Part shown: piece by piece, positions 1 to 64,000 of the stretch
Layout of the letters: every line of letters begins with the position of its first letter
Position numbering within the stretch: position 1 is the stretch's first letter
NCBI RefSeq assembly: GCF_027158005.1
Contig: NZ_JAPVLQ010000002.1
Coordinates: forward strand, 124,001-188,000
Direction: 5' to 3'
Origin: Rhodococcus sp. H36-A4
GTDB lineage: Bacteria; Actinomycetota; Actinomycetes; Mycobacteriales; Mycobacteriaceae
DNA length: 64,000 nt
Translations under genes and position numbers: made by a program
The notes under the pieces: model-generated
What the model was told of the DNA's origin: nothing
Databases searched by the model: none
Seen by the model: only the letters and a program-made list of their open reading frames with translations

Positions 1-1
1 C

Positions 2-535
2 ATTCACGACGGGGTGATGTCTTCGCTGCTGTCGGTGGCTCGCCAGGGCCGTACCGAGTCCGTGGCGAGGCAGGCCAGGGCGACGCTCGACCAGATGGAT
101 GCATTGCGTAGCTACTCCGTCGACAGTCGGTTCGACAGGGTGAATGCGATCGCGCATCTGCGCGCGGCAGCTACGGACGCCGACGAGTCCGTGTCGATCG
201 AGGTCGGTGGGACGTCCGACCCGGGCACGACGTATCCGGCGGAGGCTGTTCGCGCCACTGGGGCAGCGCTGGCCGAGGCAGTCCGCAACAGCGTCAAGCA
301 TGCAGGCGAGGGGGCCTCCCGGATGGTGTCGGTGACTGCCGAGTCGGGTCGGCTTGCAGTGTCGGTGTCCGATGACGGCGCCGGGTTCGATCCCGATTCC
401 ATCCCACCGCATCGGCTGGGTGTCGCGGTGAGCATTCACGGTCGGATGCGGCAACTCGACGGGGGGTCTGCCGTGGTCTTCAGTGCGGCCGGTGCTGGGA
501 CGACGGTGCATCTTCAGTGGGAAGCGCTCGCGTGA
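2..535 (+). CDS. Sensor histidine kinase, C-terminal part (5' truncated by window)
   Basis: C-terminal portion of a NarL/DesK-type (HisKA_3 class) sensor kinase. The frame is open from base 2 and reads IHDGVMSSLL, the phospho-acceptor H-box: His at bases 5-7 followed by Asp, as in this class. The ATPase domain follows: an N-box (ALAEAVRNSVKHA, about residue 90), a G1 box (DDGAGF) and a G2-like stretch (HRLGVAVSIHGRM). A GTG at 14 would give a shorter product but would cut off the H-box, so the gene is taken as partial at its 5' end. Its stop overlaps the next gene by four bases (GTGA), implying translational coupling. No response regulator is visible here; it may lie upstream of the window. 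Confidence 0.8.
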   Translation: MHDGVMSSLLSVARQGRTESVARQARATLDQMDALRSYSVDSRFDRVNAIAHLRAAATDADESVSIEVGGTSDPGTTYPAEAVRATGAALAEAVRNSVKHAGEGASRMVSVTAESGRLAVSVSDDGAGFDPDSIPPHRLGVAVSIHGRMRQLDGGSAVVFSAAGAGTTVHLQWEALA

Positions 536-1593
536 AGTTTCTCCGATGGCCTTCTCATGACGCGGAACGTCAGGACGTTCGTGACCTCCTCGGGATGCGT
601 TCGCGCACTGCATATTTCATTGTCCTTCTGTTCTCTGCAGCGTGCCTGATCAGCGCCGTGACGACAGCGCCACCGGGGGTGAATTTCATTCCGCTGGCGT
701 TGGCTGTCCTCATCAATGTGACCAGTTCACTGGTCTTGCTCACTGCACCGGGAGATCCACTCCCACTGCGGTATTCGTACCCATTGATGCTTTCCGGCCC
801 GGTCGCGCTGTGGCTGGTCTTCGCGGTGATACCCGTCCCGGCAACCAATCCGCTGCAGACGTGGCCGCTCGGCGCATCAGTGGCGATTTACACGTTCATG
901 TGCGTTCGGGGCAGGACATTGCTGGCCTGGATCGGTCTCGTCTCGCTCATCGGGTCCTCGGTACTGTGGGCCGTGGTCCGTGGCCAGGGCGCGGCGTACG
1001 GGTTGTCCTTCAGCCTGATCAACGCGGCACCGTTGCTGATGTCGACGTTCTTCGCATTCACCATTCGTCCGCTTGCACGGTCGATTTTCGAACTACGCCG
1101 CCAATCCACGATGAGGATCGCGACCGAGGCCGCTGCGTCGGCGGTCCTCGAGGAGCGCGACGCGCAACTGGAACGTCTGGACGAGCTTGCTCGGCCCCTG
1201 CTCGAGCGGACGGCGGCCGGTCCCGACCTCGGGCCCGATGAAGAACTGGCGTGCATAGTGCTCGAAGCCGATCTGCGAGATTCTCTTCGTGCTCGCGGGC
1301 TCCTCGACTCTCGGCTCCAGGAGTCTGTTCGAGCGGCGCGGATCCGTGGTGTCACGGTGGTGCTCCTCGACGATCGATCCGACGCCTTCCTCGCGTCGGA
1401 TATTCGTACGGTCATGATGACGTCGGCGGTGGAGTACATCGACCGAATCGAGAGTGGCACTGCGACAGTGCGATTGCTTCCTGCCGGCCGTGAGGTCTTG
1501 GCGACCATTCTCGTCGATGGCGAACAGACGTATCGAGTCGAGTACGCGCCTGATGGTTCGTCGACGACACCTGACGAGGATGCGCTTCGCTGA
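532..1593 (+). CDS. Membrane protein partner of the sensor kinase, function unknown
   Basis: Product of 353 residues. The GTG at 532 is chosen because it overlaps the kinase stop codon (GTGA). Roughly the first 190 residues hold about five hydrophobic segments. A charged, probably coiled-coil linker follows (AASAVLEERDAQLERLDELA), then a soluble C-terminal domain of about 120 residues. The linker has the Glu-Glu-Arg-Asp look of a histidine kinase dimerisation helix, but there is no His-Asp phospho-acceptor and no ATP-binding N/G boxes. It may be a degenerate sensor or a membrane input protein acting with the upstream kinase. That role is inference from gene coupling only. Confidence 0.6.
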   Translation: MKFLRWPSHDAERQDVRDLLGMRSRTAYFIVLLFSAACLISAVTTAPPGVNFIPLALAVLINVTSSLVLLTAPGDPLPLRYSYPLMLSGPVALWLVFAVIPVPATNPLQTWPLGASVAIYTFMCVRGRTLLAWIGLVSLIGSSVLWAVVRGQGAAYGLSFSLINAAPLLMSTFFAFTIRPLARSIFELRRQSTMRIATEAAASAVLEERDAQLERLDELARPLLERTAAGPDLGPDEELACIVLEADLRDSLRARGLLDSRLQESVRAARIRGVTVVLLDDRSDAFLASDIRTVMMTSAVEYIDRIESGTATVRLLPAGREVLATILVDGEQTYRVEYAPDGSSTTPDEDALR

Positions 1594-1691
1594 CTCGGGT
1601 ACCTCCTATCTCCGCGTCACGAACGCTCGACGGTTATGGTGCTCACGAGGCACGGGCCACATCGGGCCGCCAACAGCGAAGGGATTCGTCA

Positions 1692-2459
1692 GTGGAGATT
1701 TCGGGAACAGCAGCGCTGGTCACAGGAGGCGCGTCGGGCCTCGGGGCTGCGACGGCCAAGCGTCTCGCCGATGCGGGCGTCACGGTATTCGGCCTCGATC
1801 TGGCTCAGTCCATCGAGCGTGCGGGTGACAGCGTCCCGGCCGGGGTGACGTTGATCCCTGCCGACGTCACGAGCGAGGCCGAGGTCGAGGCGGCTCTGGA
1901 CAAGATTGCCGAAGCGGGCGTACCGCTCCGCATCGTGGTGAACTGCGCCGGCGTCGGCTGGGCAGGACGCATTTTGTCCAAGAAGGGCCCGCACGACCTG
2001 GAGCTCTTCCGCACGGTCATCACCATCAACCTGCTCGGCACGTTCAATGTCATGCGTCTGGCTGCCAATCGGATCCAGTCGCTGTCCACGGTCGACGATT
2101 CGGGTCAGCGCGGTGTGATCGTCAACACCGCATCGGTGGCAGCGTTCGAAGGCCAGATCGGACAGATCGCGTACACCGCCTCCAAGGGTGGCGTACACGC
2201 GATGACGATCACCGCCGCACGCGACCTGGCTCAGTTCGGTATTCGCGTCAACACGATTGCACCGGGCATCGTCGACACTCCGATGCTCGCGGGCGTCACC
2301 GAGGAGTACCGCAAGGGCCTCGAGGCGAGCGTTCCGTTCCCGTCGCGCCTCGCTCAGCCGTCCGAATACGCACAGTTGGTGCAGATGATCGCCGAGCACG
2401 ATTACCTCAACGGCGAGACCATCCGCATGGACGGCGCGATTCGTATGGCTCCGCGCTAA
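1692..2459 (+). CDS. SDR family NAD(P)-dependent oxidoreductase
   Basis: Classical short-chain dehydrogenase of 255 residues. The Rossmann glycine motif TGGASGLG lies at residues 11-18, the NCAG structural motif near 85, the catalytic Ser in NTASVAAFEG and the YTASK active-site pair near 155. The overall pattern, including the INLLGTFNVMRLAA region and the PGIVDTPM loop, resembles 3-hydroxyacyl-CoA dehydrogenase type 2 (HSD17B10-like) enzymes. A role in beta-oxidation of branched or steroid acyl-CoA is therefore possible. The start is a GTG at 1692. It stands alone between the sensor genes and a repeat pair, so substrate cannot be inferred from neighbours. Confidence 0.85.
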   Translation: MEISGTAALVTGGASGLGAATAKRLADAGVTVFGLDLAQSIERAGDSVPAGVTLIPADVTSEAEVEAALDKIAEAGVPLRIVVNCAGVGWAGRILSKKGPHDLELFRTVITINLLGTFNVMRLAANRIQSLSTVDDSGQRGVIVNTASVAAFEGQIGQIAYTASKGGVHAMTITAARDLAQFGIRVNTIAPGIVDTPMLAGVTEEYRKGLEASVPFPSRLAQPSEYAQLVQMIAEHDYLNGETIRMDGAIRMAPR

Positions 2460-2465
2460 TTCGAT

Positions 2466-2592
2466 CGCTTCAATGGTCCACTCATACGATTAGATAGCTA
2501 CAGGGCGCCATTCAAGCGGTGGGCGGAATTTTCCCCCATCGCTTGAATGGTCCGCTCATACGATCAGATAGCTACAGGGCGCCATTCAAGCG
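2466..2592. repeat. Two direct copies of a 53-bp palindrome-ended extragenic repeat
   Basis: Copies at 2466-2518 and 2540-2592, each 53 bp, differ at three positions and are separated by 21 bp. In the second copy the ends are inverted repeats (CGCTTGAATGG and CCATTCAAGCG, 11 bp); in the first copy the left arm carries one mismatch. The block lies between the convergent 3' ends of the SDR gene and the RecB-like nuclease gene. It could be a REP or miniature element, or a bidirectional transcription-stop structure. Confidence 0.8.
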
Positions 2593-2605
2593 TCCGAGCC
2601 CGCGG

Positions 2606-4213
2606 TCAGACTGCCGCGCGCAACGATTCGAGTGTCGGGATCTCGATCTCGGCTCGATCGCTCATCCATTCGCGGAGCACCTTCGTTGCCCGGACGTCGT
2701 CCTCGTTGTAGACCAACAGGCGTTCGCGCTGTGTCGCATCGGGTTCGGCGTCGTAGCCGACCGCCTCGCGGTACCACCCCATCGATGCCTCACCGCCGGC
2801 CTCGGCGTCACGCCATTCGAAGCCTGCCACGGGTGCAATCTTCTTCAGGCCCTTGCCATTCGGGCAGATGAACTGATCACTGACGGCCTGATAGATATCG
2901 ACCCACTGCTCGCTGTCGATGAACTCGCGAATCTCCGCCTCGGACGGTACTCCACTGATGTTGCCGAAGCGTCGTGCCGAATCCAGTAGCCACTTGTCCT
3001 CGGCCGCCCGCGAATAGCAGTACGCCGCGAATGTCTTGCCGCGCAAAGCAGCGTCGGCCCGTTTACCCATGAGCCAGGCCCAGAATTCGGCGAAGGAACG
3101 CCCCTCGTCCACGGTCGGAAGGGGATCCCACGTGACGAAGCCGCGGTACTCCGCCGGCGGCCCGCCCTTCTCCGTCAGCAACGTGCCCCACATGTAGGCG
3201 CCGTGTTCCTGGTAGCTCTCCATGTCCACGTCGACCTCGACGTCGGCGCGGTGAACCGACACCGTGTCCGTGCGACGCAACAGGGGCACTCCGGCTCGCC
3301 AGGCAGTCGCGGCTGCTACGGCATCGGTGAAACTGCCGAACGGCCAGTTGTCGGGCTCGGGGCCGGAGAAGTCGGCCAGTTCGTCGATTGTGGACACACC
3401 CTGCTCACGCAGGGCATCGGCCCGCATGCCCGATGCCACCAGGCTGACATCGCGATTGGCGACCAGTTGCGGACGGCAGTCCGTCCACCACGGGCACGAT
3501 CGACACTCACTGACTTGCGAGGGCACGGTGAAGCTCTCCCCCCGAGCGACGGAGAGCCGGTCGAGGAATCGGGCGTCGTATACGTCGAACACGGTGGTCA
3601 GGTCATGAACGAGGATGCATTCTGCGCGGTAGCCGATTGCACCACCTTCGGCGTTCGGGCTGGCGATGCCCTCGAAGTCGAGCATGCGGTAGAGGTGCGC
3701 GAGACGCAGTTGATCGCGGAGTTGGCTACGGACCTTCCTAGTCTCGTCCACCACGGGCGCCCATTCGATCAACGGTGACGTGCGCGCCCCGCGACCGGGG
3801 TCGGTGACCTTGTGATTGACCACGATGATCGGGAGGTATCCGCCGTCGACGGGATCGAGCATCAAAATCTCGCTACGCCCGCGTCGTCCGGTTGTCCGTT
3901 CGATCGGTAGGACGGCATTCCAGATCCATGGGACGCGGCGTCGGCACGCGGCCATCGTCAGTTCCGATGCGGTGCGGGCATCGGGCGCCTCGATCTCGGT
4001 CCACCCGTCCAAAGCCTCCGACAGACTGGATCTGATGGCGTCGCGCTGCGCGCGGGCTGCTTCACGGCGTTGACGAACCCCTGGATTCTCCGGTTCCTGC
4101 CGCAGCAACGCCGAGTAGGCCGTGTCCAGATACAACCGGTGTCTGCATCGCGTCAGCGACCCGGCATCGATGAGCACCGATGCCCCTCGTTCCACTGCGC
4201 GTTGGCTCGTCAC
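2606..4213 (-). CDS. TM0106-family RecB-like nuclease with exonuclease-type C-terminus
   Basis: Product of 535 residues. The N-terminal half resembles a RecB/Cas4-type nuclease core: several Glu/Asp residues, a central VVNHKV segment and a cysteine group (ECRSCPWWTDC) that could bind an Fe-S cluster. The C-terminal half looks like a DEDD-type 3'-5' exonuclease fold: VDVDMES near residue 330, a conserved AAYCYSRAAEDKWLL block and a terminal YNEDDVRATKVLREWM motif. This two-part layout matches the TM0106 family of predicted nucleases. Substrate and pathway are not established, though DNA or RNA repair is a common guess. It is monocistronic and divergent from the following gene. Confidence 0.75.
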   Translation of the reverse strand: MTSQRAVERGASVLIDAGSLTRCRHRLYLDTAYSALLRQEPENPGVRQRREAARAQRDAIRSSLSEALDGWTEIEAPDARTASELTMAACRRRVPWIWNAVLPIERTTGRRGRSEILMLDPVDGGYLPIIVVNHKVTDPGRGARTSPLIEWAPVVDETRKVRSQLRDQLRLAHLYRMLDFEGIASPNAEGGAIGYRAECILVHDLTTVFDVYDARFLDRLSVARGESFTVPSQVSECRSCPWWTDCRPQLVANRDVSLVASGMRADALREQGVSTIDELADFSGPEPDNWPFGSFTDAVAAATAWRAGVPLLRRTDTVSVHRADVEVDVDMESYQEHGAYMWGTLLTEKGGPPAEYRGFVTWDPLPTVDEGRSFAEFWAWLMGKRADAALRGKTFAAYCYSRAAEDKWLLDSARRFGNISGVPSEAEIREFIDSEQWVDIYQAVSDQFICPNGKGLKKIAPVAGFEWRDAEAGGEASMGWYREAVGYDAEPDATQRERLLVYNEDDVRATKVLREWMSDRAEIEIPTLESLRAAV

Positions 4214-4381
4214 GACCCGAGCCTATGTCCCCGTACCGACAGCAATGACACCGAGCGACGACGAAGCTGCGCGAAGTGCGGGGCGCAGATGTTCTCGGAG
4301 CCATCCGTACCGATAGGCTGTGTCAAGCAATTGTGCGCGCGCCGCGCCGAACCGCCGAAGTTGACGTAAGGGGCCTTGTCG

Positions 4382-5032
4382 ATGGGTTTGTTCCGTAAGC
4401 GCAAGGGTCGTGCCACTCGTAAGGCCGAAGCCAAGGCGCTCAAGCACAAAGCGACGTTGGAAGCGAAGTTCGGCGCCAAGAACGAACGCAAGCAGCTGAA
4501 GTCGATCGCGAAGGCACAGGGCAAGCTGAACGCGGTGGAGGCCAAGTCCTCGAAGAACGTCGAGAAGGCTCAGGTTGCGACCTTGAAGGCGCAGCAGAAA
4601 GCTGCGATGCAGGGCAAGTTCTCGGCGGCTCAGGTCCGCAAGTACATCGGTATTGCGCGGGTGTTGATTCCGGTACTGACGCCCATCGTCTACCGGGGTG
4701 CAGCCCTCGTACGCGGCAAGCTCGACGAACGTAAAGCCTCGCAGCTCGGCATCAATCCTGCCGAGCTCGGCCAGTACACCGGTTACGGTGCCAAGCTCAG
4801 CGCCCGTATCGCCGGTGCCGAGAAGTCGCTGGAGAAGGTCACCTCCGGCTCCGGTGATGCCGAGACGACCAAGTTCGCCGACGCCATCTCCCAGCGACTC
4901 ACCGACCTCGGAACCGCTGTGCGCACGTCCGAGCAGATGCCGGCACCGCGTCGCAAAGCTGCCCACAATGCGATCTCGGCCGAACTCGACGGCATCGAAG
5001 CAGACCTGCTCGCCCGCCTCGGCGTCCGCTAG
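4382..5032 (+). CDS. Conserved mycolata protein, probable DUF6474 family
   Basis: Product of 216 residues, very rich in Lys and Ala. The ATG at 4382 is preferred over the TTG six bases upstream because a GGGG-containing ribosome-binding stretch sits at suitable spacing. The first 85 residues are strongly basic and helical (RKRKGRATRKAEAKALK). A short hydrophobic segment (YIGIARVLIPVLTPIVYRGA) follows, then an amphipathic helical region. The arrangement suggests a membrane-associated or nucleic-acid-binding helical protein. The family name is from memory of similar mycobacterial and rhodococcal proteins; no function is known to me. Confidence 0.6.
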   Translation: MGLFRKRKGRATRKAEAKALKHKATLEAKFGAKNERKQLKSIAKAQGKLNAVEAKSSKNVEKAQVATLKAQQKAAMQGKFSAAQVRKYIGIARVLIPVLTPIVYRGAALVRGKLDERKASQLGINPAELGQYTGYGAKLSARIAGAEKSLEKVTSGSGDAETTKFADAISQRLTDLGTAVRTSEQMPAPRRKAAHNAISAELDGIEADLLARLGVR

Positions 5033-5053
5033 CACCCGAATTCACCGATCCCG

Positions 5054-5572
5054 ATGACCACACCGGCAGCCTCACTTCGCGGCGGAGCTGTCGGTGCCTT
5101 GACGGTCACACTCGCCGTCGCGGCCCACGGCGGCGCGGGCGGCGGTTATCCGAGCGGGTCGGCATTGATGTTCCTGTTGGTCGTCGGTGTGGGTGTGGGT
5201 GCGCTCGCGACGATGCCCGCGCCGGGAATGGTCCGCCTTCTCGGTGGGCTGATGATCGGGCAATTCGCCGCTCACTTGGCGCTCGCGGCCGGAAGCCCGC
5301 AGGAGATGACGCACAACCACTCGGTGCTCCCGAGTGCGTCGATGCTTGCCTTCCACCTTGCGGCCTCGACCCTTGCGGCAGTTCTCGTCTGCACGGCCGA
5401 GAGGTTGTACGGGCCGATCACCTCGATCGTGCGCGCAGTTCTCGACCCACCACTCCCCCTTCCCGATACGTCAGCCGGTGGGTACGTCGGGGCGGTCGGG
5501 TTCGAGCTGTCTCCGCAGCACCGATTCACGACGTCGATCTCGAGGCGTGGGCCACCCGATTCGCTGCGGTAA
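5054..5572 (+). CDS. Membrane protein of the copper operon
   Basis: Product of 172 residues with about four hydrophobic segments, small-residue rich, and a soluble tail of about 35 residues. It contains an MTHNHS motif and a second His before the last membrane segment, which could contact metal. It starts 21 bases after the preceding gene and lies 47 bases before ycnI, so it is probably the first gene of the ycnI-copC-copD operon. Similar small membrane proteins accompany YcnI/CopC in other actinobacteria. A copper-related role is inferred from position only. Confidence 0.6.
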   Translation: MTTPAASLRGGAVGALTVTLAVAAHGGAGGGYPSGSALMFLLVVGVGVGALATMPAPGMVRLLGGLMIGQFAAHLALAAGSPQEMTHNHSVLPSASMLAFHLAASTLAAVLVCTAERLYGPITSIVRAVLDPPLPLPDTSAGGYVGAVGFELSPQHRFTTSISRRGPPDSLR

Positions 5573-5619
5573 GCGAGTCGAAGAGATAGGCCACACACCC
5601 TTTCGAGAAGGAATCCTCC

Positions 5620-6294
5620 ATGAACAGCTTCATTCGTCGTGCCTCGATCATTGCAGGCGCCGCTTCGTTGGCACTGGTAGTCGGGACAGGCGCGGCTTCC
5701 GCGCACGTTTCTGTTGTTGCGCCGGGCGCCGAGCAGGGCGGGTACACAGTTCTGACGTTCCGTGTTCCGACCGAATCCGACACTGCAGCAACGACGTCGG
5801 TGAAGGTGGAGCTGCCGGGTCTGAACTCGGCACGCACACAGCCCATTCCGGGATGGACGTCGACGGTCGACAAGAACCCTGAAGGTCTCGCCACTGCCGT
5901 GACCTGGACGGCAAGTCCCGGCTCCGAGGTCGGTCCGGGACAGTTCCAGCAGTTCCTGCTCTCTGCGGGCCCACTGCCGGAGCAGGAGACGGTCAGTTTC
6001 CCGGCGACGCAGACCTACACCGACGGCAAGGTCGTTGCCTGGAACGAGGAGCCTGCTGCCGACGGCAGCGAGCCGGAGTACCCGGCGCCGTCGGTGACTC
6101 TCGCGGCCGCTGATGCCTCCGGCGACGGGCACGGACAGGCAAGCGCGGCGGAGACCAGCTCGGACACCGCGGAAGCAAGCACCGAGTCGGGGTCGGACAA
6201 CACGGCCCGTTGGCTGGCAGGTGTCGCACTCGTTCTCGGTGCGCTCGGCGCGGCGCTCGGAATCGGTGCAGCAGTGCGGGGACGCCGGTCATGA
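5620..6294 (+). CDS. ycnI: YcnI-family (DUF1775) copper-binding protein
   Basis: Secreted, membrane-anchored protein of 224 residues. It has a signal peptide ending ASA with mature HVSVVAPG, so the N-terminal His after cleavage is available as copper ligand, as known for the YcnI family. The DUF1775 beta-sandwich occupies about residues 29-165 and includes the typical GYTVLTFRVPTE segment. An acidic/Ser linker and a C-terminal membrane helix (WLAGVALVLGALGAALGIG) follow, then a basic stop-transfer tail. A good ribosome-binding site (GAAGGA) precedes the ATG. Its last four bases overlap the copC start, so YcnI, CopC and CopD are probably made together for copper handling at the cell surface. 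Confidence 0.9.
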   Translation: MNSFIRRASIIAGAASLALVVGTGAASAHVSVVAPGAEQGGYTVLTFRVPTESDTAATTSVKVELPGLNSARTQPIPGWTSTVDKNPEGLATAVTWTASPGSEVGPGQFQQFLLSAGPLPEQETVSFPATQTYTDGKVVAWNEEPAADGSEPEYPAPSVTLAAADASGDGHGQASAAETSSDTAEASTESGSDNTARWLAGVALVLGALGAALGIGAAVRGRRS

Positions 6295-6881
6295 GGAAGC
6301 TCGTCGTTGCCTTGCTCGCGGTGTCGGCACTGATTCTCGGCGCACCGATCGCGTCGGCGCATTCGATCGTCACCGGATCGAGCCCTGAGGAAGGTGCCGA
6401 CATCGCAGCGGGACCTGCTCAGGTGTCCGTCACCTTCAACGAGACGCCGCAGTCCCAGTTCGCGACGCTCAATGTGGTTGGGCCCGATGGCAACTTGTGG
6501 TCCAAGGGCGATCCGCGGATCGAGGCGCAAAGCATCGTCGTCGACGTCGGCGAGCTCGGTCCGGCAGGCCAGTACACGGTGGCATACCGGGTGACCTCGG
6601 CCGATGGTCATCCCATCAGTGGGACGCGTACGTTCACCCTCACCCAGGAGGGATCGGGCACACCTGGTGCGGCCGCAGACGCCGATGCGGGTGCCGATGC
6701 ATCTTCGGAGTCCGACGGGGTTCCGCTGTGGCCGTTCTTGATTGTCGGTGGGCTGGTGTTCGGCGGTGCTCTCGCCTACGCACTGCGTAAGCCGAAGGAC
6801 GAGCGGAAGCCGAAGGACGAGCGGAAGCCGAAGGACGAGCGGAAGCCGAAGGACGAGCGGAAGCCGAAGGAAGACAGCTGA
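6291..6881 (+). CDS. copC: CopC-domain copper resistance/uptake protein
   Basis: Product of 196 residues starting at the ATG that overlaps the ycnI stop (ATGA). It has a signal peptide ending ASA and a mature N-terminus HSIVTGSSP, giving the first His copper ligand. The CopC beta-barrel runs to about residue 118 with the second ligand region SADGHPISGTRTF. A linker and one membrane helix (PLWPFLIVGGLVFGGALAYAL) follow. The cytoplasmic tail consists of a hexapeptide repeat KPKDER, encoded by an 18-bp tandem repeat. It delivers or binds Cu(II) outside the membrane next to CopD. The charged repeat tail is unusual and may vary in copy number. Confidence 0.92.
   Translation: MRKLVVALLAVSALILGAPIASAHSIVTGSSPEEGADIAAGPAQVSVTFNETPQSQFATLNVVGPDGNLWSKGDPRIEAQSIVVDVGELGPAGQYTVAYRVTSADGHPISGTRTFTLTQEGSGTPGAAADADAGADASSESDGVPLWPFLIVGGLVFGGALAYALRKPKDERKPKDERKPKDERKPKDERKPKEDS
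6789..6860 (+). repeat. 18-bp tandem repeat encoding KPKDER, four perfect copies
   Basis: Four identical copies of AAGCCGAAGGACGAGCGG at 6789-6860, followed by a degenerate fifth (6861-6878). They encode the cytoplasmic tail of CopC. In-frame gain or loss of copies would lengthen or shorten a charged tail without breaking the gene. Confidence 0.95.
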
Positions 6882-6886
6882 GCGTA

Positions 6887-7813
6887 GTGCGCGAGTTCCG
6901 CCGGAGGTGGATGCTCGCAGCGGCGGTGTCGGGGATCCTCGGGGTGGGTGCGGCCTGGTTGCTCGCCCATCCCGAGGGCCCCGATCCGTCGGCAGTGGTC
7001 CGGGTGCTCGCCGATTGCCTCGGAGCCACTGCATTGGGTCTCGCGCTGCTGCGCACCGAACTGTTCCCGGTGCGCAGCAGGCCCACGGTATGGCGGCAGG
7101 TCGCTGCCGTCGGGGGTCTGTGGACCGTCGCGGAAGTCGCATTGTTGGTCGATGCCGCCGCCGAGTCTTTCGGCGGCGGCATCACTGGGCTTCCGATGGC
7201 CCAGTTCGGTACTTATCTCACCGATATCACCGTCGGTCGTCTTGGAGTCGTGACGGTGTTGTGCACCGCGATCGTGTCCGGTTACGCGCTGCTCGCCTAT
7301 CGACGCGGGAGTGATGTATCCCCGATTCCCATCGTGGTGTTCACCGTGATCGCGCTCGTCGCGCGGCCGATCACCGGTCATATGTCACAGCAGTTGTTCG
7401 GCGGATTGTTCGCCGCGGTGCACACGGTTGCTGCCGCGGTATGGCTCGGGGTTCTGGCGGCAATGGCGTCGACTCTTCGGGCGAAGGGCGCATGGGCGAC
7501 GACGCTTCCGATCTACTCGCGGCTCGCCTGGTGGTCGGTATGGATATTGGCGGTGAGTGGGACGGTGAATGCAGCGGTCAGGATCGGCGGGTTCGGCGCT
7601 CTGTTGGACACCGGTTACGGACGCATCGTGTTGGCGAAGACCGTCGTGCTGATTCTTCTCGTAGTGCTCGCACGCCGAATTCGGTTGACCTGGCTCGTTT
7701 CTGCCGCAGCGCATCGAACGAAGGCAGATGAGTCGATCGTCCGCGCGGCTGTGCACGTGTGCGTCACTGCCGTCGTGTTCGGTCTAGCGGCGGCTCTCGC
7801 CACGACAGCATGA
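6887..7813 (+). CDS. copD: CopD-family copper transport membrane protein
   Basis: Integral membrane protein of 308 residues with about eight hydrophobic helices. The second half matches the CopD domain: a helix with RPITGHMSQQ, then a His-containing helix (GGLFAAVHTVAAAVWLGVLAA), and YSRLAWWSVWILAVSG. The His in GH and VH lie in membrane segments and are plausible copper ligands. The GTG start at 6887 is five bases after the copC stop, so it is co-transcribed with ycnI and copC. In this family CopC hands copper to CopD for movement across the membrane; direction and substrate here are inferred from that. Confidence 0.88.
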   Translation: MREFRRRWMLAAAVSGILGVGAAWLLAHPEGPDPSAVVRVLADCLGATALGLALLRTELFPVRSRPTVWRQVAAVGGLWTVAEVALLVDAAAESFGGGITGLPMAQFGTYLTDITVGRLGVVTVLCTAIVSGYALLAYRRGSDVSPIPIVVFTVIALVARPITGHMSQQLFGGLFAAVHTVAAAVWLGVLAAMASTLRAKGAWATTLPIYSRLAWWSVWILAVSGTVNAAVRIGGFGALLDTGYGRIVLAKTVVLILLVVLARRIRLTWLVSAAAHRTKADESIVRAAVHVCVTAVVFGLAAALATTA

Positions 7814-8039
7814 CCACGGCTTCGGGATTACACGAAAAGTTTTACAGCACCGGCAATCTCGCCGGTTCCGTTGCTCACATAGCTGCTTCATCGCGACCCT
7901 GGAGTGCAACTGAAGGGCTAGGCTCGAAGTGTCCGAAAGCCCATATATCGGGGTCGAGGAACAGCGGTGTCGGTGACACCTGGTCCAGTCGGGGGCTGGG
8001 ACACGGCGCCGAGTGAAGCTATGAAGGAGCGAGAACCTT

Positions 8040-8912
8040 ATGAGCACTGTGTTGCCTGTGGTTGCTGGAGTCGACGGGTCGCCTGCCTCGCTGGACGCGG
8101 CGGTGTGGGCAGCGAACGCCGCGAAGCGCCGTGGCTTGCCGCTACTGCTGGTGTCGGTCACGCCGGTCTCACCCGGTGTTCTCAGTGTTCTGGTGCCATT
8201 GCCGCAGGAGTTCTACGACGACCAGCGCCAGTTGACGACAAACGTATTGCACGAGGCTCTCACGCGGGTGCGCGCAGAACTCGGTGACGACGCGCTGGTG
8301 ATCGACACGAAGGCAGTCACCGGAATGCCGGCGGCGGAGTTGCTGGCGTGTTCGAAGCAGGCCGCAACGATCGTCACGGGCACACGTGGGCTCGGAGAGC
8401 TGACCGCTGGGTTGGCCGGCTCGGTGAGCTCGGCGCTGATCGGGCATGCGGGGTGTCCGGTAGTGGTAATCCACGGCGGCAAGCCACAGTCGAACGCCAG
8501 CGCAGGCCCGGTAGTGGTCGGAGTCGATGGCACCGACAACAGTGTCCCGGCAGTGGCGGCCGCGTTCGAGGAAGCGTCACTGCGCTCGGTTGACTTGGTT
8601 GCAGTGCATGCCTTTTCGGACGTGCTGTTGGCGTCGTGGTTCGAGGACGATTGGGTGTCGATCGAAGAGGCGGAGCGTGCGGTGCTCTCCGAGCAGCTCG
8701 CCGGCTACGCCGATCGGTATCCGGATGTGAAGGTACGTGCGGTGGTGTCGAAGGACCGTCCGGTGAACTCTCTGCTCGAGCACGCCGACCAAGCGTCGTT
8801 GATCGTGGTCGGTAGCCGCGGGCGGGGTGGATACATGGGCATGCTGTTGGGTTCGACCAGCCGCGCGATCGTGCATACCGCCGAAGTGCCGGTCATGATC
8901 GTCCGGCACTGA
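8040..8912 (+). CDS. Universal stress protein, two tandem USP domains
   Basis: Product of 290 residues made of two UspA domains (about 1-145 and 155-290). Each carries an ATP-binding signature of the G-x2-G-x9-G-S type (GTRGLGELTAGLAGS and GSRGRGGYMGMLLGS) and a VxGVDG strand at its start. Such tandem USPs in mycobacteria respond to hypoxia and stationary phase. The 226 bp upstream contain no gene. A possible ribosome-binding site GAAGGAGCGAG lies before the ATG. Its stop codon directly abuts the stop of the convergent gene downstream. Confidence 0.93.
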   Translation: MSTVLPVVAGVDGSPASLDAAVWAANAAKRRGLPLLLVSVTPVSPGVLSVLVPLPQEFYDDQRQLTTNVLHEALTRVRAELGDDALVIDTKAVTGMPAAELLACSKQAATIVTGTRGLGELTAGLAGSVSSALIGHAGCPVVVIHGGKPQSNASAGPVVVGVDGTDNSVPAVAAAFEEASLRSVDLVAVHAFSDVLLASWFEDDWVSIEEAERAVLSEQLAGYADRYPDVKVRAVVSKDRPVNSLLEHADQASLIVVGSRGRGGYMGMLLGSTSRAIVHTAEVPVMIVRH

Positions 8913-9509
8913 CTACAAGTGTTGGCGACGAAGGTGTTCGAGAAACTCTCGACGTGAGTCGCGGCCGGCCTGTCGTTGTCGAGCAGAGGCGTCGAGGTGG
9001 GCGCGTAATTCGATGTGCCAGCGGCGGGTTGCAATGTTGATGCGATCGGCCAATGTCGTCAATTGGGTAAGGGTCGCGGTGATGGCGGCGTCGACGTCGT
9101 CACCGCGGAGATGATCGCCCGAGATCGTCAGGACGAACAGCGGCCCAGCACGGAACAGATGATGCGAGATTACTCCGTGAACACTCGCATGAAAGGGCGG
9201 TGAGTCTGTGGGGCGGTAGTTCCACAGAAAATGCGGGCCGGTGACAGCGATGTCGACGACCACCCGGGGTCGGTGGTGGGATTCGCCGTCAGCTGTCTGG
9301 ACGAGGGCATCACCCGGTCGGGCTTCGGAGAGCTCACTGCGACGGGGTACGCCCAGGGGTTCGAGGGCGAACTCGGTGCTTACATGGTCGATGGCGGCGG
9401 CGGGGTCGGCCATGAAGCGGGCCTCGTCGATGTTCTCCAATGCCGCGTGGGCAGATGCGAGGCGCTCCCTCAGGAACTGCTCGAGATCGTTGTTTTGAAG
9501 TCCGCCCAC
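8913..9509 (-). CDS. Uncharacterised 198-residue protein
   Basis: The GTG at 9509 is chosen because longer starts would run into the end of the diguanylate cyclase gene, and the sequence beyond it is low-complexity Arg-rich. From the start, the protein has a leucine-rich helix (DLEQFLRERLASAHAALE), a motif PAAAIDHVSTEFALEPLGV, a beta-rich centre with VTGPHFLWNYRP, and a final helical part DRINIATRRWHIELRAHL with a basic end. The layout reminds me of N-terminal regions of larger multidomain proteins containing an N-x-x-L...R-R-x-x-L helix, but I cannot name a family. Cytoplasmic; role unknown. Confidence 0.6.
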   Translation of the reverse strand: MGGLQNNDLEQFLRERLASAHAALENIDEARFMADPAAAIDHVSTEFALEPLGVPRRSELSEARPGDALVQTADGESHHRPRVVVDIAVTGPHFLWNYRPTDSPPFHASVHGVISHHLFRAGPLFVLTISGDHLRGDDVDAAITATLTQLTTLADRINIATRRWHIELRAHLDASARQRQAGRDSRREFLEHLRRQHL

Positions 9510-9537
9510 GCACTGATCATGCCTCGAGTTCGCACCA

Positions 9538-10671
9538 TCACTCTTCGAGGCTCCGCAGTTCGGTCGACGGGGGCGTCGTCGACGCCGGCCACCTTCTGTC
9601 TTCCGACGCGTACTCACAGTCGTGGGGGTAGAAGAGGGTGTCGCCACCTGCGTGTTTGGCTGCATACATCGCGGTGTCCGCGCGGGTGTAGACCGTGTCG
9701 AACGTGGCGACGAGATCAGACGCGTCGGTGTGCGCCACTCCGATACTCACGGTAACTCCCGGATGCAATTCTGGCGCCAAGCGTGCCTGCAACTCGTCGG
9801 CCTGCGCGATCACGTCGGCCGGGTCGATGTGAGTGACTACGGCGAATTCCTCACCACCGGTTCGGGCAGTGACAGCCGGAGGGCCGAACGCCGCGTAAAT
9901 CGCATTCGCGACGGTGCGCAGTACGGCGTCACCGTGAGCATGGCCATGTCGATCGTTGACGGCTTTGAAGTCGTCGAGATCGATGACCATCACCGTCACC
10001 ACCCCCACCCGATCGCCGATCTCGGTGATCGCAGCGGCGAGCCCTCGCCTGTTGCGGAGTCCGGTCAATGGATCGAAGAGCGCCTTCGACGCTTCCCTGC
10101 GGAGCACCAGCAACAGGACATAGGAGAACGTGGGCGCAGAGAACAACAACAAGATCAACAAAACGAGATATGCGCACGCTACGACGGCGTCCCCACCGGG
10201 TTCGGCCAGTGCCCGCGCAAACAGGACACCTACTACTACTGCAGACCCAACCTGGTGGGCGACGATCATCTTGGGACTGTGGAAGACGGCGATATAGCCA
10301 CCGTTCACGGCAAGTCCCGCCGCGCACGGCAACGCAACGAACGGGTCGGCGAGCATCAGCAGCGCTGCGGCAATTCCCACTTCGATGACGGCTACGAACA
10401 CACGTGAGTAGGTTTGGGTTGGCCAGGGTCCGCGCACCCACAATGCGCCGAGCACTATTCCGATGGCCGCGAGGCAGTAGGCCAGGCCCCGCCCCAACCC
10501 GTCGGGCACTCCTGCTGGAGTGAAAGTCGCCAGAACGCACAACACGGTATAAAGCCAGCACCAGGTTCCCAGCGCGATGCGGGCGTGCCGCAGAAGCGGA
10601 TTGGAGCGCCGGGATTCCACTGTCCAAGTGTGGTCGGCGGGTTGAGACCACCATCGGGCGAACGAGCGCAT
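9538..10671 (-). CDS. Membrane diguanylate cyclase (GGDEF domain)
   Basis: Product of 377 residues. About six membrane helices occupy the first 190 residues. A GGDEF domain (about 200-360) follows, with DPLTGLRNRRGL, the metal-binding VIDLDDFKAVND and an intact active-site GGEEF, so it should make cyclic di-GMP from two GTP. The RxxD inhibitory site expected five residues before GGEEF is absent, suggesting no product inhibition at that site. The C-terminus has a short Ser/Thr/Pro tail. The layout resembles MASE-type membrane cyclases of actinobacteria. It reads away from the MarR gene upstream. Confidence 0.9.
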   Translation of the reverse strand: MRSFARWWSQPADHTWTVESRRSNPLLRHARIALGTWCWLYTVLCVLATFTPAGVPDGLGRGLAYCLAAIGIVLGALWVRGPWPTQTYSRVFVAVIEVGIAAALLMLADPFVALPCAAGLAVNGGYIAVFHSPKMIVAHQVGSAVVVGVLFARALAEPGGDAVVACAYLVLLILLLFSAPTFSYVLLLVLRREASKALFDPLTGLRNRRGLAAAITEIGDRVGVVTVMVIDLDDFKAVNDRHGHAHGDAVLRTVANAIYAAFGPPAVTARTGGEEFAVVTHIDPADVIAQADELQARLAPELHPGVTVSIGVAHTDASDLVATFDTVYTRADTAMYAAKHAGGDTLFYPHDCEYASEDRRWPASTTPPSTELRSLEE

Positions 10672-10855
10672 ACTCGGGAGGGCCTTTCGTACGAGAGGGT
10701 TCCGTTACTACAGCCCGAAATGTGTGGGCCGACCCCCTCGTCCGCAGCAACGTACCTCATTGTGACAGAGACAAGGACGAACGGTCCGATAGCGGTGGGC
10801 GGTCTCGGTCCGGTGCGCAACCGGACACTTTCACGCAACTGTGACGAACAATATT

Positions 10856-10874
10856 GGTAAAACAGTTGTTTACC
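10856..10874. promoter_or_regulatory. Probable MarR operator (imperfect palindrome)
   Basis: GGTAAAACAGTTGTTTACC at 10856-10874 is an inverted repeat with six-base arms (GGTAAA / TTTACC), 62 bp before the marR-like start. A second small dyad, TTGCATACAGCAA (TTGC / GCAA), lies about 25 bp further down. Location in front of a MarR-family gene that is coupled to an efflux gene suggests autoregulation. Confidence 0.55.
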
Positions 10875-10936
10875 TCAAGTACTTATCTATATGGTTGCAT
10901 ACAGCAAGTAATTGACATTGAACCGTTGGAGCACTT

Positions 10937-11419
10937 ATGGCAGTAGCCACCACCACAGCAGAAGCGCTCGTCGAAGAGGTTTTCCTATTCGCTCGCACTC
11001 TGCGACGGGCCGTGACCACCGGAGATGAAAGCTCGCCTCTGCCGCAAGCCTTGACTGGAGTACTTACCATTCTCGCGACAGAAGGTGAGTGCCGCCAGAC
11101 CGACCTCGCCAACAGACTGTGTGTCAGCCAGTCGGCGCTCAGCCGACAGATCGCAGATCTCGTCGAGCTAGGACTTATCGACAGAAAGCCCGACCCCGAC
11201 GACAAACGCGCCTCACGTGTGTGTGTTTCGGCAGAAGGCCGGCAGAAGTTGACGGCGATCTGGGACGGCCGCGCCCGGCGACTACGGGAGTTGCTGTGCG
11301 ATTGGAGTGAGGGCCAAGCACTCGACGCACTCCATTCGATCCGCCGGCTCAACAACACCTTTACCGAAGACGCGCTCGTCCAGCATGACGCAGCGCACTT
11401 GAAATTGATTGCGAGATGA
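10937..11419 (+). CDS. MarR-family transcriptional regulator
   Basis: Product of 160 residues with a winged helix-turn-helix in the middle (RQTDLANRLCVSQSALSRQIADLVELGLI), the wing DPDDKRASRVCVSAEGRQKL, and dimerisation helices at both ends. It lies just upstream of a 14-helix efflux gene whose ATG at 11424 follows within four bases, so it probably represses this drug-export operon and senses its substrate. An inverted repeat about 60 bp upstream may be its operator. Confidence 0.9.
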   Translation: MAVATTTAEALVEEVFLFARTLRRAVTTGDESSPLPQALTGVLTILATEGECRQTDLANRLCVSQSALSRQIADLVELGLIDRKPDPDDKRASRVCVSAEGRQKLTAIWDGRARRLRELLCDWSEGQALDALHSIRRLNNTFTEDALVQHDAAHLKLIAR

Positions 11420-11423
11420 CCCT

Positions 11424-13388
11424 ATGACCACAGGTACCGACGCTCCGCCAACCAAGGCCGCGGCCGATCCGGACGCGATGACCCACCGGCAGATCCTCGA
11501 AGCCCTCACCGGTCTACTTGCCGCGTTGTTCACCGCACTGCTGAGTACGACCATCGTCGCGACTGCACTGCCCACTATTATCGGTGACCTCGAAGGTTCG
11601 CAGACTGCGTACGCGTGGGTCATCACTACCGCACTACTTGCCAACGCCGCGTCGACCCCCATCTGGGGCAAGCTCGCCGACCTCTTCAACAAGAAGGTGC
11701 TCGTCCAGTCGGCGATCATCATCTTCGTCCTCGGCTCGATCATGGCCGGTTTCTCACACAACGTCCCGGTCTTGTTGGCTGCCCGCGTAGTTCAGGGCAT
11801 CGGCATGGGCGGGTTGACGGCACTCGTCATCGCCATCATCGGAACCATCGTCTCCCCACGTGACCGTGGCCGGTATTCCGGCTACACGGGTGCTGTCATG
11901 GCAGTGGCCATGTCCGGCGGCCCGATCCTGGGCGGCATCATCGTCGACAGCCCCCTCGGCTGGCGCTGGTGCTTCTTCGTCTGCGTACCCTTGGCTGTCG
12001 TTGCCCTCGTCTTGGTGCAGAGGACCCTGCACATCCAGACCGTCCGCAAGCAGAACGTCTCCATCGACTGGCTCGGCGCACTCCTCCTCACAGCAGGTGT
12101 ATCCGTTCTCCTGGTATGGGTTTCGTTCGCAGGCAAGGCCGACTACTACGCCTGGTTCTCGCGTGAGACCGCAATGCTCGTCGGTGGTGGCCTACTACTC
12201 CTCGTGCTGACAGTTTTTGTCGAATCACGACACTCGTCACCGATCATCCCGCTCGAGATCGTTACCGAGCGCACCACCGGGCTGGCAATCATCGCGTCCA
12301 TCGCAGTCGGCGTCGGCCTCTTCGGAGCTACCACGTTCCTCGGACAGTACTTCCAGACCGCACGCGGCTACTCCCCTACCGATGCCGGATTGCTCTCTAT
12401 CCCAATGGTGTTCGGCATGCTCGTCGCCTCGGTCGGATCCGGGCAGTTGATCACCAAGTTCGGGAAGTGGAAGCCCTTCATCATCGCCGGTTCGGTACTA
12501 CTGGTCATCGGATTCTTTCTCCTCGGCACCATCGACCATCAAACCAGTTTGTGGACAGTCGGTATCTTCACCACCATCGTCGGCCTCGGTACCGGCATGC
12601 TGATGCAGAACCTCGTTCTCGCCGTCCAGAACACGGTCAGCGTCCAGAATATTGGGGCTGCCTCGTCGACCGTGGCGTTCTTCCGAACCTTCGGTGGCGC
12701 AATCGGCGTCTCCGTTCTCGGATCGCTCCTGGCCACCCGCGTCGCCGAGAAGTCCGCGTCCGGTCTGGCCGAACTGGGGGTCGACACCTCGGGCGGCGGA
12801 TCGTCGTTGGATCTCGACGTCCTGCCACCACCGGTCGCATTGGTCATTCGTACCGCCTACGGTGACGCGACAGGACGCATCTTCCTCATCGCCGCATTCG
12901 TTGCACTCATCACGTTGATCGCAGTGCTGCTGATCCCGAATCGTCCGCTACGTCAGACGATCGACATCGCACAGGCTCCTGAACCCGGTGAGCAGACCGC
13001 CGAGATCCCGTCGTTCGGTACGGCTCGCGAATACTTGGCACCAGAGGTCGACGAGCACGACGTCACTGGCCGCCACGAGGCGCCGGCAGGATCGGTACCG
13101 TTCGCAGGTCTGAGCGTCGATGCCCGCGATCGTCTACTGAACCTGCTGCTCCCCGAGCCCAAGGGCACCTTGGAGGCTCTCGACGAGGCAGAGACCATTC
13201 GCGCTCAGGTCGTTACTCTGCAACAGGAACTCGACGCCAAAATGCTCGATTTCGATGCGGTGTGCGAGCGACTCCGTCGCCTCGGTCTCAGCGAGGACCA
13301 GATTGCACGGGTACTCGGTGACAGTCACATCCCCGACCCTCACCAGAATTACGTGAGTTCGGCACCGAACGGCCAGCGCGTCAACTAG
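11424..13388 (+). CDS. MFS drug efflux transporter (EmrB/QacA type) with C-terminal soluble extension
   Basis: Product of 654 residues; the ATG at 11424 is chosen over the upstream TTG at 11409 because the latter overlaps marR. About fourteen membrane helices are visible to about residue 510. Motif A (GKLADLFNKK) and the drug:H+ antiporter motif C (GGPILGGIIVD) are present. A soluble tail of roughly 130 residues follows, ending in a helical hairpin (ETIRAQVVTLQQELDAKM, then RLRRLGLSEDQIARVLG), which is longer than usual for QacA-type pumps. It is probably regulated by the adjacent MarR protein. Substrate unknown. Confidence 0.9.
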   Translation: MTTGTDAPPTKAAADPDAMTHRQILEALTGLLAALFTALLSTTIVATALPTIIGDLEGSQTAYAWVITTALLANAASTPIWGKLADLFNKKVLVQSAIIIFVLGSIMAGFSHNVPVLLAARVVQGIGMGGLTALVIAIIGTIVSPRDRGRYSGYTGAVMAVAMSGGPILGGIIVDSPLGWRWCFFVCVPLAVVALVLVQRTLHIQTVRKQNVSIDWLGALLLTAGVSVLLVWVSFAGKADYYAWFSRETAMLVGGGLLLLVLTVFVESRHSSPIIPLEIVTERTTGLAIIASIAVGVGLFGATTFLGQYFQTARGYSPTDAGLLSIPMVFGMLVASVGSGQLITKFGKWKPFIIAGSVLLVIGFFLLGTIDHQTSLWTVGIFTTIVGLGTGMLMQNLVLAVQNTVSVQNIGAASSTVAFFRTFGGAIGVSVLGSLLATRVAEKSASGLAELGVDTSGGGSSLDLDVLPPPVALVIRTAYGDATGRIFLIAAFVALITLIAVLLIPNRPLRQTIDIAQAPEPGEQTAEIPSFGTAREYLAPEVDEHDVTGRHEAPAGSVPFAGLSVDARDRLLNLLLPEPKGTLEALDEAETIRAQVVTLQQELDAKMLDFDAVCERLRRLGLSEDQIARVLGDSHIPDPHQNYVSSAPNGQRVN

Positions 13389-13400
13389 TTCACCAATAAC

Positions 13401-13435
13401 AAAGGGCCCCACATCATCCGGTGTGGGGCCCTTTG
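13401..13435 (+). terminator. Strong intrinsic terminator after the MFS gene
   Basis: A perfect 13-bp stem, AAAGGGCCCCACA with TGTGGGGCCCTTT, and an 8-base loop, starting 12 bases after the MFS stop. With the A-run on one side and T-run on the other it can act on both strands, serving the convergent genes. Confidence 0.85.
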
Positions 13436-13489
13436 CCGTACGACATCTTCTGTCCCGAATCCCAATGCCAGGAGTCCGGGCCGAACCTC

Positions 13490-13559
13490 GCACCCTTTTT
13501 ACCGACCTGCGTGCCACATTCGCGTCCGATCGAGGGCGCGCGGTTCACAAAAAGGGTGC
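13490..13559. repeat. 70-bp palindrome-ended extragenic repeat, copy 1
   Basis: Outer arms GCACCCTTTTT (13490-13500) and AAAAAGGGTGC (13549-13559) are perfectly complementary over 11 bp and enclose a core containing CACATTCGCGTCCGA. A second copy with the same arms and core is at 48008-48076. It sits between convergent genes. The A/T tracts inside the stem could also help transcription stop on either strand. Confidence 0.8.
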
Positions 13560-13576
13560 AAGGTCAGCACAAAGCA

Positions 13577-15130
13577 CTACCGACCCGGGATGTACTGCAG
13601 AGCCTTCACGAACGCAGGCATGATCTTCGCCCAGAGCTTCGGCGAAATTCCGCGCGGCCCACCGAGGTTGAGCAGCCGCGTCGTCGCGACCGTCTGAGAC
13701 TCGGTGTACTTGAGCAGCCCGTCCGGTCCGTGACGGCGTCCCATGCCGGAGACTCCCATGCCGCCCATCGGCGCGCCGGTTGTTCCCCAAGCGGGGGCGT
13801 AACCTTCGTCGACATTGACAGTTCCCGAGTGCAGACGCACGGCGATCGCTTCACCCTGCGCTTTGGTCTTGGCCCAGACACTGCCGTTCAAACCGTAATC
13901 GGTGTCGTTGGCCTTGGCGATGGCTTCCTCGACGTCGGCGACTGGGTAGATGGACACGAGTGGGCCGAAAGTTTCGTTCGCGGCGCACTCCATTTCGTCG
14001 GTGACGCCGGTGAGTACGGTCGGCTCGTAGAACAGCGGGCCGACGTCGGGCCGCGCCTTGCCGCCGGCAATCACTGTGGCGCCCTTCGCTTTGGCATCGT
14101 CGACGTGCGCCGAGACGGTCTTGATCTGGTCCTCGGAGACGAGGCTCCCCATTTCGATACCGAACTCGTAGTCGGCGCCGAGTGACATGTTGCGGACGCG
14201 CTCACCGAATGTGGCGGTGAACTCGGCGGCGATCGACTTCTCGACGTAGATCCGCTCGATCGCGATACACAGCTGGCCCGAGTTGGAGAAGCAGGCGCGC
14301 ACTGCCGCGTCGGATACGGTCCGAAGGTTGGCGCCCTGGGCGACGATCATGGCGTTCTTGCCGCCCAGTTCGGCGGAGAAACCGATGAGCCGACGCCCCG
14401 CCTGCTCGGCAAGCAATTTGCCCGTCGCAGAGGATCCGGTGAACATGAGGTACTCGGTGTTCTCGACGAGGGCAGTACCGACGACCGAGCCGGGCCCGGG
14501 AACAACGGCGAGCAGGTCACGCGGCAGGCCTGCCTTGTAGAGCAGTTCGACGACGGCGAGGGCGCAGTAGGGCGTCTGGGAGTCGGGCTTGAGTACGACT
14601 CCGTTGCCTGCCAGCAGGGCTGCGATGGCATCGGATACCGCAAGAGTCATCGGGTAGTTCCACGGCGAGATGACGCCGACGATGCCCTTGGGCTGGTAGT
14701 GGACGGTGGTCTTCGTCAGCACAGGGAGCATGCCGGTGACGCGCTTGGGCGCCAGGAGCTTGGCTGCCACACGGGCGTAGTGCCGTGACGTCATCGCGAT
14801 GTCCAGTACTTCTTCTTGAGCGGCGGCGCGGGACTTGCCGGTCTCGGCCTGAGCCATATCCATCAGCTCGTCACGATGCGCCAACACCAGGTCACGGTAC
14901 CTGTGAAAGATTTCCGCTCGCTCGGACACCGGGCGTTTCGCCCACGCCTTCTGCGCGATGCGAGCCCGCGCGATGGCATCGGTGGCGTCGGCGGCGGTAC
15001 CGACCGGGATGGTCGCCAGTTCCTTGCCGGTGAACACCTCGGTGATCGACTTCGTCGGGCGGTCGGCGGCATTCGGAATTGCGATCAGTTCAGCGAGCCT
15101 GGAGAAGGTCGCAGTGGACGGAGCTGGCAT
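13577..15130 (-). CDS. gabD2: Succinic semialdehyde dehydrogenase (GabD2-like aldehyde dehydrogenase)
   Basis: Product of 517 residues of the aldehyde dehydrogenase superfamily. The NAD(P)-site motif GVISPWNYPMTLAVSDA, the general-base Glu in ELGGKNAM, the catalytic Cys in NSGQLCIAIER and the C-terminal GTTGAPMGGMGVSGMGRRHG region match the mycobacterial succinate-semialdehyde dehydrogenase GabD2 type. It oxidises succinate semialdehyde to succinate, in GABA breakdown or a variant TCA route. It is monocistronic and convergent with the MFS gene. Distinguishing it from related NADP-dependent aldehyde dehydrogenases would need alignment. Confidence 0.8.
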   Translation of the reverse strand: MPAPSTATFSRLAELIAIPNAADRPTKSITEVFTGKELATIPVGTAADATDAIARARIAQKAWAKRPVSERAEIFHRYRDLVLAHRDELMDMAQAETGKSRAAAQEEVLDIAMTSRHYARVAAKLLAPKRVTGMLPVLTKTTVHYQPKGIVGVISPWNYPMTLAVSDAIAALLAGNGVVLKPDSQTPYCALAVVELLYKAGLPRDLLAVVPGPGSVVGTALVENTEYLMFTGSSATGKLLAEQAGRRLIGFSAELGGKNAMIVAQGANLRTVSDAAVRACFSNSGQLCIAIERIYVEKSIAAEFTATFGERVRNMSLGADYEFGIEMGSLVSEDQIKTVSAHVDDAKAKGATVIAGGKARPDVGPLFYEPTVLTGVTDEMECAANETFGPLVSIYPVADVEEAIAKANDTDYGLNGSVWAKTKAQGEAIAVRLHSGTVNVDEGYAPAWGTTGAPMGGMGVSGMGRRHGPDGLLKYTESQTVATTRLLNLGGPRGISPKLWAKIMPAFVKALQYIPGR

Positions 15131-15375
15131 ATCGATACCCCTACTGGTGAGTAGTTCTTGGAGTTACACCTAACGTACCTGGTCGGTGGCTCGTAGCACC
15201 TAGGGCAGTGGGCGTGGTGTTCCAGTTGCTTACTTGTTGGGGATGGGACCCCGCCCACACTGCGTGCAAGTGGAAACTTTGCTCACCCTCGGGGTTGCGC
15301 CGCGATGTATGGCACCATGAGGAACGGTCTTTCCTAGGCGTCGGGGCGCTCGAAGACGATCAGGGTGGGGACTTC

Positions 15376-16581
15376 ATGCGTAGGACTTACGTTCTGGCAG
15401 GCGCAGCAGCACTGATGCTCGCTTTCACACCGATGGCGACAGCAGATCCCGTCGGCGACATCATCGCTCCCCCTGCCGATCCGTCCGCATACTTGCCCGC
15501 GCCGCTCGAAGATTCATGGTTCGCCCCACCCGGCGGTTACGAAACCATTGAGCCCGGGGCGGTCCTGAGAACCAGAAGCGTTGCAGTGCAACCGGGTACG
15601 ACATCGACGCAGGTGCTGTTCCGATCCACCGACTCGAAAAACAATCCGATCGCCGCTGCGACGACGGTCATCGTCCCGGACGGCCCGTGGACCGGCGACG
15701 GCCCGCGTCCGGTCGTTGCATACAACGAGGCGACCGATTCACTCGGCAACGCGTGTGCGCCCTCCTACACGCTCCCGCGAGGTACGAACAAGGAGCTCGA
15801 TCGAATACAAGAGCTGCTCGCGCGCAACTACGCCGTCGTGGTCACCGACTACCAGGGCCCGCGGCAGGCTTACTCCGCCGGACTCGTCGCCGGCCACACA
15901 GTGCTCGACGGTCTCCGCGCATCGCACAGCGTGGGCGTCGAGTCCGATGCTCCGGTTGCCATCACCGGCTACTCGGGTGGAGCAATAGCGTCGGGGTGGG
16001 CCGCTCAGTTGGCGCCGAAGTACGCGCCGGAGCTCGATATCGTCGGCGTCGCATTCGGTGGGCCGCCGACCGACTACAAGATTCTGCAGCGTTCGCTCAA
16101 TGGCGGAATCGGGTCCGGTCTGTTCACCGCGGCCACCATCGGGCTTTCCAGGGAGTACCCGGAGATGCGCACGCTGGCCAACGACAACGGCAAGCGATTG
16201 GCACTGGTGCAGAAAGATCAGTGCGTCGATGTGCTGTCCTACAGCGGCTTGCTGCTGTTCGATCAGCAGAACCTTTCCAACGTTCCCGACGTGTTCAACC
16301 ATCCGATCACCCGGACAGTGATCGAGGAGAATCGCATGGGCCAGATCGCGCCCGAGGCGCCTGTGTACATCTACCAGGGCTTGCAGGACAATTTGATCCC
16401 CAAGGAGGGCGCGGAAGCTGTCCAGGACCAATGGTGTGCTGCAGGCGCGTCGGTGCATCTCGAGGAGATCCCCGGCGATCACTCGGCAGCCGAGGGTGGC
16501 GGACGGCCAGGCGCATTCGACTGGATCACGCAGCGGTTCGCGGGCGTTCCGACCGGTGGATGCGAAAGAGTGATTCGCTGA
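15376..16581 (+). CDS. Secreted lipase, LIP family
   Basis: Product of 401 residues starting at ATG 15376, preceded by GTGGGG as ribosome-binding site. The signal peptide is about 25 residues and ends ATA before DPVGD. It has the alpha/beta hydrolase fold of the fungal/actinobacterial secretory lipase family: an oxyanion-side strand VVAYNEATDSLGNACAPS, the nucleophile elbow ITGYSGGAIASGWAAQL, an acid residue in YQGLQDNLIPKEGA and a His in IPGDHSAAEGG. Four Cys could form two disulfides. It likely hydrolyses triacylglycerols or other esters outside the cell. The MerR-type gene follows directly. Confidence 0.88.
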   Translation: MRRTYVLAGAAALMLAFTPMATADPVGDIIAPPADPSAYLPAPLEDSWFAPPGGYETIEPGAVLRTRSVAVQPGTTSTQVLFRSTDSKNNPIAAATTVIVPDGPWTGDGPRPVVAYNEATDSLGNACAPSYTLPRGTNKELDRIQELLARNYAVVVTDYQGPRQAYSAGLVAGHTVLDGLRASHSVGVESDAPVAITGYSGGAIASGWAAQLAPKYAPELDIVGVAFGGPPTDYKILQRSLNGGIGSGLFTAATIGLSREYPEMRTLANDNGKRLALVQKDQCVDVLSYSGLLLFDQQNLSNVPDVFNHPITRTVIEENRMGQIAPEAPVYIYQGLQDNLIPKEGAEAVQDQWCAAGASVHLEEIPGDHSAAEGGGRPGAFDWITQRFAGVPTGGCERVIR

Positions 16582-16585
16582 GGAC

Positions 16586-16616
16586 TTGACCCTCACGTCA
16601 CGGGAGGCTGCACAGT
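16586..16616 (+). promoter_or_regulatory. MerR-type promoter with 19-bp spacer
   Basis: A -35 TTGACC (16586-16591) and -10 CACAGT (16611-16616) are separated by 19 bp, the overlong spacing typical of MerR-activated promoters. An interrupted dyad (CCCTC...GGGAGG) lies in the spacer. Transcription would begin near 16623, almost exactly at a GTG codon (16624), implying a leaderless autoregulated mRNA. Confidence 0.65.
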
Positions 16617-16623
16617 GTCCTTT

Positions 16624-17391
16624 GTGAGCGATTCAGAAACAATGAAGGTGGGCGAGGTCGCCCGCCTCGTCGGGATCAGCGTCCGAACACTGCATCACTA
16701 CGACGAGATCGGACTCGTGGTGCCGTCCGGGCGCACTCCCAAGGGCTATCGCAGCTACTCGGCGGTCGACGTCGAGCGGTTGCATCAGGTGTTGACCTAC
16801 CGCGAACTCGGGTTCGTGCTCGACGACATCTCCGCCCTTCTGGACGATCCGACGGTCGACGCGATGGCACATCTACGCCGTCAACGCACATTGTTGGACC
16901 AGCGGATCGAACGCTTGCACCAGATGGCTGCGGCCGTGGACAAAATGATGGAGGCGAAGAAAGTGGGAATTCAATTGACACCGCAGGAACAGCGCGAGGT
17001 CTTCGGCGACGACTGGCTCGGTGACGAATACGCCGTCGAAGCCGAGGAACGCTGGGGAGAAACAGAGCAGTGGAAGCAGTCCCAGTCACGTACCGCGCAG
17101 TTCACCAAGGACGATTGGAAACTGATCAAGGACGAGACCGACGCGATGGAGCTCGATCTTGCGGCGGCCCTCGCAGCCGGTACCGCACCGGGATCGGCGG
17201 ACGCCGATGTGCTGGCAGAGCGGCATCGCGCGAGTATCGCACGCTACTACGACTGCGGTTACGAAATGCAGGTCAATCTAGCCGAAATGTACTTGGCGGA
17301 CGAAAGATTCACCAATCATTATGAGAACATCGCACCTGGGTTGGCCCAGTATCTGCGTGACGTGATAGTCGCCAACGCCGACGGAAAATAA
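16624..17391 (+). CDS. MerR-family regulator with TipAS-like ligand domain
   Basis: Product of 255 residues. The N-terminal MerR winged helix (MKVGEVARLVGISVRTLHHYDEIGL, then RSYSAVDVERL) is followed by a linker coiled coil (about 75-110) and a C-terminal TipAS-type domain: EAEERWGETEQW, then FTNHYENIAPGLAQYLRDVI. TipA-type proteins bind thiopeptides or other multidrug ligands and activate their own promoter. The GTG at 16624 is chosen because the likely promoter would give a transcript starting there. A GTG at 16615 or ATG at 16642 are alternatives. The first would overlap the -10 box. Confidence 0.85.
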   Translation: MSDSETMKVGEVARLVGISVRTLHHYDEIGLVVPSGRTPKGYRSYSAVDVERLHQVLTYRELGFVLDDISALLDDPTVDAMAHLRRQRTLLDQRIERLHQMAAAVDKMMEAKKVGIQLTPQEQREVFGDDWLGDEYAVEAEERWGETEQWKQSQSRTAQFTKDDWKLIKDETDAMELDLAAALAAGTAPGSADADVLAERHRASIARYYDCGYEMQVNLAEMYLADERFTNHYENIAPGLAQYLRDVIVANADGK

Positions 17392-17400
17392 AAGATTTAC

Positions 17401-17454
17401 CCCCAGAATGTGCGTCCGAGGCGATGGCATTGCGCCCAGCGCACACATTCGGGG
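17401..17454. repeat. Palindrome-ended extragenic repeat, related core
   Basis: Arms CCCCAGAATGTGCG (17401-17414) and CGCACACATTCGGGG (17440-17454) pair with small bulges. The core (CGAGGCG, GGCATT, AGCG in this order) resembles the core of the repeat at 48008-48076, suggesting one diverse REP-like family with changing outer stems. It lies between two genes on the same strand. Confidence 0.6.
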
Positions 17455-17533
17455 CACCGAAGACGCAAACAACCAACATGAATCCACCGACATTCACTGG
17501 TCTCGGTGGCACACATGGGCGGATACTCCAGTG

Positions 17534-17983
17534 ATGACATTGACGGTTCGCTCGGCGATGCTGTCCGCCGCCATCGGCAAGGCGAGTGGTTTCCGTAGCT
17601 CGGTAGGAATCAGCGCCGGTCTGCTGACCCTGTTCGGCGGGACCGAGTACAGACCCCTGGCCGTCGGCGCGTCCGTATTCGCGATTGCCGGTGAGATCGT
17701 GATGGACAAATTGCCGTCGACGCGATCGAGACTGAGCCCACCCGCTCTCGGGGGTCGGATTGTTGCCGGTGGCGGGGCGGCATTCGCGATCGCACGACGT
17801 CGCGACGAGGACGCGATTCCGGCAGCGATCATCGGCGGGTTGTCTGCTGTCGCCGGTTCGTATGCAGGTCACGCGTATCGGGGGTGGGCGTCGACGCGGA
17901 TTCCGCCGCTGGCTGCTGCTCTCGCCGAGGACCTGGTGGCATTGACCATCGGGGCCGCAGTTGCCAAACAAGTGCAGGCGTAA
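17534..17983 (+). CDS. Small membrane protein, DUF4126-like
   Basis: Product of 149 residues with about four to five weakly hydrophobic Gly/Ala-rich segments: GKASGFRSSVGISAGLLTLF, LAVGASVFAIAGEIVMDKLP, LGGRIVAGGGAAFAIARR and AAIIGGLSAVAGSYAGHAYR. The pattern of a membrane protein with a PxxxR-type loop followed by a second glycine-rich pair resembles DUF4126 proteins. Start ATG 17534 follows a GTG at 17531; longer starts run into the upstream palindrome. It is followed within 12 bases by the next gene, so the two may be an operon. Function unknown. Confidence 0.6.
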   Translation: MTLTVRSAMLSAAIGKASGFRSSVGISAGLLTLFGGTEYRPLAVGASVFAIAGEIVMDKLPSTRSRLSPPALGGRIVAGGGAAFAIARRRDEDAIPAAIIGGLSAVAGSYAGHAYRGWASTRIPPLAAALAEDLVALTIGAAVAKQVQA

Positions 17984-17994
17984 GGTCGAGACTT

Positions 17995-18366
17995 GTGAAG
18001 CCGAATCTTTGGCAGTACCTGGGTTACCAGCTGGGCCGAGTGCTTCCGCCGCCGATGCACGATTGGGTTCGCGAGGACCTCGTCGGAAATGGCGCTCAGG
18101 CCCGCTATCTGATCCGGTTCTCGCTGCCGATCATCCCGCTGCTGTGTCTGTTTCTGCTCTTGCCCGGCCCGTTGTGGATCGGCCTGGCGATGATGGCTTT
18201 GCTGTTCATTCCGCTGGTCTATTTCGCGATCGCGTTGATGAACGTCTACCGGCGCCACCGGTTGTTGGTGCACGATCTGGATCCACAGCTTCTCAACGCA
18301 AATACTCAACGTAAAATCGATCACACCCGCGAGGACTACGAAAGGCGTCACGGCCGACTGGACTAG
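17995..18366 (+). CDS. DUF5313-type membrane protein
   Basis: Product of 123 residues with a GTG start at 17995. It begins with a conserved [24 protein letters not shown] segment of amphipathic type. Two adjacent membrane helices come in the middle ([17 protein letters not shown] and [20 protein letters not shown]), and the charged C-terminal tail has [15 protein letters not shown]. This is the form I associate with DUF5313, a family restricted to mycolic-acid-containing actinobacteria. No function is known. It lies in a run of short same-strand genes ending with rraA. Confidence 0.7.
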
Positions 18367-18376
18367 GCTACTTGCC

Positions 18377-18853
18377 ATGACTTCCGTCGAATTCAAGGCA
18401 ACTGCAGACCTGGCCGACGAGATCGGGCCCGAAATCCGTAGCTGCGACACGCAATTCATCCAGTTCGGCAAGCATTCGGAGTTCGCTGGCCCCATCACCA
18501 CCATCAAGTGTTTCCAGGATAATCTGCTCGTCAAGCAGACCCTCGGCGAACCCGGCAACGGCGGTGTTCTGGTGGTCGACGGCGATGCCGGCATTCACAC
18601 CGCTCTCGTCGGCGACATCATCGCTGGACGAGGTGTCACCAACGGGTGGGCAGGGATAATCGTCAACGGGGCGATCCGCGATTCGGCGATCCTCCGCACA
18701 CTCGATATCGGCGTCAAAGCGCTGGGCACCAACCCGCGCAAGAGCACGCAAACCGGATCCGGGGAGAAGAACGTACCGGTCGAAATCGGTGGCATTACAT
18801 TCAATCCGGGTGAAATTGTGTACAGCGACTCCGACGGCGTGGTCGTCGTCTAG
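18377..18853 (+). CDS. rraA: RraA-family protein (ribonuclease regulator / HMG aldolase-like)
   Basis: Product of 158 residues matching the RraA fold throughout: [10 protein letters not shown], the [14 protein letters not shown] loop, the glycine-rich [24 protein letters not shown] core with the conserved Arg-Asp pair, and [15 protein letters not shown]. The length equals the usual bacterial RraA. In E. coli RraA inhibits RNase E, but many family members, including those with the G-x20-R-D signature seen here, act as metal-dependent 4-hydroxy-4-methyl-2-oxoglutarate aldolases. Either role is possible; sequence alone does not decide. Starts 10 bases after the upstream stop. Confidence 0.88.
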
Positions 18854-18873
18854 CTTCACGCCGATTCAGCGTG

Positions 18874-18978
18874 AATGTACTCCCCGATTTGGGATCCGAA
18901 CCGCCTGCAGGGGGTTCGGATCCCTACAAGGGGAGTACATTGCTCAGCCTGAATTGCTCAGCCTGAATTGCTCAGCGA
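18874..18978. repeat. Nested palindrome plus 14-bp direct repeats
   Basis: AATGTACTCCCC (18874-18885) pairs perfectly with GGGGAGTACATT (18930-18941). Inside it, GGATCCGAACC pairs with GGTTCGGATCC, giving a two-tier hairpin. It is followed by two copies of ATTGCTCAGCCTGA and a partial third reaching into the stop codon of the convergent DUF1275 gene. No T-run follows, so it is either a long terminator-like hairpin or a mobile palindromic element. Confidence 0.75.
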
Positions 18979-19679
18979 GGATGCTCGACGCGCGGTACGC
19001 GCCATTCGTCGATCACGAAGAGCAGCAACGCCACGAGGAGCATTCCTGCGGCCACCCAGACTGCTCTGTTCTCCAGTACCTCCGACAGCCCGGCGCCGAG
19101 AATCGCACCGGCGACGAAGCCCAGGATCACCGAGCCGAAGTTGACGGACCGGGTACCGGCTGCCTTGTCACCGTTGGCGATTCGATGGAACAGGGCCTGA
19201 GATAGGCTGCGGAGATTTCCGGTGGTCATCGTGGTGTTGTAAGCAGAATCGACAAGCACTCGAAACGTTGTCACCTGCACCGCCGCAACGAATGAAATCG
19301 GCACTGTGACAAAGGCATTCGGTACCGCATCGGGCAGAAAGCCGATGATCGCGATTACCAGGATCTCGATGATGAGGACAGCCCGGACAGGGCGCCGAAC
19401 GATACGTGCGACGACCGGCCTGGAAATGAACTCGGCGGTGAAGACCCCGAGCACGAACGCCACCAGGGGCGGAAGGTACCCGAGCGCGGATCGCCACTGC
19501 CCCGACGCCATGTCGATCCCGGACAGGATGACGTTCGCAGTCTGCGCGTTGGCGAACACACCGTCACGAGTGACGAACGTGTAGGCGTCCAGAAACCCGC
19601 CGACCGCGGCGAGGAGCACGCCGAGGCGTACCGACTCGGAGGTCACGACGGTCGCTTTCGGCACCTCGGAGTCGGTCAT
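18972..19679 (-). CDS. YoaK/DUF1275-family membrane protein
   Basis: Product of 235 residues with six or seven membrane helices. The family start (LAAVGGFLDAYTFVTRDGVFANAQTANVI) and the paired TMTTGNLRSLSQALF motif later in the chain are the DUF1275 hallmark. A conserved NFGSVILGFVAGAILGA helix follows. DUF1275 proteins are predicted transporters of unknown substrate. The stop codon lies within the direct repeats noted downstream. It is divergent from the TetR-type gene. Confidence 0.88.
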   Translation of the reverse strand: MTDSEVPKATVVTSESVRLGVLLAAVGGFLDAYTFVTRDGVFANAQTANVILSGIDMASGQWRSALGYLPPLVAFVLGVFTAEFISRPVVARIVRRPVRAVLIIEILVIAIIGFLPDAVPNAFVTVPISFVAAVQVTTFRVLVDSAYNTTMTTGNLRSLSQALFHRIANGDKAAGTRSVNFGSVILGFVAGAILGAGLSEVLENRAVWVAAGMLLVALLLFVIDEWRVPRVEHPR

Positions 19680-19795
19680 CTACGGAGCCTTCCACTGTTC
19701 GCTTCGCACGGACTCGGTCAGGCTACGTTGTGCTCGTTGATCAGGTCGGCGCGCGGATGCGCTCCTCGCCGATCAGCCCACGTGGGAGCACGGCC

Positions 19796-19835
19796 GTTCT
19801 CCCGTTTTCGACTACTGTGGAGAACGTTGGTTCTC
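19796..19835. promoter_or_regulatory. Overlapping inverted repeats upstream of the TetR gene
   Basis: GAGAACGTTGGTTCTC (19820-19835) is a perfect 6-bp-arm dyad. CGTTCTCC (from 19796) can alternatively pair with GGAGAACG (to 19827). Position 20-60 bp before a TetR start fits an autoregulatory operator in the divergent control region. Confidence 0.5.
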
Positions 19836-19855
19836 AGCGCAAGGAGTTGGTCACG

Positions 19856-20422
19856 ATGGAACCGGACAGTGGACGGACCGCCGTCCTGCACGCAGCCGAC
19901 GAATTGTTCTATGCACGCGGCGTCCATGCCGTCGGCATGGATGAACTGCGAGCCGCGGCCGGAATCTCCCTGAAACGCATGTACGCGCTGTTTCCGTCGA
20001 AAGCCGACATCGTCGCTCGGGTACTCGACGGCCGAACCAACATGTGGAACGCGAGAATTGCTGCCGCGGCAGCCAAGCACGAATCCGCACGCGGCAAAGT
20101 GCTTTCCATCTTCGACTTCCTCGACGCCTGGTTTCGTGAGGACAACTTTCGAGGCTGTGCGTTCATCAACTCGTTCGGCGAACTGGGGACCGTTATGCCC
20201 GCGGTAGCCGATGCGGCGCACCGTCACAAGCGTGAATTCGTCGAATACGTCACCGATTTGGCCGTCGAAGCCGGCGGCCCGAAAACCCTCGGTCTACAGA
20301 TCGCACTACTCGTCGAGGGTGCGCAGACGACCGCAGCCATCTCGGAGTCGCCCGAATCTGCTCTCGCCGCAAAGGCAGCCGCCGCAGTGCTCCTCGATTC
20401 GGGTACTCGGACACAACGCTGA
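19856..20422 (+). CDS. TetR-family transcriptional regulator
   Basis: Product of 188 residues starting at ATG 19856 behind a strong AAGGAG ribosome-binding site. A longer upstream start would include the palindromic control region and lacks such a site. The N-terminal TetR HTH reads VLHAADELFYARGVHAVGMDELRAAAGISLKRMYALFPSKADIV, with the ligand domain after about residue 65. The REDNFRGCAFINSFGE segment with Cys is typical of the TetR_C group that responds to alkylating or quinone-like compounds. The neighbours are the divergent DUF1275 and convergent GAP-family genes, both membrane proteins and both possible targets. Confidence 0.88.
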   Translation: MEPDSGRTAVLHAADELFYARGVHAVGMDELRAAAGISLKRMYALFPSKADIVARVLDGRTNMWNARIAAAAAKHESARGKVLSIFDFLDAWFREDNFRGCAFINSFGELGTVMPAVADAAHRHKREFVEYVTDLAVEAGGPKTLGLQIALLVEGAQTTAAISESPESALAAKAAAAVLLDSGTRTQR

Positions 20423-20443
20423 CGACGCACCCTATGTGGGACT

Positions 20444-21106
20444 TCAGAACAACCCGCCCATCCCCTTGCCGATCAGTACCGCCGAGATCACCAGAATCAG
20501 CACGCTCATGACGGCCGTATTGTTCGCTTGCAACCACTCTTTGAGGGAGGCAAGCGGTGCCTCGAGTCGTTGTGCCGCAATCTGATAGGCGATCACCGGA
20601 ACCGCAACCGTCGAGGCCGACAGAACCGAGAACACGGCCACAGCCACCACGGTCTGTCCGGAATCGAGGGTGGCACCTCCGATAGTGACGCCTGCGGCGA
20701 TACACATCAGCAAGTTCTTCGGATTGATCGCGGCCAGCGCGAAGCCGACTCCGAGCGCTTTGACTGCGGTCATATCGTCGATGGCCGACATCCACTTCGG
20801 TGTCACGTGTTCCCCGCCACGAGCGCGCCACTGACGGATACCGACCCCGAGTAACAACACACCGACGACGAGCTTGATCCACGACGATGTGGTGGACGGC
20901 CCGTCCTCGGATCCGGTCGCCGCGCCCCCCAGCAAAACGAAGATCGTCGTTGCCAGAACGATTCCGGCGATCCACCCGATAGCAAAGCTGATGCTGGCGA
21001 TGCCCGCGCGTTTACCCAGCAGCATCAGGATCGCTGCGATGATGGGGACCGGGGAGACTGCTATACCGATCACCAGTGGCAGTAGGTCGCCGAGAACTGT
21101 TCCCAT
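20444..21106 (-). CDS. GAP-family (LysE-like) transporter
   Basis: Product of 220 residues with six membrane helices. The first helix carries LLPLVIGIAVSPVPIIAAILML, the family signature start. A conserved AINPKNLLMCIAAGVTIGGA segment lies near residue 125. This is the GAP (Sap) family best known from mycobacterial glycopeptidolipid and sulfolipid export, related to LysE-type exporters. It is probably involved in export of a lipid or small metabolite. It is convergent with tetR and alone in its transcript. Start ATG at 21106. Confidence 0.8.
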   Translation of the reverse strand: MGTVLGDLLPLVIGIAVSPVPIIAAILMLLGKRAGIASISFAIGWIAGIVLATTIFVLLGGAATGSEDGPSTTSSWIKLVVGVLLLGVGIRQWRARGGEHVTPKWMSAIDDMTAVKALGVGFALAAINPKNLLMCIAAGVTIGGATLDSGQTVVAVAVFSVLSASTVAVPVIAYQIAAQRLEAPLASLKEWLQANNTAVMSVLILVISAVLIGKGMGGLF

Positions 21107-21221
21107 AGTCGATTCCGTAAGAGTAGAAGTGATAGCCGTTCACTTCGACGCTATGGATGTCCGGGGCCTACCGCATCATCTGTAACGGGTGAGGCGCGAT
21201 CTCCGAGCGGAGGAGTAACCG

Positions 21222-22136
21222 TCAGAGAACGGTGACCCAGCCATGAACAGCATCGCCGACGAGCGCGTCGTGATGGCGTTTGCGCAACATCGCCGAGAGC
21301 GGCCCTATGTCCATCGATGCTCCCACCGCCCGGCCGTCGATGTGAAAGACGGGTGCAACCCCGGCCGACGTACCGCAGACGAATACTTCGTCTGCGATAT
21401 AGAGCTCGGTAAGATCGACCACCCTCTCCTGCACCGGAATCCCTTCCTCGCGAGCGAGAGTCAGAATCGTACGACGGTTGATCCCGTCGAGAATGTCCGA
21501 GCTTACGTCCGGTGTGATCAGCGTGCCCCCGCGAACGAGGAAGATATTCGCGGCGCTGAGCTCACACACGTGGCCGTTGATGTCGAGGAATATGCAATCG
21601 TCGAAGCCGCTGTCGATCGCATCCTGTTTGGCCAGAACCGAATTTACGTAGGCTCCGTTGACTTTTGCGCGCGAGGGAATCGCGTTGTCCGGTATACGAC
21701 GCCACACACTCGTTTTCAGACGCATACCGTCCTGCGGGACGATCGGGACCGCGTCGTACAGAAAGATCGACACCGTGGTGTGCAGGCCGCGCACCCGTGT
21801 TCCCGGTATCTGCTCGTCGACGTGGACCGTTGCGCGTACATAGACCTCGCGGTCCGGCGCGTTCACGGCGACCAGCTCACGCGTCACAGCAAGGAACCGG
21901 TCGAAATCCCACTCGTCCGCGAACCGATCGATACCGATGATCTTGCACGACTCGAGGAGCCGCTGGAAGTGATCGCGTAGTCGAAAAGCCGTCCGCGTTT
22001 CGCCGTCGACCTGGACCGGGAAGACGGTGTAAACGCTCAATCCGTACAGAACTGCCGAGGTGGCTACTCCGAGGGTCGCGTCCTGCGCGTCGATGATGCG
22101 GTCGCCGAAGTACACCTTGGAATGTGGAGTTGCCAT
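21222..22136 (-). CDS. ilvE: Class IV PLP aminotransferase (branched-chain type)
   Basis: Product of 304 residues of fold-type IV. VYVRATVHVDEQIPG, the PLP-lysine segment IPSRAKVNGAYVNSVLAK, the Glu-containing HVCELSAANIFLVRGGTLITPDVSSDILDGINRRTI block and the EVFVCGTSAGVAPVFHIDGR end match branched-chain amino-acid aminotransferases. D-amino-acid transaminase or aminodeoxychorismate lyase would be alternatives, but the length and the DILDGI/TRRT-type motif favour the BCAT group. It transfers the amino group between branched-chain keto acids and glutamate. Standing alone and divergent from a small Cys-rich protein gene, it may be a second, specialised copy rather than the housekeeping IlvE. 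Confidence 0.7.
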   Translation of the reverse strand: MATPHSKVYFGDRIIDAQDATLGVATSAVLYGLSVYTVFPVQVDGETRTAFRLRDHFQRLLESCKIIGIDRFADEWDFDRFLAVTRELVAVNAPDREVYVRATVHVDEQIPGTRVRGLHTTVSIFLYDAVPIVPQDGMRLKTSVWRRIPDNAIPSRAKVNGAYVNSVLAKQDAIDSGFDDCIFLDINGHVCELSAANIFLVRGGTLITPDVSSDILDGINRRTILTLAREEGIPVQERVVDLTELYIADEVFVCGTSAGVAPVFHIDGRAVGASMDIGPLSAMLRKRHHDALVGDAVHGWVTVL

Positions 22137-22270
22137 GGGCCGATGCTAGTGCGCGACAGGTTCACCGGTCCACGCGTTTACGGGCAGCCCTCGGAACACA
22201 CCCCACTTCTCCCGGCCGTGTCGTAGGCCGGTGATACCAATAGAGAACACCGACGAAAGGAGCACCGACC

Positions 22271-22468
22271 ATGTTCTGCAGAGACTGCACTGCGGCTGTC
22301 GACCATTGCCACGGCACGCTGGTGATCCACTCCTCGGGCCTCGCGGAGTGCACCGAGCCTGGCTGTATCGATATCGAGTACGTGCGTCACTACCTGGTTC
22401 TGGACTGCTCCGAGGTCACCGGCGGGTGCCAGTGCGTCGCGGAGATGGAACTGCGTCAAGCATCCTGA
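22271..22468 (+). CDS. Small Cys/His-rich putative metal-binding protein
   Basis: Product of 65 residues with eight Cys and four His: MFCRDCTAAVDHCHG, then ECTEPGCIDIEYVRHYLVLDCSE, then GGCQCVAEM. The paired Cys-x2-Cys, Cys-x4-Cys and Cys-x-Cys patterns suggest a zinc-ribbon fold. A clear AAGGAG ribosome-binding site precedes the ATG by nine bases. Similar small proteins occur in Rhodococcus and mycobacteria with no assigned role. Confidence 0.7.
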   Translation: MFCRDCTAAVDHCHGTLVIHSSGLAECTEPGCIDIEYVRHYLVLDCSEVTGGCQCVAEMELRQAS

Positions 22469-22685
22469 TTCCGATGTCCCCGCAGTCGTGGGTAGCCCAG
22501 TTCGGTACCCGCTGTCCAAGGCGAGTCGATCGGGAAATATCGCGTGGGTCGCGGAGTAACGTCGCTCGTAGATAGAGGCAGGATCAACGCAGCGGAGTTT
22601 CTCGAATAGGGCTGCGCCGGCGACGATGGGCCGAACCGGTGACCGCCATGAAGATGGATCCGGCCCGAGTGCGGAGCTCTGCCCG

Positions 22686-24293
22686 ATGATGCGAATTCTG
22701 TTGGTCGGCGTACCGGTCTTGCTTGCCATCGGGTCGGTGGTTGTGGCGGTGTTCGGCTCACTCTGGTGGATCACTGCAGCGGTCGTCTTCACCGTGATCG
22801 TTGCGATCGGCATCTACGATCTGGTCCAGAAACGCCACTCGGTGCTGCGTAACTACCCGATCCTCGGCCACCTGCGGTACCTGCTCGAGATGGTCCGCCC
22901 AGAACTGCAGCAATACTTCATCGAGCGCAACTTCGACGGGCGTCCTTTCGATCGTGACAAGAGGTCACTGATCTACGAGCGCGCCAAGGGAACTGCCGCC
23001 GAGCTCTCTTTCGGAACCGAGCGCGATATCGACGCTGCCGGATACGAGCACCTCGTCCACTCCACAGCTCCCGTCGAGGTTCCGGACACTCCACCGCGCG
23101 TACGCATCGGCGGTCCGGACTGCAGGCACCCCTACGACATGGCGTTGTTGAACGTATCGGCGATGAGTTTCGGTGCGCTGTCTGCCAATGCGCTGAAGGC
23201 GCTCAATGCCGGTGCAGAACGCGGCGGGTTCGCTCATGACACCGGCGAGGGTGGCCTCACGCCATACCATCTCGGAGGCGCCGATGTCGTCTGGGAGATC
23301 GGTTCGGGTTACTTCGGTTGCCGTACCGAGGACGGCCGCTTCGATCCCGATCAGTTCTCCCGCAAGGCCGCTGACAATCGAGTGAAATGCTTGTCGCTCA
23401 AGCTGAGTCAAGGTGCGAAGCCGGGGATCGGTGGCGTGCTGCCCGCGGCGAAGGTCAGCGCAGAGATTGCCGAGTATCGGGGTGTCCCACAAGGGGAGAA
23501 ATGCGTCAGTCCAGCGGCGCACAAGGAATTCTCCACCCCGCGTGGTCTGATCCGGTTCATCGGGCGCATGCGTGAGCTCGCCGATGGTAAGCCTGTCGGG
23601 TTCAAGCTCTGCGTGGGCTCGCGAGTAGATGTTCTGGCACTCTGCAAAGCGATGCTCGAGGAGGGCATCGCCCCGGATTTCATCATTGTCGACGGGGCTG
23701 AGGGAGGTACCGCCGCGGCCCCGCTGGAGTACGAGGATCATGTCGGTCTTCCGCTGACCGACGGGTTGATGACACTGCACAATGCACTGGTGGGTTGCGG
23801 CCTGCGTCAGCAGATTCGGGTCGGGGCAAGCGGGAAGGTCGCCACCGGAGCCGACATCGTCAAGCGGCTCATCCAAGGCGCCGATTACACCAACTCTGCG
23901 CGCGCGATGATGATGGCTGTCGGCTGCATTCAGTCGCAGCGGTGTCACACCAACAAATGCCCAGTGGGAGTTGCCACTCAGGACCCCAAGCGCGCACGGG
24001 CGCTCGACGTCGACGACAAAAGCACTCGAGTTCTCCGATACCAGCAGGCCACCGTCGCCCAAGCGTCGAAGATCATGGCATCGATGGGCGTCAGTGAGCC
24101 CTCCGGTCTCACGCCGTACATGTTGCGCAAGCGAATTGGTCCGATCAGCCAGCAGTCGTACGCGGAGATCTACGAATGGCTCGCACCAGAAGTGCTGCTT
24201 AACGACCCGCCGGCCTCATGGGCAGCGGACTGGGAAATGGCCGATCCCGACAGCTTCACCCCGGCCCCATGGCATCAGTCCGCTCGAGGATAA
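22686..24293 (+). CDS. FMN-binding glutamate synthase-like protein, membrane anchored
   Basis: Product of 535 residues. Two N-terminal membrane helices (about 1-45) anchor a GltS/GltB central-FMN domain: NVSAMSFGALSANALKALNAGA, SLKLSQGAKPGIGGVLPAAKV, FIIVDGAEGGTAAAP, and a Cys cluster C-x5-C-x4-C (CIQSQRCHTNKCPVGVATQ) as in the glutamate-synthase 3Fe-4S site. There is no glutaminase domain, so it is a stand-alone FMN protein that may transfer electrons or use ammonia; the physiological reaction is unknown. ATG codons at 22686 and 22689 are equivalent. A longer GTG start upstream is rejected as non-conserved sequence. Confidence 0.85.
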   Translation: MMRILLVGVPVLLAIGSVVVAVFGSLWWITAAVVFTVIVAIGIYDLVQKRHSVLRNYPILGHLRYLLEMVRPELQQYFIERNFDGRPFDRDKRSLIYERAKGTAAELSFGTERDIDAAGYEHLVHSTAPVEVPDTPPRVRIGGPDCRHPYDMALLNVSAMSFGALSANALKALNAGAERGGFAHDTGEGGLTPYHLGGADVVWEIGSGYFGCRTEDGRFDPDQFSRKAADNRVKCLSLKLSQGAKPGIGGVLPAAKVSAEIAEYRGVPQGEKCVSPAAHKEFSTPRGLIRFIGRMRELADGKPVGFKLCVGSRVDVLALCKAMLEEGIAPDFIIVDGAEGGTAAAPLEYEDHVGLPLTDGLMTLHNALVGCGLRQQIRVGASGKVATGADIVKRLIQGADYTNSARAMMMAVGCIQSQRCHTNKCPVGVATQDPKRARALDVDDKSTRVLRYQQATVAQASKIMASMGVSEPSGLTPYMLRKRIGPISQQSYAEIYEWLAPEVLLNDPPASWAADWEMADPDSFTPAPWHQSARG

Positions 24294-24296
24294 GGG

Positions 24297-25676
24297 TCAC
24301 GTCCAAACTGTGAATTGTGTGGCCGAGGATACGAGGACGTGGCCACCGCCGGGTCCCACCTGCACCACCCGAGGGTCGGCGCCGTCCGGTAGCGGGAGCG
24401 ACCACATGATTGCACCGTCCCGGACTCGGAGCGCATGGGTTCCGGTGTAGTCCCCGAACACGAAGTACTCGCCATCGGTGAGACCCCCTCTCACCCAGTA
24501 GGCGTCCTGCCAGGGGGTGAGCCAACGCTGTTCGCCGGTGTCGACGTCGAGGCCGACGATGGTTCGGCCGTCGGGATCGGCCACGACCACCGTGCGTCCC
24601 ACCACCGCGACGACGGCGGACTCCTTCGCGAACATCCCCTCGACCATGAGGGGGTTTCGCCACAGTTCCGCGCCGGTCACCGCGTCGTACGCACCGTCAC
24701 CAGCGAAGACTGGAACAGACGTGGACGGCAGGCTCGGATATCCACCGACCACCGCCGAGGGGATCGGGATCGCGCGGATCAGCTCGCCTTCCCCATCGAG
24801 GAGATTCTGCGTGCCAGCCGAGCCCGATTGGATGCCGACCGTAGAGACGAACAGGTCCTTGCTCAGCGCTTGCAATGAGTCACCCTCGTACACGAAGCGT
24901 TCTGCGCCGGTATCGAGGTCGTACACGGTCGAGGTGTACTGCGCGCCTCCACTTCCTCGATACGTGGTCATTGCGATGCCGAACTCCGGGAGTGGGGCAA
25001 CGTAAGCAAGGTCGTCGGACGCTGGAAAGGTACGGAGATAGTCAGCCGAGATGTCCGTCGCCGTTCCACGCGTCAGTATCGGACTCCGGTCGGAATTTCC
25101 CACCACGTAGACATTGTCGTCCACGAAGCGAACATTCATCACATCGAATTCGGTTCCGATGTCGGACAGGAGCGTTCCGTCCGAGGTATCGACGAACACA
25201 ATTCGACGGTCGGACCAACAAGCGATGACCACCGACTCGACCGTGTCGCTACAGGCGGACACCCTGCCCACGATCGTCTTCCACAGTGGCGACCCATCCG
25301 CCGTATCCACACCGACGAGAGTCACCGGCCCGACACCCGCGCCGGAGCCGAGATCCGCTGTCGGCAGCGGATATCCGGTAGCGGCGACCACCACGTCGTT
25401 TCCGCCCAGAACCCCACCGTAGCCGTAGTACATGTCGAGTTTGTAGGGCATGGCGAGCAGCACGTCGCTACCGTTGTCGGACAACACGTGCGGATCCAGG
25501 TGTATCGCTTGCTCGGGCCGCTCGGCAAGGGAAGTATCGATCACCGAGCGCTCAGGAGGCCCACCCGCAGATGCGGGCTCCTCGAGGGCTACCCGCACAG
25601 TGATGAAGACGATCCCCACTGCAACCACAACCCCGAGTGCGCCGAGCTTCGAGCGCTCGCGTCGTGTCAGCTCCAC
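24297..25676 (-). CDS. PQQ-like beta-propeller protein, single-pass membrane
   Basis: Product of 459 residues, with GTG start at 25676. After a short basic N-terminus there is one membrane helix (LGALGVVVAVGIVFITVRVAL). The rest is a beta-propeller with repeated W-containing blades (DTADGSPLWKTIVG, DTGAERFVYEG, VTGAELWRNPL, DTGEQRWLTPW, RDGAIMWSLPL), matching PQQ-like repeats without PQQ catalytic residues. It is thus probably extracytoplasmic and scaffold-like. Monocistronic, with the stop three bases from the convergent FMN gene. Function unknown. Confidence 0.8.
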   Translation of the reverse strand: MELTRRERSKLGALGVVVAVGIVFITVRVALEEPASAGGPPERSVIDTSLAERPEQAIHLDPHVLSDNGSDVLLAMPYKLDMYYGYGGVLGGNDVVVAATGYPLPTADLGSGAGVGPVTLVGVDTADGSPLWKTIVGRVSACSDTVESVVIACWSDRRIVFVDTSDGTLLSDIGTEFDVMNVRFVDDNVYVVGNSDRSPILTRGTATDISADYLRTFPASDDLAYVAPLPEFGIAMTTYRGSGGAQYTSTVYDLDTGAERFVYEGDSLQALSKDLFVSTVGIQSGSAGTQNLLDGEGELIRAIPIPSAVVGGYPSLPSTSVPVFAGDGAYDAVTGAELWRNPLMVEGMFAKESAVVAVVGRTVVVADPDGRTIVGLDVDTGEQRWLTPWQDAYWVRGGLTDGEYFVFGDYTGTHALRVRDGAIMWSLPLPDGADPRVVQVGPGGGHVLVSSATQFTVWT

Positions 25677-25903
25677 GTGAGCAACCGTAACCCGGGGCGA
25701 TCACCATCGGCTTCTCGGAACCATTTGTGCGTCTTGAAAACTGCGCAGGCTGAAGTCGACGACGGCCTGATCGACGATCTCGATGCCATGTGGTCCGCGG
25801 ACGTGAGGCTCGACGCACGGGCCGATAAGGGGCCCTTGCGTCAACTGACACCGCACATCAGCCGGGCGGCCTTGACCCGACCATATCCATCATCGACTAG
25901 CGC

Positions 25904-27379
25904 CTAGCTAGGGCTGCTCTCGCTGGGAACAGAGTGGCCAGCGGCTTCACGGCCGGCAACTCGACCGAATGCAAGAGCGTCAGCGATGTGGAATCCACCA
26001 TCTTTTCGCCAGCTGTAAGTCGAACTTACCTCGCCCGCGGCATGCAGCCCGTCGATCACTGCACCGGAGGGATCGACCACGCGGGAACGTCCATCACGAC
26101 GGGGTCCGCCGCTACTCCATCCCAGGAGGGGCGCTACCTCGAGCACGTAGAACGGTGGCTCCGAGACCGGGGCGAGACTCTCCCGCGAACGCCCGAAGTG
26201 GTCATCCTGACCCTTTTCGCACGCGGCGTTGTACTGGGCCACTGTGGTCTCCAGAATGCTGGGATCGATCCCTACGAGCCGCGCAAGATCGCTGATCGTA
26301 GCGGCGCGCTTGATGATGCCAGCCTCGATCTCGGCCATGTTATCGGCGCTCCACTGTGTTCCCTTGTCCATCAGGACCTTCCAGCCCACTGGGAGCATCT
26401 CACGTCCCGGACTCAGAGGACCCGACGATCGCATACGCTCGTCGAATACAAGATAGAATTTTTGTAGAGGGAAATGCTCGAAGCTGCCGTTACGGCTAAT
26501 GTGGCCGTGCCGATTCTGCGCAATCTCGTCGATGAACCGTCGCCCCTCGAGCGAGGCAAAAAGATAGTTTCGACCAGCCCACAGGGCGAGGTAAAGACCG
26601 AGCCTGGAGCCGCAATCAATGCCGGTGATGGTCATCATGTTGTCCATATGCCACAGGTCCGCACCTACCTTCTGCGCCATGCGATGCCCGTCACCTGTGG
26701 CGTTGGGTGACCCCCACAGCGGGGGGTCGACCAGTCGCAAGTAGTCCCGCACCATTTGCGGGTCCGCCGCGAAGCCGCCCGTCGCCAGCACCACGCCTCC
26801 GACACTTCCGATATGGGAGTACTGCCCACCTGCTTCGGTAACCACTCCCACGACCGCACCACGTACGTCGGTTATGAGTTCGGTAGCACGCGTGGAGAAT
26901 CGGACCTCGATGCCGCGGTCCACCAATGCTGCGATGAAGAAATCGTAGAGCAGGAAGTTGCCCATCTGGCCGCCCACGGTGTCCATGCCCGCGTAGCAGT
27001 CTGCGCCGTCGACGCCGACGTATTCCGGTTGCGTGTGGTGGTCAGCGTTCTGTGCGACCTGTGCACCAAGACTGCGCATCCAGTCAGAGTTCTTCGCCGT
27101 TTCGGCGGCCCAGGTCTCGACTACGTCTTCGGCGACCGAGTAGCCGTCGGCAAGGGCTCGGAGAAAGACTGCCGCCCGTTCGGGGTCGCTATTGATGAAC
27201 CAACCACTGCCAGAGATCCGAGTGTTTCCACCAGCGGTATCCTCGCCGCACTTGTCTATCACGAGCACCCGCGCACCGGACTCGTATGCCGATAGCGCTG
27301 CTGCAGCGCCTGCAGCGCCGACTCCGATCACGACCACATCGAACTGCTCATCAAACTCTTGGCTCATCCGCATCACCAT
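25904..27379 (-). CDS. FAD-dependent oxidoreductase (fumarate reductase/KstD type)
   Basis: Product of 491 residues. The dinucleotide fold is at the N-terminus (VVVIGVGAAGAAAALSAYESGARVLVIDK), followed by AGGNTRISGSG and the internal TGGFAADPQMV motif. The C-terminal FAD motif is GGPRRDGRSRVVDPSGAVIDGLHAAGEV...GGFHIADALAFGRVAGREAA. This is the soluble flavoprotein family that includes 3-ketosteroid-1-dehydrogenase, fumarate reductase and tricarballylate dehydrogenase. Several in-frame starts exist within twelve codons; the first ATG is listed. It lies upstream of a phosphotriesterase-like gene on the same strand after a 199-base gap and may belong to the same catabolic set. Confidence 0.8.
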   Translation of the reverse strand: MVMRMSQEFDEQFDVVVIGVGAAGAAAALSAYESGARVLVIDKCGEDTAGGNTRISGSGWFINSDPERAAVFLRALADGYSVAEDVVETWAAETAKNSDWMRSLGAQVAQNADHHTQPEYVGVDGADCYAGMDTVGGQMGNFLLYDFFIAALVDRGIEVRFSTRATELITDVRGAVVGVVTEAGGQYSHIGSVGGVVLATGGFAADPQMVRDYLRLVDPPLWGSPNATGDGHRMAQKVGADLWHMDNMMTITGIDCGSRLGLYLALWAGRNYLFASLEGRRFIDEIAQNRHGHISRNGSFEHFPLQKFYLVFDERMRSSGPLSPGREMLPVGWKVLMDKGTQWSADNMAEIEAGIIKRAATISDLARLVGIDPSILETTVAQYNAACEKGQDDHFGRSRESLAPVSEPPFYVLEVAPLLGWSSGGPRRDGRSRVVDPSGAVIDGLHAAGEVSSTYSWRKDGGFHIADALAFGRVAGREAAGHSVPSESSPS

Positions 27380-27578
27380 GTCTTTGCTCGTGTAGGAATG
27401 TCGACTCGAAAGGACTTTCCCCGGTTCGGTCGATACCTTGACCTGGACCAGTCCTGAATCGCACTGGGTCTAGTGCAGGCTCTGATGTGCCCTGGGTTCG
27501 GCGGACACGCGAACCGCGTCCTGTTCCCGAGCCCGCGCTACGCCGGGCAGCAGGCAGAACGGGTAGCGCCCGGCCAGC

Positions 27579-28529
27579 TCACCGGACATCGAGGAAATCG
27601 ATGGGGTTGCGCTCGATCATCGCAGCAACTTGTACTGGGTCTACGCCGGCAGCCTCGAGCGCTGGTAGCACTTCGGTGTGTATGAAGGTGAAATCGGCTC
27701 CGACGGGTAGCCGGTCCGCCTTGAAATCGTCCCAGGAGCCGAACACTGCGAAATAGGCCGCAAGGTCGTGGGAGAGCAGTAGCCGGTCTCCGTAACCTCG
27801 AGTGCACAACTCCGCGATTATCCGCACCCGATCTTTCAAGCCGAGTCCGACGTCGCAGTATCCGAAGCGGTCCATGCCCAGGTAGCAGCCACGTTCGAGC
27901 ATGCGCTCCAAGTAGTCGGTATTGTCGGTGTCCCCACTGTGCCCGAGCACTACTTGGTGCGGCGCTACGCCGACGCTTTCGAATAGGTCCATGATCTCAT
28001 CGCCATTACCGAGGTGCGCATGATGATGGGAGAAAATCGGCAGCCTCTGTTCAACTGCTACACGGCCGATGGCGCGGAAGACCTTGTCCAGGATCGGCGT
28101 GATGCCGGCGTCGGCGCAGGCAGTTTTCATGATCCCGGGCCGGACGCCGGTCTTGCCAATGCCGTCACGGCACTCCCCGCTGATCAGCGCATAGATCTCG
28201 TCCTCGGTGCGCCAGTTCAGATACACCTCATCCTGGTAGTAGAAGCCGCTGGAAACGATGAAATTAAGCCCAGTGCGTTCTGCGACTTCACGGATCAGCG
28301 CGATGTCGCGGCCCATATTCACCGGGGTGCCATCCACCACCGTCCGGATCCCACAGGCCTTCGCGCGATTGAACTGCTCTACCGCTTTCTCGAGCACGAC
28401 GTCGTGTTCGTAGTACTGGTCACCAAATGCCATGCGCATCGACCAGTCGGCCGTCGCAACGTGCTCGTGGATCAGTGTTTGGCCGAGCTCAGAGACATCG
28501 ATCGGGCCCATCACACCGTGAACGGTCAT
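27579..28529 (-). CDS. Phosphotriesterase-family metal hydrolase (lactonase-like)
   Basis: Product of 316 residues. The TIM-barrel metal ligands of this amidohydrolase group are visible: HEH near residue 21, the bridging Lys in GIMKTACADAG, His in FSHHHAHLG, His in VLGHSGDTDN and the final Asp in LLLSHDLA. This matches phosphotriesterase homology proteins and phosphotriesterase-like lactonases, which usually hydrolyse lactones or esters. A strong GGAGGAG ribosome-binding site precedes the ATG. Next to an FAD oxidoreductase and a CMD protein it fits ring-lactone opening in a small catabolic route; substrate unknown. Confidence 0.88.
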   Translation of the reverse strand: MTVHGVMGPIDVSELGQTLIHEHVATADWSMRMAFGDQYYEHDVVLEKAVEQFNRAKACGIRTVVDGTPVNMGRDIALIREVAERTGLNFIVSSGFYYQDEVYLNWRTEDEIYALISGECRDGIGKTGVRPGIMKTACADAGITPILDKVFRAIGRVAVEQRLPIFSHHHAHLGNGDEIMDLFESVGVAPHQVVLGHSGDTDNTDYLERMLERGCYLGMDRFGYCDVGLGLKDRVRIIAELCTRGYGDRLLLSHDLAAYFAVFGSWDDFKADRLPVGADFTFIHTEVLPALEAAGVDPVQVAAMIERNPIDFLDVR

Positions 28530-28990
28530 GAATTCTCCTCCAGGAGTGGTCAGTTGCGCTCACTGGCGATGACCCATGACAACCAGCGTGGCTCGACCCG
28601 GGGAGGGCTGAACGGACCAATGATGCTCACCTACCGGTGACTCAGCGCACACTTTGTCCCACTGACCGGAATCGGGTGTACCCACCTCAATTGATGACCC
28701 TGGGTGATGACCGGGGTAACGCGCTGACCTGTCGAGCCGCGTCGCGACCTGGCAGCGGACCGGTACCCATGTGCGCACTGGCACCCGCCCGGATCACCGG
28801 ACCCCGCAGGACGGTGTTCGCGAACCACACAGGGTCACCCGGGGCGCTCAGCAGTGCCCCACAGAGTGGCTGCTCTCGGATAATTGGGTAGGCAGGCAGG
28901 GTCGACGGCCCCCGTTGCGGAATCCGGCGCCGGAGAATTTGACCCAACATGGTATGGCTTAGGTCACGTTATTTGTCCGGGAATCTACTG
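28530..28990. other. Gene-free divergent region
   Basis: About 460 bp between the phosphotriesterase-like and CMD genes. It holds the ribosome-binding site of the former at its left end. Reading frames in it show no family motifs and look like random high-GC frames. I see no convincing sigma-A promoter, operator dyad or RNA gene. It must contain divergent promoters for both flanking genes. Confidence 0.5.
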
Positions 28991-29944
28991 ATGAGGGATG
29001 TGGCTGCTGTGAGCGCAGCATCGAACAGCGACTGGACCAGTATGACCGCGGTAGATGCTCTGCAGCGTCATGCGCCCGAGGTGGCGGCGCGGTTGGCAGA
29101 CCTGATCGCGCTGAACCCGCCGGTCGCAGCCGAGCCGCTGGCTGCCTTGGTGCGCACGGTCTGCGCCGGCGCAGTCTCGCTGCCGCCGCTGCCACACCCA
29201 TACACCGGAATGCCGGCCACCACGAGTCTCGATGCCGGCGCGCAGATCGCGCTCGAGTTCGCAGAACAGTTCAGCATCGACGTATCGGCCATCGACGGTG
29301 CGGCACGCACCGCGCTGGTGGATGCACTCGGCGATCGGACCGGCGCATTGGTGACGGCCATGTATGTCGCCGATTGGGCGCCGCGGGTTCGCCGCGCGCT
29401 CGAGCAATTGTTCGCGCCGGCCGCCGACGGCTGGGGCGCGCCGGCCCAGTGGAACGAATCAGCGGACGATCTCATGCCACTGGTCGACGAGTTCCTGGCG
29501 AGCGTGGCTCGGGTGCGGGGTCTGGACCCGGTGACGACCGAACTTGTCCGGCTGCGCGAGGCCCGCCAGCACAATTGCCGGATCTGCAAGTCGGTTCGTA
29601 TCAGGTCGGCACTCGCCGCCGGAGGCGACGAGTCCATGTACTCCGAAGTCGACAGCTACGAGGACAGCAACCTATCCGGCCGTCACAAGGCTGCGTTGGC
29701 TCTGACCGACGCGATGGTCTGGCAGCCGGGATTCATAAGCGAAGACGTGACTGATGCTGTGCGAAAGCATTTTTCACCTGCGGAGGCGGTTGAGCTGGTC
29801 GTGGACATGATGCGCAATGCCAGCGCCAAGATGGCGGTCGCGAAGGGCACCGATGAGGCCAATGTGAGTGAGGGCGTCGAGATCTACGAGGTCAATCCAG
29901 ACGGCAGCATGGACTTCGGCCTCACCACGCCCGCGCCGCGCTGA
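28991..29944 (+). CDS. Carboxymuconolactone decarboxylase/AhpD-fold protein
   Basis: Product of 317 residues from ATG 28991. An ATG at 28949 would add fourteen residues with no clear signal. The C-terminal half carries the AhpD-like core LVRLREARQHNCRICKSVRIRSALAAG with a redox-type C-x-x-C (CRIC) and a following SGRHKAALALTDAMVWQPG helix. The N-terminal half is a divergent alpha-helical copy, so it may be a two-domain CMD protein. Such proteins act as peroxidase-like reductants or, in some cases, decarboxylate carboxymuconolactone. Divergent from the phosphotriesterase-like gene; likely part of the same accessory catabolic group. Confidence 0.75.
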   Translation: MRDVAAVSAASNSDWTSMTAVDALQRHAPEVAARLADLIALNPPVAAEPLAALVRTVCAGAVSLPPLPHPYTGMPATTSLDAGAQIALEFAEQFSIDVSAIDGAARTALVDALGDRTGALVTAMYVADWAPRVRRALEQLFAPAADGWGAPAQWNESADDLMPLVDEFLASVARVRGLDPVTTELVRLREARQHNCRICKSVRIRSALAAGGDESMYSEVDSYEDSNLSGRHKAALALTDAMVWQPGFISEDVTDAVRKHFSPAEAVELVVDMMRNASAKMAVAKGTDEANVSEGVEIYEVNPDGSMDFGLTTPAPR

Positions 29945-30015
29945 AGGTCGCCCAATATCTAGATACTCCTCGCGGGGAGGTTATGGACGGCTCCGAAGAC
30001 GTGGCTCCAGATGAG

Positions 30016-30966
30016 TCATCCTGCCGCAAGGGCGAGAGCATCCACGAATTCTGTTGGCGCAGAAAGAGACTGGTAACCATCCGAGAGGATTCGACGACAC
30101 CCGTCGAGCTCGACGTGGATTTCCAGGGGTTCCCCAGTGTTCGATACCGGACTGGGCGACAACGAGAACGTGACGAGCGAAGTAGCGCGCTGGGCGCATG
30201 GCGCTGCCGGAGCCAGATCGCCAAGTACGTCGAACGCGTCGGGATCTGATTGGACGTCGTACCGATCTGCACCCAAGAACAATGGGACAGCACCCGAGGT
30301 ATCGAAGCGGCAGAATCCCGACGGCAGCCAGGGAATTTCGGTCAGGGATTCCGGCCCCGGTGTCAGGGCCCTCGATACGGGCGAGCAGTCGAAGAACCGG
30401 GAGATTCCGGCGGCATCGATGCGTACGCTGTGCTCGACAGCAGCGGTTTCGTCCAGTTTCCCGATCTCGTACAACCCGAGGGTGTTGTCGATTCCGCAGT
30501 CGCTGAGTGGGTACGAGGGTTCCATAGCTCGCCCGTCCGCGTCGACGAGCCACATGTCGACCGGTGCGGCCACGCCGTAAGTACCACAGAACATCGATCG
30601 CCCTGCCGACGGTGCATTCAATGCTTCTATCGCCGAATCGAAGTCCCCGGTGTAGTGCCGTTCGACGTATGTCGCTGTTCCGTCCGCAGCCACGTGGTTT
30701 CCCAGGTCAATATCACACACCACGGCCATCACCGGGGTAAACGTGTCGGGGACCGTGCCGGGCGGCGGACGCACCCGTCCGGGGCTCGAGAAGGGCGAAG
30801 GCGGTGTCAAGAATCCGCCCACGTCTTGCGGAAGTGCGCATACGAACGCCTCCGCCGAACCGACCACTCCAGCATCGCGCGGTGTCGCAGTGCTCTGCAG
30901 TCCGTAAGCAGCAAGAGCCATCAACACCACCACCAGTGCGGTTATGCCCGTCCGTCTTCCGATCAC
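30016..30966 (-). CDS. Secreted or single-pass membrane protein, Cys-rich
   Basis: Product of 316 residues with an N-terminal hydrophobic segment (ITALVVVLMALAAYGL) acting as signal peptide or anchor. The exported part has eight Cys in short conserved-looking contexts (FVCALP, VVCDID, MFCGTY, SDCGID, FDCSPV, GFCRFD, APCAQR, DGCRRI), an even number consistent with disulfides. Family not recognised. It starts 37 bases after the retron RT stop on the same strand, so it could be co-transcribed with the retron. Whether it is a retron partner or simply a neighbour cannot be told from one genome. Confidence 0.6.
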   Translation of the reverse strand: MIGRRTGITALVVVLMALAAYGLQSTATPRDAGVVGSAEAFVCALPQDVGGFLTPPSPFSSPGRVRPPPGTVPDTFTPVMAVVCDIDLGNHVAADGTATYVERHYTGDFDSAIEALNAPSAGRSMFCGTYGVAAPVDMWLVDADGRAMEPSYPLSDCGIDNTLGLYEIGKLDETAAVEHSVRIDAAGISRFFDCSPVSRALTPGPESLTEIPWLPSGFCRFDTSGAVPLFLGADRYDVQSDPDAFDVLGDLAPAAPCAQRATSLVTFSLSPSPVSNTGEPLEIHVELDGCRRILSDGYQSLSAPTEFVDALALAAG

Positions 30967-31003
30967 GACCGGATCCTATGGCGGCCCGACGCGCCACAAC
31001 TCA

Positions 31004-32254
31004 TCACCAATCCACCCGCGCTGCCATCGCGAGCAATCTCTCTCGACGCGTACTGCTCGTTTCACCGATGCGCGCGATGCGCCCGTACACGTGGGCGCGG
31101 AAATCTGCACTCCCGCTCAGGTTTTGCACATCGGCACCCGTCGTGATGCAGTTGTGGAGCAGCGCGCGCAGGGCGTCGTATTCGGCTCTGGGTACTGCGG
31201 GCCAGTCGTTGACCACCAGCCCGGTCAGTTGTTGTCGCTGATGTGCCCGCCGCACCCGCGTCTTGTCCGGGTGCAGGGCGAAACCCTCGTCCTGTGCGAC
31301 TTGGCCGACCACCCACTGCAGGGTGTCCACGTCTGGGCTACCGGAGAATGCCAGGTCGTCGGCATAACGGGTATATCGCAGCCCCATGGATCGCGCGAGA
31401 CCGGTCAACCGGATATCCAATTGCCGTGCTGCAAGATTGGCCAGTGCCGGTGATGTCGGGGCGCCCTGCGGCAGATGAGTGGATCGCAATCGAGAGGCTG
31501 TCGGCCGGTCGATTCCGACCAATTCGGCCGCGGGCGCCACCGTCGTGCACACGCCTGCAAGATTCGACGCGACAGTCGGGGGATAGCCCACAGCTTCGAA
31601 TATCGCTACGACACGGTCGAATCCGATGGATGGGAAGAAGTTCTTCAGGTCGACTGATACGACAACTTCGCGGCCTGCGTGTGGAATTGCGAAGGTCTGC
31701 GCACTGCGGCCTCGCCGAAATCCGTGCGCAGCAGGGTGCGCGGGCACTCGATCGAGGATCCGCCGTAGGACCTTTCGCTGAATCTCGCGCAATCGTGGCT
31801 TCGGCACTTCCAGGAGCCGCGAGCCGACGCGCTTGTCGATTCGGGCAGAACGATAGTGCTGCATCGGAAACGGCGCTGTCGTCAATCTTCCCTGAAGATC
31901 AGCGAACCAGTCCATTTCGTCGATCGTAAGATCGAGGGACCCTGCAAGTTGACCCGATGTCTCGTAGCGAGGCACCTCGAAACGCCACGGCTTGACGTGG
32001 CCTCCCGGCGGCGGCGCGTGCGAGGACACCGAAGGCTCCGGGATGAACGGCAGGTCGCGCAGGAGGCGGAAGATCGACGACTCGTCGAACGGCGGCATCG
32101 GAAAAAGATTGATCACGCGGTCCGCCAACCATGACGCTCTGGCCGGAACGAGCGCCGCGAATGCCTCCTCGAGTCCGCTACGCGTCCACTCCGCATCCGC
32201 GGACAGGGACGCCAACGCCGCGGCCGATCGCGGCGTCAGTTCTCGGTCGGCCAT
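31004..32254 (-). CDS. ret: Retron-type reverse transcriptase
   Basis: Product of 416 residues. ATG at 32254 is chosen because of the AGGAG site nine bases upstream; the frame stays open further 5' only because it runs through the msr-msd RNA. A 130-residue N-terminal extension is followed by the RT: AHGFRRGRS and the FAIPH equivalent of the retron NAxxH motif (about 188-192), VDLKNFFPSI with catalytic Asp (201-210), LPQGAPTSP (261-269), RYADDLAFSG catalytic YADD (297-300), HPDKTRVRR, and LTGLVVN as the retron VTG motif (343-349). It should reverse transcribe the adjacent RNA into msDNA. The long N-terminus resembles myxobacterial retron RTs. No classical effector is fused. Confidence 0.9.
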   Translation of the reverse strand: MADRELTPRSAAALASLSADAEWTRSGLEEAFAALVPARASWLADRVINLFPMPPFDESSIFRLLRDLPFIPEPSVSSHAPPPGGHVKPWRFEVPRYETSGQLAGSLDLTIDEMDWFADLQGRLTTAPFPMQHYRSARIDKRVGSRLLEVPKPRLREIQRKVLRRILDRVPAHPAAHGFRRGRSAQTFAIPHAGREVVVSVDLKNFFPSIGFDRVVAIFEAVGYPPTVASNLAGVCTTVAPAAELVGIDRPTASRLRSTHLPQGAPTSPALANLAARQLDIRLTGLARSMGLRYTRYADDLAFSGSPDVDTLQWVVGQVAQDEGFALHPDKTRVRRAHQRQQLTGLVVNDWPAVPRAEYDALRALLHNCITTGADVQNLSGSADFRAHVYGRIARIGETSSTRRERLLAMAARVDW

Positions 32255-32274
32255 GCATCTCCTGTAAAAAAACA

Positions 32275-32430
32275 CAGCGGCGCGGGGCGACCGAAATCTT
32301 TCGTCCTCGGAGCAGTCAAGCACGCGGAGCGTGCCGAGCTGCTTCGGACGCAGTGACCGATTCTCATTTCTCTCCCAGGGGTTACCCCTGAGCTTGGTCG
32401 CACGGACCAACTCTCGCCCACGCGCCGCTG
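32275..32430 (-). ncRNA. msr-msd: Retron msr-msd RNA
   Basis: Read on the minus strand. The a1 arm CAGCGGCGCGTGGGCGA (32430-32414) pairs with the a2 arm TCGCCCCGCGCCGCTG (32290-32275) over 16 bp with one bulged T. Directly after a1 come two msr hairpins: TTGGTC/GACCAA with loop CGTGC (extended by GAG/CTC, 32413-32390) and CAGGGG-TAA-CCCCTG (32390-32376). After a 25-base single-stranded stretch comes a long msd hairpin (32350-32302; CGTCC/GGACG base, GCAG/CTGC, GCACGC/GCGTGC top). The RT start codon follows 20 bases after a2. The order a1, msr, msd, a2, RT is the standard retron layout. The branching G is probably one of the Gs just after a1. Confidence 0.82.
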
Positions 32431-32503
32431 CATACCTCCCACTGTGCCAAAAATGTCCGACTTCTGCGCGGTATTCCATCCTCGGCGTTCTGTGTGTCGA
32501 GCG

Positions 32504-33061
32504 CTAGAGGTGCTCGGACACCAGTACCGCCACGGTGTTCGGCTCCAATGCTTCGAACGTGTGCGGCTGATCCCCCGGGTACGAAATGTAGTCACCGGGA
32601 TGTAGCTCGACAGGGTCTTCGGTAGGTCCGACCAGTGCGCGACCCACCGACATGACGACATGTTCGACGACGCCTGGCGAGTGGGGATCTGCCTGCCGCG
32701 CGTCGCCGACCTGGGCGTTGATGATGTAGAGGTCCCGACGCGCGTGCGGTGGGCACGAGGCGAGCAGCGTCGCTACGTAGTCGGCGTGTTCGGATCCGAT
32801 GCGGGGCCCGTCACCGGCCCGGATCAGGTGCACTCGCGGTCGGGCAGGTTCGACCAGCTGCGCGAACGGTACGTCGAGGGTGACGCTGAGCGCCCATAGG
32901 GTCTCCACACTCGGGTTACCTGTGCCCGATTCGAGTTGCGAGAGAGTCGATTTGGCGATCCCGGCTCGGCGTGCGACTTCGGCGGAGGACAGTCCGACCC
33001 GTTTGCGTTCACGTTGCAGTGCTGCGGCGATCGCTGCGATGGGTGCACCCGACTCGACCAT
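32504..33061 (-). CDS. XRE-family regulator with C-terminal cupin domain
   Basis: Product of 185 residues. The HTH_3 domain is at residues about 9-65 (ALQRERKRVGLSSAEVARRAGIAKSTLSQLESGTGNPSVETLWAL). The cupin domain (about 105-180) has PHSPGVVEHVVMSVGRALVG and LHPGDYISYPGDQPHTFEAL. It is the SutR/PuuR-like arrangement in which the cupin senses a small metabolite such as an amino acid. Divergent from azlCD; two matching dyads near the azlC start are likely its operators, so it probably controls branched-chain amino-acid export. It is upstream of the retron on the same strand. Confidence 0.88.
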   Translation of the reverse strand: MVESGAPIAAIAAALQRERKRVGLSSAEVARRAGIAKSTLSQLESGTGNPSVETLWALSVTLDVPFAQLVEPARPRVHLIRAGDGPRIGSEHADYVATLLASCPPHARRDLYIINAQVGDARQADPHSPGVVEHVVMSVGRALVGPTEDPVELHPGDYISYPGDQPHTFEALEPNTVAVLVSEHL

Positions 33062-33086
33062 GTTCGTTCACTCCATCGGTTGTATC

Positions 33087-33149
33087 GTTCGGTTTGACGA
33101 ACACCCTAACATCGTCCACTATTACGGACATGCGTTCGATATGGCGAAC
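33087..33149. promoter_or_regulatory. Two matching dyads GTTCG-N6-CGAAC at azlC
   Basis: GTTCGGTTTGACGAAC (33087-33102) and GTTCGATATGGCGAAC (33134-33149) share arms and the following ACACC. Centre spacing is 47 bp. The first lies in the divergent spacer and the second covers codons 2-7 of azlC. They are the likely operators of the adjacent XRE-cupin regulator, acting by repression. Confidence 0.7.
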
Positions 33150-33804
33150 ACCCGCGTTGCGAGACATCGCCCTCGTCTGCCTTGCCGACGGCCTCGTCGG
33201 GGCCTCCTTCGGCGCAATCGCCGTCGCGACCGGGCTCCCGCTCTGGGTTCCGGTCGCGATGTCGTTATTCGTCTTCGCCGGTGCCTCCCAGTTCATTCTC
33301 GTGGGAGTGCTTGCCGCAGGGGGTAATCCGGTTGCAGCAGTTGCCAGCGCGATGCTCGTCAACACCAGACTCGTCCCACTCGGCTTCTCGGTCGGCGACG
33401 CATTGGCCGGCTCGAGCTGGCCCAGAAAGCTTCTCGGGATGCACTTGATCACCGACGAATCCGTTGCTTTCGCCGTCGCCGAGAAAGAACCGGTTGCGCG
33501 TCGAACATCGTTCTGGCTCTGCGGAATCGGACTGTTCGTGAGTTGGAACATCGGCGTGCTCGGCGGCGCGGCGCTCGGTAGCGCGATCACCGACACAGCA
33601 GCTCTCGGCCTCGATGCCGCTTTCCCGGCGGTACTCATCGCCCTGGTCATGCCTGCCCTGCGCGAGGCGAGGACGCGGAACGCCGCCGTGATCGGTGCGG
33701 TCATCGCCGTCGCCGCTGCCACCGTGCTCCCCCCGGGAATCCCGGTCCTGCTCGCACTCGCCGGAGTTGCCATCGCCCCACTGCTATCGAAGGTGAACAC
33801 GTGA
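33130..33804 (+). CDS. azlC: AzlC-family branched-chain amino acid exporter, large subunit
   Basis: Product of 224 residues with about six to seven membrane helices. The family start (LADGLVGASFGAIAVATGLPLWVPVAMSLFVFAGASQFILVG) and the NTRLVPLGFSVGDAL segment are typical of AzlC. With the small AzlD subunit it forms the BCAA exporter (BrnFE in corynebacteria). ATG 33130 is chosen over longer frames because the divergent promoter and operators lie upstream. The gene overlaps azlD by four bases (GTGA). Likely repressed by the XRE-cupin protein encoded divergently. Confidence 0.88.
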   Translation: MRSIWRTPALRDIALVCLADGLVGASFGAIAVATGLPLWVPVAMSLFVFAGASQFILVGVLAAGGNPVAAVASAMLVNTRLVPLGFSVGDALAGSSWPRKLLGMHLITDESVAFAVAEKEPVARRTSFWLCGIGLFVSWNIGVLGGAALGSAITDTAALGLDAAFPAVLIALVMPALREARTRNAAVIGAVIAVAAATVLPPGIPVLLALAGVAIAPLLSKVNT

Positions 33805-34112
33805 ATCTCGTCGTTCCGATGCTCGCGCTCACCGTCGGCACCATGCTGCTCCGGATGATCGGTCCGCTACTTCGTAGCCGCGTCACATTGTCCCCGCGAA
33901 TCGAGATGCTGAGCTCGACGGCCGTAGCCGTTCTCTTCGTCGCACTCGTCGCAACCCAGGCACTGATCGTCGACACCGAATTCGCAGGGTTCGCTCTTCC
34001 CGCAGGAGTTGTCGTAGCCGCCGTGCTGGCCTGGCGCAAAGCACCCTTCGTTGCCATCGTCGTGGCTGCTTCGGCGACGACTGCCGCCCTGCGGTTCGTC
34101 GGCGTTGCTTGA
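33801..34112 (+). CDS. azlD: AzlD-family branched-chain amino acid exporter, small subunit
   Basis: Product of 103 residues with three to four membrane helices: PMLALTVGTMLLRMIGPLL, MLSSTAVAVLFVALVATQAL and a final AFVAIVVAASATTAALRFVG-type helix. Length and the LRMIGPLLRSR motif match AzlD. GTG start overlaps the azlC stop (GTGA), so the two subunits are translationally coupled. Confidence 0.87.
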   Translation: MNLVVPMLALTVGTMLLRMIGPLLRSRVTLSPRIEMLSSTAVAVLFVALVATQALIVDTEFAGFALPAGVVVAAVLAWRKAPFVAIVVAASATTAALRFVGVA

Positions 34113-34189
34113 TCGGAACAATCAAGCCTTCTGCGGTCGAAGAACCCTTCCCGAGAGTGGCGGGGAGGCGTACAGTTCGTACTGGACCC

Positions 34190-34206
34190 ATACCCCCTAG
34201 GGGTAT
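34190..34206. promoter_or_regulatory. CsoR-like copper operator, copB
   Basis: ATACCCCCTAGGGGTAT, a 17-base palindrome 36 bp before the copB start, matches the G/C-tract palindrome bound by the copper sensor CsoR in actinobacteria. Sister sites occur at 37605 and 44909. Confidence 0.8.
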
Positions 34207-34241
34207 CAACCACGAACTCGATCAGTGGGAGTACATGCACG

Positions 34242-36374
34242 ATGAGCAACCACATGAACCCCGACACTGCACATCCGCCTCAGCCGGATTCGGCGCATTC
34301 CGGCCAAGATGACATGGCAGGGCACGACATGTCCGGACACGCGGGGCATGCCGAACATGGCGATCACGCCGGCCAGTTCCGTCGCCTGTTCGTCATCATG
34401 GTGTTCTTCGCCGTGCCGGTCGTGTTCGCGTCGAACATGTTCGCGATGCTCGTTGGCTATTCGCTACCCGACGCAGCGTGGATCGCCTGGATCTCACCAG
34501 TACTGGGCACCATCATGTATCTCTGGGGCGGATCACCGTTCCTGACCGGCGCGGTCAGCGAGATACGTTCACGGCAACCAGGAATGATGCTTCTCATCGC
34601 GCTGGCGATCACAGTCGCATTTTTGGCATCGATGGGTTCGAGTATCGGCATACTCGACCACCAACTCGACTTCTGGTGGGAACTGGCGCTGCTGATCGTG
34701 ATCATGCTGCTCGGCCACTGGATCGAGATGCGGTCACTTGCGCAGACCACTTCGGCTTTGGACTCACTGGCAGCGCTTCTTCCCGACACCGCCGAACGCA
34801 TCGAGGATGGCGAGGTCGTCTCGGTGACGCCGGACGACTTACGCGTCGACGACGTCGTCGTCGTCCGCCCAGGTGGGCGGGTGCCTGCCGATGGCACCAT
34901 CGCCTCCGGGACCGCGAGCATGGACGAATCGATGGTCACCGGCGAATCGCGCACTGTCCGTCGCAGCGACGGTGACCACGTCGTCGCCGGGACCGTCGCC
35001 ACCGATTCCGGCGTCCGCATCCAGGTCACCGCCATCGGCGAGGACACCGCCCTCGCCGGCATCGGACGCCTTGTCGCCGACGCGCAGAATTCGTCGTCGC
35101 GGGCCCAGCGCATCGCCGATACCGCCTCGGGCTGGTTGTTCTGGTTCGCGCTGGGAGCCGCGGCCATCACCGCGGGAGTGTGGACACTGTTCGGGCTGCC
35201 CGACGACGCCGTCATCCGGACGATCACCGTCCTGGTCATCGCCTGTCCACACGCCCTCGGGTTGGCGATCCCCCTGGTGGTGTCCATCGCCACCGAACGA
35301 GCCGCCCGCAGCGGTGTCCTGATCAAGGACCGGTTGGCGCTGGAAACCATGCGGACGGTGAATACCGTGGTTTTCGACAAAACAGGAACGCTGACCAAAG
35401 GTGAGCCCACCGTCATTGCGATCGAGGTGACCGGGGGCCACACCGCCGAAGAAGTCCTAGCTTCGGCCGCGGCCGCCGAAACCGATTCCGAGCATCCTCT
35501 CGCCCGCGCCATCGTCGAAGCCGCACGTCACCGCGGCCTGACGGTACCGACCGCTACCGAATTTCGGTCGTCCCCGGCGGTCGGAGTATCGGCCGATGTC
35601 GACGGAACTCGGATCCACGTCGGTGGCCCGGGCCTGCTCGAACAGGAGCACGCCCGCGAACTTGCCGTCGCCGACCGCTGGGGCGACGACGGGGCGATCA
35701 TCCTGCACGTCCTCGCAGAAAGCGAGGTCATCGGGGCGTTGAAGCTCGCCGACGAGATCCGACCGGAATCACGCTCGGCGATCGAAGAACTTCATGGCCG
35801 CAACATCGAGGTCGTCATGATCACCGGTGACGCCGATGCCGTCGCGAAGTCCGTCGCCATCGAACTCGGTATCGACCGCTATTTCGCCGGAGTAAAACCA
35901 GAGGACAAGTCCCATCACGTCGCCGACTTGCAACGAGAAGGACGCACAGTGGCGATGGTCGGCGACGGCGTCAACGACGCTCCGGCGCTTGCGCAGGCCG
36001 ACGTCGGGATCGCGATCGGCGCGGGCACCGACGTCGCCATCGCGTCGGCGGGAGTGATCCTGGCCAGCGACGACCCCCGATCGGTGCTTTCGGTGATCGA
36101 GCTTTCGCGTGCCTCGTATCGGAAGATGAAGCAAAACCTGTGGTGGGCAGCGGGATACAACCTCATCTCCGTGCCGCTCGCGGCAGGAGTACTGGCACCG
36201 ATCGGGTTCGTGCTGCCGATGTCGGTCGGGGCCATCTTGATGTCATTGTCGACGGTCATCGTCGCCGCCAATGCGCAGCTGTTGCGTCGACTCGATCTCA
36301 CCCCTGACAGCATCGTCGGCTACGAGCATCCGAATGATGTGGCCCAAGAGAATCAACCGGCACTGAAGAGCTGA
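34242..36374 (+). CDS. copB: P1B-type copper ATPase with CPH motif (CopB-like)
   Basis: Product of 710 residues. It starts with a His/Met-rich metal-binding region (HDMSGHAGHAEHGDHAG, within the first 45 residues) instead of a CxxC domain. The membrane metal motif is CPH (Cys335-Pro-His337) rather than CPC, which defines the P1B-3 (CopB) group that handles Cu(II) or Cu(I). The A-domain TGES, the phosphorylated DKTGT (Asp379), the HP motif EHPLARA and the hinge GDGVNDAP are intact. It likely exports copper. It is preceded by a CsoR-like operator. Confidence 0.93.
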   Translation: MSNHMNPDTAHPPQPDSAHSGQDDMAGHDMSGHAGHAEHGDHAGQFRRLFVIMVFFAVPVVFASNMFAMLVGYSLPDAAWIAWISPVLGTIMYLWGGSPFLTGAVSEIRSRQPGMMLLIALAITVAFLASMGSSIGILDHQLDFWWELALLIVIMLLGHWIEMRSLAQTTSALDSLAALLPDTAERIEDGEVVSVTPDDLRVDDVVVVRPGGRVPADGTIASGTASMDESMVTGESRTVRRSDGDHVVAGTVATDSGVRIQVTAIGEDTALAGIGRLVADAQNSSSRAQRIADTASGWLFWFALGAAAITAGVWTLFGLPDDAVIRTITVLVIACPHALGLAIPLVVSIATERAARSGVLIKDRLALETMRTVNTVVFDKTGTLTKGEPTVIAIEVTGGHTAEEVLASAAAAETDSEHPLARAIVEAARHRGLTVPTATEFRSSPAVGVSADVDGTRIHVGGPGLLEQEHARELAVADRWGDDGAIILHVLAESEVIGALKLADEIRPESRSAIEELHGRNIEVVMITGDADAVAKSVAIELGIDRYFAGVKPEDKSHHVADLQREGRTVAMVGDGVNDAPALAQADVGIAIGAGTDVAIASAGVILASDDPRSVLSVIELSRASYRKMKQNLWWAAGYNLISVPLAAGVLAPIGFVLPMSVGAILMSLSTVIVAANAQLLRRLDLTPDSIVGYEHPNDVAQENQPALKS

Positions 36375-36397
36375 GCCCGAGTCGAACGTTGGAACGA

Positions 36398-36433
36398 CCG
36401 AGGGCCGCCCCCCACGAGGAGTGCGGCCTTCGG
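36398..36433. terminator. Bidirectional terminator between copB and the DUF305 gene
   Basis: CCGAGGGCCGC (36398-36408) pairs with GCGGCCTTCGG (36423-36433) over 11 bp with one G-U pair. It lies between two convergent genes. No long T-run follows, so strength is uncertain. Confidence 0.65.
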
Positions 36434-36444
36434 TGTGGAACAGG

Positions 36445-37086
36445 TCAGCCCAAGAGCTGGCGCATCGTGTCGATCTCCTCCTGCTGAGAAGTGACGATCA
36501 TGCGCGACATCGCCTGAGCCTCGAGATTGGAACCCTGTTCGATCTCGACATTCGCCATGTCGATAGCACCGGTGTGGTGGGCAATCATCATCGTCAACCA
36601 CTGGCGGTCGAACTCGGGTCCCGAGGACGCCATCAACGAGTCCATCTCCTGATCGGTCATCATGCCGCTGCCCGAGCCGTGGTTCATACCGCCCATACCG
36701 CCCATCTCCCCCAAGTCAGCGGAAGGGGCAGGCTGGCCCCACTCGGAGAGCCACGCGGTCATCTGGTCCATCTCCGGCTGCTGCGCGGCTTCGATCGCCG
36801 ACGCCAATGCCAGGACATCTGGATTCTCGGTCCGCCCGGTTGCCATCTCGGACATCTCGACGGCTTGTGCGTGATGCGGGTACATCATCTGCGCGAACAT
36901 CACGTCGGCATTGTTGAACTGCGCCGACGCATCCGTTGAGGACGAAGTGGACTGCGACGAGTTCATCGAGTGCCCGTCCATCATCTGCCCGTTCATCGGA
37001 GTGTTCGAAGAGTCGTCGCTGCAGCCTGCGAGGAAAATAACGCCTGCCGAGGCAGCCGCGAGTGCAGCAAGTACTGGAGTACGCAT
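36445..37086 (-). CDS. DUF305 copper-region lipoprotein
   Basis: Product of 213 residues. The signal peptide ends in a lipobox LAGC, so it is membrane anchored as lipoprotein. A Met/Ser/His-rich linker follows (NGQMMDGHSMNSS). The DUF305 helical domain has two half repeats, each with a His-His pair: FAQMMYPHHAQAVEMSEMA and LTMMIAHHTGAIDMANVE, with many Met. Such Met/His-rich DUF305 proteins are usually found in copper or silver loci. It lies 85 bases after the DUF6153 gene on the same strand behind the CsoR-like site, so it is probably induced by copper. Confidence 0.88.
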   Translation of the reverse strand: MRTPVLAALAAASAGVIFLAGCSDDSSNTPMNGQMMDGHSMNSSQSTSSSTDASAQFNNADVMFAQMMYPHHAQAVEMSEMATGRTENPDVLALASAIEAAQQPEMDQMTAWLSEWGQPAPSADLGEMGGMGGMNHGSGSGMMTDQEMDSLMASSGPEFDRQWLTMMIAHHTGAIDMANVEIEQGSNLEAQAMSRMIVTSQQEEIDTMRQLLG

Positions 37087-37171
37087 GTGAATTCCTTACG
37101 AGAGTGATCTTTTACGGAGTTCGGATACAAAAAGCGATCCGCCGAGATGCAGGAGCATTTCGGGCTCCCCG

Positions 37172-37585
37172 TCACACTCGCAAGGTCACCGATTTGTCCA
37201 ACTCCGAGAGAACCCACGGCGGCGCACGTTCCAACGCGGAGGCAGTGCGCCCGCCGACGATGTCCACCGTTCGTGGTGAAAGGTCGAAGTCGATGCTGGT
37301 GGTCGGCACCGTCAGAGCAGGCCACGACGTCGTCGTGCCCGTGCACGGATGCATCATCGAATGTGCAGACGGGCAGTCGTGCTCCCCGAACGCGACAGGC
37401 CCCGAAGCGTCGAGTCGATACTCCGACGCCATCGCAGAATCGCCGCCGCCCATCGACGACATCGACGACATCGACGACATCGGTGTCACCGAGTGCATGA
37501 GCAACACCCCGAAAATGGTGAATGCAATCAACAACCCGGTAGCCGAGGCTGTACCTCGTCGACTGCCGCGGATAACTGAGTGCAT
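37172..37585 (-). CDS. DUF6153-type membrane protein of copper operon
   Basis: Product of 137 residues from ATG 37585; the frame extends further upstream but the CsoR-like operator lies 20 bases before this ATG. One membrane helix (ATGLLIAFTIFGVLLMHSV) is followed by a Met/Ser-rich stretch, a CPSAHSMMHPC segment able to bind copper, and a C-terminal extracytoplasmic part. It is the first gene before the DUF305 lipoprotein. The name reflects my recollection of similar short His/Met proteins in actinobacterial copper loci. Confidence 0.7.
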   Translation of the reverse strand: MHSVIRGSRRGTASATGLLIAFTIFGVLLMHSVTPMSSMSSMSSMGGGDSAMASEYRLDASGPVAFGEHDCPSAHSMMHPCTGTTTSWPALTVPTTSIDFDLSPRTVDIVGGRTASALERAPPWVLSELDKSVTLRV

Positions 37586-37604
37586 GCAACCGACGTTACC
37601 AGCC

Positions 37605-37620
37605 ATACCCCCGGGGGGTA
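37605..37620. promoter_or_regulatory. CsoR-like copper operator, DUF6153-DUF305 operon
   Basis: ATACCCCCGGGGGGTA at 37605-37620, a perfect G/C-tract palindrome core, 20 bp upstream of the DUF6153 start. It closely resembles the sites at 34190 and 44909. Confidence 0.75.
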
Positions 37621-37626
37621 AAAGTG

Positions 37627-38106
37627 TCATTGCCGCCGTGGGGGCAACTCGATCTCGTCTCGATAGCGCCGCGAGGCCGCGATGATCTTCGTTATTCCAT
37701 CCAGGACCCGAAGTATCTCCTCTTCCCCCACCGCCTGCCCGACGGCGTCGGCCCACGCATGTTGATCGTCGCGTAGCGCCGTCAGGGTGGTCCGCCCTGC
37801 TGGTGTGGGCCGAAGCAATTTGGCGCGTCGATGCTTGGGGTTCTCGAGGTACTCCGCCCATCCCTTGCCCACCAGGATGTCCGCCGTGCGCTGCACGCTC
37901 TGCCGCGCAAGACCGAGGCCGACGCGTCGAGCGATCTCGGCTACTGCCAGCGGCTCCTCCAGCGTGGCACCGAGTACTTGCCACCACGCAGGAGTCAGGC
38001 CCGCTGGTTCGGCTATCTGCCGCGCCGCCGCGAGAAATTCACCATTGAGTTCGAATGCAGGAAGTACGACGGAGGTCAGCGCATCACCGGCTGGTGAACG
38101 GTTCAT
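37627..38106 (-). CDS. MarR-family regulator
   Basis: Product of 159 residues with a winged helix: AGLTPAWWQVLGATLEEPLAVAEIARRVGLGLARQSVQRTADILVGKGWAEYLENPKHRRAKLLRPTPAGR. The start (38106) overlaps the DJ-1 gene stop by four bases, so it is the second gene of a two-gene operon. Paired TGACAG-N4-CTGTCA-type operators at the promoter of the operon suggest self-repression. Confidence 0.88.
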   Translation of the reverse strand: MNRSPAGDALTSVVLPAFELNGEFLAAARQIAEPAGLTPAWWQVLGATLEEPLAVAEIARRVGLGLARQSVQRTADILVGKGWAEYLENPKHRRAKLLRPTPAGRTTLTALRDDQHAWADAVGQAVGEEEILRVLDGITKIIAASRRYRDEIELPPRRQ

Positions 38107-38708
38107 CCGGCGACCAACTGGTCGTAGAACTTGCGCTCCCCGGTGGAGTACAGCCCGTACCAGGCCTCGATGATCGGCTGCGGGAAGAGTTCGAGTACCT
38201 CGAACATTGCTTTCGTGAACTGCAATGCAGCCGTGCCGGGTGCGGTCACCAGGGAGCGATCGGACACCACCCGTGCATCGCGATAGTGCTCACTACCGGT
38301 GTATTCGGCTGCACCGGAGATGAATTCGAGTGCATTGCTGGTGTGTGGGCGAGCATTCAGCAGTCCGGTGCGCGCAAGCCCGAGCGTGGCACCACAGATG
38401 GCACCGACGGGTACTACGCGATCGATCGCCGTCCGAGCGAGCTCGAGCACCGCGGCGTGCCCCTCACCCCACGTGTCGCCGCCGGGGAGGACTAGCGCCG
38501 CGAGCGATCCGACGTCGAGATCGGCGACGTCGCCGTCGGGAAGAACACGAATGCCACCGGCGGTGGTGACCTTGCCGCCGCCGTCGGAGACAACCTTCAG
38601 CTCGTACCGAGAGTTGCCTTGTTGCCGCGCCATGGCGATGCCTGCCACGAGGTATCCGTATTCCCAGTCCGCCATGGTGTCGAGTGCGTAGAGAGCAATG
38701 GTCTTCAT
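38103..38708 (-). CDS. DJ-1/PfpI-family protein
   Basis: Product of 201 residues; ATG 38708 is chosen because of the GGAGG site nearby. It has the DJ-1/PfpI glutamine-amidotransferase-like fold with the nucleophile elbow PVGAICGATLGLAR, where Cys is in the ICGAT context, and the VLPGGDTWGEGH motif. Such proteins act as proteases, glyoxalases or redox chaperones; no way to say which here. It is operonic with the MarR gene downstream. Confidence 0.85.
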   Translation of the reverse strand: MKTIALYALDTMADWEYGYLVAGIAMARQQGNSRYELKVVSDGGGKVTTAGGIRVLPDGDVADLDVGSLAALVLPGGDTWGEGHAAVLELARTAIDRVVPVGAICGATLGLARTGLLNARPHTSNALEFISGAAEYTGSEHYRDARVVSDRSLVTAPGTAALQFTKAMFEVLELFPQPIIEAWYGLYSTGERKFYDQLVAG

Positions 38709-38723
38709 CGGAACCTCCATAGT

Positions 38724-38766
38724 TGACAGGATGCTGTCACTGTAGCAATCGACAGAACCCTGTCAA
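38724..38766 (-). promoter_or_regulatory. Sigma-A promoter with two MarR operators
   Basis: Read on the minus strand, -35 TTGACA (38766-38761) and -10 TACAGT (38744-38739) are 16 bp apart. Two dyads, GACAG-N4-CTGTC at 38751-38764 and TGACAG-N4-CTGTCA at 38724-38739, overlap the -35 side and the start region. The MarR protein of the same operon is the likely ligand. Confidence 0.75.
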
Positions 38767-38876
38767 GATGCGCGGCAGGTACGCGTTCGGTCCGAATGCG
38801 TAGGAGAAGTGTCGCTCCGTCGCAATGTGGGCACAATAGAGTCGATACACGAAACCAGCACGGAAAGCGGGTACCC

Positions 38877-39893
38877 ATGGCAGCCCTCGATGCACTACGC
38901 GGCCGCTGGCCGAAAAGCTTGCCCCTGCAGCCATTGCCTGCGGAAGCGTGGGCCAAACAGGAACCGACGTGGAAGGGTGCGAATCCGCAGGTCATCGAGT
39001 CCGCGCTCAAACGCGCGAAGATGCGGCCGTCGGGGAACTGGTTCGTCTTCGCCGCGAGCCGCGACATCCCGAAGGACAAGCCGTTCGGGCGGCACATCGG
39101 TGGCACCGAACTGGTGGCCTGGCGCGACGAGAAGCAAGGAATCCACATCGCCCCCGGAGTGTGCCCACACCTCGGTGCGCCGCTCGACAAGGCCAAGATC
39201 GAATGCGACACCCTCATCTGTCTGTGGCACGGTATGCCGCTCGGCCCCAAGGGACGCCCCGGATGGAAGCCGCTACCCGCCTTCGACGACGGCATTCTCG
39301 TCTGGGTCCGGATGGACGAACTCGGTGGTGAAGAGCCGACCGAAGTGCCGATCGTCCCGATCCGACCACCCGCCGCAAACTCCGTCGATGCGGTCGTGAC
39401 GGTGACCGGCATCTGCGAACCGGACGATATCGTCGCCAATCGCCTCGATCCGTGGCACGGAGCCTGGTTCCATCCGTACTCGTTCGCACGACTGAAGGTG
39501 GTCGACGCACCCACCGACGTCGATGTCCCCGAAAAGGACGATCGGTTCCTGGTCGACGTGACATTCCGCGTCAGCCGAGGAGTCGGCGTACCGGTCCGTG
39601 TCGAATTCGTCTGCCCAGGTCCACGCACCATCGTGATGCGCATTCTCGAAGGCGAGGGCATCGGAAGCGTCGTCGAGACGCATGCGACTCCACTGGGCCC
39701 CGGGCCGGACGGCAAGCCACGGACAGCCGTCATCGAGGTCACCGTCGCCAGCTCCGAGCGTCCGGGATTCAAGATGGCACGCAAGGTCGCACCGCTGCTT
39801 CGTCCCGCCATGGGATGGACTGCTGAGCGACTGTGGAAAGACGACCTCGACTACGCCGAGCGAAGGTACGAATTGCGTTCACGCGGCATGTGA
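38877..39893 (+). CDS. Rieske-domain protein (DUF5914), carotenoid-locus type
   Basis: Product of 338 residues. The Rieske 2Fe-2S ligands are visible as C-P-H (APGVCPHLGAPLDK) and C-x-x-H (LICLWHGM) near residues 99 and 118. A C-terminal DUF5914-type domain has EPDDIVANRLDPWHGAWFHPYSFARLKVV. Proteins of this type sit beside carotenoid genes in actinobacteria and are thought to oxidise carotenoid rings. Start ATG 38877 follows a GGAAAG ribosome-binding site. It is convergent with a CrtU-like gene, which supports a pigment role. Confidence 0.7.
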   Translation: MAALDALRGRWPKSLPLQPLPAEAWAKQEPTWKGANPQVIESALKRAKMRPSGNWFVFAASRDIPKDKPFGRHIGGTELVAWRDEKQGIHIAPGVCPHLGAPLDKAKIECDTLICLWHGMPLGPKGRPGWKPLPAFDDGILVWVRMDELGGEEPTEVPIVPIRPPAANSVDAVVTVTGICEPDDIVANRLDPWHGAWFHPYSFARLKVVDAPTDVDVPEKDDRFLVDVTFRVSRGVGVPVRVEFVCPGPRTIVMRILEGEGIGSVVETHATPLGPGPDGKPRTAVIEVTVASSERPGFKMARKVAPLLRPAMGWTAERLWKDDLDYAERRYELRSRGM

Positions 39894-39905
39894 AAAAACC
39901 AACCT

Positions 39906-39937
39906 GTCGATCCCCCCCGATACGCGGGGGGATCGAC
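39906..39937. terminator. Intrinsic terminator between Rieske and CrtU-like genes
   Basis: GTCGATCCCCCC (39906-39917) pairs perfectly over 12 bp with GGGGGGATCGAC (39926-39937). On the minus strand a T-run follows a few bases later (plus-strand AAAAAA), so it can end transcription from the right-hand operon, and possibly from the left. Confidence 0.8.
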
Positions 39938-39941
39938 GCGG

Positions 39942-41453
39942 TCAGCGCTTGGTGAGCCGAGCCAGCTTGTCGAACACTCGAAAGCGTCCGCGCGTCGGGA
40001 CCGTATAGATCGGGTGCCCGGCGATGCCCCAGCCCGAGAGCAGAGTGTTCGCCGCATGCAACCCCGTTGTCGCGGCACGTTCCATCAGAGCGACCGGCAG
40101 ATCGATCCTGATGCCGTCCCCTGCTAGCACGACGCCCGGTTCCGGGGTGCGCACGGTGGGCCGATTGGCGAACTGACCGAGGCCGAACAACGGGCAATCA
40201 TTGCGCCATTCGGTGCGCTCGGATACCACTGTGGCCGAAGCGGTTTCAGGGTAAATCTCATGCATCCGCGCCATCAACTGCGCGCGCGTGTCCTCTTCGG
40301 AGTCGACGGCGGCATACGCGTGCAGTTCGACAACCGATCCGCCGGTGCGAGCGGCCCACTCCGCCGCCTCGTCCTCGAACCGCTCGAGCACGCTGATGTT
40401 GTCGATCGGCGGCATTCCGCCGGTTCCGATGAAGGCCGGGCGATCGGCATTCACCGGCTTGTCGAGCCACACTCGATGCACCAGAAACGGCGGCGTATTT
40501 TCCAGTGCCTCAATGCGTTTACGCCACTCCGACGTCCCGAGATCCGGCGAGTTCTTCACCACGTTCTGCAAGCCGGCGATATCGGCGGCAAGCACCACGG
40601 CGTCGACCTCACCCACCCCGACTACGTCGTATGCGCGTTCGCGGCCCCGGGCGATACCCTCACACGCGGTGCCCACCCTGATATCGACGCCCAAGCCTAG
40701 TAAGTACTCTCCCAACGGATTCCACAGCGCCTGCGGATACGGTCCCCGAGGCACGTCGAAGATCAGCCCCTCCGACGAGCCGAGGAAATAGATGTGGAAC
40801 ATCATGGCCAGCTCGGCCGCGGACATATCCTCGGGATCGGCGAAGAAGCTCCGCGAGAAAACCCCGAACGCCAAGTGTCGCGCGGCCTCGGGGAAGTTGA
40901 TGTTGCGCAGAAACTCCGCCGCCGGGGTCGTGTCGAGCTGCTCGAACGTCTCCGGGACACTGACATTCATCAGCGGTAGCGCCGCTACACCCTTGAGCGA
41001 GAACAACTCTCGCATTCGGAAAGTAGGACTCCGAGCGACGAACGCGAACGCATTCAACGGCGGCGTCTGCGGCAGACCCTTGAAGCCGTCGATTCGGCCA
41101 TCGCCGTCGATCAGCGGATAGTCCTCGACCGGACGTAGCCGTCGCAGGCCCGGATCACTGCGCTCCATCAGATTTCGAAGGTTGTAGTACTGCCGGAAGA
41201 ACGCGTGGAAACCGCGGCTCATCGTCACAGGAGTGCCGTCGTCGAGCGTGGTATCCCACCCCCCGACGCGACCGCCCAGGTAGTTCTCACGTTCGAGCAC
41301 GGTCACCTCGACACCGCGCTCCGCCAATGCCGTTGCCGCACTGAGGCCGGCGATCCCGCCACCGACAACGACGACGCGCGGCACACGGGTCAGCGAACCG
41401 GCATCCGGAAACCCGGCAGGAGCGGGATGTTCGACGCGTCGACTATCGGTCAC
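39942..41453 (-). CDS. crtU: FAD-dependent carotenoid desaturase/methylase, CrtU-like
   Basis: Product of 503 residues. The Rossmann motif is VVVVGGGIAGLSAATALAERGVEVTVLERENYLGGRVGGW. A MSRGFHAFFRQYYNLRNLMERSDP block and the C-terminal PGVVLAGDGIRIDLPVALMERAATTGLHAANTLL motif follow. These match the phytoene-desaturase superfamily and, in detail, CrtU (beta-carotene desaturase/methyltransferase of isorenieratene synthesis). GTG start overlaps the methyltransferase stop. With the methyltransferase and Rieske genes, a role in aromatic carotenoid or a related quinone-ring pathway is plausible. A generic squalene or phytoene-type amine oxidase is an alternative. Confidence 0.65.
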   Translation of the reverse strand: MTDSRRVEHPAPAGFPDAGSLTRVPRVVVVGGGIAGLSAATALAERGVEVTVLERENYLGGRVGGWDTTLDDGTPVTMSRGFHAFFRQYYNLRNLMERSDPGLRRLRPVEDYPLIDGDGRIDGFKGLPQTPPLNAFAFVARSPTFRMRELFSLKGVAALPLMNVSVPETFEQLDTTPAAEFLRNINFPEAARHLAFGVFSRSFFADPEDMSAAELAMMFHIYFLGSSEGLIFDVPRGPYPQALWNPLGEYLLGLGVDIRVGTACEGIARGRERAYDVVGVGEVDAVVLAADIAGLQNVVKNSPDLGTSEWRKRIEALENTPPFLVHRVWLDKPVNADRPAFIGTGGMPPIDNISVLERFEDEAAEWAARTGGSVVELHAYAAVDSEEDTRAQLMARMHEIYPETASATVVSERTEWRNDCPLFGLGQFANRPTVRTPEPGVVLAGDGIRIDLPVALMERAATTGLHAANTLLSGWGIAGHPIYTVPTRGRFRVFDKLARLTKR

Positions 41454-42214
41454 AGTGTCTCCATCGGGCGGGCTCCGAGAAAGGTGTGTACGACACCGTT
41501 CTGCCAGCCCGTCATAGTCTCGGTAGCCAAGGAAGTGAAACCTGCACGCTGCATACGCCTGGCGAACTCTCCAGCACCGTCGAACGTCACCACACTGCGC
41601 CACAGATGCTGGTACAAGGTCGTGTTACGGGTGGCCAAGTAACCGAGCGGAATGATAACCGCCCAACACACGAACGTCCACAGCACCTGTGCACGAATGG
41701 AATCCTTGACCGAATACTCGTGAAAAGCGATGCTCCCACCGGGCTCGAGCAACGACATCAGAGACTTCAACTCCGTATCAGGATCGTCGACGTTCCTGAT
41801 CAGGTACGCAGCGAGAATGCCGTCGAACGGGCCATCGACCCCATTGACATTGAGATCCTCGACGCGGCTGTGCACGAACGTCACGTTCGACGGCCACGAC
41901 TTCGAGCGCGCCACCTCGAGCATCTCCGCCGACGCATCGGCAGCAACGATCTGCGCGTGCGGAGCCGCCTTCAACAATGCCGCCGTCGACGCACCCGTGC
42001 CGCAGCCGATATCGAGCAAGCGAAGCCCATCACCGAGGCCAGGAAGGCGCAGCCGCTCCGCCGATTTCGCCAGATGATCGTGATAGCCGGGGTTCGCACC
42101 GACCAACCGGTCGTACGCCCGCGCCCCGACGTCGAAAGCCCCAGGCACCTCGTCGCGCGGCAAGCCCATACCCGTCACCCGCGTGCCACCCCATTCACGC
42201 CCGCCAACCTTCAC
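41450..42214 (-). CDS. Class I SAM-dependent methyltransferase (CrtT-like)
   Basis: Product of 254 residues with the SAM motif LRLLDIGCGTGASTAALLKAAPHAQIVAAD, then motif post II FDGILAAYLIRNVDDPDTELKSLMSLLEPGGSIAFHEYSV, and a hydrophobic membrane-type stretch (LWTFVCWAVIIPLGYLA). GTG start at 42214 overlaps the S4 gene stop (GTGA), and its own stop overlaps the CrtU-like gene start, so all three are coupled. In Streptomyces carotenoid loci a methyltransferase (CrtT) accompanies CrtU; the pairing here is the main support for that role. Confidence 0.75.
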   Translation of the reverse strand: MKVGGREWGGTRVTGMGLPRDEVPGAFDVGARAYDRLVGANPGYHDHLAKSAERLRLPGLGDGLRLLDIGCGTGASTAALLKAAPHAQIVAADASAEMLEVARSKSWPSNVTFVHSRVEDLNVNGVDGPFDGILAAYLIRNVDDPDTELKSLMSLLEPGGSIAFHEYSVKDSIRAQVLWTFVCWAVIIPLGYLATRNTTLYQHLWRSVVTFDGAGEFARRMQRAGFTSLATETMTGWQNGVVHTFLGARPMETL

Positions 42215-42444
42215 AGCGCCGACTCACTCACGACGCGAGCCGACGGGCCACCGTCGATCGAGACGACATCGCCCGGATGAAGTTGGCGACCACGTCGCAG
42301 ATCCACCTCACCATTGACGCTGACCTGCCCATCGGCGATGAAAGTCTTCGCCTCCGCCCCCGACTCGATCAGGTTCGCCAACTTGAGAAACTGCCCGAGC
42401 CTGATGGACTCGTCACGGATCGGAACATCTTGGGAGTCAGCCAT
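42211..42444 (-). CDS. Small S4-domain RNA-binding protein
   Basis: Product of 77 residues, ATG 42444. It is almost entirely one S4 domain: RDESIRLGQFLKLANLIESGAEAKTFIADGQVSVNGEVDLRRGRQLHPGDVVSI. Such stand-alone S4 proteins are ribosome- or tRNA-associated (YbcJ/RlbA type). It overlaps the methyltransferase start by four bases. A functional link to the pigment-like genes is not obvious. Confidence 0.85.
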   Translation of the reverse strand: MADSQDVPIRDESIRLGQFLKLANLIESGAEAKTFIADGQVSVNGEVDLRRGRQLHPGDVVSIDGGPSARVVSESAL

Positions 42445-42474
42445 GACTCCATCTTGGACTACACCGAGCAGATG

Positions 42475-42534
42475 GTCACTCCGCAGGCTCCGCTCCCGCC
42501 CATCCCGGGTCACTCCGCAGGCTCCGCTCCCGCC
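42475..42534. repeat. 26-bp direct repeat at the 3' end of copA
   Basis: The same 26 bases (beginning GTCACTCCGCAGG) occur at 42475-42500 and 42509-42534, 34 bp apart. The second copy contains the copA stop codon and last codons. The first looks like a duplicated copA tail lying outside the gene. Confidence 0.85.
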
Positions 42535-44744
42535 GCCTGGAAGCGCCGCAAACGCAGACTGTTGGTCACCACGAACACCGAGGAGAACGCCATCGCCGCG
42601 CCCGCGAGCATCGGATTGAGCAGACCCGCCGCCGCAAGTGGGATAGCCGCGACGTTGTACGCGAACGCCCAGAACAAGTTGCCCTTGATGGTCGCGAGCG
42701 TCTTACGGGAGAGCCGAATGGCGTCGCCGACGGCGCGAAGATCCCCGCGAACGAGGGTCAAGTCGCTGGCCTCGATCGCGACGTCGGTGCCGGTCCCCAT
42801 CGACAATCCGAGATCTGCCGTGGCCAATGCTGCCGCATCGTTGACGCCGTCGCCGACCATCGCGACGACCCTGCCCTCGGCCTGCAGTCGCGCGATGACA
42901 TCGACCTTGCCCTGCGGGAGCACGCCGGCGAATACCTCGGTGATGCCGACTTCGGCGGCGATCTTCCGCGCAGCTGCCTCGTTGTCACCGGTCAGCATGA
43001 CCGGAGTCAGACCGAGTTCACGCAATTCGGCGATGGCCTGCTTCGACGTCGGCTTGAGTGCATCGGCGACGACGAGAATTCCCCGTGCACGCCCGTCCCA
43101 ACCGAGCGCGACGGCAGTTCGGCCGTCGGCCTCCGCGTCGTGCAGCGCGCGCTCGAGTTCCGGCGGGAGCGGGAGTGACTTCTCGGCCAACAGGGCTGCC
43201 CGCCCCAACACGACCGTCCGGCCGTCGACAGTTCCGGTGACCCCCAGGCCTGCAACGTTCGCGAAATCGACCACCACGGGCAGTGAGTCTTCTTGCCTGG
43301 CTGCCGCGGTGATGGCAGCTGCGATGGGGTGTTCGGAGCCGGACTCGATGGCGCCCGCCACCGTCAAAATCTCGTCGCGGTCTTCACCGTCGGCGCCATG
43401 GACCGCGAGCAGCGTCATCTCACCGGTTGTGACAGTGCCGGTCTTGTCGAGGACGACGGTGTCGATCCGACGCGTCGACTCGAGCATCTCGGGGCCCTTG
43501 ATCAGGATGCCGAGCTGGGCGGCTCGACCGGTGCCGACCATCAATGCCGTCGGAGTCGCGAGTCCGAGCGCACACGGGCAGGCAATGATCAGAACAGCAA
43601 CCGACGCGGTGAATGCCGCGGCGACGGAACCACCGGTTCCGAGCCAGAAGCCCAGTGTCGCAACGGCGATAGCGATGACGATGGGAACGAAGATCCCGGA
43701 GATGCGGTCGGCCAGGCGCTGCACCTGAGCCTTGCCGGTCTGTGCTTCCTCGACGAGGGTGGCCATCTGCGCGAGCTGCGTATCCGCGCCGACCCGCGTG
43801 GCTTTCACCACGAGCCTGCCACCGACGTTGACGGTCGCGCCGACCACCTCGTCGCCGGTGGAAACTTCGACGGGCACGGACTCACCGGTCAGCATCGACT
43901 TGTCGACGGCGGAGGCGCCGGATTCGACGATGCCGTCCGTCGCGATCTTCTCCCCCGGCTTGACGACGAACCGATCTCCGACGGCCAGTTCTGCGACCGG
44001 TACCTGCTTTTCGACGCCGTCCTTCAGGACTGTGACGTCCTTGGCACCGAGGTCCAGCAATGCCCGGAGCGCGGACCCAGCTCGCCGTTTGGCGCGCGCC
44101 TCGAAGTAGCGGCCGGCAAGAATGAACGTGGTCACACCAGCAGCAGCTTCGAGGTAGATGTTGGACATGCCGTCCATGCGGGCGATGGTCAGTTCGAACG
44201 GATGCTTCATTCCCGTCACCCCGGCGGTTCCGAAGAACAGCGCGTACAACGACCATCCCAGCGCCGCGAGCGTGCCCATCGACACGAGCGTGTCCATCGT
44301 GGACGTGCCGTGACGCAAGTTCTTCGCGGCCGCGACATGGAAAGGCCACGCGCCCCAGACGACGACGGGTGCCGCGAGAGTCAGTGACAGCCACTGCCAA
44401 TTGTCGAACTGCAACGCAGGCACCATCGCCATGGCGATGACGGGCACGGACAATACGAGGGAGATCAGCAGGCGCTGCTTCAACGGGTCCGAGGCGTCTG
44501 TTTCGGCAGTAGCTTCGCCGGCAGCCGGATCTTCGGTGCGGGGCAGGGTGGCGGTGTACCCCGCCTGCTCCACGGCCTTGATCAGATCGGCAGTCAAGAC
44601 GCCGTCACTGACGACTTTCGCCTTCTCGGTGGCGTAGTTGACCGTGGCTGTCACGCCGTCGAGTTTGTTCAGCTTGCGCTCGATGCGATTGGCGCACGAC
44701 GCGCACGTCATGCCGCCGAGGATCAGTTCGGTGTTGGTAGTCAC
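42510..44744 (-). CDS. copA: Copper-exporting P1B-1 ATPase CopA
   Basis: Product of 744 residues. A single N-terminal HMA domain has GMTCASC (residues 11-17). The membrane motif is CPC (Cys389-Pro-Cys391), the phosphorylation site DKTGT is at Asp433, and the HP motif (SEHPIAAAI), TGES and hinge [10 protein letters not shown] are all intact, defining Cu(I) export. GTG start at 44744 overlaps the stop of a 45-residue membrane protein. A CsoR-like operator lies upstream of that small gene, so the two are a copper-induced operon. Confidence 0.95.
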
Positions 44745-44878
44745 GACTCGTTCACCTGTACATGCTCATGGCTGGCGGGAACCTGTTCTCCGACTGGTCC
44801 CACCAACGATCCGACGAAGTAGGCGGCGAAGAACACCACTGTAATTCCGAGCACGAACATCGAGAGTTTGGCCAGCAT
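44741..44878 (-). CDS. Small single-pass membrane protein preceding copA
   Basis: Product of only 45 residues, too short for common gene finders. It has a membrane helix with the start [20 protein letters not shown] and a hydrophilic tail [18 protein letters not shown] with two His. The ATG at 44878 has an AAGGAG site with correct spacing. Its stop overlaps the copA GTG (GTGA) and a CsoR-like palindrome lies 31 bp upstream. These features make it a real gene, first in the copA operon. A small copper-related membrane factor is inferred. Confidence 0.8.
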
Positions 44879-44908
44879 GTCGATCTCCTTCGTTCATCAA
44901 GTTCCACC

Positions 44909-44925
44909 ATACCCCCTGGGGGTAT
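44909..44925. promoter_or_regulatory. CsoR-like copper operator, copA operon
   Basis: ATACCCCCTGGGGGTAT, a 17-base palindrome 31 bp upstream of the small membrane gene that leads the copA operon. Matches the copB site at 34190 except in the centre. Confidence 0.82.
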
Positions 44926-45092
44926 GAAACGGCCAGGCTGAAATCGGGGTGTAACGCGATGGGAGCCCCGTGCGAAATCCAGGTAGCCCGCCACGCAGAC
45001 CGGCGCGGGTCGAAGTTCATGGTGAACCCGCGCGATCAACTGCAGGTTCACATCGGTTCGGGGTCGAGTCGACCAACTGATGGGGATATCTG

Positions 45093-46787
45093 ATGCCTTT
45101 ACGCCGTTCGGCCCGCGGGCCCGCACATCGCCGACGTCTCGCCACGAGTGCAGTTGCGTTCCTCTCACTGGGCGCACTGGCCGTCGGTGGCGTCGCACTG
45201 ACCGATTTCGGTGGATTCACCTCCTCTGACACAGAAGTCGAACTCGCCTCGACGGCAACCTGCTACGACATGGTCAGCATCGCCGTCGGCGGACGTGGTG
45301 ACAGCCCGAAGAACGGTGTCACCAAGATGCTGACGACACCCGATGGAACGCCGCTCCCCGGAGCACTGGCAGGCGATTTCGAGAGCGACTGGATCGACCA
45401 GATGGTCGGCGCGCCCAACGGCCAGGTCAAGGAAGGCTCGTACGCAGCCGTCTACGTCGAGTACCCCGCCAACATGGCGTCCTACGACGAAGCCGTCAAC
45501 ACCGGAGTGGAGAACTCACAGAAGGTCATGCGCGCCATCGCCGCATCCTGCCCGAATACCCGCTTCGCCATCGTCGGCTACAGCGAAGGCGCCGACGTCA
45601 CGCGTCGAGCAGCCATGGAAATAGGCAATCAGACTCCTGACGGCAACGGCAACTACGGAATCGTCGACCCGTCCAAGGTCGTCGGTGTCGTCATCCTCGC
45701 CGACGCCGGACGCACCGCAGGTGAAGGTGCATTCCCCGGATCCGCGTCCGGAACAGGTCCCGACGGATTCGACACGGTCTACCAGAACGGTTCCGGTCCT
45801 GCAGGCGCCGGCGCACTGCCAGGCACGTCCGGCAGCTTCGGCGCGCTGGAGGGCAAGGTGGCGTCATTCTGCTCCGAGGGCGACCTGACCTGCGCAATGC
45901 CGGAGAACACCTCGCTACTGCACCTCGCCGCCAACGTGGGACGTCAGCTCGACGTCGACACCCTCCAGCGTGACGGCGCACTCACCCCCGCCACCGGTGC
46001 AGACATGGCCATGGTGCTCGGCCGCATCGCCGTCGCAGCATTCAATGACATCGCGAGCCAGGACAACTGGCTGGCCGGTGACGAGACGTTCCTCGAGGTG
46101 CTGATCAAGGTGTCCGACCCGGGCTACAAGCCGGGCGTCGTGACCAAGCCTGCCGCAAAGGTCGACGAAGCTGGTGAACCACTTCCAGCCTCGGAAGCCG
46201 TCAATCTCGCCTACCTACCGTCGAAGATCGCCAAGGAGATCATCGGCTTCATCGGTTCCAACACGAACACCGTCCAGGTAGTGATGAACGATCCCTACGG
46301 GCAGACACTCGGACCGGGATCGGGACACCACTTCGACTACTGGCGCGACGCCGACCCGGCCAAGGGCAAGCCGCTGACTTCCGCTCAGTACGCCGCGGCC
46401 TGGTTGACCCAGCTGGCCAAGGACGCGGAGGCAGGCAAGCCGATCAACACCGCCGCCGCGCAGGAAAACGCTCGACTCGCCGTCCTGGCAGATCCGACCA
46501 CAGCTACGACCACCTCGGCTGCTCCGACGACGACCTCGGTCGTCACGGCACCCCCCGCGGCACCGGCTGAGCTGGCTCCGATCGCACCTGCAGTTGTGGC
46601 TCCGCCCGTCGACCCAGCGCTACCGGTCGATCCGGCTCAGCCCGTCGACCCAGCGTTGCCCGTCGATCCGGCTCAGCCTGCAGACGGCACGCAGGCAGTG
46701 GAAGGAACCCAGCCTGTCGAGGGGACGGTCACTACTACCACTGCCGTCCCGACGACAGTGGCGCCCACCACGACGCCGGCTCCGTAA
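45093..46787 (+). CDS. Cutinase-family secreted esterase with Pro/Thr-rich tail
   Basis: Product of 564 residues. A signal peptide or anchor (LATSAVAFLSLGALAVGGVAL) is followed by a cutinase/serine esterase domain: TCYDMVSIAVGGRGDSP, the nucleophile GYSEGADVTRRAAME, a Cys pair (SFCSEGDLTC) and a GHHFDYWR segment for the catalytic His. A tail of more than 80 residues is rich in Thr/Pro/Ala with repeated PVDPALPVDPAQ units. Mycobacterial relatives of this kind act on cell-wall or host lipids. It is divergent from the copA operon and ends before a terminator-like hairpin. Confidence 0.85.
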   Translation: MPLRRSARGPAHRRRLATSAVAFLSLGALAVGGVALTDFGGFTSSDTEVELASTATCYDMVSIAVGGRGDSPKNGVTKMLTTPDGTPLPGALAGDFESDWIDQMVGAPNGQVKEGSYAAVYVEYPANMASYDEAVNTGVENSQKVMRAIAASCPNTRFAIVGYSEGADVTRRAAMEIGNQTPDGNGNYGIVDPSKVVGVVILADAGRTAGEGAFPGSASGTGPDGFDTVYQNGSGPAGAGALPGTSGSFGALEGKVASFCSEGDLTCAMPENTSLLHLAANVGRQLDVDTLQRDGALTPATGADMAMVLGRIAVAAFNDIASQDNWLAGDETFLEVLIKVSDPGYKPGVVTKPAAKVDEAGEPLPASEAVNLAYLPSKIAKEIIGFIGSNTNTVQVVMNDPYGQTLGPGSGHHFDYWRDADPAKGKPLTSAQYAAAWLTQLAKDAEAGKPINTAAAQENARLAVLADPTTATTTSAAPTTTSVVTAPPAAPAELAPIAPAVVAPPVDPALPVDPAQPVDPALPVDPAQPADGTQAVEGTQPVEGTVTTTTAVPTTVAPTTTPAP

Positions 46788-46797
46788 ATTCTTCCCT

Positions 46798-46835
46798 CTC
46801 AGCGCCTATCCGAGATCGTTCGGGTGGGCGCTGAG
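46798..46835. terminator. Terminator-like hairpin after the cutinase gene
   Basis: CTCAGCGCC (46798-46806) pairs with GGCGCTGAG (46827-46835) over 9 bp, with an inner CCGA/TCGG stem. It lies between convergent genes and can act on both strands, but there is no strong T-run. Confidence 0.65.
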
Positions 46836-46843
46836 TCGTGTGT

Positions 46844-47110
46844 CTACCCAGTGTTCTGAAGGTTCGCTTCGGGAAGGCAGATACGGGCGAGGAGCTCGAG
46901 TGGGACGTCCAATGCAGCTGCAAGTGCAGCGACCGTCGTGAAGGCTGGGGTGGCCAGACGGCCGGTCTCGATCTTGCGCAAGGTCTCGGGTGAGATCGAC
47001 GCGGCAAGCGCCACTTCGGCGGGCTTGCGGTCGCCCCGCGCTTGTCGGAGGTAAGCGCCGAGACGTTTGCCGGCATCGAGCTGCTGCGGCGTCAAAGGGG
47101 ATCGCACCAT
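46844..47110 (-). CDS. Small XRE-family regulator
   Basis: Product of 88 residues, essentially a single HTH_3 domain: LGAYLRQARGDRKPAEVALAASISPETLRKIETGRLATPAFTTVAALAAALDVPLELL. It is divergent from the methionine aminopeptidase gene, and twin palindromes GGTAT-N4-ATACC in the spacer are likely its operators, implying control of itself and of map. Confidence 0.87.
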   Translation of the reverse strand: MVRSPLTPQQLDAGKRLGAYLRQARGDRKPAEVALAASISPETLRKIETGRLATPAFTTVAALAAALDVPLELLARICLPEANLQNTG

Positions 47111-47133
47111 ACGAGCAGGTTACGCCACCCCCC

Positions 47134-47178
47134 GGTATGAAAATACCTAGCCGTCGTTTAGTGTGGTATTTCTATACC
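47134..47178. promoter_or_regulatory. Twin operators GGTAT-N4-ATACC between XRE gene and map
   Basis: GGTATGAAAATACC (47134-47147) and GGTATTTCTATACC (47165-47178) have the same arms and are exactly 31 bp apart, about three helical turns, in the divergent spacer. Typical of a small HTH dimer binding cooperatively. Confidence 0.75.
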
Positions 47179-47210
47179 GATCTATTGGCGACGAAGTGGA
47201 GAGAAAACGC

Positions 47211-47981
47211 GTGCTGGAACTCAAAACACACCAGGAAATCGAAGCAATGCGCACCACCGGCGCCTTCATCGCCCAGCTACTCGACGAACTGCAGGCGCGC
47301 GCCCTGGTCGGAATCAATCTTCTCGATCTCGAACACCACGCACGACAGATGATCACCGAACGTGGTGCGGTGTCCTGCTATTGGGACTACGCGCCCTCGT
47401 TCGGCCGGGGTCCGTTCCGCAATGTCATCTGCCTGTCCGTCAACGACGCAGTGCTCCACGGCCTCCCGCACGACTACACGCTGCTCGACGGGGATCTGTT
47501 GACCATGGACATCGCGGTCTCGATCGACGGCTGGGTGGCAGACTCGGCGCGCAGCCTGATCGTCGGCACGCCCCGAGCCGAAGACCAGCGATTGATCGAG
47601 GCCACCGAGAACGCCCTCGTCGCCGGTATCGATGCCGCACGTTCCGGCCGGCGCCTGGGCGATATCTCCGCAGCGATCGGGGCCGTCGCGGCCGACTACG
47701 GCTATCCGGTCAACACCGAGTTCGGCGGGCACGGGCTCGGTCGAACCATGCACGAGGACCCACACATCCCCAACCAGGGGCGCGCAGGCCGCGGCCTGGT
47801 GCTTCGGCCCGGACTGGCCCTCGCCCTCGAGCCGTGGTTCGCTCACGGAACCGACAAGATCGCCTACGACCCCGACGGCTGGACCATCCGATCCGCCGAC
47901 GGTTCACGAACCGCCCACAGCGAACACACGATCGCGATCACCGACGGTGATCCACTGGTACTTACCCGCCACGCGGGGTGA
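47211..47981 (+). CDS. map: Type I methionine aminopeptidase
   Basis: Product of 256 residues from GTG 47211, preceded by GGAGAG. A GTG start at 47163 would lie inside the operator region and is rejected. The five metal ligands are present: Asp in MDIAVS, Asp in ADSARS, His in GHGLGRTMHEDP, Glu in LALEPWF and Glu in HSEHTIAI. It removes N-terminal Met from new proteins. It is a second-type copy under an XRE regulator, not near ribosomal genes, so it may be an accessory MetAP. Confidence 0.92.
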   Translation: MLELKTHQEIEAMRTTGAFIAQLLDELQARALVGINLLDLEHHARQMITERGAVSCYWDYAPSFGRGPFRNVICLSVNDAVLHGLPHDYTLLDGDLLTMDIAVSIDGWVADSARSLIVGTPRAEDQRLIEATENALVAGIDAARSGRRLGDISAAIGAVAADYGYPVNTEFGGHGLGRTMHEDPHIPNQGRAGRGLVLRPGLALALEPWFAHGTDKIAYDPDGWTIRSADGSRTAHSEHTIAITDGDPLVLTRHAG

Positions 47982-48007
47982 TGGAGGCGTCTACCTTTGG
48001 GGAGCGC

Positions 48008-48076
48008 GCACCCTTTTTGCGAGGCGCGCAACGGCATTCGCGTCCGAGCGTGTGTGCTCGGTTACCAAAAAGGGTG
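48008..48076. repeat. Palindrome-ended extragenic repeat, copy 2
   Basis: Left arm GCACCCTTTTT and right arm AAAAAGGGTGT enclose a core with GGCATTCGCGTCCGAGCG. It shares arms and core with 13490-13559 and again lies between convergent genes, here map and an aldehyde dehydrogenase gene. Confidence 0.8.
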
Positions 48077-48100
48077 TGCGGTTCGACGACCAAAGCCTGC

Positions 48101-49648
48101 TCAGGTGAATTTCACTCCCTGAGCCAACGGCAGATCATTGGAGTAGTTCACGGTGTTGGTTGCCCGGCGCATGTACGCCTTCCATGCATCCGATCCGGAT
48201 TCGCGGCCGCCACCGGTTTCCTTCTCGCCTCCGAATGCTCCGCCGATTTCGGCACCGGACGGCCCGATGTTGACGTTGGCGATACCGCAGTCCGAGCCTG
48301 CTGCGGACAGAAACATCTCCGCCTCACGTAGGTCGGTGGTGAAGATCGAAGACGAAAGCCCTTGTGACACATCGTTGTGCAGGGCAATAGCCTCGTCGAG
48401 CGTGTCGTAAGTGAGCACGTAGAGGATCGGCGCGAACGTCTCGTGCTGGACGATGTCCGTCTGTGTGGGCATCGTGATGACGGTCGGCTCGACGTAGTAC
48501 GCGTACTCACCGAATATCTCGACGCGGTTGCCGCCGGCACGCACGATGCCGCCGTCGGACACTGCCACGTCGAGCGCCTTCTGGAAACCGGCGAACGCGG
48601 GTGCATCGATCAGCGGTCCGACCAGAGTGCCTGGGTCCAGGGGCGATCCGATCGACAAGGTGGCGTACGCCCGCGCGATCCTTTCCACGAGCTCCTCGGC
48701 TATGGACGTGTGCACGATAGCGCGTCGCAACGACGTACACCGTTGTCCTGCTGTGCCTGCCGCGGAGAACACGATACCGCGGGTGGTCAGGTCGAGATCT
48801 GCCGACGCTGTCACGATCGCCGCATTGTTGCCGCCGAGCTCGAGCAGTGTCCGCCCGAATCGCTCTGCCACGCGAGGTGCGACGGCCCGTCCCATCCGCG
48901 TCGATCCCGTCGCCGACACGAGTGCCACCCGCGAGTCGTCGACGAGGGCTTCACCGGCAACCCGATCGCCGATGACGAGCTGCGCAACCTTCGGATCCAC
49001 GCCTGCTTTCTCGGCGGCGCGCTCGAACAATGCCTGTACGCCGAGTGCGGTCAGCGGCGTCTTCTCCGAAGGCTTCCACACCACCGTGTCACCGGCAACC
49101 AACGCCAGCACGGCATTCCACGACCACACCGCCACCGGGAAGTTGAACGCGGTGATGACGGCGACGACGCCGAGGGGGTGCCACTGCTCCATCATTCGGT
49201 GGCCGGGTCGTTCGGTAGCAATCGTCTTTCCATAGAGCTGACGCGACAATCCGACGCCGAAGTCGCAGATGTCGATCATTTCCTGCACCTCGCCGAGGCC
49301 CTCGGAAACGATCTTGCCGGCCTCGATCGACACGAGTGCACCGAGATCGTCTTTGTATTCACGTAGCAGTTGACCGAGTTCACGGATGAGGCCACCGCGG
49401 ACGGGCGCTGGCACGCTCGACCACTGGACGTAGGCCGTCCTGGCGTCGGCGATGACCGCGTCGACGTCGGAGACCGTGGCCGAACCTAGCGATGCCAGAT
49501 TGCCACCGGTGATCGGTGAGCGCGCGACGATCGGCATGGTCGAGGTGGTCGCTGTGGTCGAGGCATCGAGATCGACGCGAACGCCGAGCCGCCCGAGAAT
49601 GGCGCGGGTCTCGACACTCAACGCATCGTGGGTGACGGGTGAGGGCAT
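48101..49648 (-). CDS. pcd: Alpha-aminoadipate semialdehyde (piperideine-6-carboxylate) dehydrogenase
   Basis: Product of 515 residues from ATG 49648. Aldehyde dehydrogenase superfamily: VVAVITAFNFPVAVWSWNAVLAL (NAD site), the Glu in LLELGGNNAAIV, catalytic Cys in AGTAGQRCTSLRR, and SGAEIGGAFGGEKETGGGRESGSDAWK at the end. This C-terminal block is typical of the ALDH7/AASADH group. It oxidises alpha-aminoadipate semialdehyde, formed by the divergent lysine 6-aminotransferase, to alpha-aminoadipate. The pair is the standard lysine breakdown route in this phylum. Confidence 0.88.
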   Translation of the reverse strand: MPSPVTHDALSVETRAILGRLGVRVDLDASTTATTSTMPIVARSPITGGNLASLGSATVSDVDAVIADARTAYVQWSSVPAPVRGGLIRELGQLLREYKDDLGALVSIEAGKIVSEGLGEVQEMIDICDFGVGLSRQLYGKTIATERPGHRMMEQWHPLGVVAVITAFNFPVAVWSWNAVLALVAGDTVVWKPSEKTPLTALGVQALFERAAEKAGVDPKVAQLVIGDRVAGEALVDDSRVALVSATGSTRMGRAVAPRVAERFGRTLLELGGNNAAIVTASADLDLTTRGIVFSAAGTAGQRCTSLRRAIVHTSIAEELVERIARAYATLSIGSPLDPGTLVGPLIDAPAFAGFQKALDVAVSDGGIVRAGGNRVEIFGEYAYYVEPTVITMPTQTDIVQHETFAPILYVLTYDTLDEAIALHNDVSQGLSSSIFTTDLREAEMFLSAAGSDCGIANVNIGPSGAEIGGAFGGEKETGGGRESGSDAWKAYMRRATNTVNYSNDLPLAQGVKFT

Positions 49649-49765
49649 GGTGCGCACCTTTCGAAGCCGGAGAGTGTCACTTCAATCTAGTCGAAGGCCC
49701 GAAGACAGGAAAATATACTGCCGAGCGGGCTTGCTAACGGAATATTAACGCGTATCTTGAGCACT

Positions 49766-51109
49766 ATGACGCAGGTATTACAACGCGCGGCAGCGGCCAC
49801 ATCGACTGTCGACGCCCACGAGGTTCATGCCATCATCGGTCGCCACATGCTCGCCGACGGATTCGAGATGGTTCTCGATCTCGACAAGAGCCAGGGATCG
49901 ACGCTCGTCGATGCCAGGGACGGCACGTCGTACCTGGATCTGTTCACGTTCTTCGCCTCTTCGGCGCTCGGGATGAACCATCCCGGCCTGGTGTCGGACG
50001 AGGCGTTCCGAGCCGATTTGCTGCAGGCGGCGATGAACAAACCGAGCAACTCCGATGTCTACACCGTGGCCATGGCGCGGTTCGTCGATACCTTCGCCCG
50101 AGTGCTGGGAGACCCGCGTCTGCCGCACCTGTTCTTCGTCGAAGGCGGTGCCCTCGCCGTCGAGAACGCACTCAAGGTCGCGTTCGACTGGACGAGTCGA
50201 TGGAACGCCAAGCACGGCATCGACCCAGCACTGGGTACCCAGGTACTGCATTTCGAGCATGCGTTCCACGGCCGCACCGGGTACACGATGTCGCTTACCA
50301 ACACCGACCTCAACAAGGTCGCCCGGTTTCCGAAATTCGATTGGCCACGCATCCCGTCCCCATACATCCGCAGCGGCGTGAACATGGACGCGCTCGAAGC
50401 CGACGCGCTTACCGCAGCCAGAGTCGCCTTCGAGGTAAATCCTCACGACATCGCTTGCGCGATAATCGAACCCATTCAGGGCGAAGGCGGCGACAACCAT
50501 TTCCGCCCGCAATTCCTGGTGCAGCTACAAGATCTGTGCCACGAGTACGACGCATTGTTCGTTCTCGACGAGGTACAGACGGGCGCCGGAATGACCGGCA
50601 CCGCATGGGCTTTCCAGCAACTCGACGTCGTCCCCGACGTGCTCGCGTTCGGCAAGAAGGTCCAGGTCTGCGGCGTCATGGCGGGCGGGCGCGTCGACGA
50701 TCTCGACGATCACGTCTTCGCTGTCTCCTCACGAATCAACTCCACGTGGGGCGGAAACCTCACCGACATGGTGCGTTCTCGCCGGATACTCGAGATCGTC
50801 GAATCCGAAGGGCTGATCGAGCGCGCCGCCACGCTGGGGCGCCACCTGAAGGGCCGCCTCGACGACATGGCGACGCGGCACGAGATGGTCACCGAGGTAC
50901 GCGGCCGCGGGTTGATGTGCGCTTTCACGATGCCCGACGCCGGGAGCCGCGACCGCTTGATCGAGGACCTCCGCACCGAGGAGCACGTTCTCGCACTCGG
51001 ATGCGGCCATAGTGCGATCCGCTTCCGGCCTGCGTTGACGATCAGCGAAGCAGACTTGGGCCGTGCCGTCGACGCGATCGAGCGCGTACTGATGCGGATG
51101 GCGAGCTAG
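49766..51109 (+). CDS. lat: L-lysine 6-aminotransferase
   Basis: Product of 447 residues; ATG 49766 is chosen over the TTG nine bases upstream. It is a class III PLP aminotransferase: SALGMNHPGLV, FHGRTGYTMSLTNTD, the IIEPIQGEGGDNHFRPQFL block, the Asp of LFVLDEVQTGAGMTG and the PLP-binding Lys in LAFGKKVQVCG. The details (NTDLNKVARFPKFDWPRIPSP) match the mycobacterial LAT. It moves the epsilon-amino group of lysine to 2-oxoglutarate. The divergent gene encodes the next enzyme. The Lrp-type regulator that often accompanies lat is not in this window. Confidence 0.93.
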   Translation: MTQVLQRAAAATSTVDAHEVHAIIGRHMLADGFEMVLDLDKSQGSTLVDARDGTSYLDLFTFFASSALGMNHPGLVSDEAFRADLLQAAMNKPSNSDVYTVAMARFVDTFARVLGDPRLPHLFFVEGGALAVENALKVAFDWTSRWNAKHGIDPALGTQVLHFEHAFHGRTGYTMSLTNTDLNKVARFPKFDWPRIPSPYIRSGVNMDALEADALTAARVAFEVNPHDIACAIIEPIQGEGGDNHFRPQFLVQLQDLCHEYDALFVLDEVQTGAGMTGTAWAFQQLDVVPDVLAFGKKVQVCGVMAGGRVDDLDDHVFAVSSRINSTWGGNLTDMVRSRRILEIVESEGLIERAATLGRHLKGRLDDMATRHEMVTEVRGRGLMCAFTMPDAGSRDRLIEDLRTEEHVLALGCGHSAIRFRPALTISEADLGRAVDAIERVLMRMAS

Positions 51110-51142
51110 CTCGGGGCGCGAGAGTGTGTACAGTCACTCGAC

Positions 51143-51190
51143 ATGTACGCACCTCTACTCGTTGCAGGATCATGGTGGTGGCGCTCTTAG
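51143..51190 (+). CDS. trpL: trp leader peptide, 15 residues with three consecutive Trp
   Basis: Short frame MYAPLLVAGSWWWRS. Three adjacent TGG codons (51173-51181) sit in the 5' arm of an RNA hairpin and a rho-independent terminator follows, so this is an attenuator leader. Ribosome stalling at Trp codons would expose the antiterminator. Upstream ribosome-binding sequence is weak. Confidence 0.88.
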   Translation: MYAPLLVAGSWWWRS

Positions 51191-51247
51191 GCGCCCACAC
51201 CTTTGCGTACTTCAACCGTGGCCGCCTTTCGAGGTGGCCATTTTTTG
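51174..51247 (+). promoter_or_regulatory. Tryptophan attenuator upstream of trpEG
   Basis: The 1:2 stem pairs GGTGGTGGCGC (51174-51184, the Trp codons) with GCGCCCACACC (51191-51201). The alternative 2:3 stem pairs GGCGCCCAC (51190-51198) with GTGGCCGCC (51218-51226). The 3:4 terminator is TGGCCGCC/GGTGGCCA followed by TTTTTT. The three mutually exclusive stems are the classical arrangement. Confidence 0.88.
51219..51247 (+). terminator. Attenuator terminator of trpEG
   Basis: An 8-bp stem TGGCCGCC/GGTGGCCA with one G-U pair, followed directly by six T. It is 28 bases after the leader stop and 54 before the trpEG start. Confidence 0.88.
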
Positions 51248-51300
51248 TTGTCTCGGCCCCTCGGCGGGCAGCCTTTTGCGAATCCGAAAGGCTGATCGAC

Positions 51301-53151
51301 GTGCACGAAGCTCCGACCTCGAAAGTTTTGAAGAAGGCTCTCACCGGTTCCGCGCCATTCGCGATCCTGAGCCGCGAACACGGCATCGACGTTCTGATCG
51401 GCGATGTCACCGATGCGCCGTCCCTCGCCGACATTCCATTGAATCCGCATGCCGACGGCCCCGACGTGTTGGCACTGGTCCCATTTCGGCAGGTCACCGA
51501 ACGCGGTTTCGTATGCCATGACGACGAATCCCCGCTGCAGTGCCTGCAGATCCGCGAGCATGCCCTGCTGAGTATCGACGCTGTGCTCGGCGCACTTCCG
51601 AGCGCCGAACTGAACCTTCTCGACGGCCGTTTCGAGCCCGAAGACGACGCGTATGCTGCGGTCGTGGAGCGGGTGCTCACCGACGAAATCGGCCGGGGTG
51701 CGGGTGCGAACTTCGTCATTCGTAGGGACTTTCGGGCCCAGTTGGACGATCCGATCGCCAGTGGACTCGAGATCTTCCGAAGACTTTTGGTCGGTGAATC
51801 GGGTTCGTACTGGACATTTTTCGTACACACACCGCAGATAACGCTCGTGGGTGCGACCCCGGAACGGCACGTCGGATTCGATGGCAAGACGGCGATCATG
51901 AATCCGATCAGCGGTACCTACCGGCACCCGGTCGAAGGCCCTTCGGGCGCAGGTGTTCTCGACTTTCTCGGGGATGCGAAGGAGAATGACGAGCTGTTCA
52001 TGGTCGTCGACGAGGAACTGAAGATGATGAGCCGTATCTGCGAAAACGGTGGCCGCGTCATCGGTCCGCGCCTCAAACAGATGGGTCATCTGACGCACAC
52101 CGAGTACATCCTGGCGGGAGACAGTGCGCTGGATCCACGCGAGATCCTGCGGGAGACGATGTTCGCACCCACTGTCACCGGTTCGCCGATCGAGAACGCC
52201 GCACGCGTCATCGAGCGTTACGAGAACACCGGTCGCGGTTACTATTCCGGCGTGCTGGCACTGTTCGGGGGCACCGACGGGGTGAGCACACTCGACGCAC
52301 CGATCCTTATCCGCACGTGCGAGATCTCGCCTGCCGGTGAGCTGAAGATATCGGCAGGCGCCACCCTCGTTCGCAACTCGATACCCGAACACGAAGTGGC
52401 CGAGACACGTTCGAAGCTCGGTGGCGTACTTGCCGCCCTCGGTGTCGAACCAGCACGTCCACGCGGAACGGACGCGGTCCGTCTCGACACCTACCCGGGC
52501 GTCGCCGACGCGTTGGCGTTGCGTAACGACAAGCTGGCGTCGTTCTGGCTCGACCAGCAGCCGCTCGTCGTGCTGCCCGAACTGCTGGGCCGTACCGCGG
52601 TCGTCGTCGATTTCGAGGATCAGTGGACGGCGATGATCGCCCATCAGCTCCGCCACCTCGGCATGGACGTGTCGGTTCTTCGATGGGAAGAGTACTCCGG
52701 CACCGACGCCGACCTGCTGGTGTGTGGACCGGGGCCCGGGGATCCGAACGATCTTCTCGACAACCGGATTCGTGCTGTCGAACGGGCAGTCCGCGCTCGA
52801 CTCGACGCCGGCGCACCGCTACTCGCGATCTGCCTGAGCCACCAGGTTCTCGCGCGGATTCTCGGCCTGGGCGTCGTCGCGCTTCCTCATCCGCAGCAGG
52901 GGGTTCAGCGAGCGATCGAGCTTTTCGGAGAGCATCGGACACTCGGGTTCTACAACGCGTTTCTGGCGCAGCCGGGAGAGATTTCAGGGGTGGAATCCTC
53001 GGTCGATTCTCAGGGCGTCAACGCGCTACGCGGTGCCGGATTCGCGTCCGTTCAGTTCCATCCGGAGTCCATATTGTCGACCGACGGGATCGACGTTCTC
53101 CAGTGCATGGTTCAGCGGTTGTTGGAGCCGGTCGGCGTGGTATCGGCATGA
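51301..53151 (+). CDS. trpEG: Fused anthranilate synthase (TrpE-TrpG)
   Basis: Product of 616 residues from GTG 51301; a longer frame running to 51124 crosses the leader and terminator and is rejected. The chorismate-binding TrpE part covers about 1-410 (MNPISGTYRHPVEGPSG, VDEELKMMSRICENGGRVIG, ISAGATLVRNSIPEHEVAET). The glutamine amidotransferase part follows from about 430, with the Cys in LLAICLSHQVL and the terminal His/Glu of QFHPES. It makes anthranilate from chorismate and glutamine. The related ADIC synthase PhzE has the same domain order. The Trp attenuator argues for a tryptophan role, as in the Streptomyces venezuelae example. Confidence 0.9.
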   Translation: MHEAPTSKVLKKALTGSAPFAILSREHGIDVLIGDVTDAPSLADIPLNPHADGPDVLALVPFRQVTERGFVCHDDESPLQCLQIREHALLSIDAVLGALPSAELNLLDGRFEPEDDAYAAVVERVLTDEIGRGAGANFVIRRDFRAQLDDPIASGLEIFRRLLVGESGSYWTFFVHTPQITLVGATPERHVGFDGKTAIMNPISGTYRHPVEGPSGAGVLDFLGDAKENDELFMVVDEELKMMSRICENGGRVIGPRLKQMGHLTHTEYILAGDSALDPREILRETMFAPTVTGSPIENAARVIERYENTGRGYYSGVLALFGGTDGVSTLDAPILIRTCEISPAGELKISAGATLVRNSIPEHEVAETRSKLGGVLAALGVEPARPRGTDAVRLDTYPGVADALALRNDKLASFWLDQQPLVVLPELLGRTAVVVDFEDQWTAMIAHQLRHLGMDVSVLRWEEYSGTDADLLVCGPGPGDPNDLLDNRIRAVERAVRARLDAGAPLLAICLSHQVLARILGLGVVALPHPQQGVQRAIELFGEHRTLGFYNAFLAQPGEISGVESSVDSQGVNALRGAGFASVQFHPESILSTDGIDVLQCMVQRLLEPVGVVSA

Positions 53152-53282
53152 GCGCCTTTCGGACATAGGTCTTCAGAAGTCGTTCAAGCGTCTACCAAAA
53201 CAAGGTAATCATCCTGTTTCTAGCGCGAAAGCAGACTTTCGGGCTATTCTTGCGCGTGGCCGACCGGTCACAGGGGGGGAGT

Positions 53283-55364
53283 ATGAACCGAGATCCCGCC
53301 ATGCCCCGACCACGAATCGAAGATCCGCATTCGGCGCCACGTGACGCGCTGGATGCGATCCCCGAAGCCCTCCTGCTTGTCGACGCCTCCCTTGTCATCA
53401 CCTACGCCAACCCTGCCGCTGCGCAACTGCTGGGTACGACGCTCGATCGCCTCCTCGGACGCGAACTCGAAGCGTGGTTCAACGAAGCCGCTCGGGCAGA
53501 ATTCCTTGCAAAGTGCACCCTCCCCGGCTGGTCCGGCGTGGTCGAAGATTTCTCGTACGCACTGCAGAAGTGGCTGTCGTACAAGGTCAACCCAGGCTCG
53601 GGTGGCTACGCAATCTGGGCTCTGGATGTCACGACCGAGCGGCTCGGCAACGGTCGAAGCGAATGGACCGACGAGCTCGCCCAAACCATGCTCGACGCAG
53701 TCCCCGCTGGGACCGTTGTACTCGACACCAACGGCACCATTGTGCTGGTCAACCAACAGTGGGATCAGTTCTGGGGCAGTTGGCCGGGTGGTTCTCGCTA
53801 CGTTCCGGGCGAAAACTACTTCGATATGTGGCGCACTGAGGCCGAGTCCGGAAATCAGGACGCCGCGATCGTCCTGACCGGACTCCAGGGACTCGTGGCC
53901 AGTGACTCGGCGATGCATACCTTCGACTTCCGATGGTCCACACTCGAAAACAAATACTGGTACCGAATGCGTGCCGCGCTGCTCGCCGACGGAAACGGCC
54001 TCTACATCACCCACACCGACATCACCGCTCTTACGGCGGAGCTGGGTGAGGCTTCGCGGCAGGACCCGCTGACCGGCCTGGCCAGCCGCGACGAGATCGA
54101 AACGCTGTTGCGCGTCGAACTCCAGCGGCGTACCACCGACAACGAGGTCAGCGTCCTACTCGTCGACATCGACGGTTTCAAAGAGTTCAACGACGCGCTC
54201 GGACCCACACAGGGTGACGAACTGCTCCGCCTCGTCGCACACCGCATCGAGGCGTCGACGCGCCCCACTGACACCCTAGGCCGACTCACCGGTGACGAGT
54301 TCGTGGTCATCGCCCGCGGATGTCAATCCATCGCGGCACGCGCACTTGCCGCCGGGTTCGTCAGCGTGCTGGAGCCGTCGTTCGAGCTCGGCACCCGCCA
54401 GCTGACCATCACTGCCAGTGTGGGCGTAGCCACCTCCGATGCGGAGAACACCGACCCGGTTCAACTCATTCACGACGCAACCACGGCGATGCACGCAGCC
54501 AAATCGCTCGGACGCAGCAGCCACCAGGTGTTCTCGACCGACCTGCGCGACAGCAACCGCACCCGGTTGGAAATTCTCGAACGCTTGCGCGGGGTGGCCA
54601 TGGCCGAACACGAACTGGAGATGCTCTACCAGCCCATCGTCGAAGTGTCTTCCGGCATCGTCATCGGCGCCGAAGCACTCATTCGATGGAATCATCCCGA
54701 ACTGGGTCTACTGATGCCCGACACCTTCATCCCCCTCGCCGAAGACGCCGGCCTCATCATCCCGCTCAGCAACTGGATTCTCAACGAGGTCGGCCGTACC
54801 ATCGCCAGCTGGCAACATCGCGGTATCGCGGCGCAGATCGGCATCAACGTCAGCCCACTGCACTTCGCCGCAGGAACACTGGCCACCGACGTCATCGACG
54901 TCATCGACTCACTCGGCATCGAGCCCGGACGCGTCGTACTCGAATTGGCAGAATCGAAATCGTTGCACGACGTCGACGCCGTGCAGTATCAACTACTCGA
55001 CGTGCGCCGACACGGCGTTCTCGTCGCGATCGACGACTTCGGCTCCGGCTTCTCCTCGCTCGAACGCCTCGCAACCCTTCCCGTCGACATCCTCAAGATC
55101 GACAAATCACTCACCCAGCACCTCGACAGCAAGAACCTTCAGCGCAGGCGGGCCATCTCCGCGCTGTGCAAAGCTGTCGTAGACGTCTCGCACGACCTCG
55201 GCAAGGACACTGTTGTCGAAGGTATCGAAACGCCAGAACAAATGGCTTCCTGCACTGACATGGGAGTCACCTTCGGACAAGGCCACCTTCTCGGTCATCC
55301 GATGACAGCCGTCCAGCTCGAGAAAGTTCTGTTCCAGGATGGCGCACACAGTGCCTCTGCATGA
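53283..55364 (+). CDS. PAS-GGDEF-EAL cyclic di-GMP signalling protein
   Basis: Product of 693 residues from ATG 53283 behind a GGGGGGAG site. Two PAS-like domains (about 15-110 and 130-250) are followed by GGDEF and EAL domains (about 265-425 and 440-685). In the GGDEF domain the motif reads TGDEF, one residue off consensus. The EAL motif (GAEALIRWNHPELGL) and the DDFGSGFSSLERL and KIDKSL motifs are intact, so it should at least be a phosphodiesterase. No membrane helices; the PAS domains imply a cytoplasmic ligand or redox sensor. Confidence 0.9.
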   Translation: MNRDPAMPRPRIEDPHSAPRDALDAIPEALLLVDASLVITYANPAAAQLLGTTLDRLLGRELEAWFNEAARAEFLAKCTLPGWSGVVEDFSYALQKWLSYKVNPGSGGYAIWALDVTTERLGNGRSEWTDELAQTMLDAVPAGTVVLDTNGTIVLVNQQWDQFWGSWPGGSRYVPGENYFDMWRTEAESGNQDAAIVLTGLQGLVASDSAMHTFDFRWSTLENKYWYRMRAALLADGNGLYITHTDITALTAELGEASRQDPLTGLASRDEIETLLRVELQRRTTDNEVSVLLVDIDGFKEFNDALGPTQGDELLRLVAHRIEASTRPTDTLGRLTGDEFVVIARGCQSIAARALAAGFVSVLEPSFELGTRQLTITASVGVATSDAENTDPVQLIHDATTAMHAAKSLGRSSHQVFSTDLRDSNRTRLEILERLRGVAMAEHELEMLYQPIVEVSSGIVIGAEALIRWNHPELGLLMPDTFIPLAEDAGLIIPLSNWILNEVGRTIASWQHRGIAAQIGINVSPLHFAAGTLATDVIDVIDSLGIEPGRVVLELAESKSLHDVDAVQYQLLDVRRHGVLVAIDDFGSGFSSLERLATLPVDILKIDKSLTQHLDSKNLQRRRAISALCKAVVDVSHDLGKDTVVEGIETPEQMASCTDMGVTFGQGHLLGHPMTAVQLEKVLFQDGAHSASA

Positions 55365-55411
55365 CAGAGCCCCAGCTTCTTACGCACCCCGGATCGAGGA
55401 AGGAATCAACC

Positions 55412-55825
55412 GTGAAGATCGCCGACGACACCATCAGATTCTCCGCCGCCCACCGAGCGATCCTGTCGACGATCAATCCCGACGGCACACCACATCTGGT
55501 GCCTGTCGTCTTCGCCGTCGTCGACGATCGCATCGTCACCGCCATCGACTGGAAGCCGAAATCCACCCGTGAACTCCAGCGACTGGCCAACATCCGCGCC
55601 GACCCGGCTGTCGGCCTCATCGTCGACAATTACGAGGACGAGTGGGACAACCTGTGGTGGGTTCGCGCCAGCGGATCGGCCCGTGTCGTCGACGCTCACT
55701 CCGACGAGGGCAGAGCCGCAATCGACGCCCTCGTGGAGAAATACGACCAATACGCTTCCGTGCGCCCGGAGGGGCCGGCAGTCATCGTCGAAAAGTTGAG
55801 CTGGCGGTCCTGGAAAGCCTCCTAA
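55412..55825 (+). CDS. PPOX-class F420-type oxidoreductase (TIGR03668-like)
   Basis: Product of 137 residues from GTG 55412, preceded by GAGGAAGGA. An ATG at 55361 overlapping the previous stop is possible but adds an unsupported N-terminus. The split-barrel flavin/F420 fold is indicated by STINPDGTPHLVPVVFAVVDDRIVTAIDWKPKST, a LWWVRASGSARVVD strand and EKLSWRSWKAS at the end. The length and motifs match TIGR03668 Rv_F420-type proteins. Substrate unknown. It lies directly upstream of lysX on the same strand. Confidence 0.85.
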   Translation: MKIADDTIRFSAAHRAILSTINPDGTPHLVPVVFAVVDDRIVTAIDWKPKSTRELQRLANIRADPAVGLIVDNYEDEWDNLWWVRASGSARVVDAHSDEGRAAIDALVEKYDQYASVRPEGPAVIVEKLSWRSWKAS

Positions 55826-55937
55826 CCAGCACCCTGTAGGCCCACGACTGTCGAATGATCCCCCCTGAACCTGCTGTCGGCGTTACCGTTGCCCCTGAGT
55901 AGTTGGGTAGTGGCAACGCTGACGGCAGGAGTGGGCA

Positions 55938-58900
55938 TTGACGAGCACATCGGTGTCACCGGAGAAGTCCGCCCGCGCGGAGGAGAAGCCCGCGCGGGCC
56001 TTTGCGCCACCCGAACACGGCCGGCTGGCGCAGGTTCCACACATCGCCGGCCTGATTCTCGGCACTTTCGCTGTGCTGGTGTTTCTGTGGAGTATCTCCC
56101 CGGCGCTGCGAGAAGCCGTACGGGTACCGCGAGAGTACGTGGACAACTTCTACATCGATGCCCCGGACACCTCACTGGCGTGGGCGCTCGTAGTCGGTCT
56201 CACGGCGGCAGCACTGGCAAGCCGTAAGCGCATCGCCTGGTGGTTCCTGACGCTCTATCTCGTACTCTTCGCACTTACCGATCTCGCCGAGGGTATCCAA
56301 GAGAAGAACGCCAACGCCTGGGTCGCCCTCGGCGTTCATGTCGTCATCATCGGCATTCTGCTGGCAGCGCGCAAGGAGTTCTACACCCGAGTACGACGCG
56401 GCGCGGTGTGGAAGGCACTCGGAGTTCTCGTCCTGGGCGCGATCATCGGCACCCTGCTCGGATGGGCTCTGGTCGCATTGTTCCCCGGGACACTGCCGGA
56501 GAACGAGACGTTCCTGTGGGCCTTCAACCGCGTCACGGCATTGGCGACGGTCGACAACGAGCAGTTCAGTGGTCACCCACACGGTTTCGTCAATACTTTG
56601 CTCGGCCTGTTCGGCGCACTCGCCTTGCTCGCAGCCGTCGTCACCCTGTTCCGGTCCCAGCGCTCGACCAACGCGCTGACGGGTAGCGACGAGTCGGCAC
56701 TGCGCGGCCTCCTCGACAAATGGGGAGCGGACGACTCCCTCGGCTATTTCGCCACCCGACGTGACAAGGGTGTCGTGTTCGCCCCGAGCGGTAAGGCTGC
56801 GATCACGTATCGCGTCGAGGTCGGGGTGTGTTTGGCCAGCGGCGATCCCATCGGCAATCCCGAGGCGTGGCCGCACGCCATCGAAGCGTGGCTCGAGTTG
56901 GCCGCAAAGTACGGGTGGTCGCCTGCGGTGATGGGGGCCAGCGAAATAGGTGCGACGGCGTACAAACGGGCCGGCCTGAACGTCCTCGAACTCGGCGACG
57001 AGGCCATCCTGTACACCAAGACGTTCAACCTCAACGGCCGTGAGATGCGTCCGGTCCGCCAAGCCGTCACACGTGCACGCAAGGCCGGCGTGACGGTGGA
57101 AATACGCCGTCACCGCAACATTCCTGCACCCGAGATGGCCGAGATCATCGACTGCGCCGACACGTGGCGCGACACCGAGACCGAGCGCGGATTCTCCATG
57201 GCGCTGGGCCGCCTAGGCGATCCGCTCGACGGCGAATGCATGCTGGTTCAAGCCAGACAGGGTGAAAAAACCGTCGGAATTCTGTCGTTGGCGCCGTGGG
57301 GGCGCACTGGCGTGTCGCTGGATCTGATGCGACGCGATCCCCAGTCCCCCAACGGAGTGATCGAACTTTTGGTCACCGAATTGGCCACCGGTGCAGATCA
57401 ATTCGGTGTCAGCAAGATTTCTTTGAACTTTGCGGTGTTCCGAGCCGTATTCGAGGAAGGCAGTCGAATCGGTGCTGGGCCGGTCCTGCGGATCTGGCGT
57501 TCGATGCTCGTGTTCTTCTCGCGCTGGTGGCAGCTCGAAGCGCTGTACCGCTCGAATCTGAAGTATCAACCCGACTGGGAGCCTCGCTATCTCTGCTTCG
57601 CCGACAGTCGCGTACTACCGAAGGTCGGCATCGCATCTGCCATTGCCGAGGGCTTTCTGACGCTGCCGAGTTTCCGACGCGCACGCAAACACACCGGTAG
57701 CCACGTAGCTGTGCCTGCAGCTCTCGCCGACAGTACCGATATCCACAGTGACGGAAGCGGACCGGAAAATGTAGCGGAGGAGGACGAGCAGCCGCAGGGG
57801 CCGCGGCGCCCCGACCAGGTTCGCGTCCGGATCTCCAAGCTCGAGCGCCTCGAGAGCGAAGGCACCGAGGGCTACCCCGTCGCGCATCCGCCGACGCATT
57901 CGGTCGCCGAGGCATTGGCGGCCCCCCAAGGGACGACGGTTCGGATTGCCGGTCGCCTGCTGCGAATTCGCGACTACGGCGGGGTGGCCTTCGCGATCGT
58001 GCGGGACTGGACCGACGACATCCAGGTGTTGTTCGACCGGGCGCGCGTCGGGGACAAGCTGGACGTATTCGATGCCGACTTCGACCTGGGCGATCTGATC
58101 GAGGTCAGCGGAGTAATCGGACGAAGCAACAAGGGCGAGTTCTCACTGCTGGCCGGCGACTGGCGGATGAATGCCAAATGCCTGCACCCGCTGCCGGACA
58201 AGTGGAAGGGCCTCAAGGACCCGGAGTCTCGGGTGCGTCAACGCTACGTCGATCTTGCGATCAACCGCAGCACAAGGGATTTGATGATCGCTCGCAGCAA
58301 CGTCGTCAAATCGATGCGAGACTCACTGTCCGGCCGCGGATACATGGAGGTGGAGACGCCGATCCTGCAGCAAGTTCACGGCGGAGCGAACGCGGCGCCG
58401 TTCATCACGCACATCAACGCCTACAACCTCGATCTGTATCTGCGGATCGCACCCGAGTTGTACTTGAAGCGGTTGTGCGTCGGCGGGATGGACAAGGTGT
58501 TCGAGATCGGCCGCGTGTTCCGCAACGAAGGCGCCGACTTCAAGCACAACCCGGAGTTCACCATCCTGGAGGCATATGAAGCGCACAGCGACTACGAGCA
58601 GGCGATGGTGTTGTGCCGCCAGCTCATTCAGCAAGCCGCTATCGCCGCACACGGTCGCGAAATCGTTCTTCGACCCGACGGCCCGAACGGCGAGATGATC
58701 GAAATCGACATTTCCGGTGAATGGCCCGTCAAAACACTGCATGGGGCCATCGCAGAGAAGCTCGGCGTCCCGGTCGCCCCCGACACCTCGCTCGCCGAAC
58801 TTCGCAGACTCTGCGAGGAGAACGACGTTCCCTACGAAAAGACTTGGGATGCAGGCGCCGTCGCACAGGGGATGTACGAGCATCTGGTCGAGGACTACAC

Positions 58901-59264
58901 CGAGTTCCCCACCTTCTACACAGACTTCCCGACGTCGATGTCACCGTTGACCCGTCCGCATCGGTCGATTCCGGGTGTTGCCGAGAAGTGGGATCTCGTC
59001 GCGTGGGGTGTCGAACTGGGCACGGCGTACAGCGAGCTCACCGACCCCGTCGATCAGCGTCGCCGACTGACCGAACAATCCCTTCTGGCGGCGGGTGGCG
59101 ACGAGGAAGCGATGTCGCTCGACGAGGACTTCCTGCAGGCACTCGAGTACGGCATGCCGCCGACAGGCGGTCTCGGCATGGGCGTCGATCGCGTCGTCAT
59201 GTTGATCACCGGTGGCAGCATCCGCGAGACCTTGGCCTTCCCCCTCGCGAAGCCGCGACAGTAA
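55938..59264 (+). CDS. lysX: LysX: fused lysyl-phosphatidylglycerol synthase and lysyl-tRNA synthetase
   Basis: Product of 1108 residues with TTG start at 55938 behind a GGAG site. About six membrane helices lie in residues 40-240. A DUF2156/MprF-type transferase domain (about 250-600; [28 protein letters not shown], then [16 protein letters not shown]) and a class II LysRS follow. The latter has an OB fold about 660-760, motif 2 [25 protein letters not shown] and motif 3 [16 protein letters not shown]. It charges tRNA with Lys and transfers Lys to phosphatidylglycerol, giving resistance to cationic peptides. This fusion is a mycolata hallmark. Confidence 0.96.
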
Positions 59265-59278
59265 CGAAAAAAATGGAA

Positions 59279-59294
59279 TGTTTCACATGAAACA
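59279..59294. promoter_or_regulatory. parS-like ParB site
   Basis: TGTTTCACATGAAACA differs from the conserved parS sequence TGTTTCACGTGAAACA at one central base. It overlaps the start codon of the hydrolase gene. If bound by ParB it would be a centromere site and would mark closeness to the replication origin. Confidence 0.5.
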
Positions 59295-60147
59295 ATCACC
59301 TCCCGGCAGGTTCGTCGTAGTCGACGGACTGCGCACTCACGTCGTGGTGACCGGTGGTGGTCCGCCGATCGTCTTGTGCGGCGGACTCGGAGGCAATTGG
59401 TTCGACTGGGACGACGCGGCCGCAATTCTGTCGGCATTTCATACCGTCGTCGTGTTCGACCGACCCGGGTTCGGGCTCAGCGAATCGTTTCCGCGCGGCC
59501 ACACCCCCACCGTCGAGGCCGAGGCAGCTCGCATCGCCGGCGTTCTCGACGCCCTCGAGCTGCCAAGCCCGGCCGTGGTCGTCGGGCACTCGATTGCGGG
59601 GTTCTACGCAGAGGCGTTCGCTCGGCTGTACCCGTCACGCACCGCGGGAATGCTGCTGCTCGACTCGAGCGCGGAGCGCGATCCGCGGCATCTGATTCCG
59701 AGGCGCTGTCGTATTTCGGTGGCATACGCTCTCTCGAGGACCCTGACGAAACTCGGACTGCAGCGACTGCTCGGAACGACGGTCCGACGCATTCTCAATC
59801 AGTCCATCCCTCCCGACGGCATTCCCATCGAGACCTACGACTGGATTGCACAGATCTATCGGACGCCGTCGTACCTCGAGGCTGCGCTGGTGGAGGACTT
59901 CGTCTACCCGGATATGGCACTCGAGCTCAACCGAATCAGGCGCACCCATCCGATGCCGGATGTGCCTACGACTGTCGTCGCCGCCCATACCGGCCGTCCG
60001 ACACCGTGGGGACGCCACTGGATCGCCAAGCAACGACGATTGGCGCACTATCTCGGCGCCGAATTCACGGTCGTCACGAACGCCCATCATCACGCGATGA
60101 TCGACCAGCCCGCCGAGGTGGCAAGCCTGATCGCCGAACTGGTGTGA
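59287..60147 (+). CDS. Alpha/beta hydrolase
   Basis: Product of 286 residues. Alpha/beta fold with an HG-like oxyanion strand (IVLCGGLGGNWFDWDDAAAIL), VVVFDRPGFGLSE, nucleophile elbow VVVGHSIAGFYAEAFARLYP, and the catalytic His near the end (TNAHHHAMIDQPAEVASLI). The start is either ATG 59278 or 59287, and the parS-like 16-mer lies across them. It follows lysX by 22 bases and may share its transcript. Substrate unknown. Confidence 0.85.
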   Translation: MKQSPPGRFVVVDGLRTHVVVTGGGPPIVLCGGLGGNWFDWDDAAAILSAFHTVVVFDRPGFGLSESFPRGHTPTVEAEAARIAGVLDALELPSPAVVVGHSIAGFYAEAFARLYPSRTAGMLLLDSSAERDPRHLIPRRCRISVAYALSRTLTKLGLQRLLGTTVRRILNQSIPPDGIPIETYDWIAQIYRTPSYLEAALVEDFVYPDMALELNRIRRTHPMPDVPTTVVAAHTGRPTPWGRHWIAKQRRLAHYLGAEFTVVTNAHHHAMIDQPAEVASLIAELV

Positions 60148-60245
60148 CGCACCGAACTCCGCGCACGTAACGTGTCCTCTCGAGCCCGTAGCCCAAGACC
60201 CGATCCACAGTTCGGCGATGGCGCGGTAGCACGAGAGGAACACAG

Positions 60246-61253
60246 ATGGGTGCATCGATAAGCACAACTTCCGGCCGACAGTCCAAGCTTCTCGGCTTGG
60301 GTGTCCACCGCCCCGAGCGGGTGGTGACCAACGACGAAATCTGCGAAACCATCGACTCGAGCGACGAGTGGATTCAGACGCGGACGGGCATCAAGAATCG
60401 TCGCTTCACCAAGCCCGAAGAAAACGTCGTATTCATGGCCATCGAGGCCGGCAAGAAGGCTCTCGCGGCAAGCGGCGTCTCAGCCGAGGACATCGATACC
60501 GTCATCGTCGCGACGTCGACGCACCTCGAGCAGACCCCACAGGCTGCCGCCAAGGTTGCGCACGCACTCGGCACCAAGGGCCCTGCCGCATTCGACATCG
60601 GCGCCGGCTGCGCAGGATTCTGCTACGCCCTCGCCGTCGCGTCCGATCTGGTCAAGGCCGGAACCGCCAAGTACGTCCTCGTCATCGGCGCCGAGCAGCT
60701 GAGCGAGACCACCGACCCCTACGACCGCACGACGCGATTCATCTTCGCCGACGGCGCGGGCGCGGTAGTCGTCGGCCAGAGTGACGAGACCGAGATCGGG
60801 CCTGCCGTCTGGGGCTCCGACGGCTCACAGGCGGACGCGATCTACCAGACCATCGACTGGTACGACTACATCACCACAGAGGGTGCCGAGCGTCCCTGGA
60901 TCAGGATGAACGGCATCTCGGTCTTCCGCTGGGCCGCGTTCGAGATGGGCAAGGCGGCACAGAAGGTGATCGATGCCGCGGGCATCAAGACCGAGGAACT
61001 GCACGCGTTCATCCCGCATCAGGCCAACAGCCGGATCACCGAACTGCTCGCCAAGAGCCTGCACCTCGGCGACGACACTGTCGTCGCCAACGATATCGAG
61101 GAGACCGGCAACACCTCGGCCGCGTCGATTCCGTTGGCGATGGAGGAATTGCTGCGCACCAACAAGGCCAAGGCGGGCGACACCGCCCTGCTCCTCGCCT
61201 TCGGAGCCGGCTTGTCCTACGCCGGGCAGGTCGTCAAGCTCCCCACCCTGTAG
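60246..61253 (+). CDS. fabH: Beta-ketoacyl-ACP synthase III
   Basis: Product of 335 residues. Catalytic Cys in [16 protein letters not shown], His in [16 protein letters not shown] and Asn in [17 protein letters not shown], with [13 protein letters not shown] at the end; all are in their FabH positions. It condenses acyl-CoA with malonyl-ACP to begin fatty acid elongation, and in mycolata links FAS-I products to FAS-II. It is a single gene with a hairpin after its stop. Confidence 0.95.
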
Positions 61254-61280
61254 TTCCTCTCTTCCAGCAGTTCTTCTGCT

Positions 61281-61312
61281 TCGGCCGAGACCGACCTCGT
61301 TCGTTCTCGGCC
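61281..61312 (+). terminator. Terminator-like hairpin after fabH
   Basis: TCGGCCGAGA and TCTCGGCCGG at 61281-61290 and 61305-61314 pair through about nine bases, 28 bases after the fabH stop. No T-run follows, so it is only a probable terminator. Confidence 0.55.
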
Positions 61313-61329
61313 GGAAGTAGAGTGGCGTC

Positions 61330-61734
61330 ATGCCGAAACCACCGCTGCCGCCAGAGGCCATCGAGCTACTGAAGAAGCCGAACCCCGCAGTCATGGCGGT
61401 GGTACGAGCAGATGGAACTCCCATCACCGCCCCCACTTGGTACCTGTGGGAGGACGGCCGGATCGTCCTGAACTTCGAGGCCAGCCGCAAGCGCCTCGAG
61501 CACATCCGCGGCAACCCCAGGGTCTCGATCTCGGTGCTCGACGAGGCCAGCTGGTACACCCACATCACCATTCACGGCACCATCACGCTGGCGGACGATC
61601 CGGATCTGGTCGACATCGACCGCATCTCGACCCACTACACCGGTGACAAGTACCCGGTGCGAGACCAGCCGCGGGTCACCGGTTACCTCTCGGTCGACGC
61701 ATACGTCGGCTGGGGCAGCATGAAGACCGACTAG
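61330..61734 (+). CDS. PPOX-class F420-binding protein (Rv1155-like)
   Basis: Product of 134 residues with a split-barrel fold. AVMAVVRADGTPITAPTWYLWEDGRIVLNFEASRKRLEHIRGNPRVSISVLD is the family core, and GYLSVDAYVGWGSMKTD closes it. It resembles mycobacterial Rv1155-type F420-dependent reductases more than classical pyridoxamine phosphate oxidase. Start ATG 61330. The next small gene begins two bases after its stop. Confidence 0.85.
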   Translation: MPKPPLPPEAIELLKKPNPAVMAVVRADGTPITAPTWYLWEDGRIVLNFEASRKRLEHIRGNPRVSISVLDEASWYTHITIHGTITLADDPDLVDIDRISTHYTGDKYPVRDQPRVTGYLSVDAYVGWGSMKTD

Positions 61735-61736
61735 TC

Positions 61737-61919
61737 GTGCTGTCCACACCCGTTGCGATCACCATCGGTTCGGTCTGCATCGGATTCGTCCTGTTCGTCT
61801 CGGCGGCCGCCGGAGCTCAGCAGAAATGGGATCGCCGAGGCGTCATCGCGATGTTGATACTGGCGATTTGCTGTCTGAGCGTCGTCCCACTCACCGTCGC
61901 GCTCAGTGCTGCGGTGTGA
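61737..61919 (+). CDS. Small two-helix membrane protein
   Basis: Product of 60 residues with GTG start two bases after the PPOX gene stop. Two hydrophobic segments (VAITIGSVCIGFVLFVSAAAG and GVIAMLILAICCLSVVPLTVAL) are separated by a basic loop QQKWDRRG. Its last 17 bases overlap the end of the convergent MFS gene. It may be translated with the PPOX gene; function unknown. Confidence 0.6.
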   Translation: MLSTPVAITIGSVCIGFVLFVSAAAGAQQKWDRRGVIAMLILAICCLSVVPLTVALSAAV

Positions 61920-63195
61920 GCTGTGTTGTCGAGGTAGGGGTTGTCGAGGTAGGGGTTGTCGAGGCGTGCAGGGTGGTGTTCAGTCTTCTGCCCTGTAGCA
62001 GTGCCCATCCACCGGCGGTCACGATCAGAGCTATGACGAACAGCGCCATAGCGGTCCAGCCGTACATCTGAAATACCACTCCGCCGAGCCAGCCGAGAAC
62101 GCTGGATCCGCCGTAGTAGAAGAGGTTGTACAGCGACGTCGCCTGCGTCCGTCCGACCACCGCTCGCTGACCCGTCCATCCCGACGCGATGGCGTGGGCG
62201 GCGAAGAATCCTATGGTCAGCACGACCAGTCCGGTCAGGAGGACGATCAGGTTGGTGCTGATGGTCAGTGCGACACCGGCCGCCATGGTGGCTGTCGAAC
62301 CCGCGAGGACGACGCCTCTGCCGTGACGGACCGCCAGTTGTCCGGCAATGCGCGAGGACACCGTTCCGCTGAGATATGCCACGAAGATGAGGCTGATGAG
62401 CGACTGCGGGAGCCCGAACGGGCCGGCCTCGAGCCGGAAGCCCAGGTAGTTGTAGATGGCGACGAATCCGCCCATGAGCAGGAAGCCTTGGCCGTACAGG
62501 GTCAGCATGCCGGGCTCGCGGAGGTTGGCCCATAAGCGTCGCGGCAGTGAGGGTCCGTCGCGGGAGACGGTAGGAGATCTGCGCGGCGTCGGTGCCAACC
62601 ACACGAAAAGGGCAGCCGCTGCCGCTGCGAGAACCGACACCGTCAAGGTCCCGACGCGCCAGTTGGTGTACTCCGCGACAGGTCCGGCGACGATCCGACC
62701 CAGCAGACCGCCCATGGAGGTACCGGAGACGTACGTTGCTGCGGCGAGCGCGGTGTGTTTGCCGTGAACTTCCTCGCTCAGGTAGGCGATGGCAATCGCG
62801 GGGAGTCCGCCGAGGGCTGCACCTTCGAGGAAGCGAATCGACAGCAGCATCGGTAGCGACGAAGACAGCGGAACCATCAGTCCCAGAATCGTTGCGGCGA
62901 TCACCGAGATCGTCATCGCGCGGACTCGTCCGATCCGATCGGCGACCACCGACCAGGGCAGGACCGCAGCGGCGACACCGACCGTGGCCGATCCGACCGC
63001 AAGAGAGGACTGCGACGGCGTGATGTCGAGGCCGGCCGCGATGAGCGGAAGAATGCCCTGCACCGAGTAAAGCTGCGCGAACGTCGCGATACCCGCGAAC
63101 AACAAGGCCGCAACCAGGCGCTTGTATTCACGCGACCCTCGAGGATGGCCCTCCCAGAGGAGGTCGGCGTCCGCATCGGTCGTCGATGAACTCAT
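61903..63195 (-). CDS. MFS transporter (YnfM-like drug/arabinose exporter type)
   Basis: Product of 430 residues from ATG 63195. Twelve membrane helices, with FAQLYSVQGILPLIAAGLDITPSQSSLAVGSATVGVAAAVLPWSVVADRIGRVRAM as helices 1-2 and motif A. It resembles the YnfM/sugar-efflux type of MFS. The C-terminal tail has tandem STTPTSTT units encoded by a 15-bp DNA repeat (61926-61965). It is divergent from a LysR gene, likely its regulator. Confidence 0.85.
   Translation of the reverse strand: MSSSTTDADADLLWEGHPRGSREYKRLVAALLFAGIATFAQLYSVQGILPLIAAGLDITPSQSSLAVGSATVGVAAAVLPWSVVADRIGRVRAMTISVIAATILGLMVPLSSSLPMLLSIRFLEGAALGGLPAIAIAYLSEEVHGKHTALAAATYVSGTSMGGLLGRIVAGPVAEYTNWRVGTLTVSVLAAAAAALFVWLAPTPRRSPTVSRDGPSLPRRLWANLREPGMLTLYGQGFLLMGGFVAIYNYLGFRLEAGPFGLPQSLISLIFVAYLSGTVSSRIAGQLAVRHGRGVVLAGSTATMAAGVALTISTNLIVLLTGLVVLTIGFFAAHAIASGWTGQRAVVGRTQATSLYNLFYYGGSSVLGWLGGVVFQMYGWTAMALFVIALIVTAGGWALLQGRRLNTTLHASTTPTSTTPTSTTQLTPQH
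61922..61966. repeat. 15-bp tandem repeat in the MFS 3' end
   Basis: The unit GTTGTCGAGGTAGGG occurs twice in full with a third partial copy at 61924-61966. It encodes the Ser/Thr/Pro tail STTPTSTTPTST of the transporter. Confidence 0.8.
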
Positions 63196-63232
63196 TTTCT
63201 CGACGCTATCTCCGCGGTGTACATGCGTCCAA

Positions 63233-63242
63233 TGCATATGCA
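63233..63242. promoter_or_regulatory. Palindrome in the MFS/lysR spacer
   Basis: TGCATATGCA is a perfect 10-bp palindrome, 38 bp from the MFS start and 37 bp before the LysR start. It is a candidate binding core for the LysR-type regulator. Confidence 0.4.
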
Positions 63243-63278
63243 CCCGGCAATCCATACTTCAGCGATATCATTGCAAAG

Positions 63279-64000
63279 GTGCGCGAGGAATCGAAAGAAC
63301 TACTCCCCCTCATCCCGACGCTCGTTGCCGTCGCGGAGACCGAGCACATCACCGAAGCTGCCCACCTGCTCGGGATCCCCCAGCCGACCGTCAGCCGACA
63401 GATCGCCCGGGCAACAGCAATCCTCGGGGTTGCGGTCGTCGAACGTCGCGGACGCGGCATCGCGATGACTGCCGCAGGGCGAATCCTGATTCCCTACTTG
63501 CAACGGGCCCTGGTCGATCTGGAGGCCGGTCTCGACGCGATGAGCGAGCACGACGCGAAGGCCCGCGGCCGAATTTCCATCGCGTTCCAGAACACGCTCG
63601 GCGAGGACATCGTGCCGGCACTGATCAAGGCGTTCGGGACCGGTCATCCGGCCGTGACATTCGATCTCGATCAGGGCGCCCGCTCGCGCTGCCTCGACCG
63701 CCTCGACGACGGCTCCGCCGACCTCGCCTTCGTCTCACTCAGTACCGAGCACACCGACGCCAATTCCTTCCAGCTCTACGACGAACGACTGGTCCTGGTC
63801 GTACCCACCGGACATCGCCTGGCCGGTCGCCGTGCCGTGCACGTCATCGACACTGCCGAGGAGCGCTATATCGCCATGGGCCACGGGTTCGGCATGCGGT
63901 CCATCTGCGAAGGCCTGTGGGCCGAGGCAGGCATGTCCCCGCACATTGCGTTCGAAGGACAGGACATCCACACCATCCGCGGACTGGTCGGAGCCGGTCT
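63279..64000 (+). CDS. LysR-family regulator (3' truncated by window)
   Basis: The frame starts at GTG 63279 with VREESKELLPLIPTLVAV and remains open to the window end (240 codons seen). The LysR HTH is AETEHITEAAHLLGIPQPTVSRQIARATAILGVAVVERRGRGIAMTAAG, followed by a substrate-binding domain start (RGRISIAFQNTLGEDIVPALIKAF). It is divergent from the MFS transporter, which is the likely target, with a palindromic spacer between. The distal part of the ligand domain lies outside the window. Confidence 0.88.
   Translation, partial: MREESKELLPLIPTLVAVAETEHITEAAHLLGIPQPTVSRQIARATAILGVAVVERRGRGIAMTAAGRILIPYLQRALVDLEAGLDAMSEHDAKARGRISIAFQNTLGEDIVPALIKAFGTGHPAVTFDLDQGARSRCLDRLDDGSADLAFVSLSTEHTDANSFQLYDERLVLVVPTGHRLAGRRAVHVIDTAEERYIAMGHGFGMRSICEGLWAEAGMSPHIAFEGQDIHTIRGLVGAG

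What the first reader, a model, noticed from the sequence alone, without database searches (positions are those of the whole stretch)
31004..32430. Complete actinobacterial retron with readable msr-msd RNA
Upstream of a reverse transcriptase with YADD, NAxxH-like and VTG-like motifs, the minus strand shows a1/a2 arms of 16-17 bases pairing with a single bulge, two compact msr hairpins directly after a1, a long msd hairpin, and the RT start 20 bases after a2. This is the exact order of a retron. Automated calling would likely extend the RT frame through the RNA, hiding it. The msDNA would be short, with a stem of about 49 nt. Few Rhodococcus-type retrons have been described to my knowledge.
Basis: partly seen in the sequence, partly recalled or inferred. 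Interest (0 to 1): 0.95.

Follow-up and report, generated by a model that had tools for sequence, protein, structure and literature searches.

The report
Solo retron of Rhodococcus-like bacteria
This Rhodococcus-like bacterium and many of its relatives carry a retron, a reverse transcriptase gene beside a folded RNA that the enzyme is predicted to copy into a tiny DNA hairpin, and because no known defence gene was recognised beside it in the relatives tested, it likely works in some way other than the usual toxin-guarding retron.

Summary
On the minus strand an a1/a2-closed RNA (32435-32271) with two msr hairpins and an msd hairpin directly precedes a 416-residue retron-type RT (32254-31004). 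The RNA covaries: 21 of 39 pairs change on both sides across 46 loci, reached by 0 of 500 shuffles; 20 loci of other families agree. RNA and RT travel together: the same 32 of 37 genomes in the genus, 65 of 201 in the family, and 20 of 20 distant RNA hits examined lie just 5' of such an RT. An extended -10 box sits 3-8 nt before the RNA in 44 of 49 family loci. msDNA and function are untested. Verdict: a real retron of a little-described, seemingly effectorless kind.

The parts
32441..32449 (-). Extended -10 promoter box TGGCACAGT, 5 nt before the modelled RNA start
   Evidence: TGN[TC]ANNNT 3-14 nt before the modelled RNA in 44 of 49 family loci and 5 of 21 outer loci, 0 of 70 in each of six shifted controls
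32414..32433 (-). a1 arm of the msr-msd RNA
   Evidence: covaries with a2
32413..32413 (-). Candidate priming (2'-5' branch) guanosine, first base after the a1/a2 stem, context GAGA
   Evidence: G in 46 of 46 rows of A1 and 19 of 19 rows with a letter in A3; role inferred from known retron contexts (PMC6868368, passages)
32393..32411 (-). msr hairpin 1
32374..32392 (-). msr hairpin 2 (CAGGGG-TAA-CCCCTG core)
   Evidence: 100% of cells paired
32291..32373 (-). Predicted upper limit of the reverse-transcribed template (83 nt)
   Evidence: inference from anatomy; sequence printed
32302..32350 (-). msd hairpin (49 nt)
   Evidence: upper stem covaries
32320..32334 (-). msd tip GCACGC-TCC-GCGTGC, predicted DNA tip d(GC-GGA-GC), a GNA mini-hairpin
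   Evidence: GNA/GNNA rule from PMC4686876 (passages)
32272..32290 (-). a2 arm
32259..32263 (-). AGGAG ribosome-binding site of the RT
31004..32254 (-). Retron-type reverse transcriptase, 416 aa; N-terminal helical extension (residues 1 to about 87) plus RT core with FAIPH, YADD, LTG

Best explanation
By sequence this locus is a retron: a 416-residue retron-type reverse transcriptase gene directly preceded, on the same strand, by a covarying msr-msd RNA of about 165 nt, part of which the enzyme is predicted to copy into a short branched DNA (msDNA). The RNA likely starts at a1 from its own promoter. The a1/a2 stem likely presents the guanosine just after a1 (32413) as the 2'-5' primer. The RT would then copy the msd from just before a2 back towards msr hairpin 2, giving at most 83 nt of DNA. 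The tip of that DNA is predicted to be a d(GC-GNA-GC) mini-hairpin, a fold known to resist heat and nucleases, so the msDNA would be a long-lived, RT-bound particle. No effector gene was recognised beside it, and the RT and RNA alone are conserved across many genera. I therefore think the RT-msDNA particle acts on its own or with a protein encoded elsewhere, most likely as a stand-alone sensor or decoy in DNA metabolism or defence, rather than as the antitoxin half of a local toxin operon. Shown: RNA structure by covariation, RT homology, RNA-RT linkage, promoter box, tip rule. Inferred: msDNA production, branch point, ends, function.
Against: No RNA or msDNA was measured. Region X and Y motifs deviate from NAxxH and VTG, although such variants are common (PMC4244168, passages). 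Folded as DNA, the whole predicted cDNA is not clearly more stable than shuffles (z -1.46, 15 of 200 as good). The tip of two Burkholderia relatives is not GNA. In the window itself an XRE-cupin regulator gene ends 68 nt upstream of the RNA on the same strand, and its HTH matches PADLOC's HTH_VI (by its name a part of type VI retrons) at 1.8e-11; I read this as a generic XRE match because its neighbourhood is not conserved. 5 of 37 genomes of the genus lack the locus, and G006, G032 and G046 carry copies that look broken, so it is dispensable. An effector encoded elsewhere, or of an unknown family, is not excluded.
Confidence: 0.87

Rival explanations
1. It is a conventional tripartite anti-phage retron whose effector is encoded elsewhere in the genome or belongs to a family not yet known; the RT-msDNA particle holds that effector inactive until a phage disturbs it.
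For: Retrons are typically described as RT, RNA and toxic effector (PMC12548924, abstract). Patchy loss and broken copies fit a defence gene. PADLOC files the RT under retrons, and the window's upstream XRE-cupin gene has an HTH_VI match of 1.8e-11.
Against: 0 of 20 neighbouring ORFs of relatives match any PADLOC model. The XRE-cupin gene recurs in only 3 of 28 other regions, 2.7-7.3 kb away, and not in the nearest relative L072; RT_VI scores far below RT_other. Neighbours are not conserved across genera.
Confidence: 0.3
2. The N-terminal helical extension (residues 1 to about 87) is itself the output or partner-binding domain of a single-gene system, as in retrons with fused effectors.
For: The extension is predicted with four helices and is conserved within the genus. 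Extended N-termini are reported for myxobacterial retron RTs (PMC6868368, passages).
Against: Three outer relatives (L095, L096, L111) go from the end of the RNA straight into the residue-86 region of the RT, so they lack the extension. No solved structure matches it (model of modest confidence, pLDDT 66). I lowered these odds from 0.15.
Confidence: 0.08
3. The RNA is a structured 5' leader that regulates RT translation, not a reverse-transcription template.
For: It lies immediately upstream of the RT start and is highly structured.
Against: Order and spacing are those of msr-msd with a1/a2 closure; an invariant G follows a1; the tip follows a rule known for DNA hairpins; the RT belongs with retron RTs.
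Confidence: 0.04
4. The a1/a2 match and hairpins are chance folds in GC-rich DNA.
For: GC-rich sequence folds easily.
Against: z -5.3; covariation far above shuffles and slides; the model picks out RT-linked loci in 65 of 65 family hits and 20 of 20 outer hits examined.
Confidence: 0.01

Closest known systems
Retron-Eco1 (Ec86)
   Different: Ec86 is solved with its effector and has NATPH and VTG motifs (alignment); here no effector was recognised, motifs are FAxPH and L[A/T]G, and most members have an extra N-terminal helical domain.
Myxobacterial retrons Mxa1 (Mx162) and Sau1 (Sa163)
   Same: Extended N-terminus and wide, likely vertical inheritance within a lineage (PMC6868368, passages).
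   Different: The Mxa1 msDNA is 162 nt against at most 83 nt predicted here; no direct sequence comparison was made.
PADLOC RT_outgroup and RT_other; retron type XIII
   Same: Best-scoring models: RT_other 2e-172, RT_outgroup 6e-165, RT_XIII 3e-94.
   Different: The first two names carry no effector or RNA description in what I could read; type XIII scores far lower.

Membership tests
Retron (RT plus msr-msd) | Retron-clade reverse transcriptase with catalytic YADD | tested here: met
   YADD 43 and YGDD 7 of 50
Retron (RT plus msr-msd) | Region X NAxxH and region Y VTG motifs | tested here: inconclusive
   FAxPH and L[A/T]G instead; VTG is itself present in only 47% of retron RTs (PMC4244168, passages)
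Retron (RT plus msr-msd) | msr-msd RNA upstream of the RT, closed by inverted repeats a1/a2 | tested here: met
Retron (RT plus msr-msd) | Conserved guanosine at the end of a1 in a context such as TAGC, CAGA, CAGC, GAGC | tested here: met
   invariant G; contexts GAGA, GAGC, GAGT, and CAGG in f59, where the aligned G is the second of the two; known contexts from PMC6868368; that it primes is not testable here
Retron (RT plus msr-msd) | Produces branched RNA-linked msDNA | not testable with these tools
   needs small-DNA extraction
Tripartite retron defence system (types I-XIII) | Effector gene adjacent or fused | tested here: not met
   0 of 20 neighbouring ORFs of relatives match PADLOC models; the window's downstream gene matches none, its upstream XRE-cupin gene only HTH-type models, best HTH_VI 1.8e-11, and that gene is not conserved there
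Tripartite retron defence system (types I-XIII) | Assignment to a numbered type by RT model | tested here: inconclusive
   best models are RT_other and RT_outgroup; RT_XIII far lower
Known Rfam RNA family | Match to a curated covariance model | tested here: not met
   none at gathering score in the window; relaxed search gives only a chance hit outside the RNA

The most novel reading that the evidence does not exclude
A domesticated, effectorless retron has been a near-core gene pair of mycolic-acid actinobacteria and relatives since their common ancestor, originally sitting behind the error-prone polymerase gene dnaE2. It makes a nuclease-proof GNA-tipped DNA hairpin that serves DNA-damage tolerance rather than phage-triggered suicide.
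Probability: 0.17. Interest if true: 0.88.

Novelty: new variant of a known kind. Interest (0 to 1): 0.62.

Why it matters
Retrons are currently understood mainly as toxin-guarding phage defence units. A widespread, largely vertically inherited RT-plus-RNA pair without a recognised toxin would show that retrons can have another job. The family-wide RNA model makes the elements findable. The DNA-level tip rule gives a sequence-based sign that the DNA product is what selection sees. A compact, native actinobacterial retron could also serve as a DNA-writing tool in Rhodococcus-type hosts.

Tried and rejected
Rfam search of the window and relaxed search of the locus: no RNA family. LexA/SOS-type boxes in up to 300 nt before the RNA: none in 70 loci, so SOS control by an own box is not supported, although read-through from dnaE2 remains possible where it lies directly upstream. 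Conserved neighbours as effector: rejected. Clusters 1, 3 and 4 are mostly ORFs overlapping the RT itself; cluster 2 (13 of 29 regions, varying place and strand) is short-chain dehydrogenases in 8 of 9 members scanned, the ninth matching nothing. The XRE-cupin/AzlC genes beside the window's retron recur in 3 of the other 28 regions, the XRE gene 2.7-7.3 kb away, and not in the nearest relative L072, so they are local synteny. The N-terminal domain alone has no fold match in PDB (7 rows, none below E 6.8); its model is weak, so this is no evidence of a new fold. Phage records hold 6 matches, all distant (about 36% identity or less). Plasmid records: 10 relatives, none covering 80% of the RT; of the five fetched, two actinobacterial ones, Tsukamurella and Dietzia, carry the RNA.

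A caution: dnaE2 next to the retron is seen in only 17 of 65 family genomes (8 of 8 in g10, 6 of 6 in g18, 1 of 1 in g16, 1 of 1 in g11, 1 of 5 in g8, 0 in the other nine genera) and in 5 of 20 outer regions. In one more, G110, it lies 4.2 kb away on the other strand. It is not seen in the window's genus. I treat it as a likely ancestral position, possibly more.

Mestre et al. 2020 could not be read, and PADLOC's own msr-msd covariance models could not be run here, so I cannot say that this RNA has never been modelled.

Full report
What is there. The minus strand from 32435 to 31004 carries, in order, a 20-base arm a1, two short hairpins, a 49-nt hairpin with inner stem, arm a2, a ribosome-binding site and a 416-codon RT. 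a1 and a2 pair over 16 Watson-Crick pairs with one bulged T. The minimum-energy fold extends this to 19 pairs, and the whole RNA is more stable than 200 of 200 dinucleotide shuffles (z -5.3). There is one RT copy and one RNA copy in the genome.

The RNA is real and conserved. I extracted the region before the RT in 49 of the 50 family loci then held from whole genomes (an RT fragment was dropped). The RNA is present in 49 of 49, with GGGGTAACCCC in msr hairpin 2, ACTGCGTCCGA at the msd foot, GCACGCTCCGCGTGC at the msd tip and GGTC before a2 among the most conserved stretches. On a plain sequence alignment of 46 of them (three with an extra 33-nt insert left out), 39 consensus pairs are 95.8% kept. 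21 pairs show changes on both sides, the covariation score is 0.325 against 0.149 in shuffles with 0 of 500 reaching it, and sliding the partners drops pairing to 34-48%. A covariance model built from these finds the window's RNA with 174.8 bits.

RNA and RT are one unit. In the genus, 32 of 37 genomes have the RT and the same 32 have the RNA; in one of them, G032, the two are 10.5 kb apart and the RT is a fragment. In the family sample, RT is found in 64 of 201 genomes (1e-40) and RNA in 65 of 201; the extra genome, G046, has a broken RT right after the RNA. In the order sample 29 of 249 genomes have the RNA. Of the 23 outside the family I fetched 20, and in 20 of 20 a relative of this RT follows the RNA, even where the RNA hit was weak (E 4e-5). 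In those 20 loci 30 of 39 pairs show two-sided changes (this alignment was fitted to the model). In the class sample the RT is found in 11 of 296 genomes, so the family is lineage-restricted. Two Burkholderia relatives have weak RNA matches (E 0.017 and 0.035) exactly before their RTs. Names of homologues and contig lengths shared with them indicate that carriers of the RT include Rhodococcus and Rhodococcoides, Nocardia, Gordonia, Williamsia, Skermania, Hoyosella, Smaragdicoccus and Nakamurella.

Transcription. A TGN[TC]ANNNT box lies 3-14 nt before the modelled RNA in 44 of 49 family loci and 5 of 21 outer loci, all of them at 3-8 nt, and in 0 of 70 at each of six shifted positions. In the window it is TGGCACAGT at 32449-32441. 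The transcript therefore likely starts at or next to a1, as expected for a primary msr-msd RNA.

How it would work. The a1/a2 stem ends at A32414. The next base, G32413, is G in 46 of 46 close and 19 of 19 outer rows with a letter there. Known branch guanosines sit in TAGC, CAGA, CAGC, GAGC or ACGC (PMC6868368, passages); here the context is GAGA, with GAGC, GAGT and, in family f59, CAGG in relatives. The RT would start opposite, just before a2, and copy back towards msr hairpin 2: at most 83 nt, 32291-32373 (sequence). The priming and copying steps are inference from anatomy.

A DNA-level signature. The msd tip is GC-UNC-GC in 69 of 70 loci. The middle base takes all four letters (C 54, U 9, G 4, A 2) while the flanking U and C never change; on the RT tree (68 rows with both RT and such a tip) the middle position needs 11 changes and the flanks 0. 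The DNA copy of UNC is GNA. Mini-hairpins with a GNA or GNNA loop on at least two G-C pairs are described as extraordinarily stable and nuclease-resistant (GCGAAGC melts at 78 C; PMC4686876, passages). The single exception, L103, has a four-base loop whose copy is GGCA, a GNNA. A three-base loop would fit U-N-C by chance about once in 16, so this is suggestive, not proof. It is what selection on the DNA product would leave, and I know of no matching rule for RNA (recall). Against it: the complete cDNA is not unusually stable as DNA (z -1.46, 15 of 200 shuffles as good), msr hairpin 2, which stays RNA, also has a conserved loop, and the Burkholderia tips do not follow the rule.

No effector in sight. 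Across 29 regions of 8-16 kb from 12 genera no protein cluster keeps a fixed place beside the RT, apart from dnaE2 in some; the most widespread cluster not overlapping the RT is short-chain dehydrogenases at scattered places. The window's neighbours are a secreted-looking protein without family, an XRE-cupin regulator, AzlC/AzlD, a phosphotriesterase-like protein and a DUF305 protein. The XRE-cupin gene, 68 nt upstream of the RNA, has a PADLOC HTH_VI match (1.8e-11, by its name a type VI retron part), but it is absent beside the retron of the nearest relative and is kilobases away in the three others that have it. PADLOC models match 0 of 20 neighbouring ORFs chosen from 14 other regions (not every neighbour was scanned). 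A review notes that some retrons lack a clear effector (PMC8867640, passages).

dnaE2. A Pol III alpha-like protein next to some retrons is the error-prone polymerase DnaE2 (NF004225, 3 of 3 tested). All 65 RNA-bearing family genomes have it. In 17 of 65 its gene ends 12-972 nt before the retron RNA on the same strand: g10 8 of 8, g18 6 of 6 (23-27 nt), g16 1 of 1, g11 1 of 1, g8 1 of 5, other genera 0. In 5 of 20 outer regions it lies 41-1331 nt before. The linked rows fall in separate parts of the RT tree and need at least 4 changes of state, which fits an ancestral position later lost, including in the window's genus, but also repeated gain. Whether it means a shared function is open.

Inheritance. 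RT and RpoB distances correlate over 28 genomes (r 0.72, 0 of 2000 permutations; 0.55 over the 22 of the family, 0 of 2000), with clear exceptions: the two f49 (Nakamurella-type) RTs lie inside the family, and RTs of genus g23 are split. So descent is mainly vertical with some transfer. Broken-looking copies (G006, G032, G046) show that the pair can be lost.

What is known. A search listed 13 papers with both 'retron' and 'Rhodococcus'. [quoted passage not shown] the others were seen as a listing or, for PMC6868368 and PMC9090908, as passages. PMC6868368 says that putative retrons were reported in Actinobacteria (passages). Searches with Streptomyces and Actinomycetota listed no title or abstract start describing this RNA; those with Nocardia/Gordonia/Williamsia and with dnaE2 are uninformative, since the 12 rows shown of each hold 'retron' 0 times. 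Mestre 2020, the classification paper, is not held. I therefore call it a new variant of a known kind, not a new kind.

Verdict. The retron is genuine by sequence; identity confidence 0.87. That it works without a local toxin is likely from context but untested. The mechanism up to msDNA is inferred from a well-understood family; the biological role is open.

Noticed in passing
L020, L023, L025 (RNA at 1269-1466, 1266-1463, 1272-1469): The msr carries an extra insert of about 33 nt between hairpins 1 and 2 in three close relatives.
   Followed up: no
L093, 6315-8829 minus strand: The RT of this outer relative holds a long in-frame Pro/Ser-rich insert before the LPQG motif; the frame stays open.
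   Followed up: partly
L095, L096, L111 (genus g170): The RT begins at the residue-86 region directly after the RNA, without the N-terminal extension; in L095 and L096 no usual start codon lies between the RNA end and that point.
   Followed up: partly
L091, 6004-6192: In G046 the msd tip unit GGCTCCGCC is repeated in tandem and the following RT is broken.
   Followed up: no
G032:C69, 116456-127899: RNA and an RT fragment lie 10.5 kb apart in one genome of the genus, a disrupted copy.
   Followed up: no
L113 and L115 (Burkholderia replicons): Relatives of the RT at 46-48% identity with a weakly matching RNA exactly upstream, outside Actinobacteria.
   Followed up: partly
L112 (Tsukamurella 'plasmid 5') and L114 (Dietzia pII): Family RT plus RNA on records labelled plasmids; the first also carries polA and rpsA, so it may be a chromosomal piece.
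   Followed up: no
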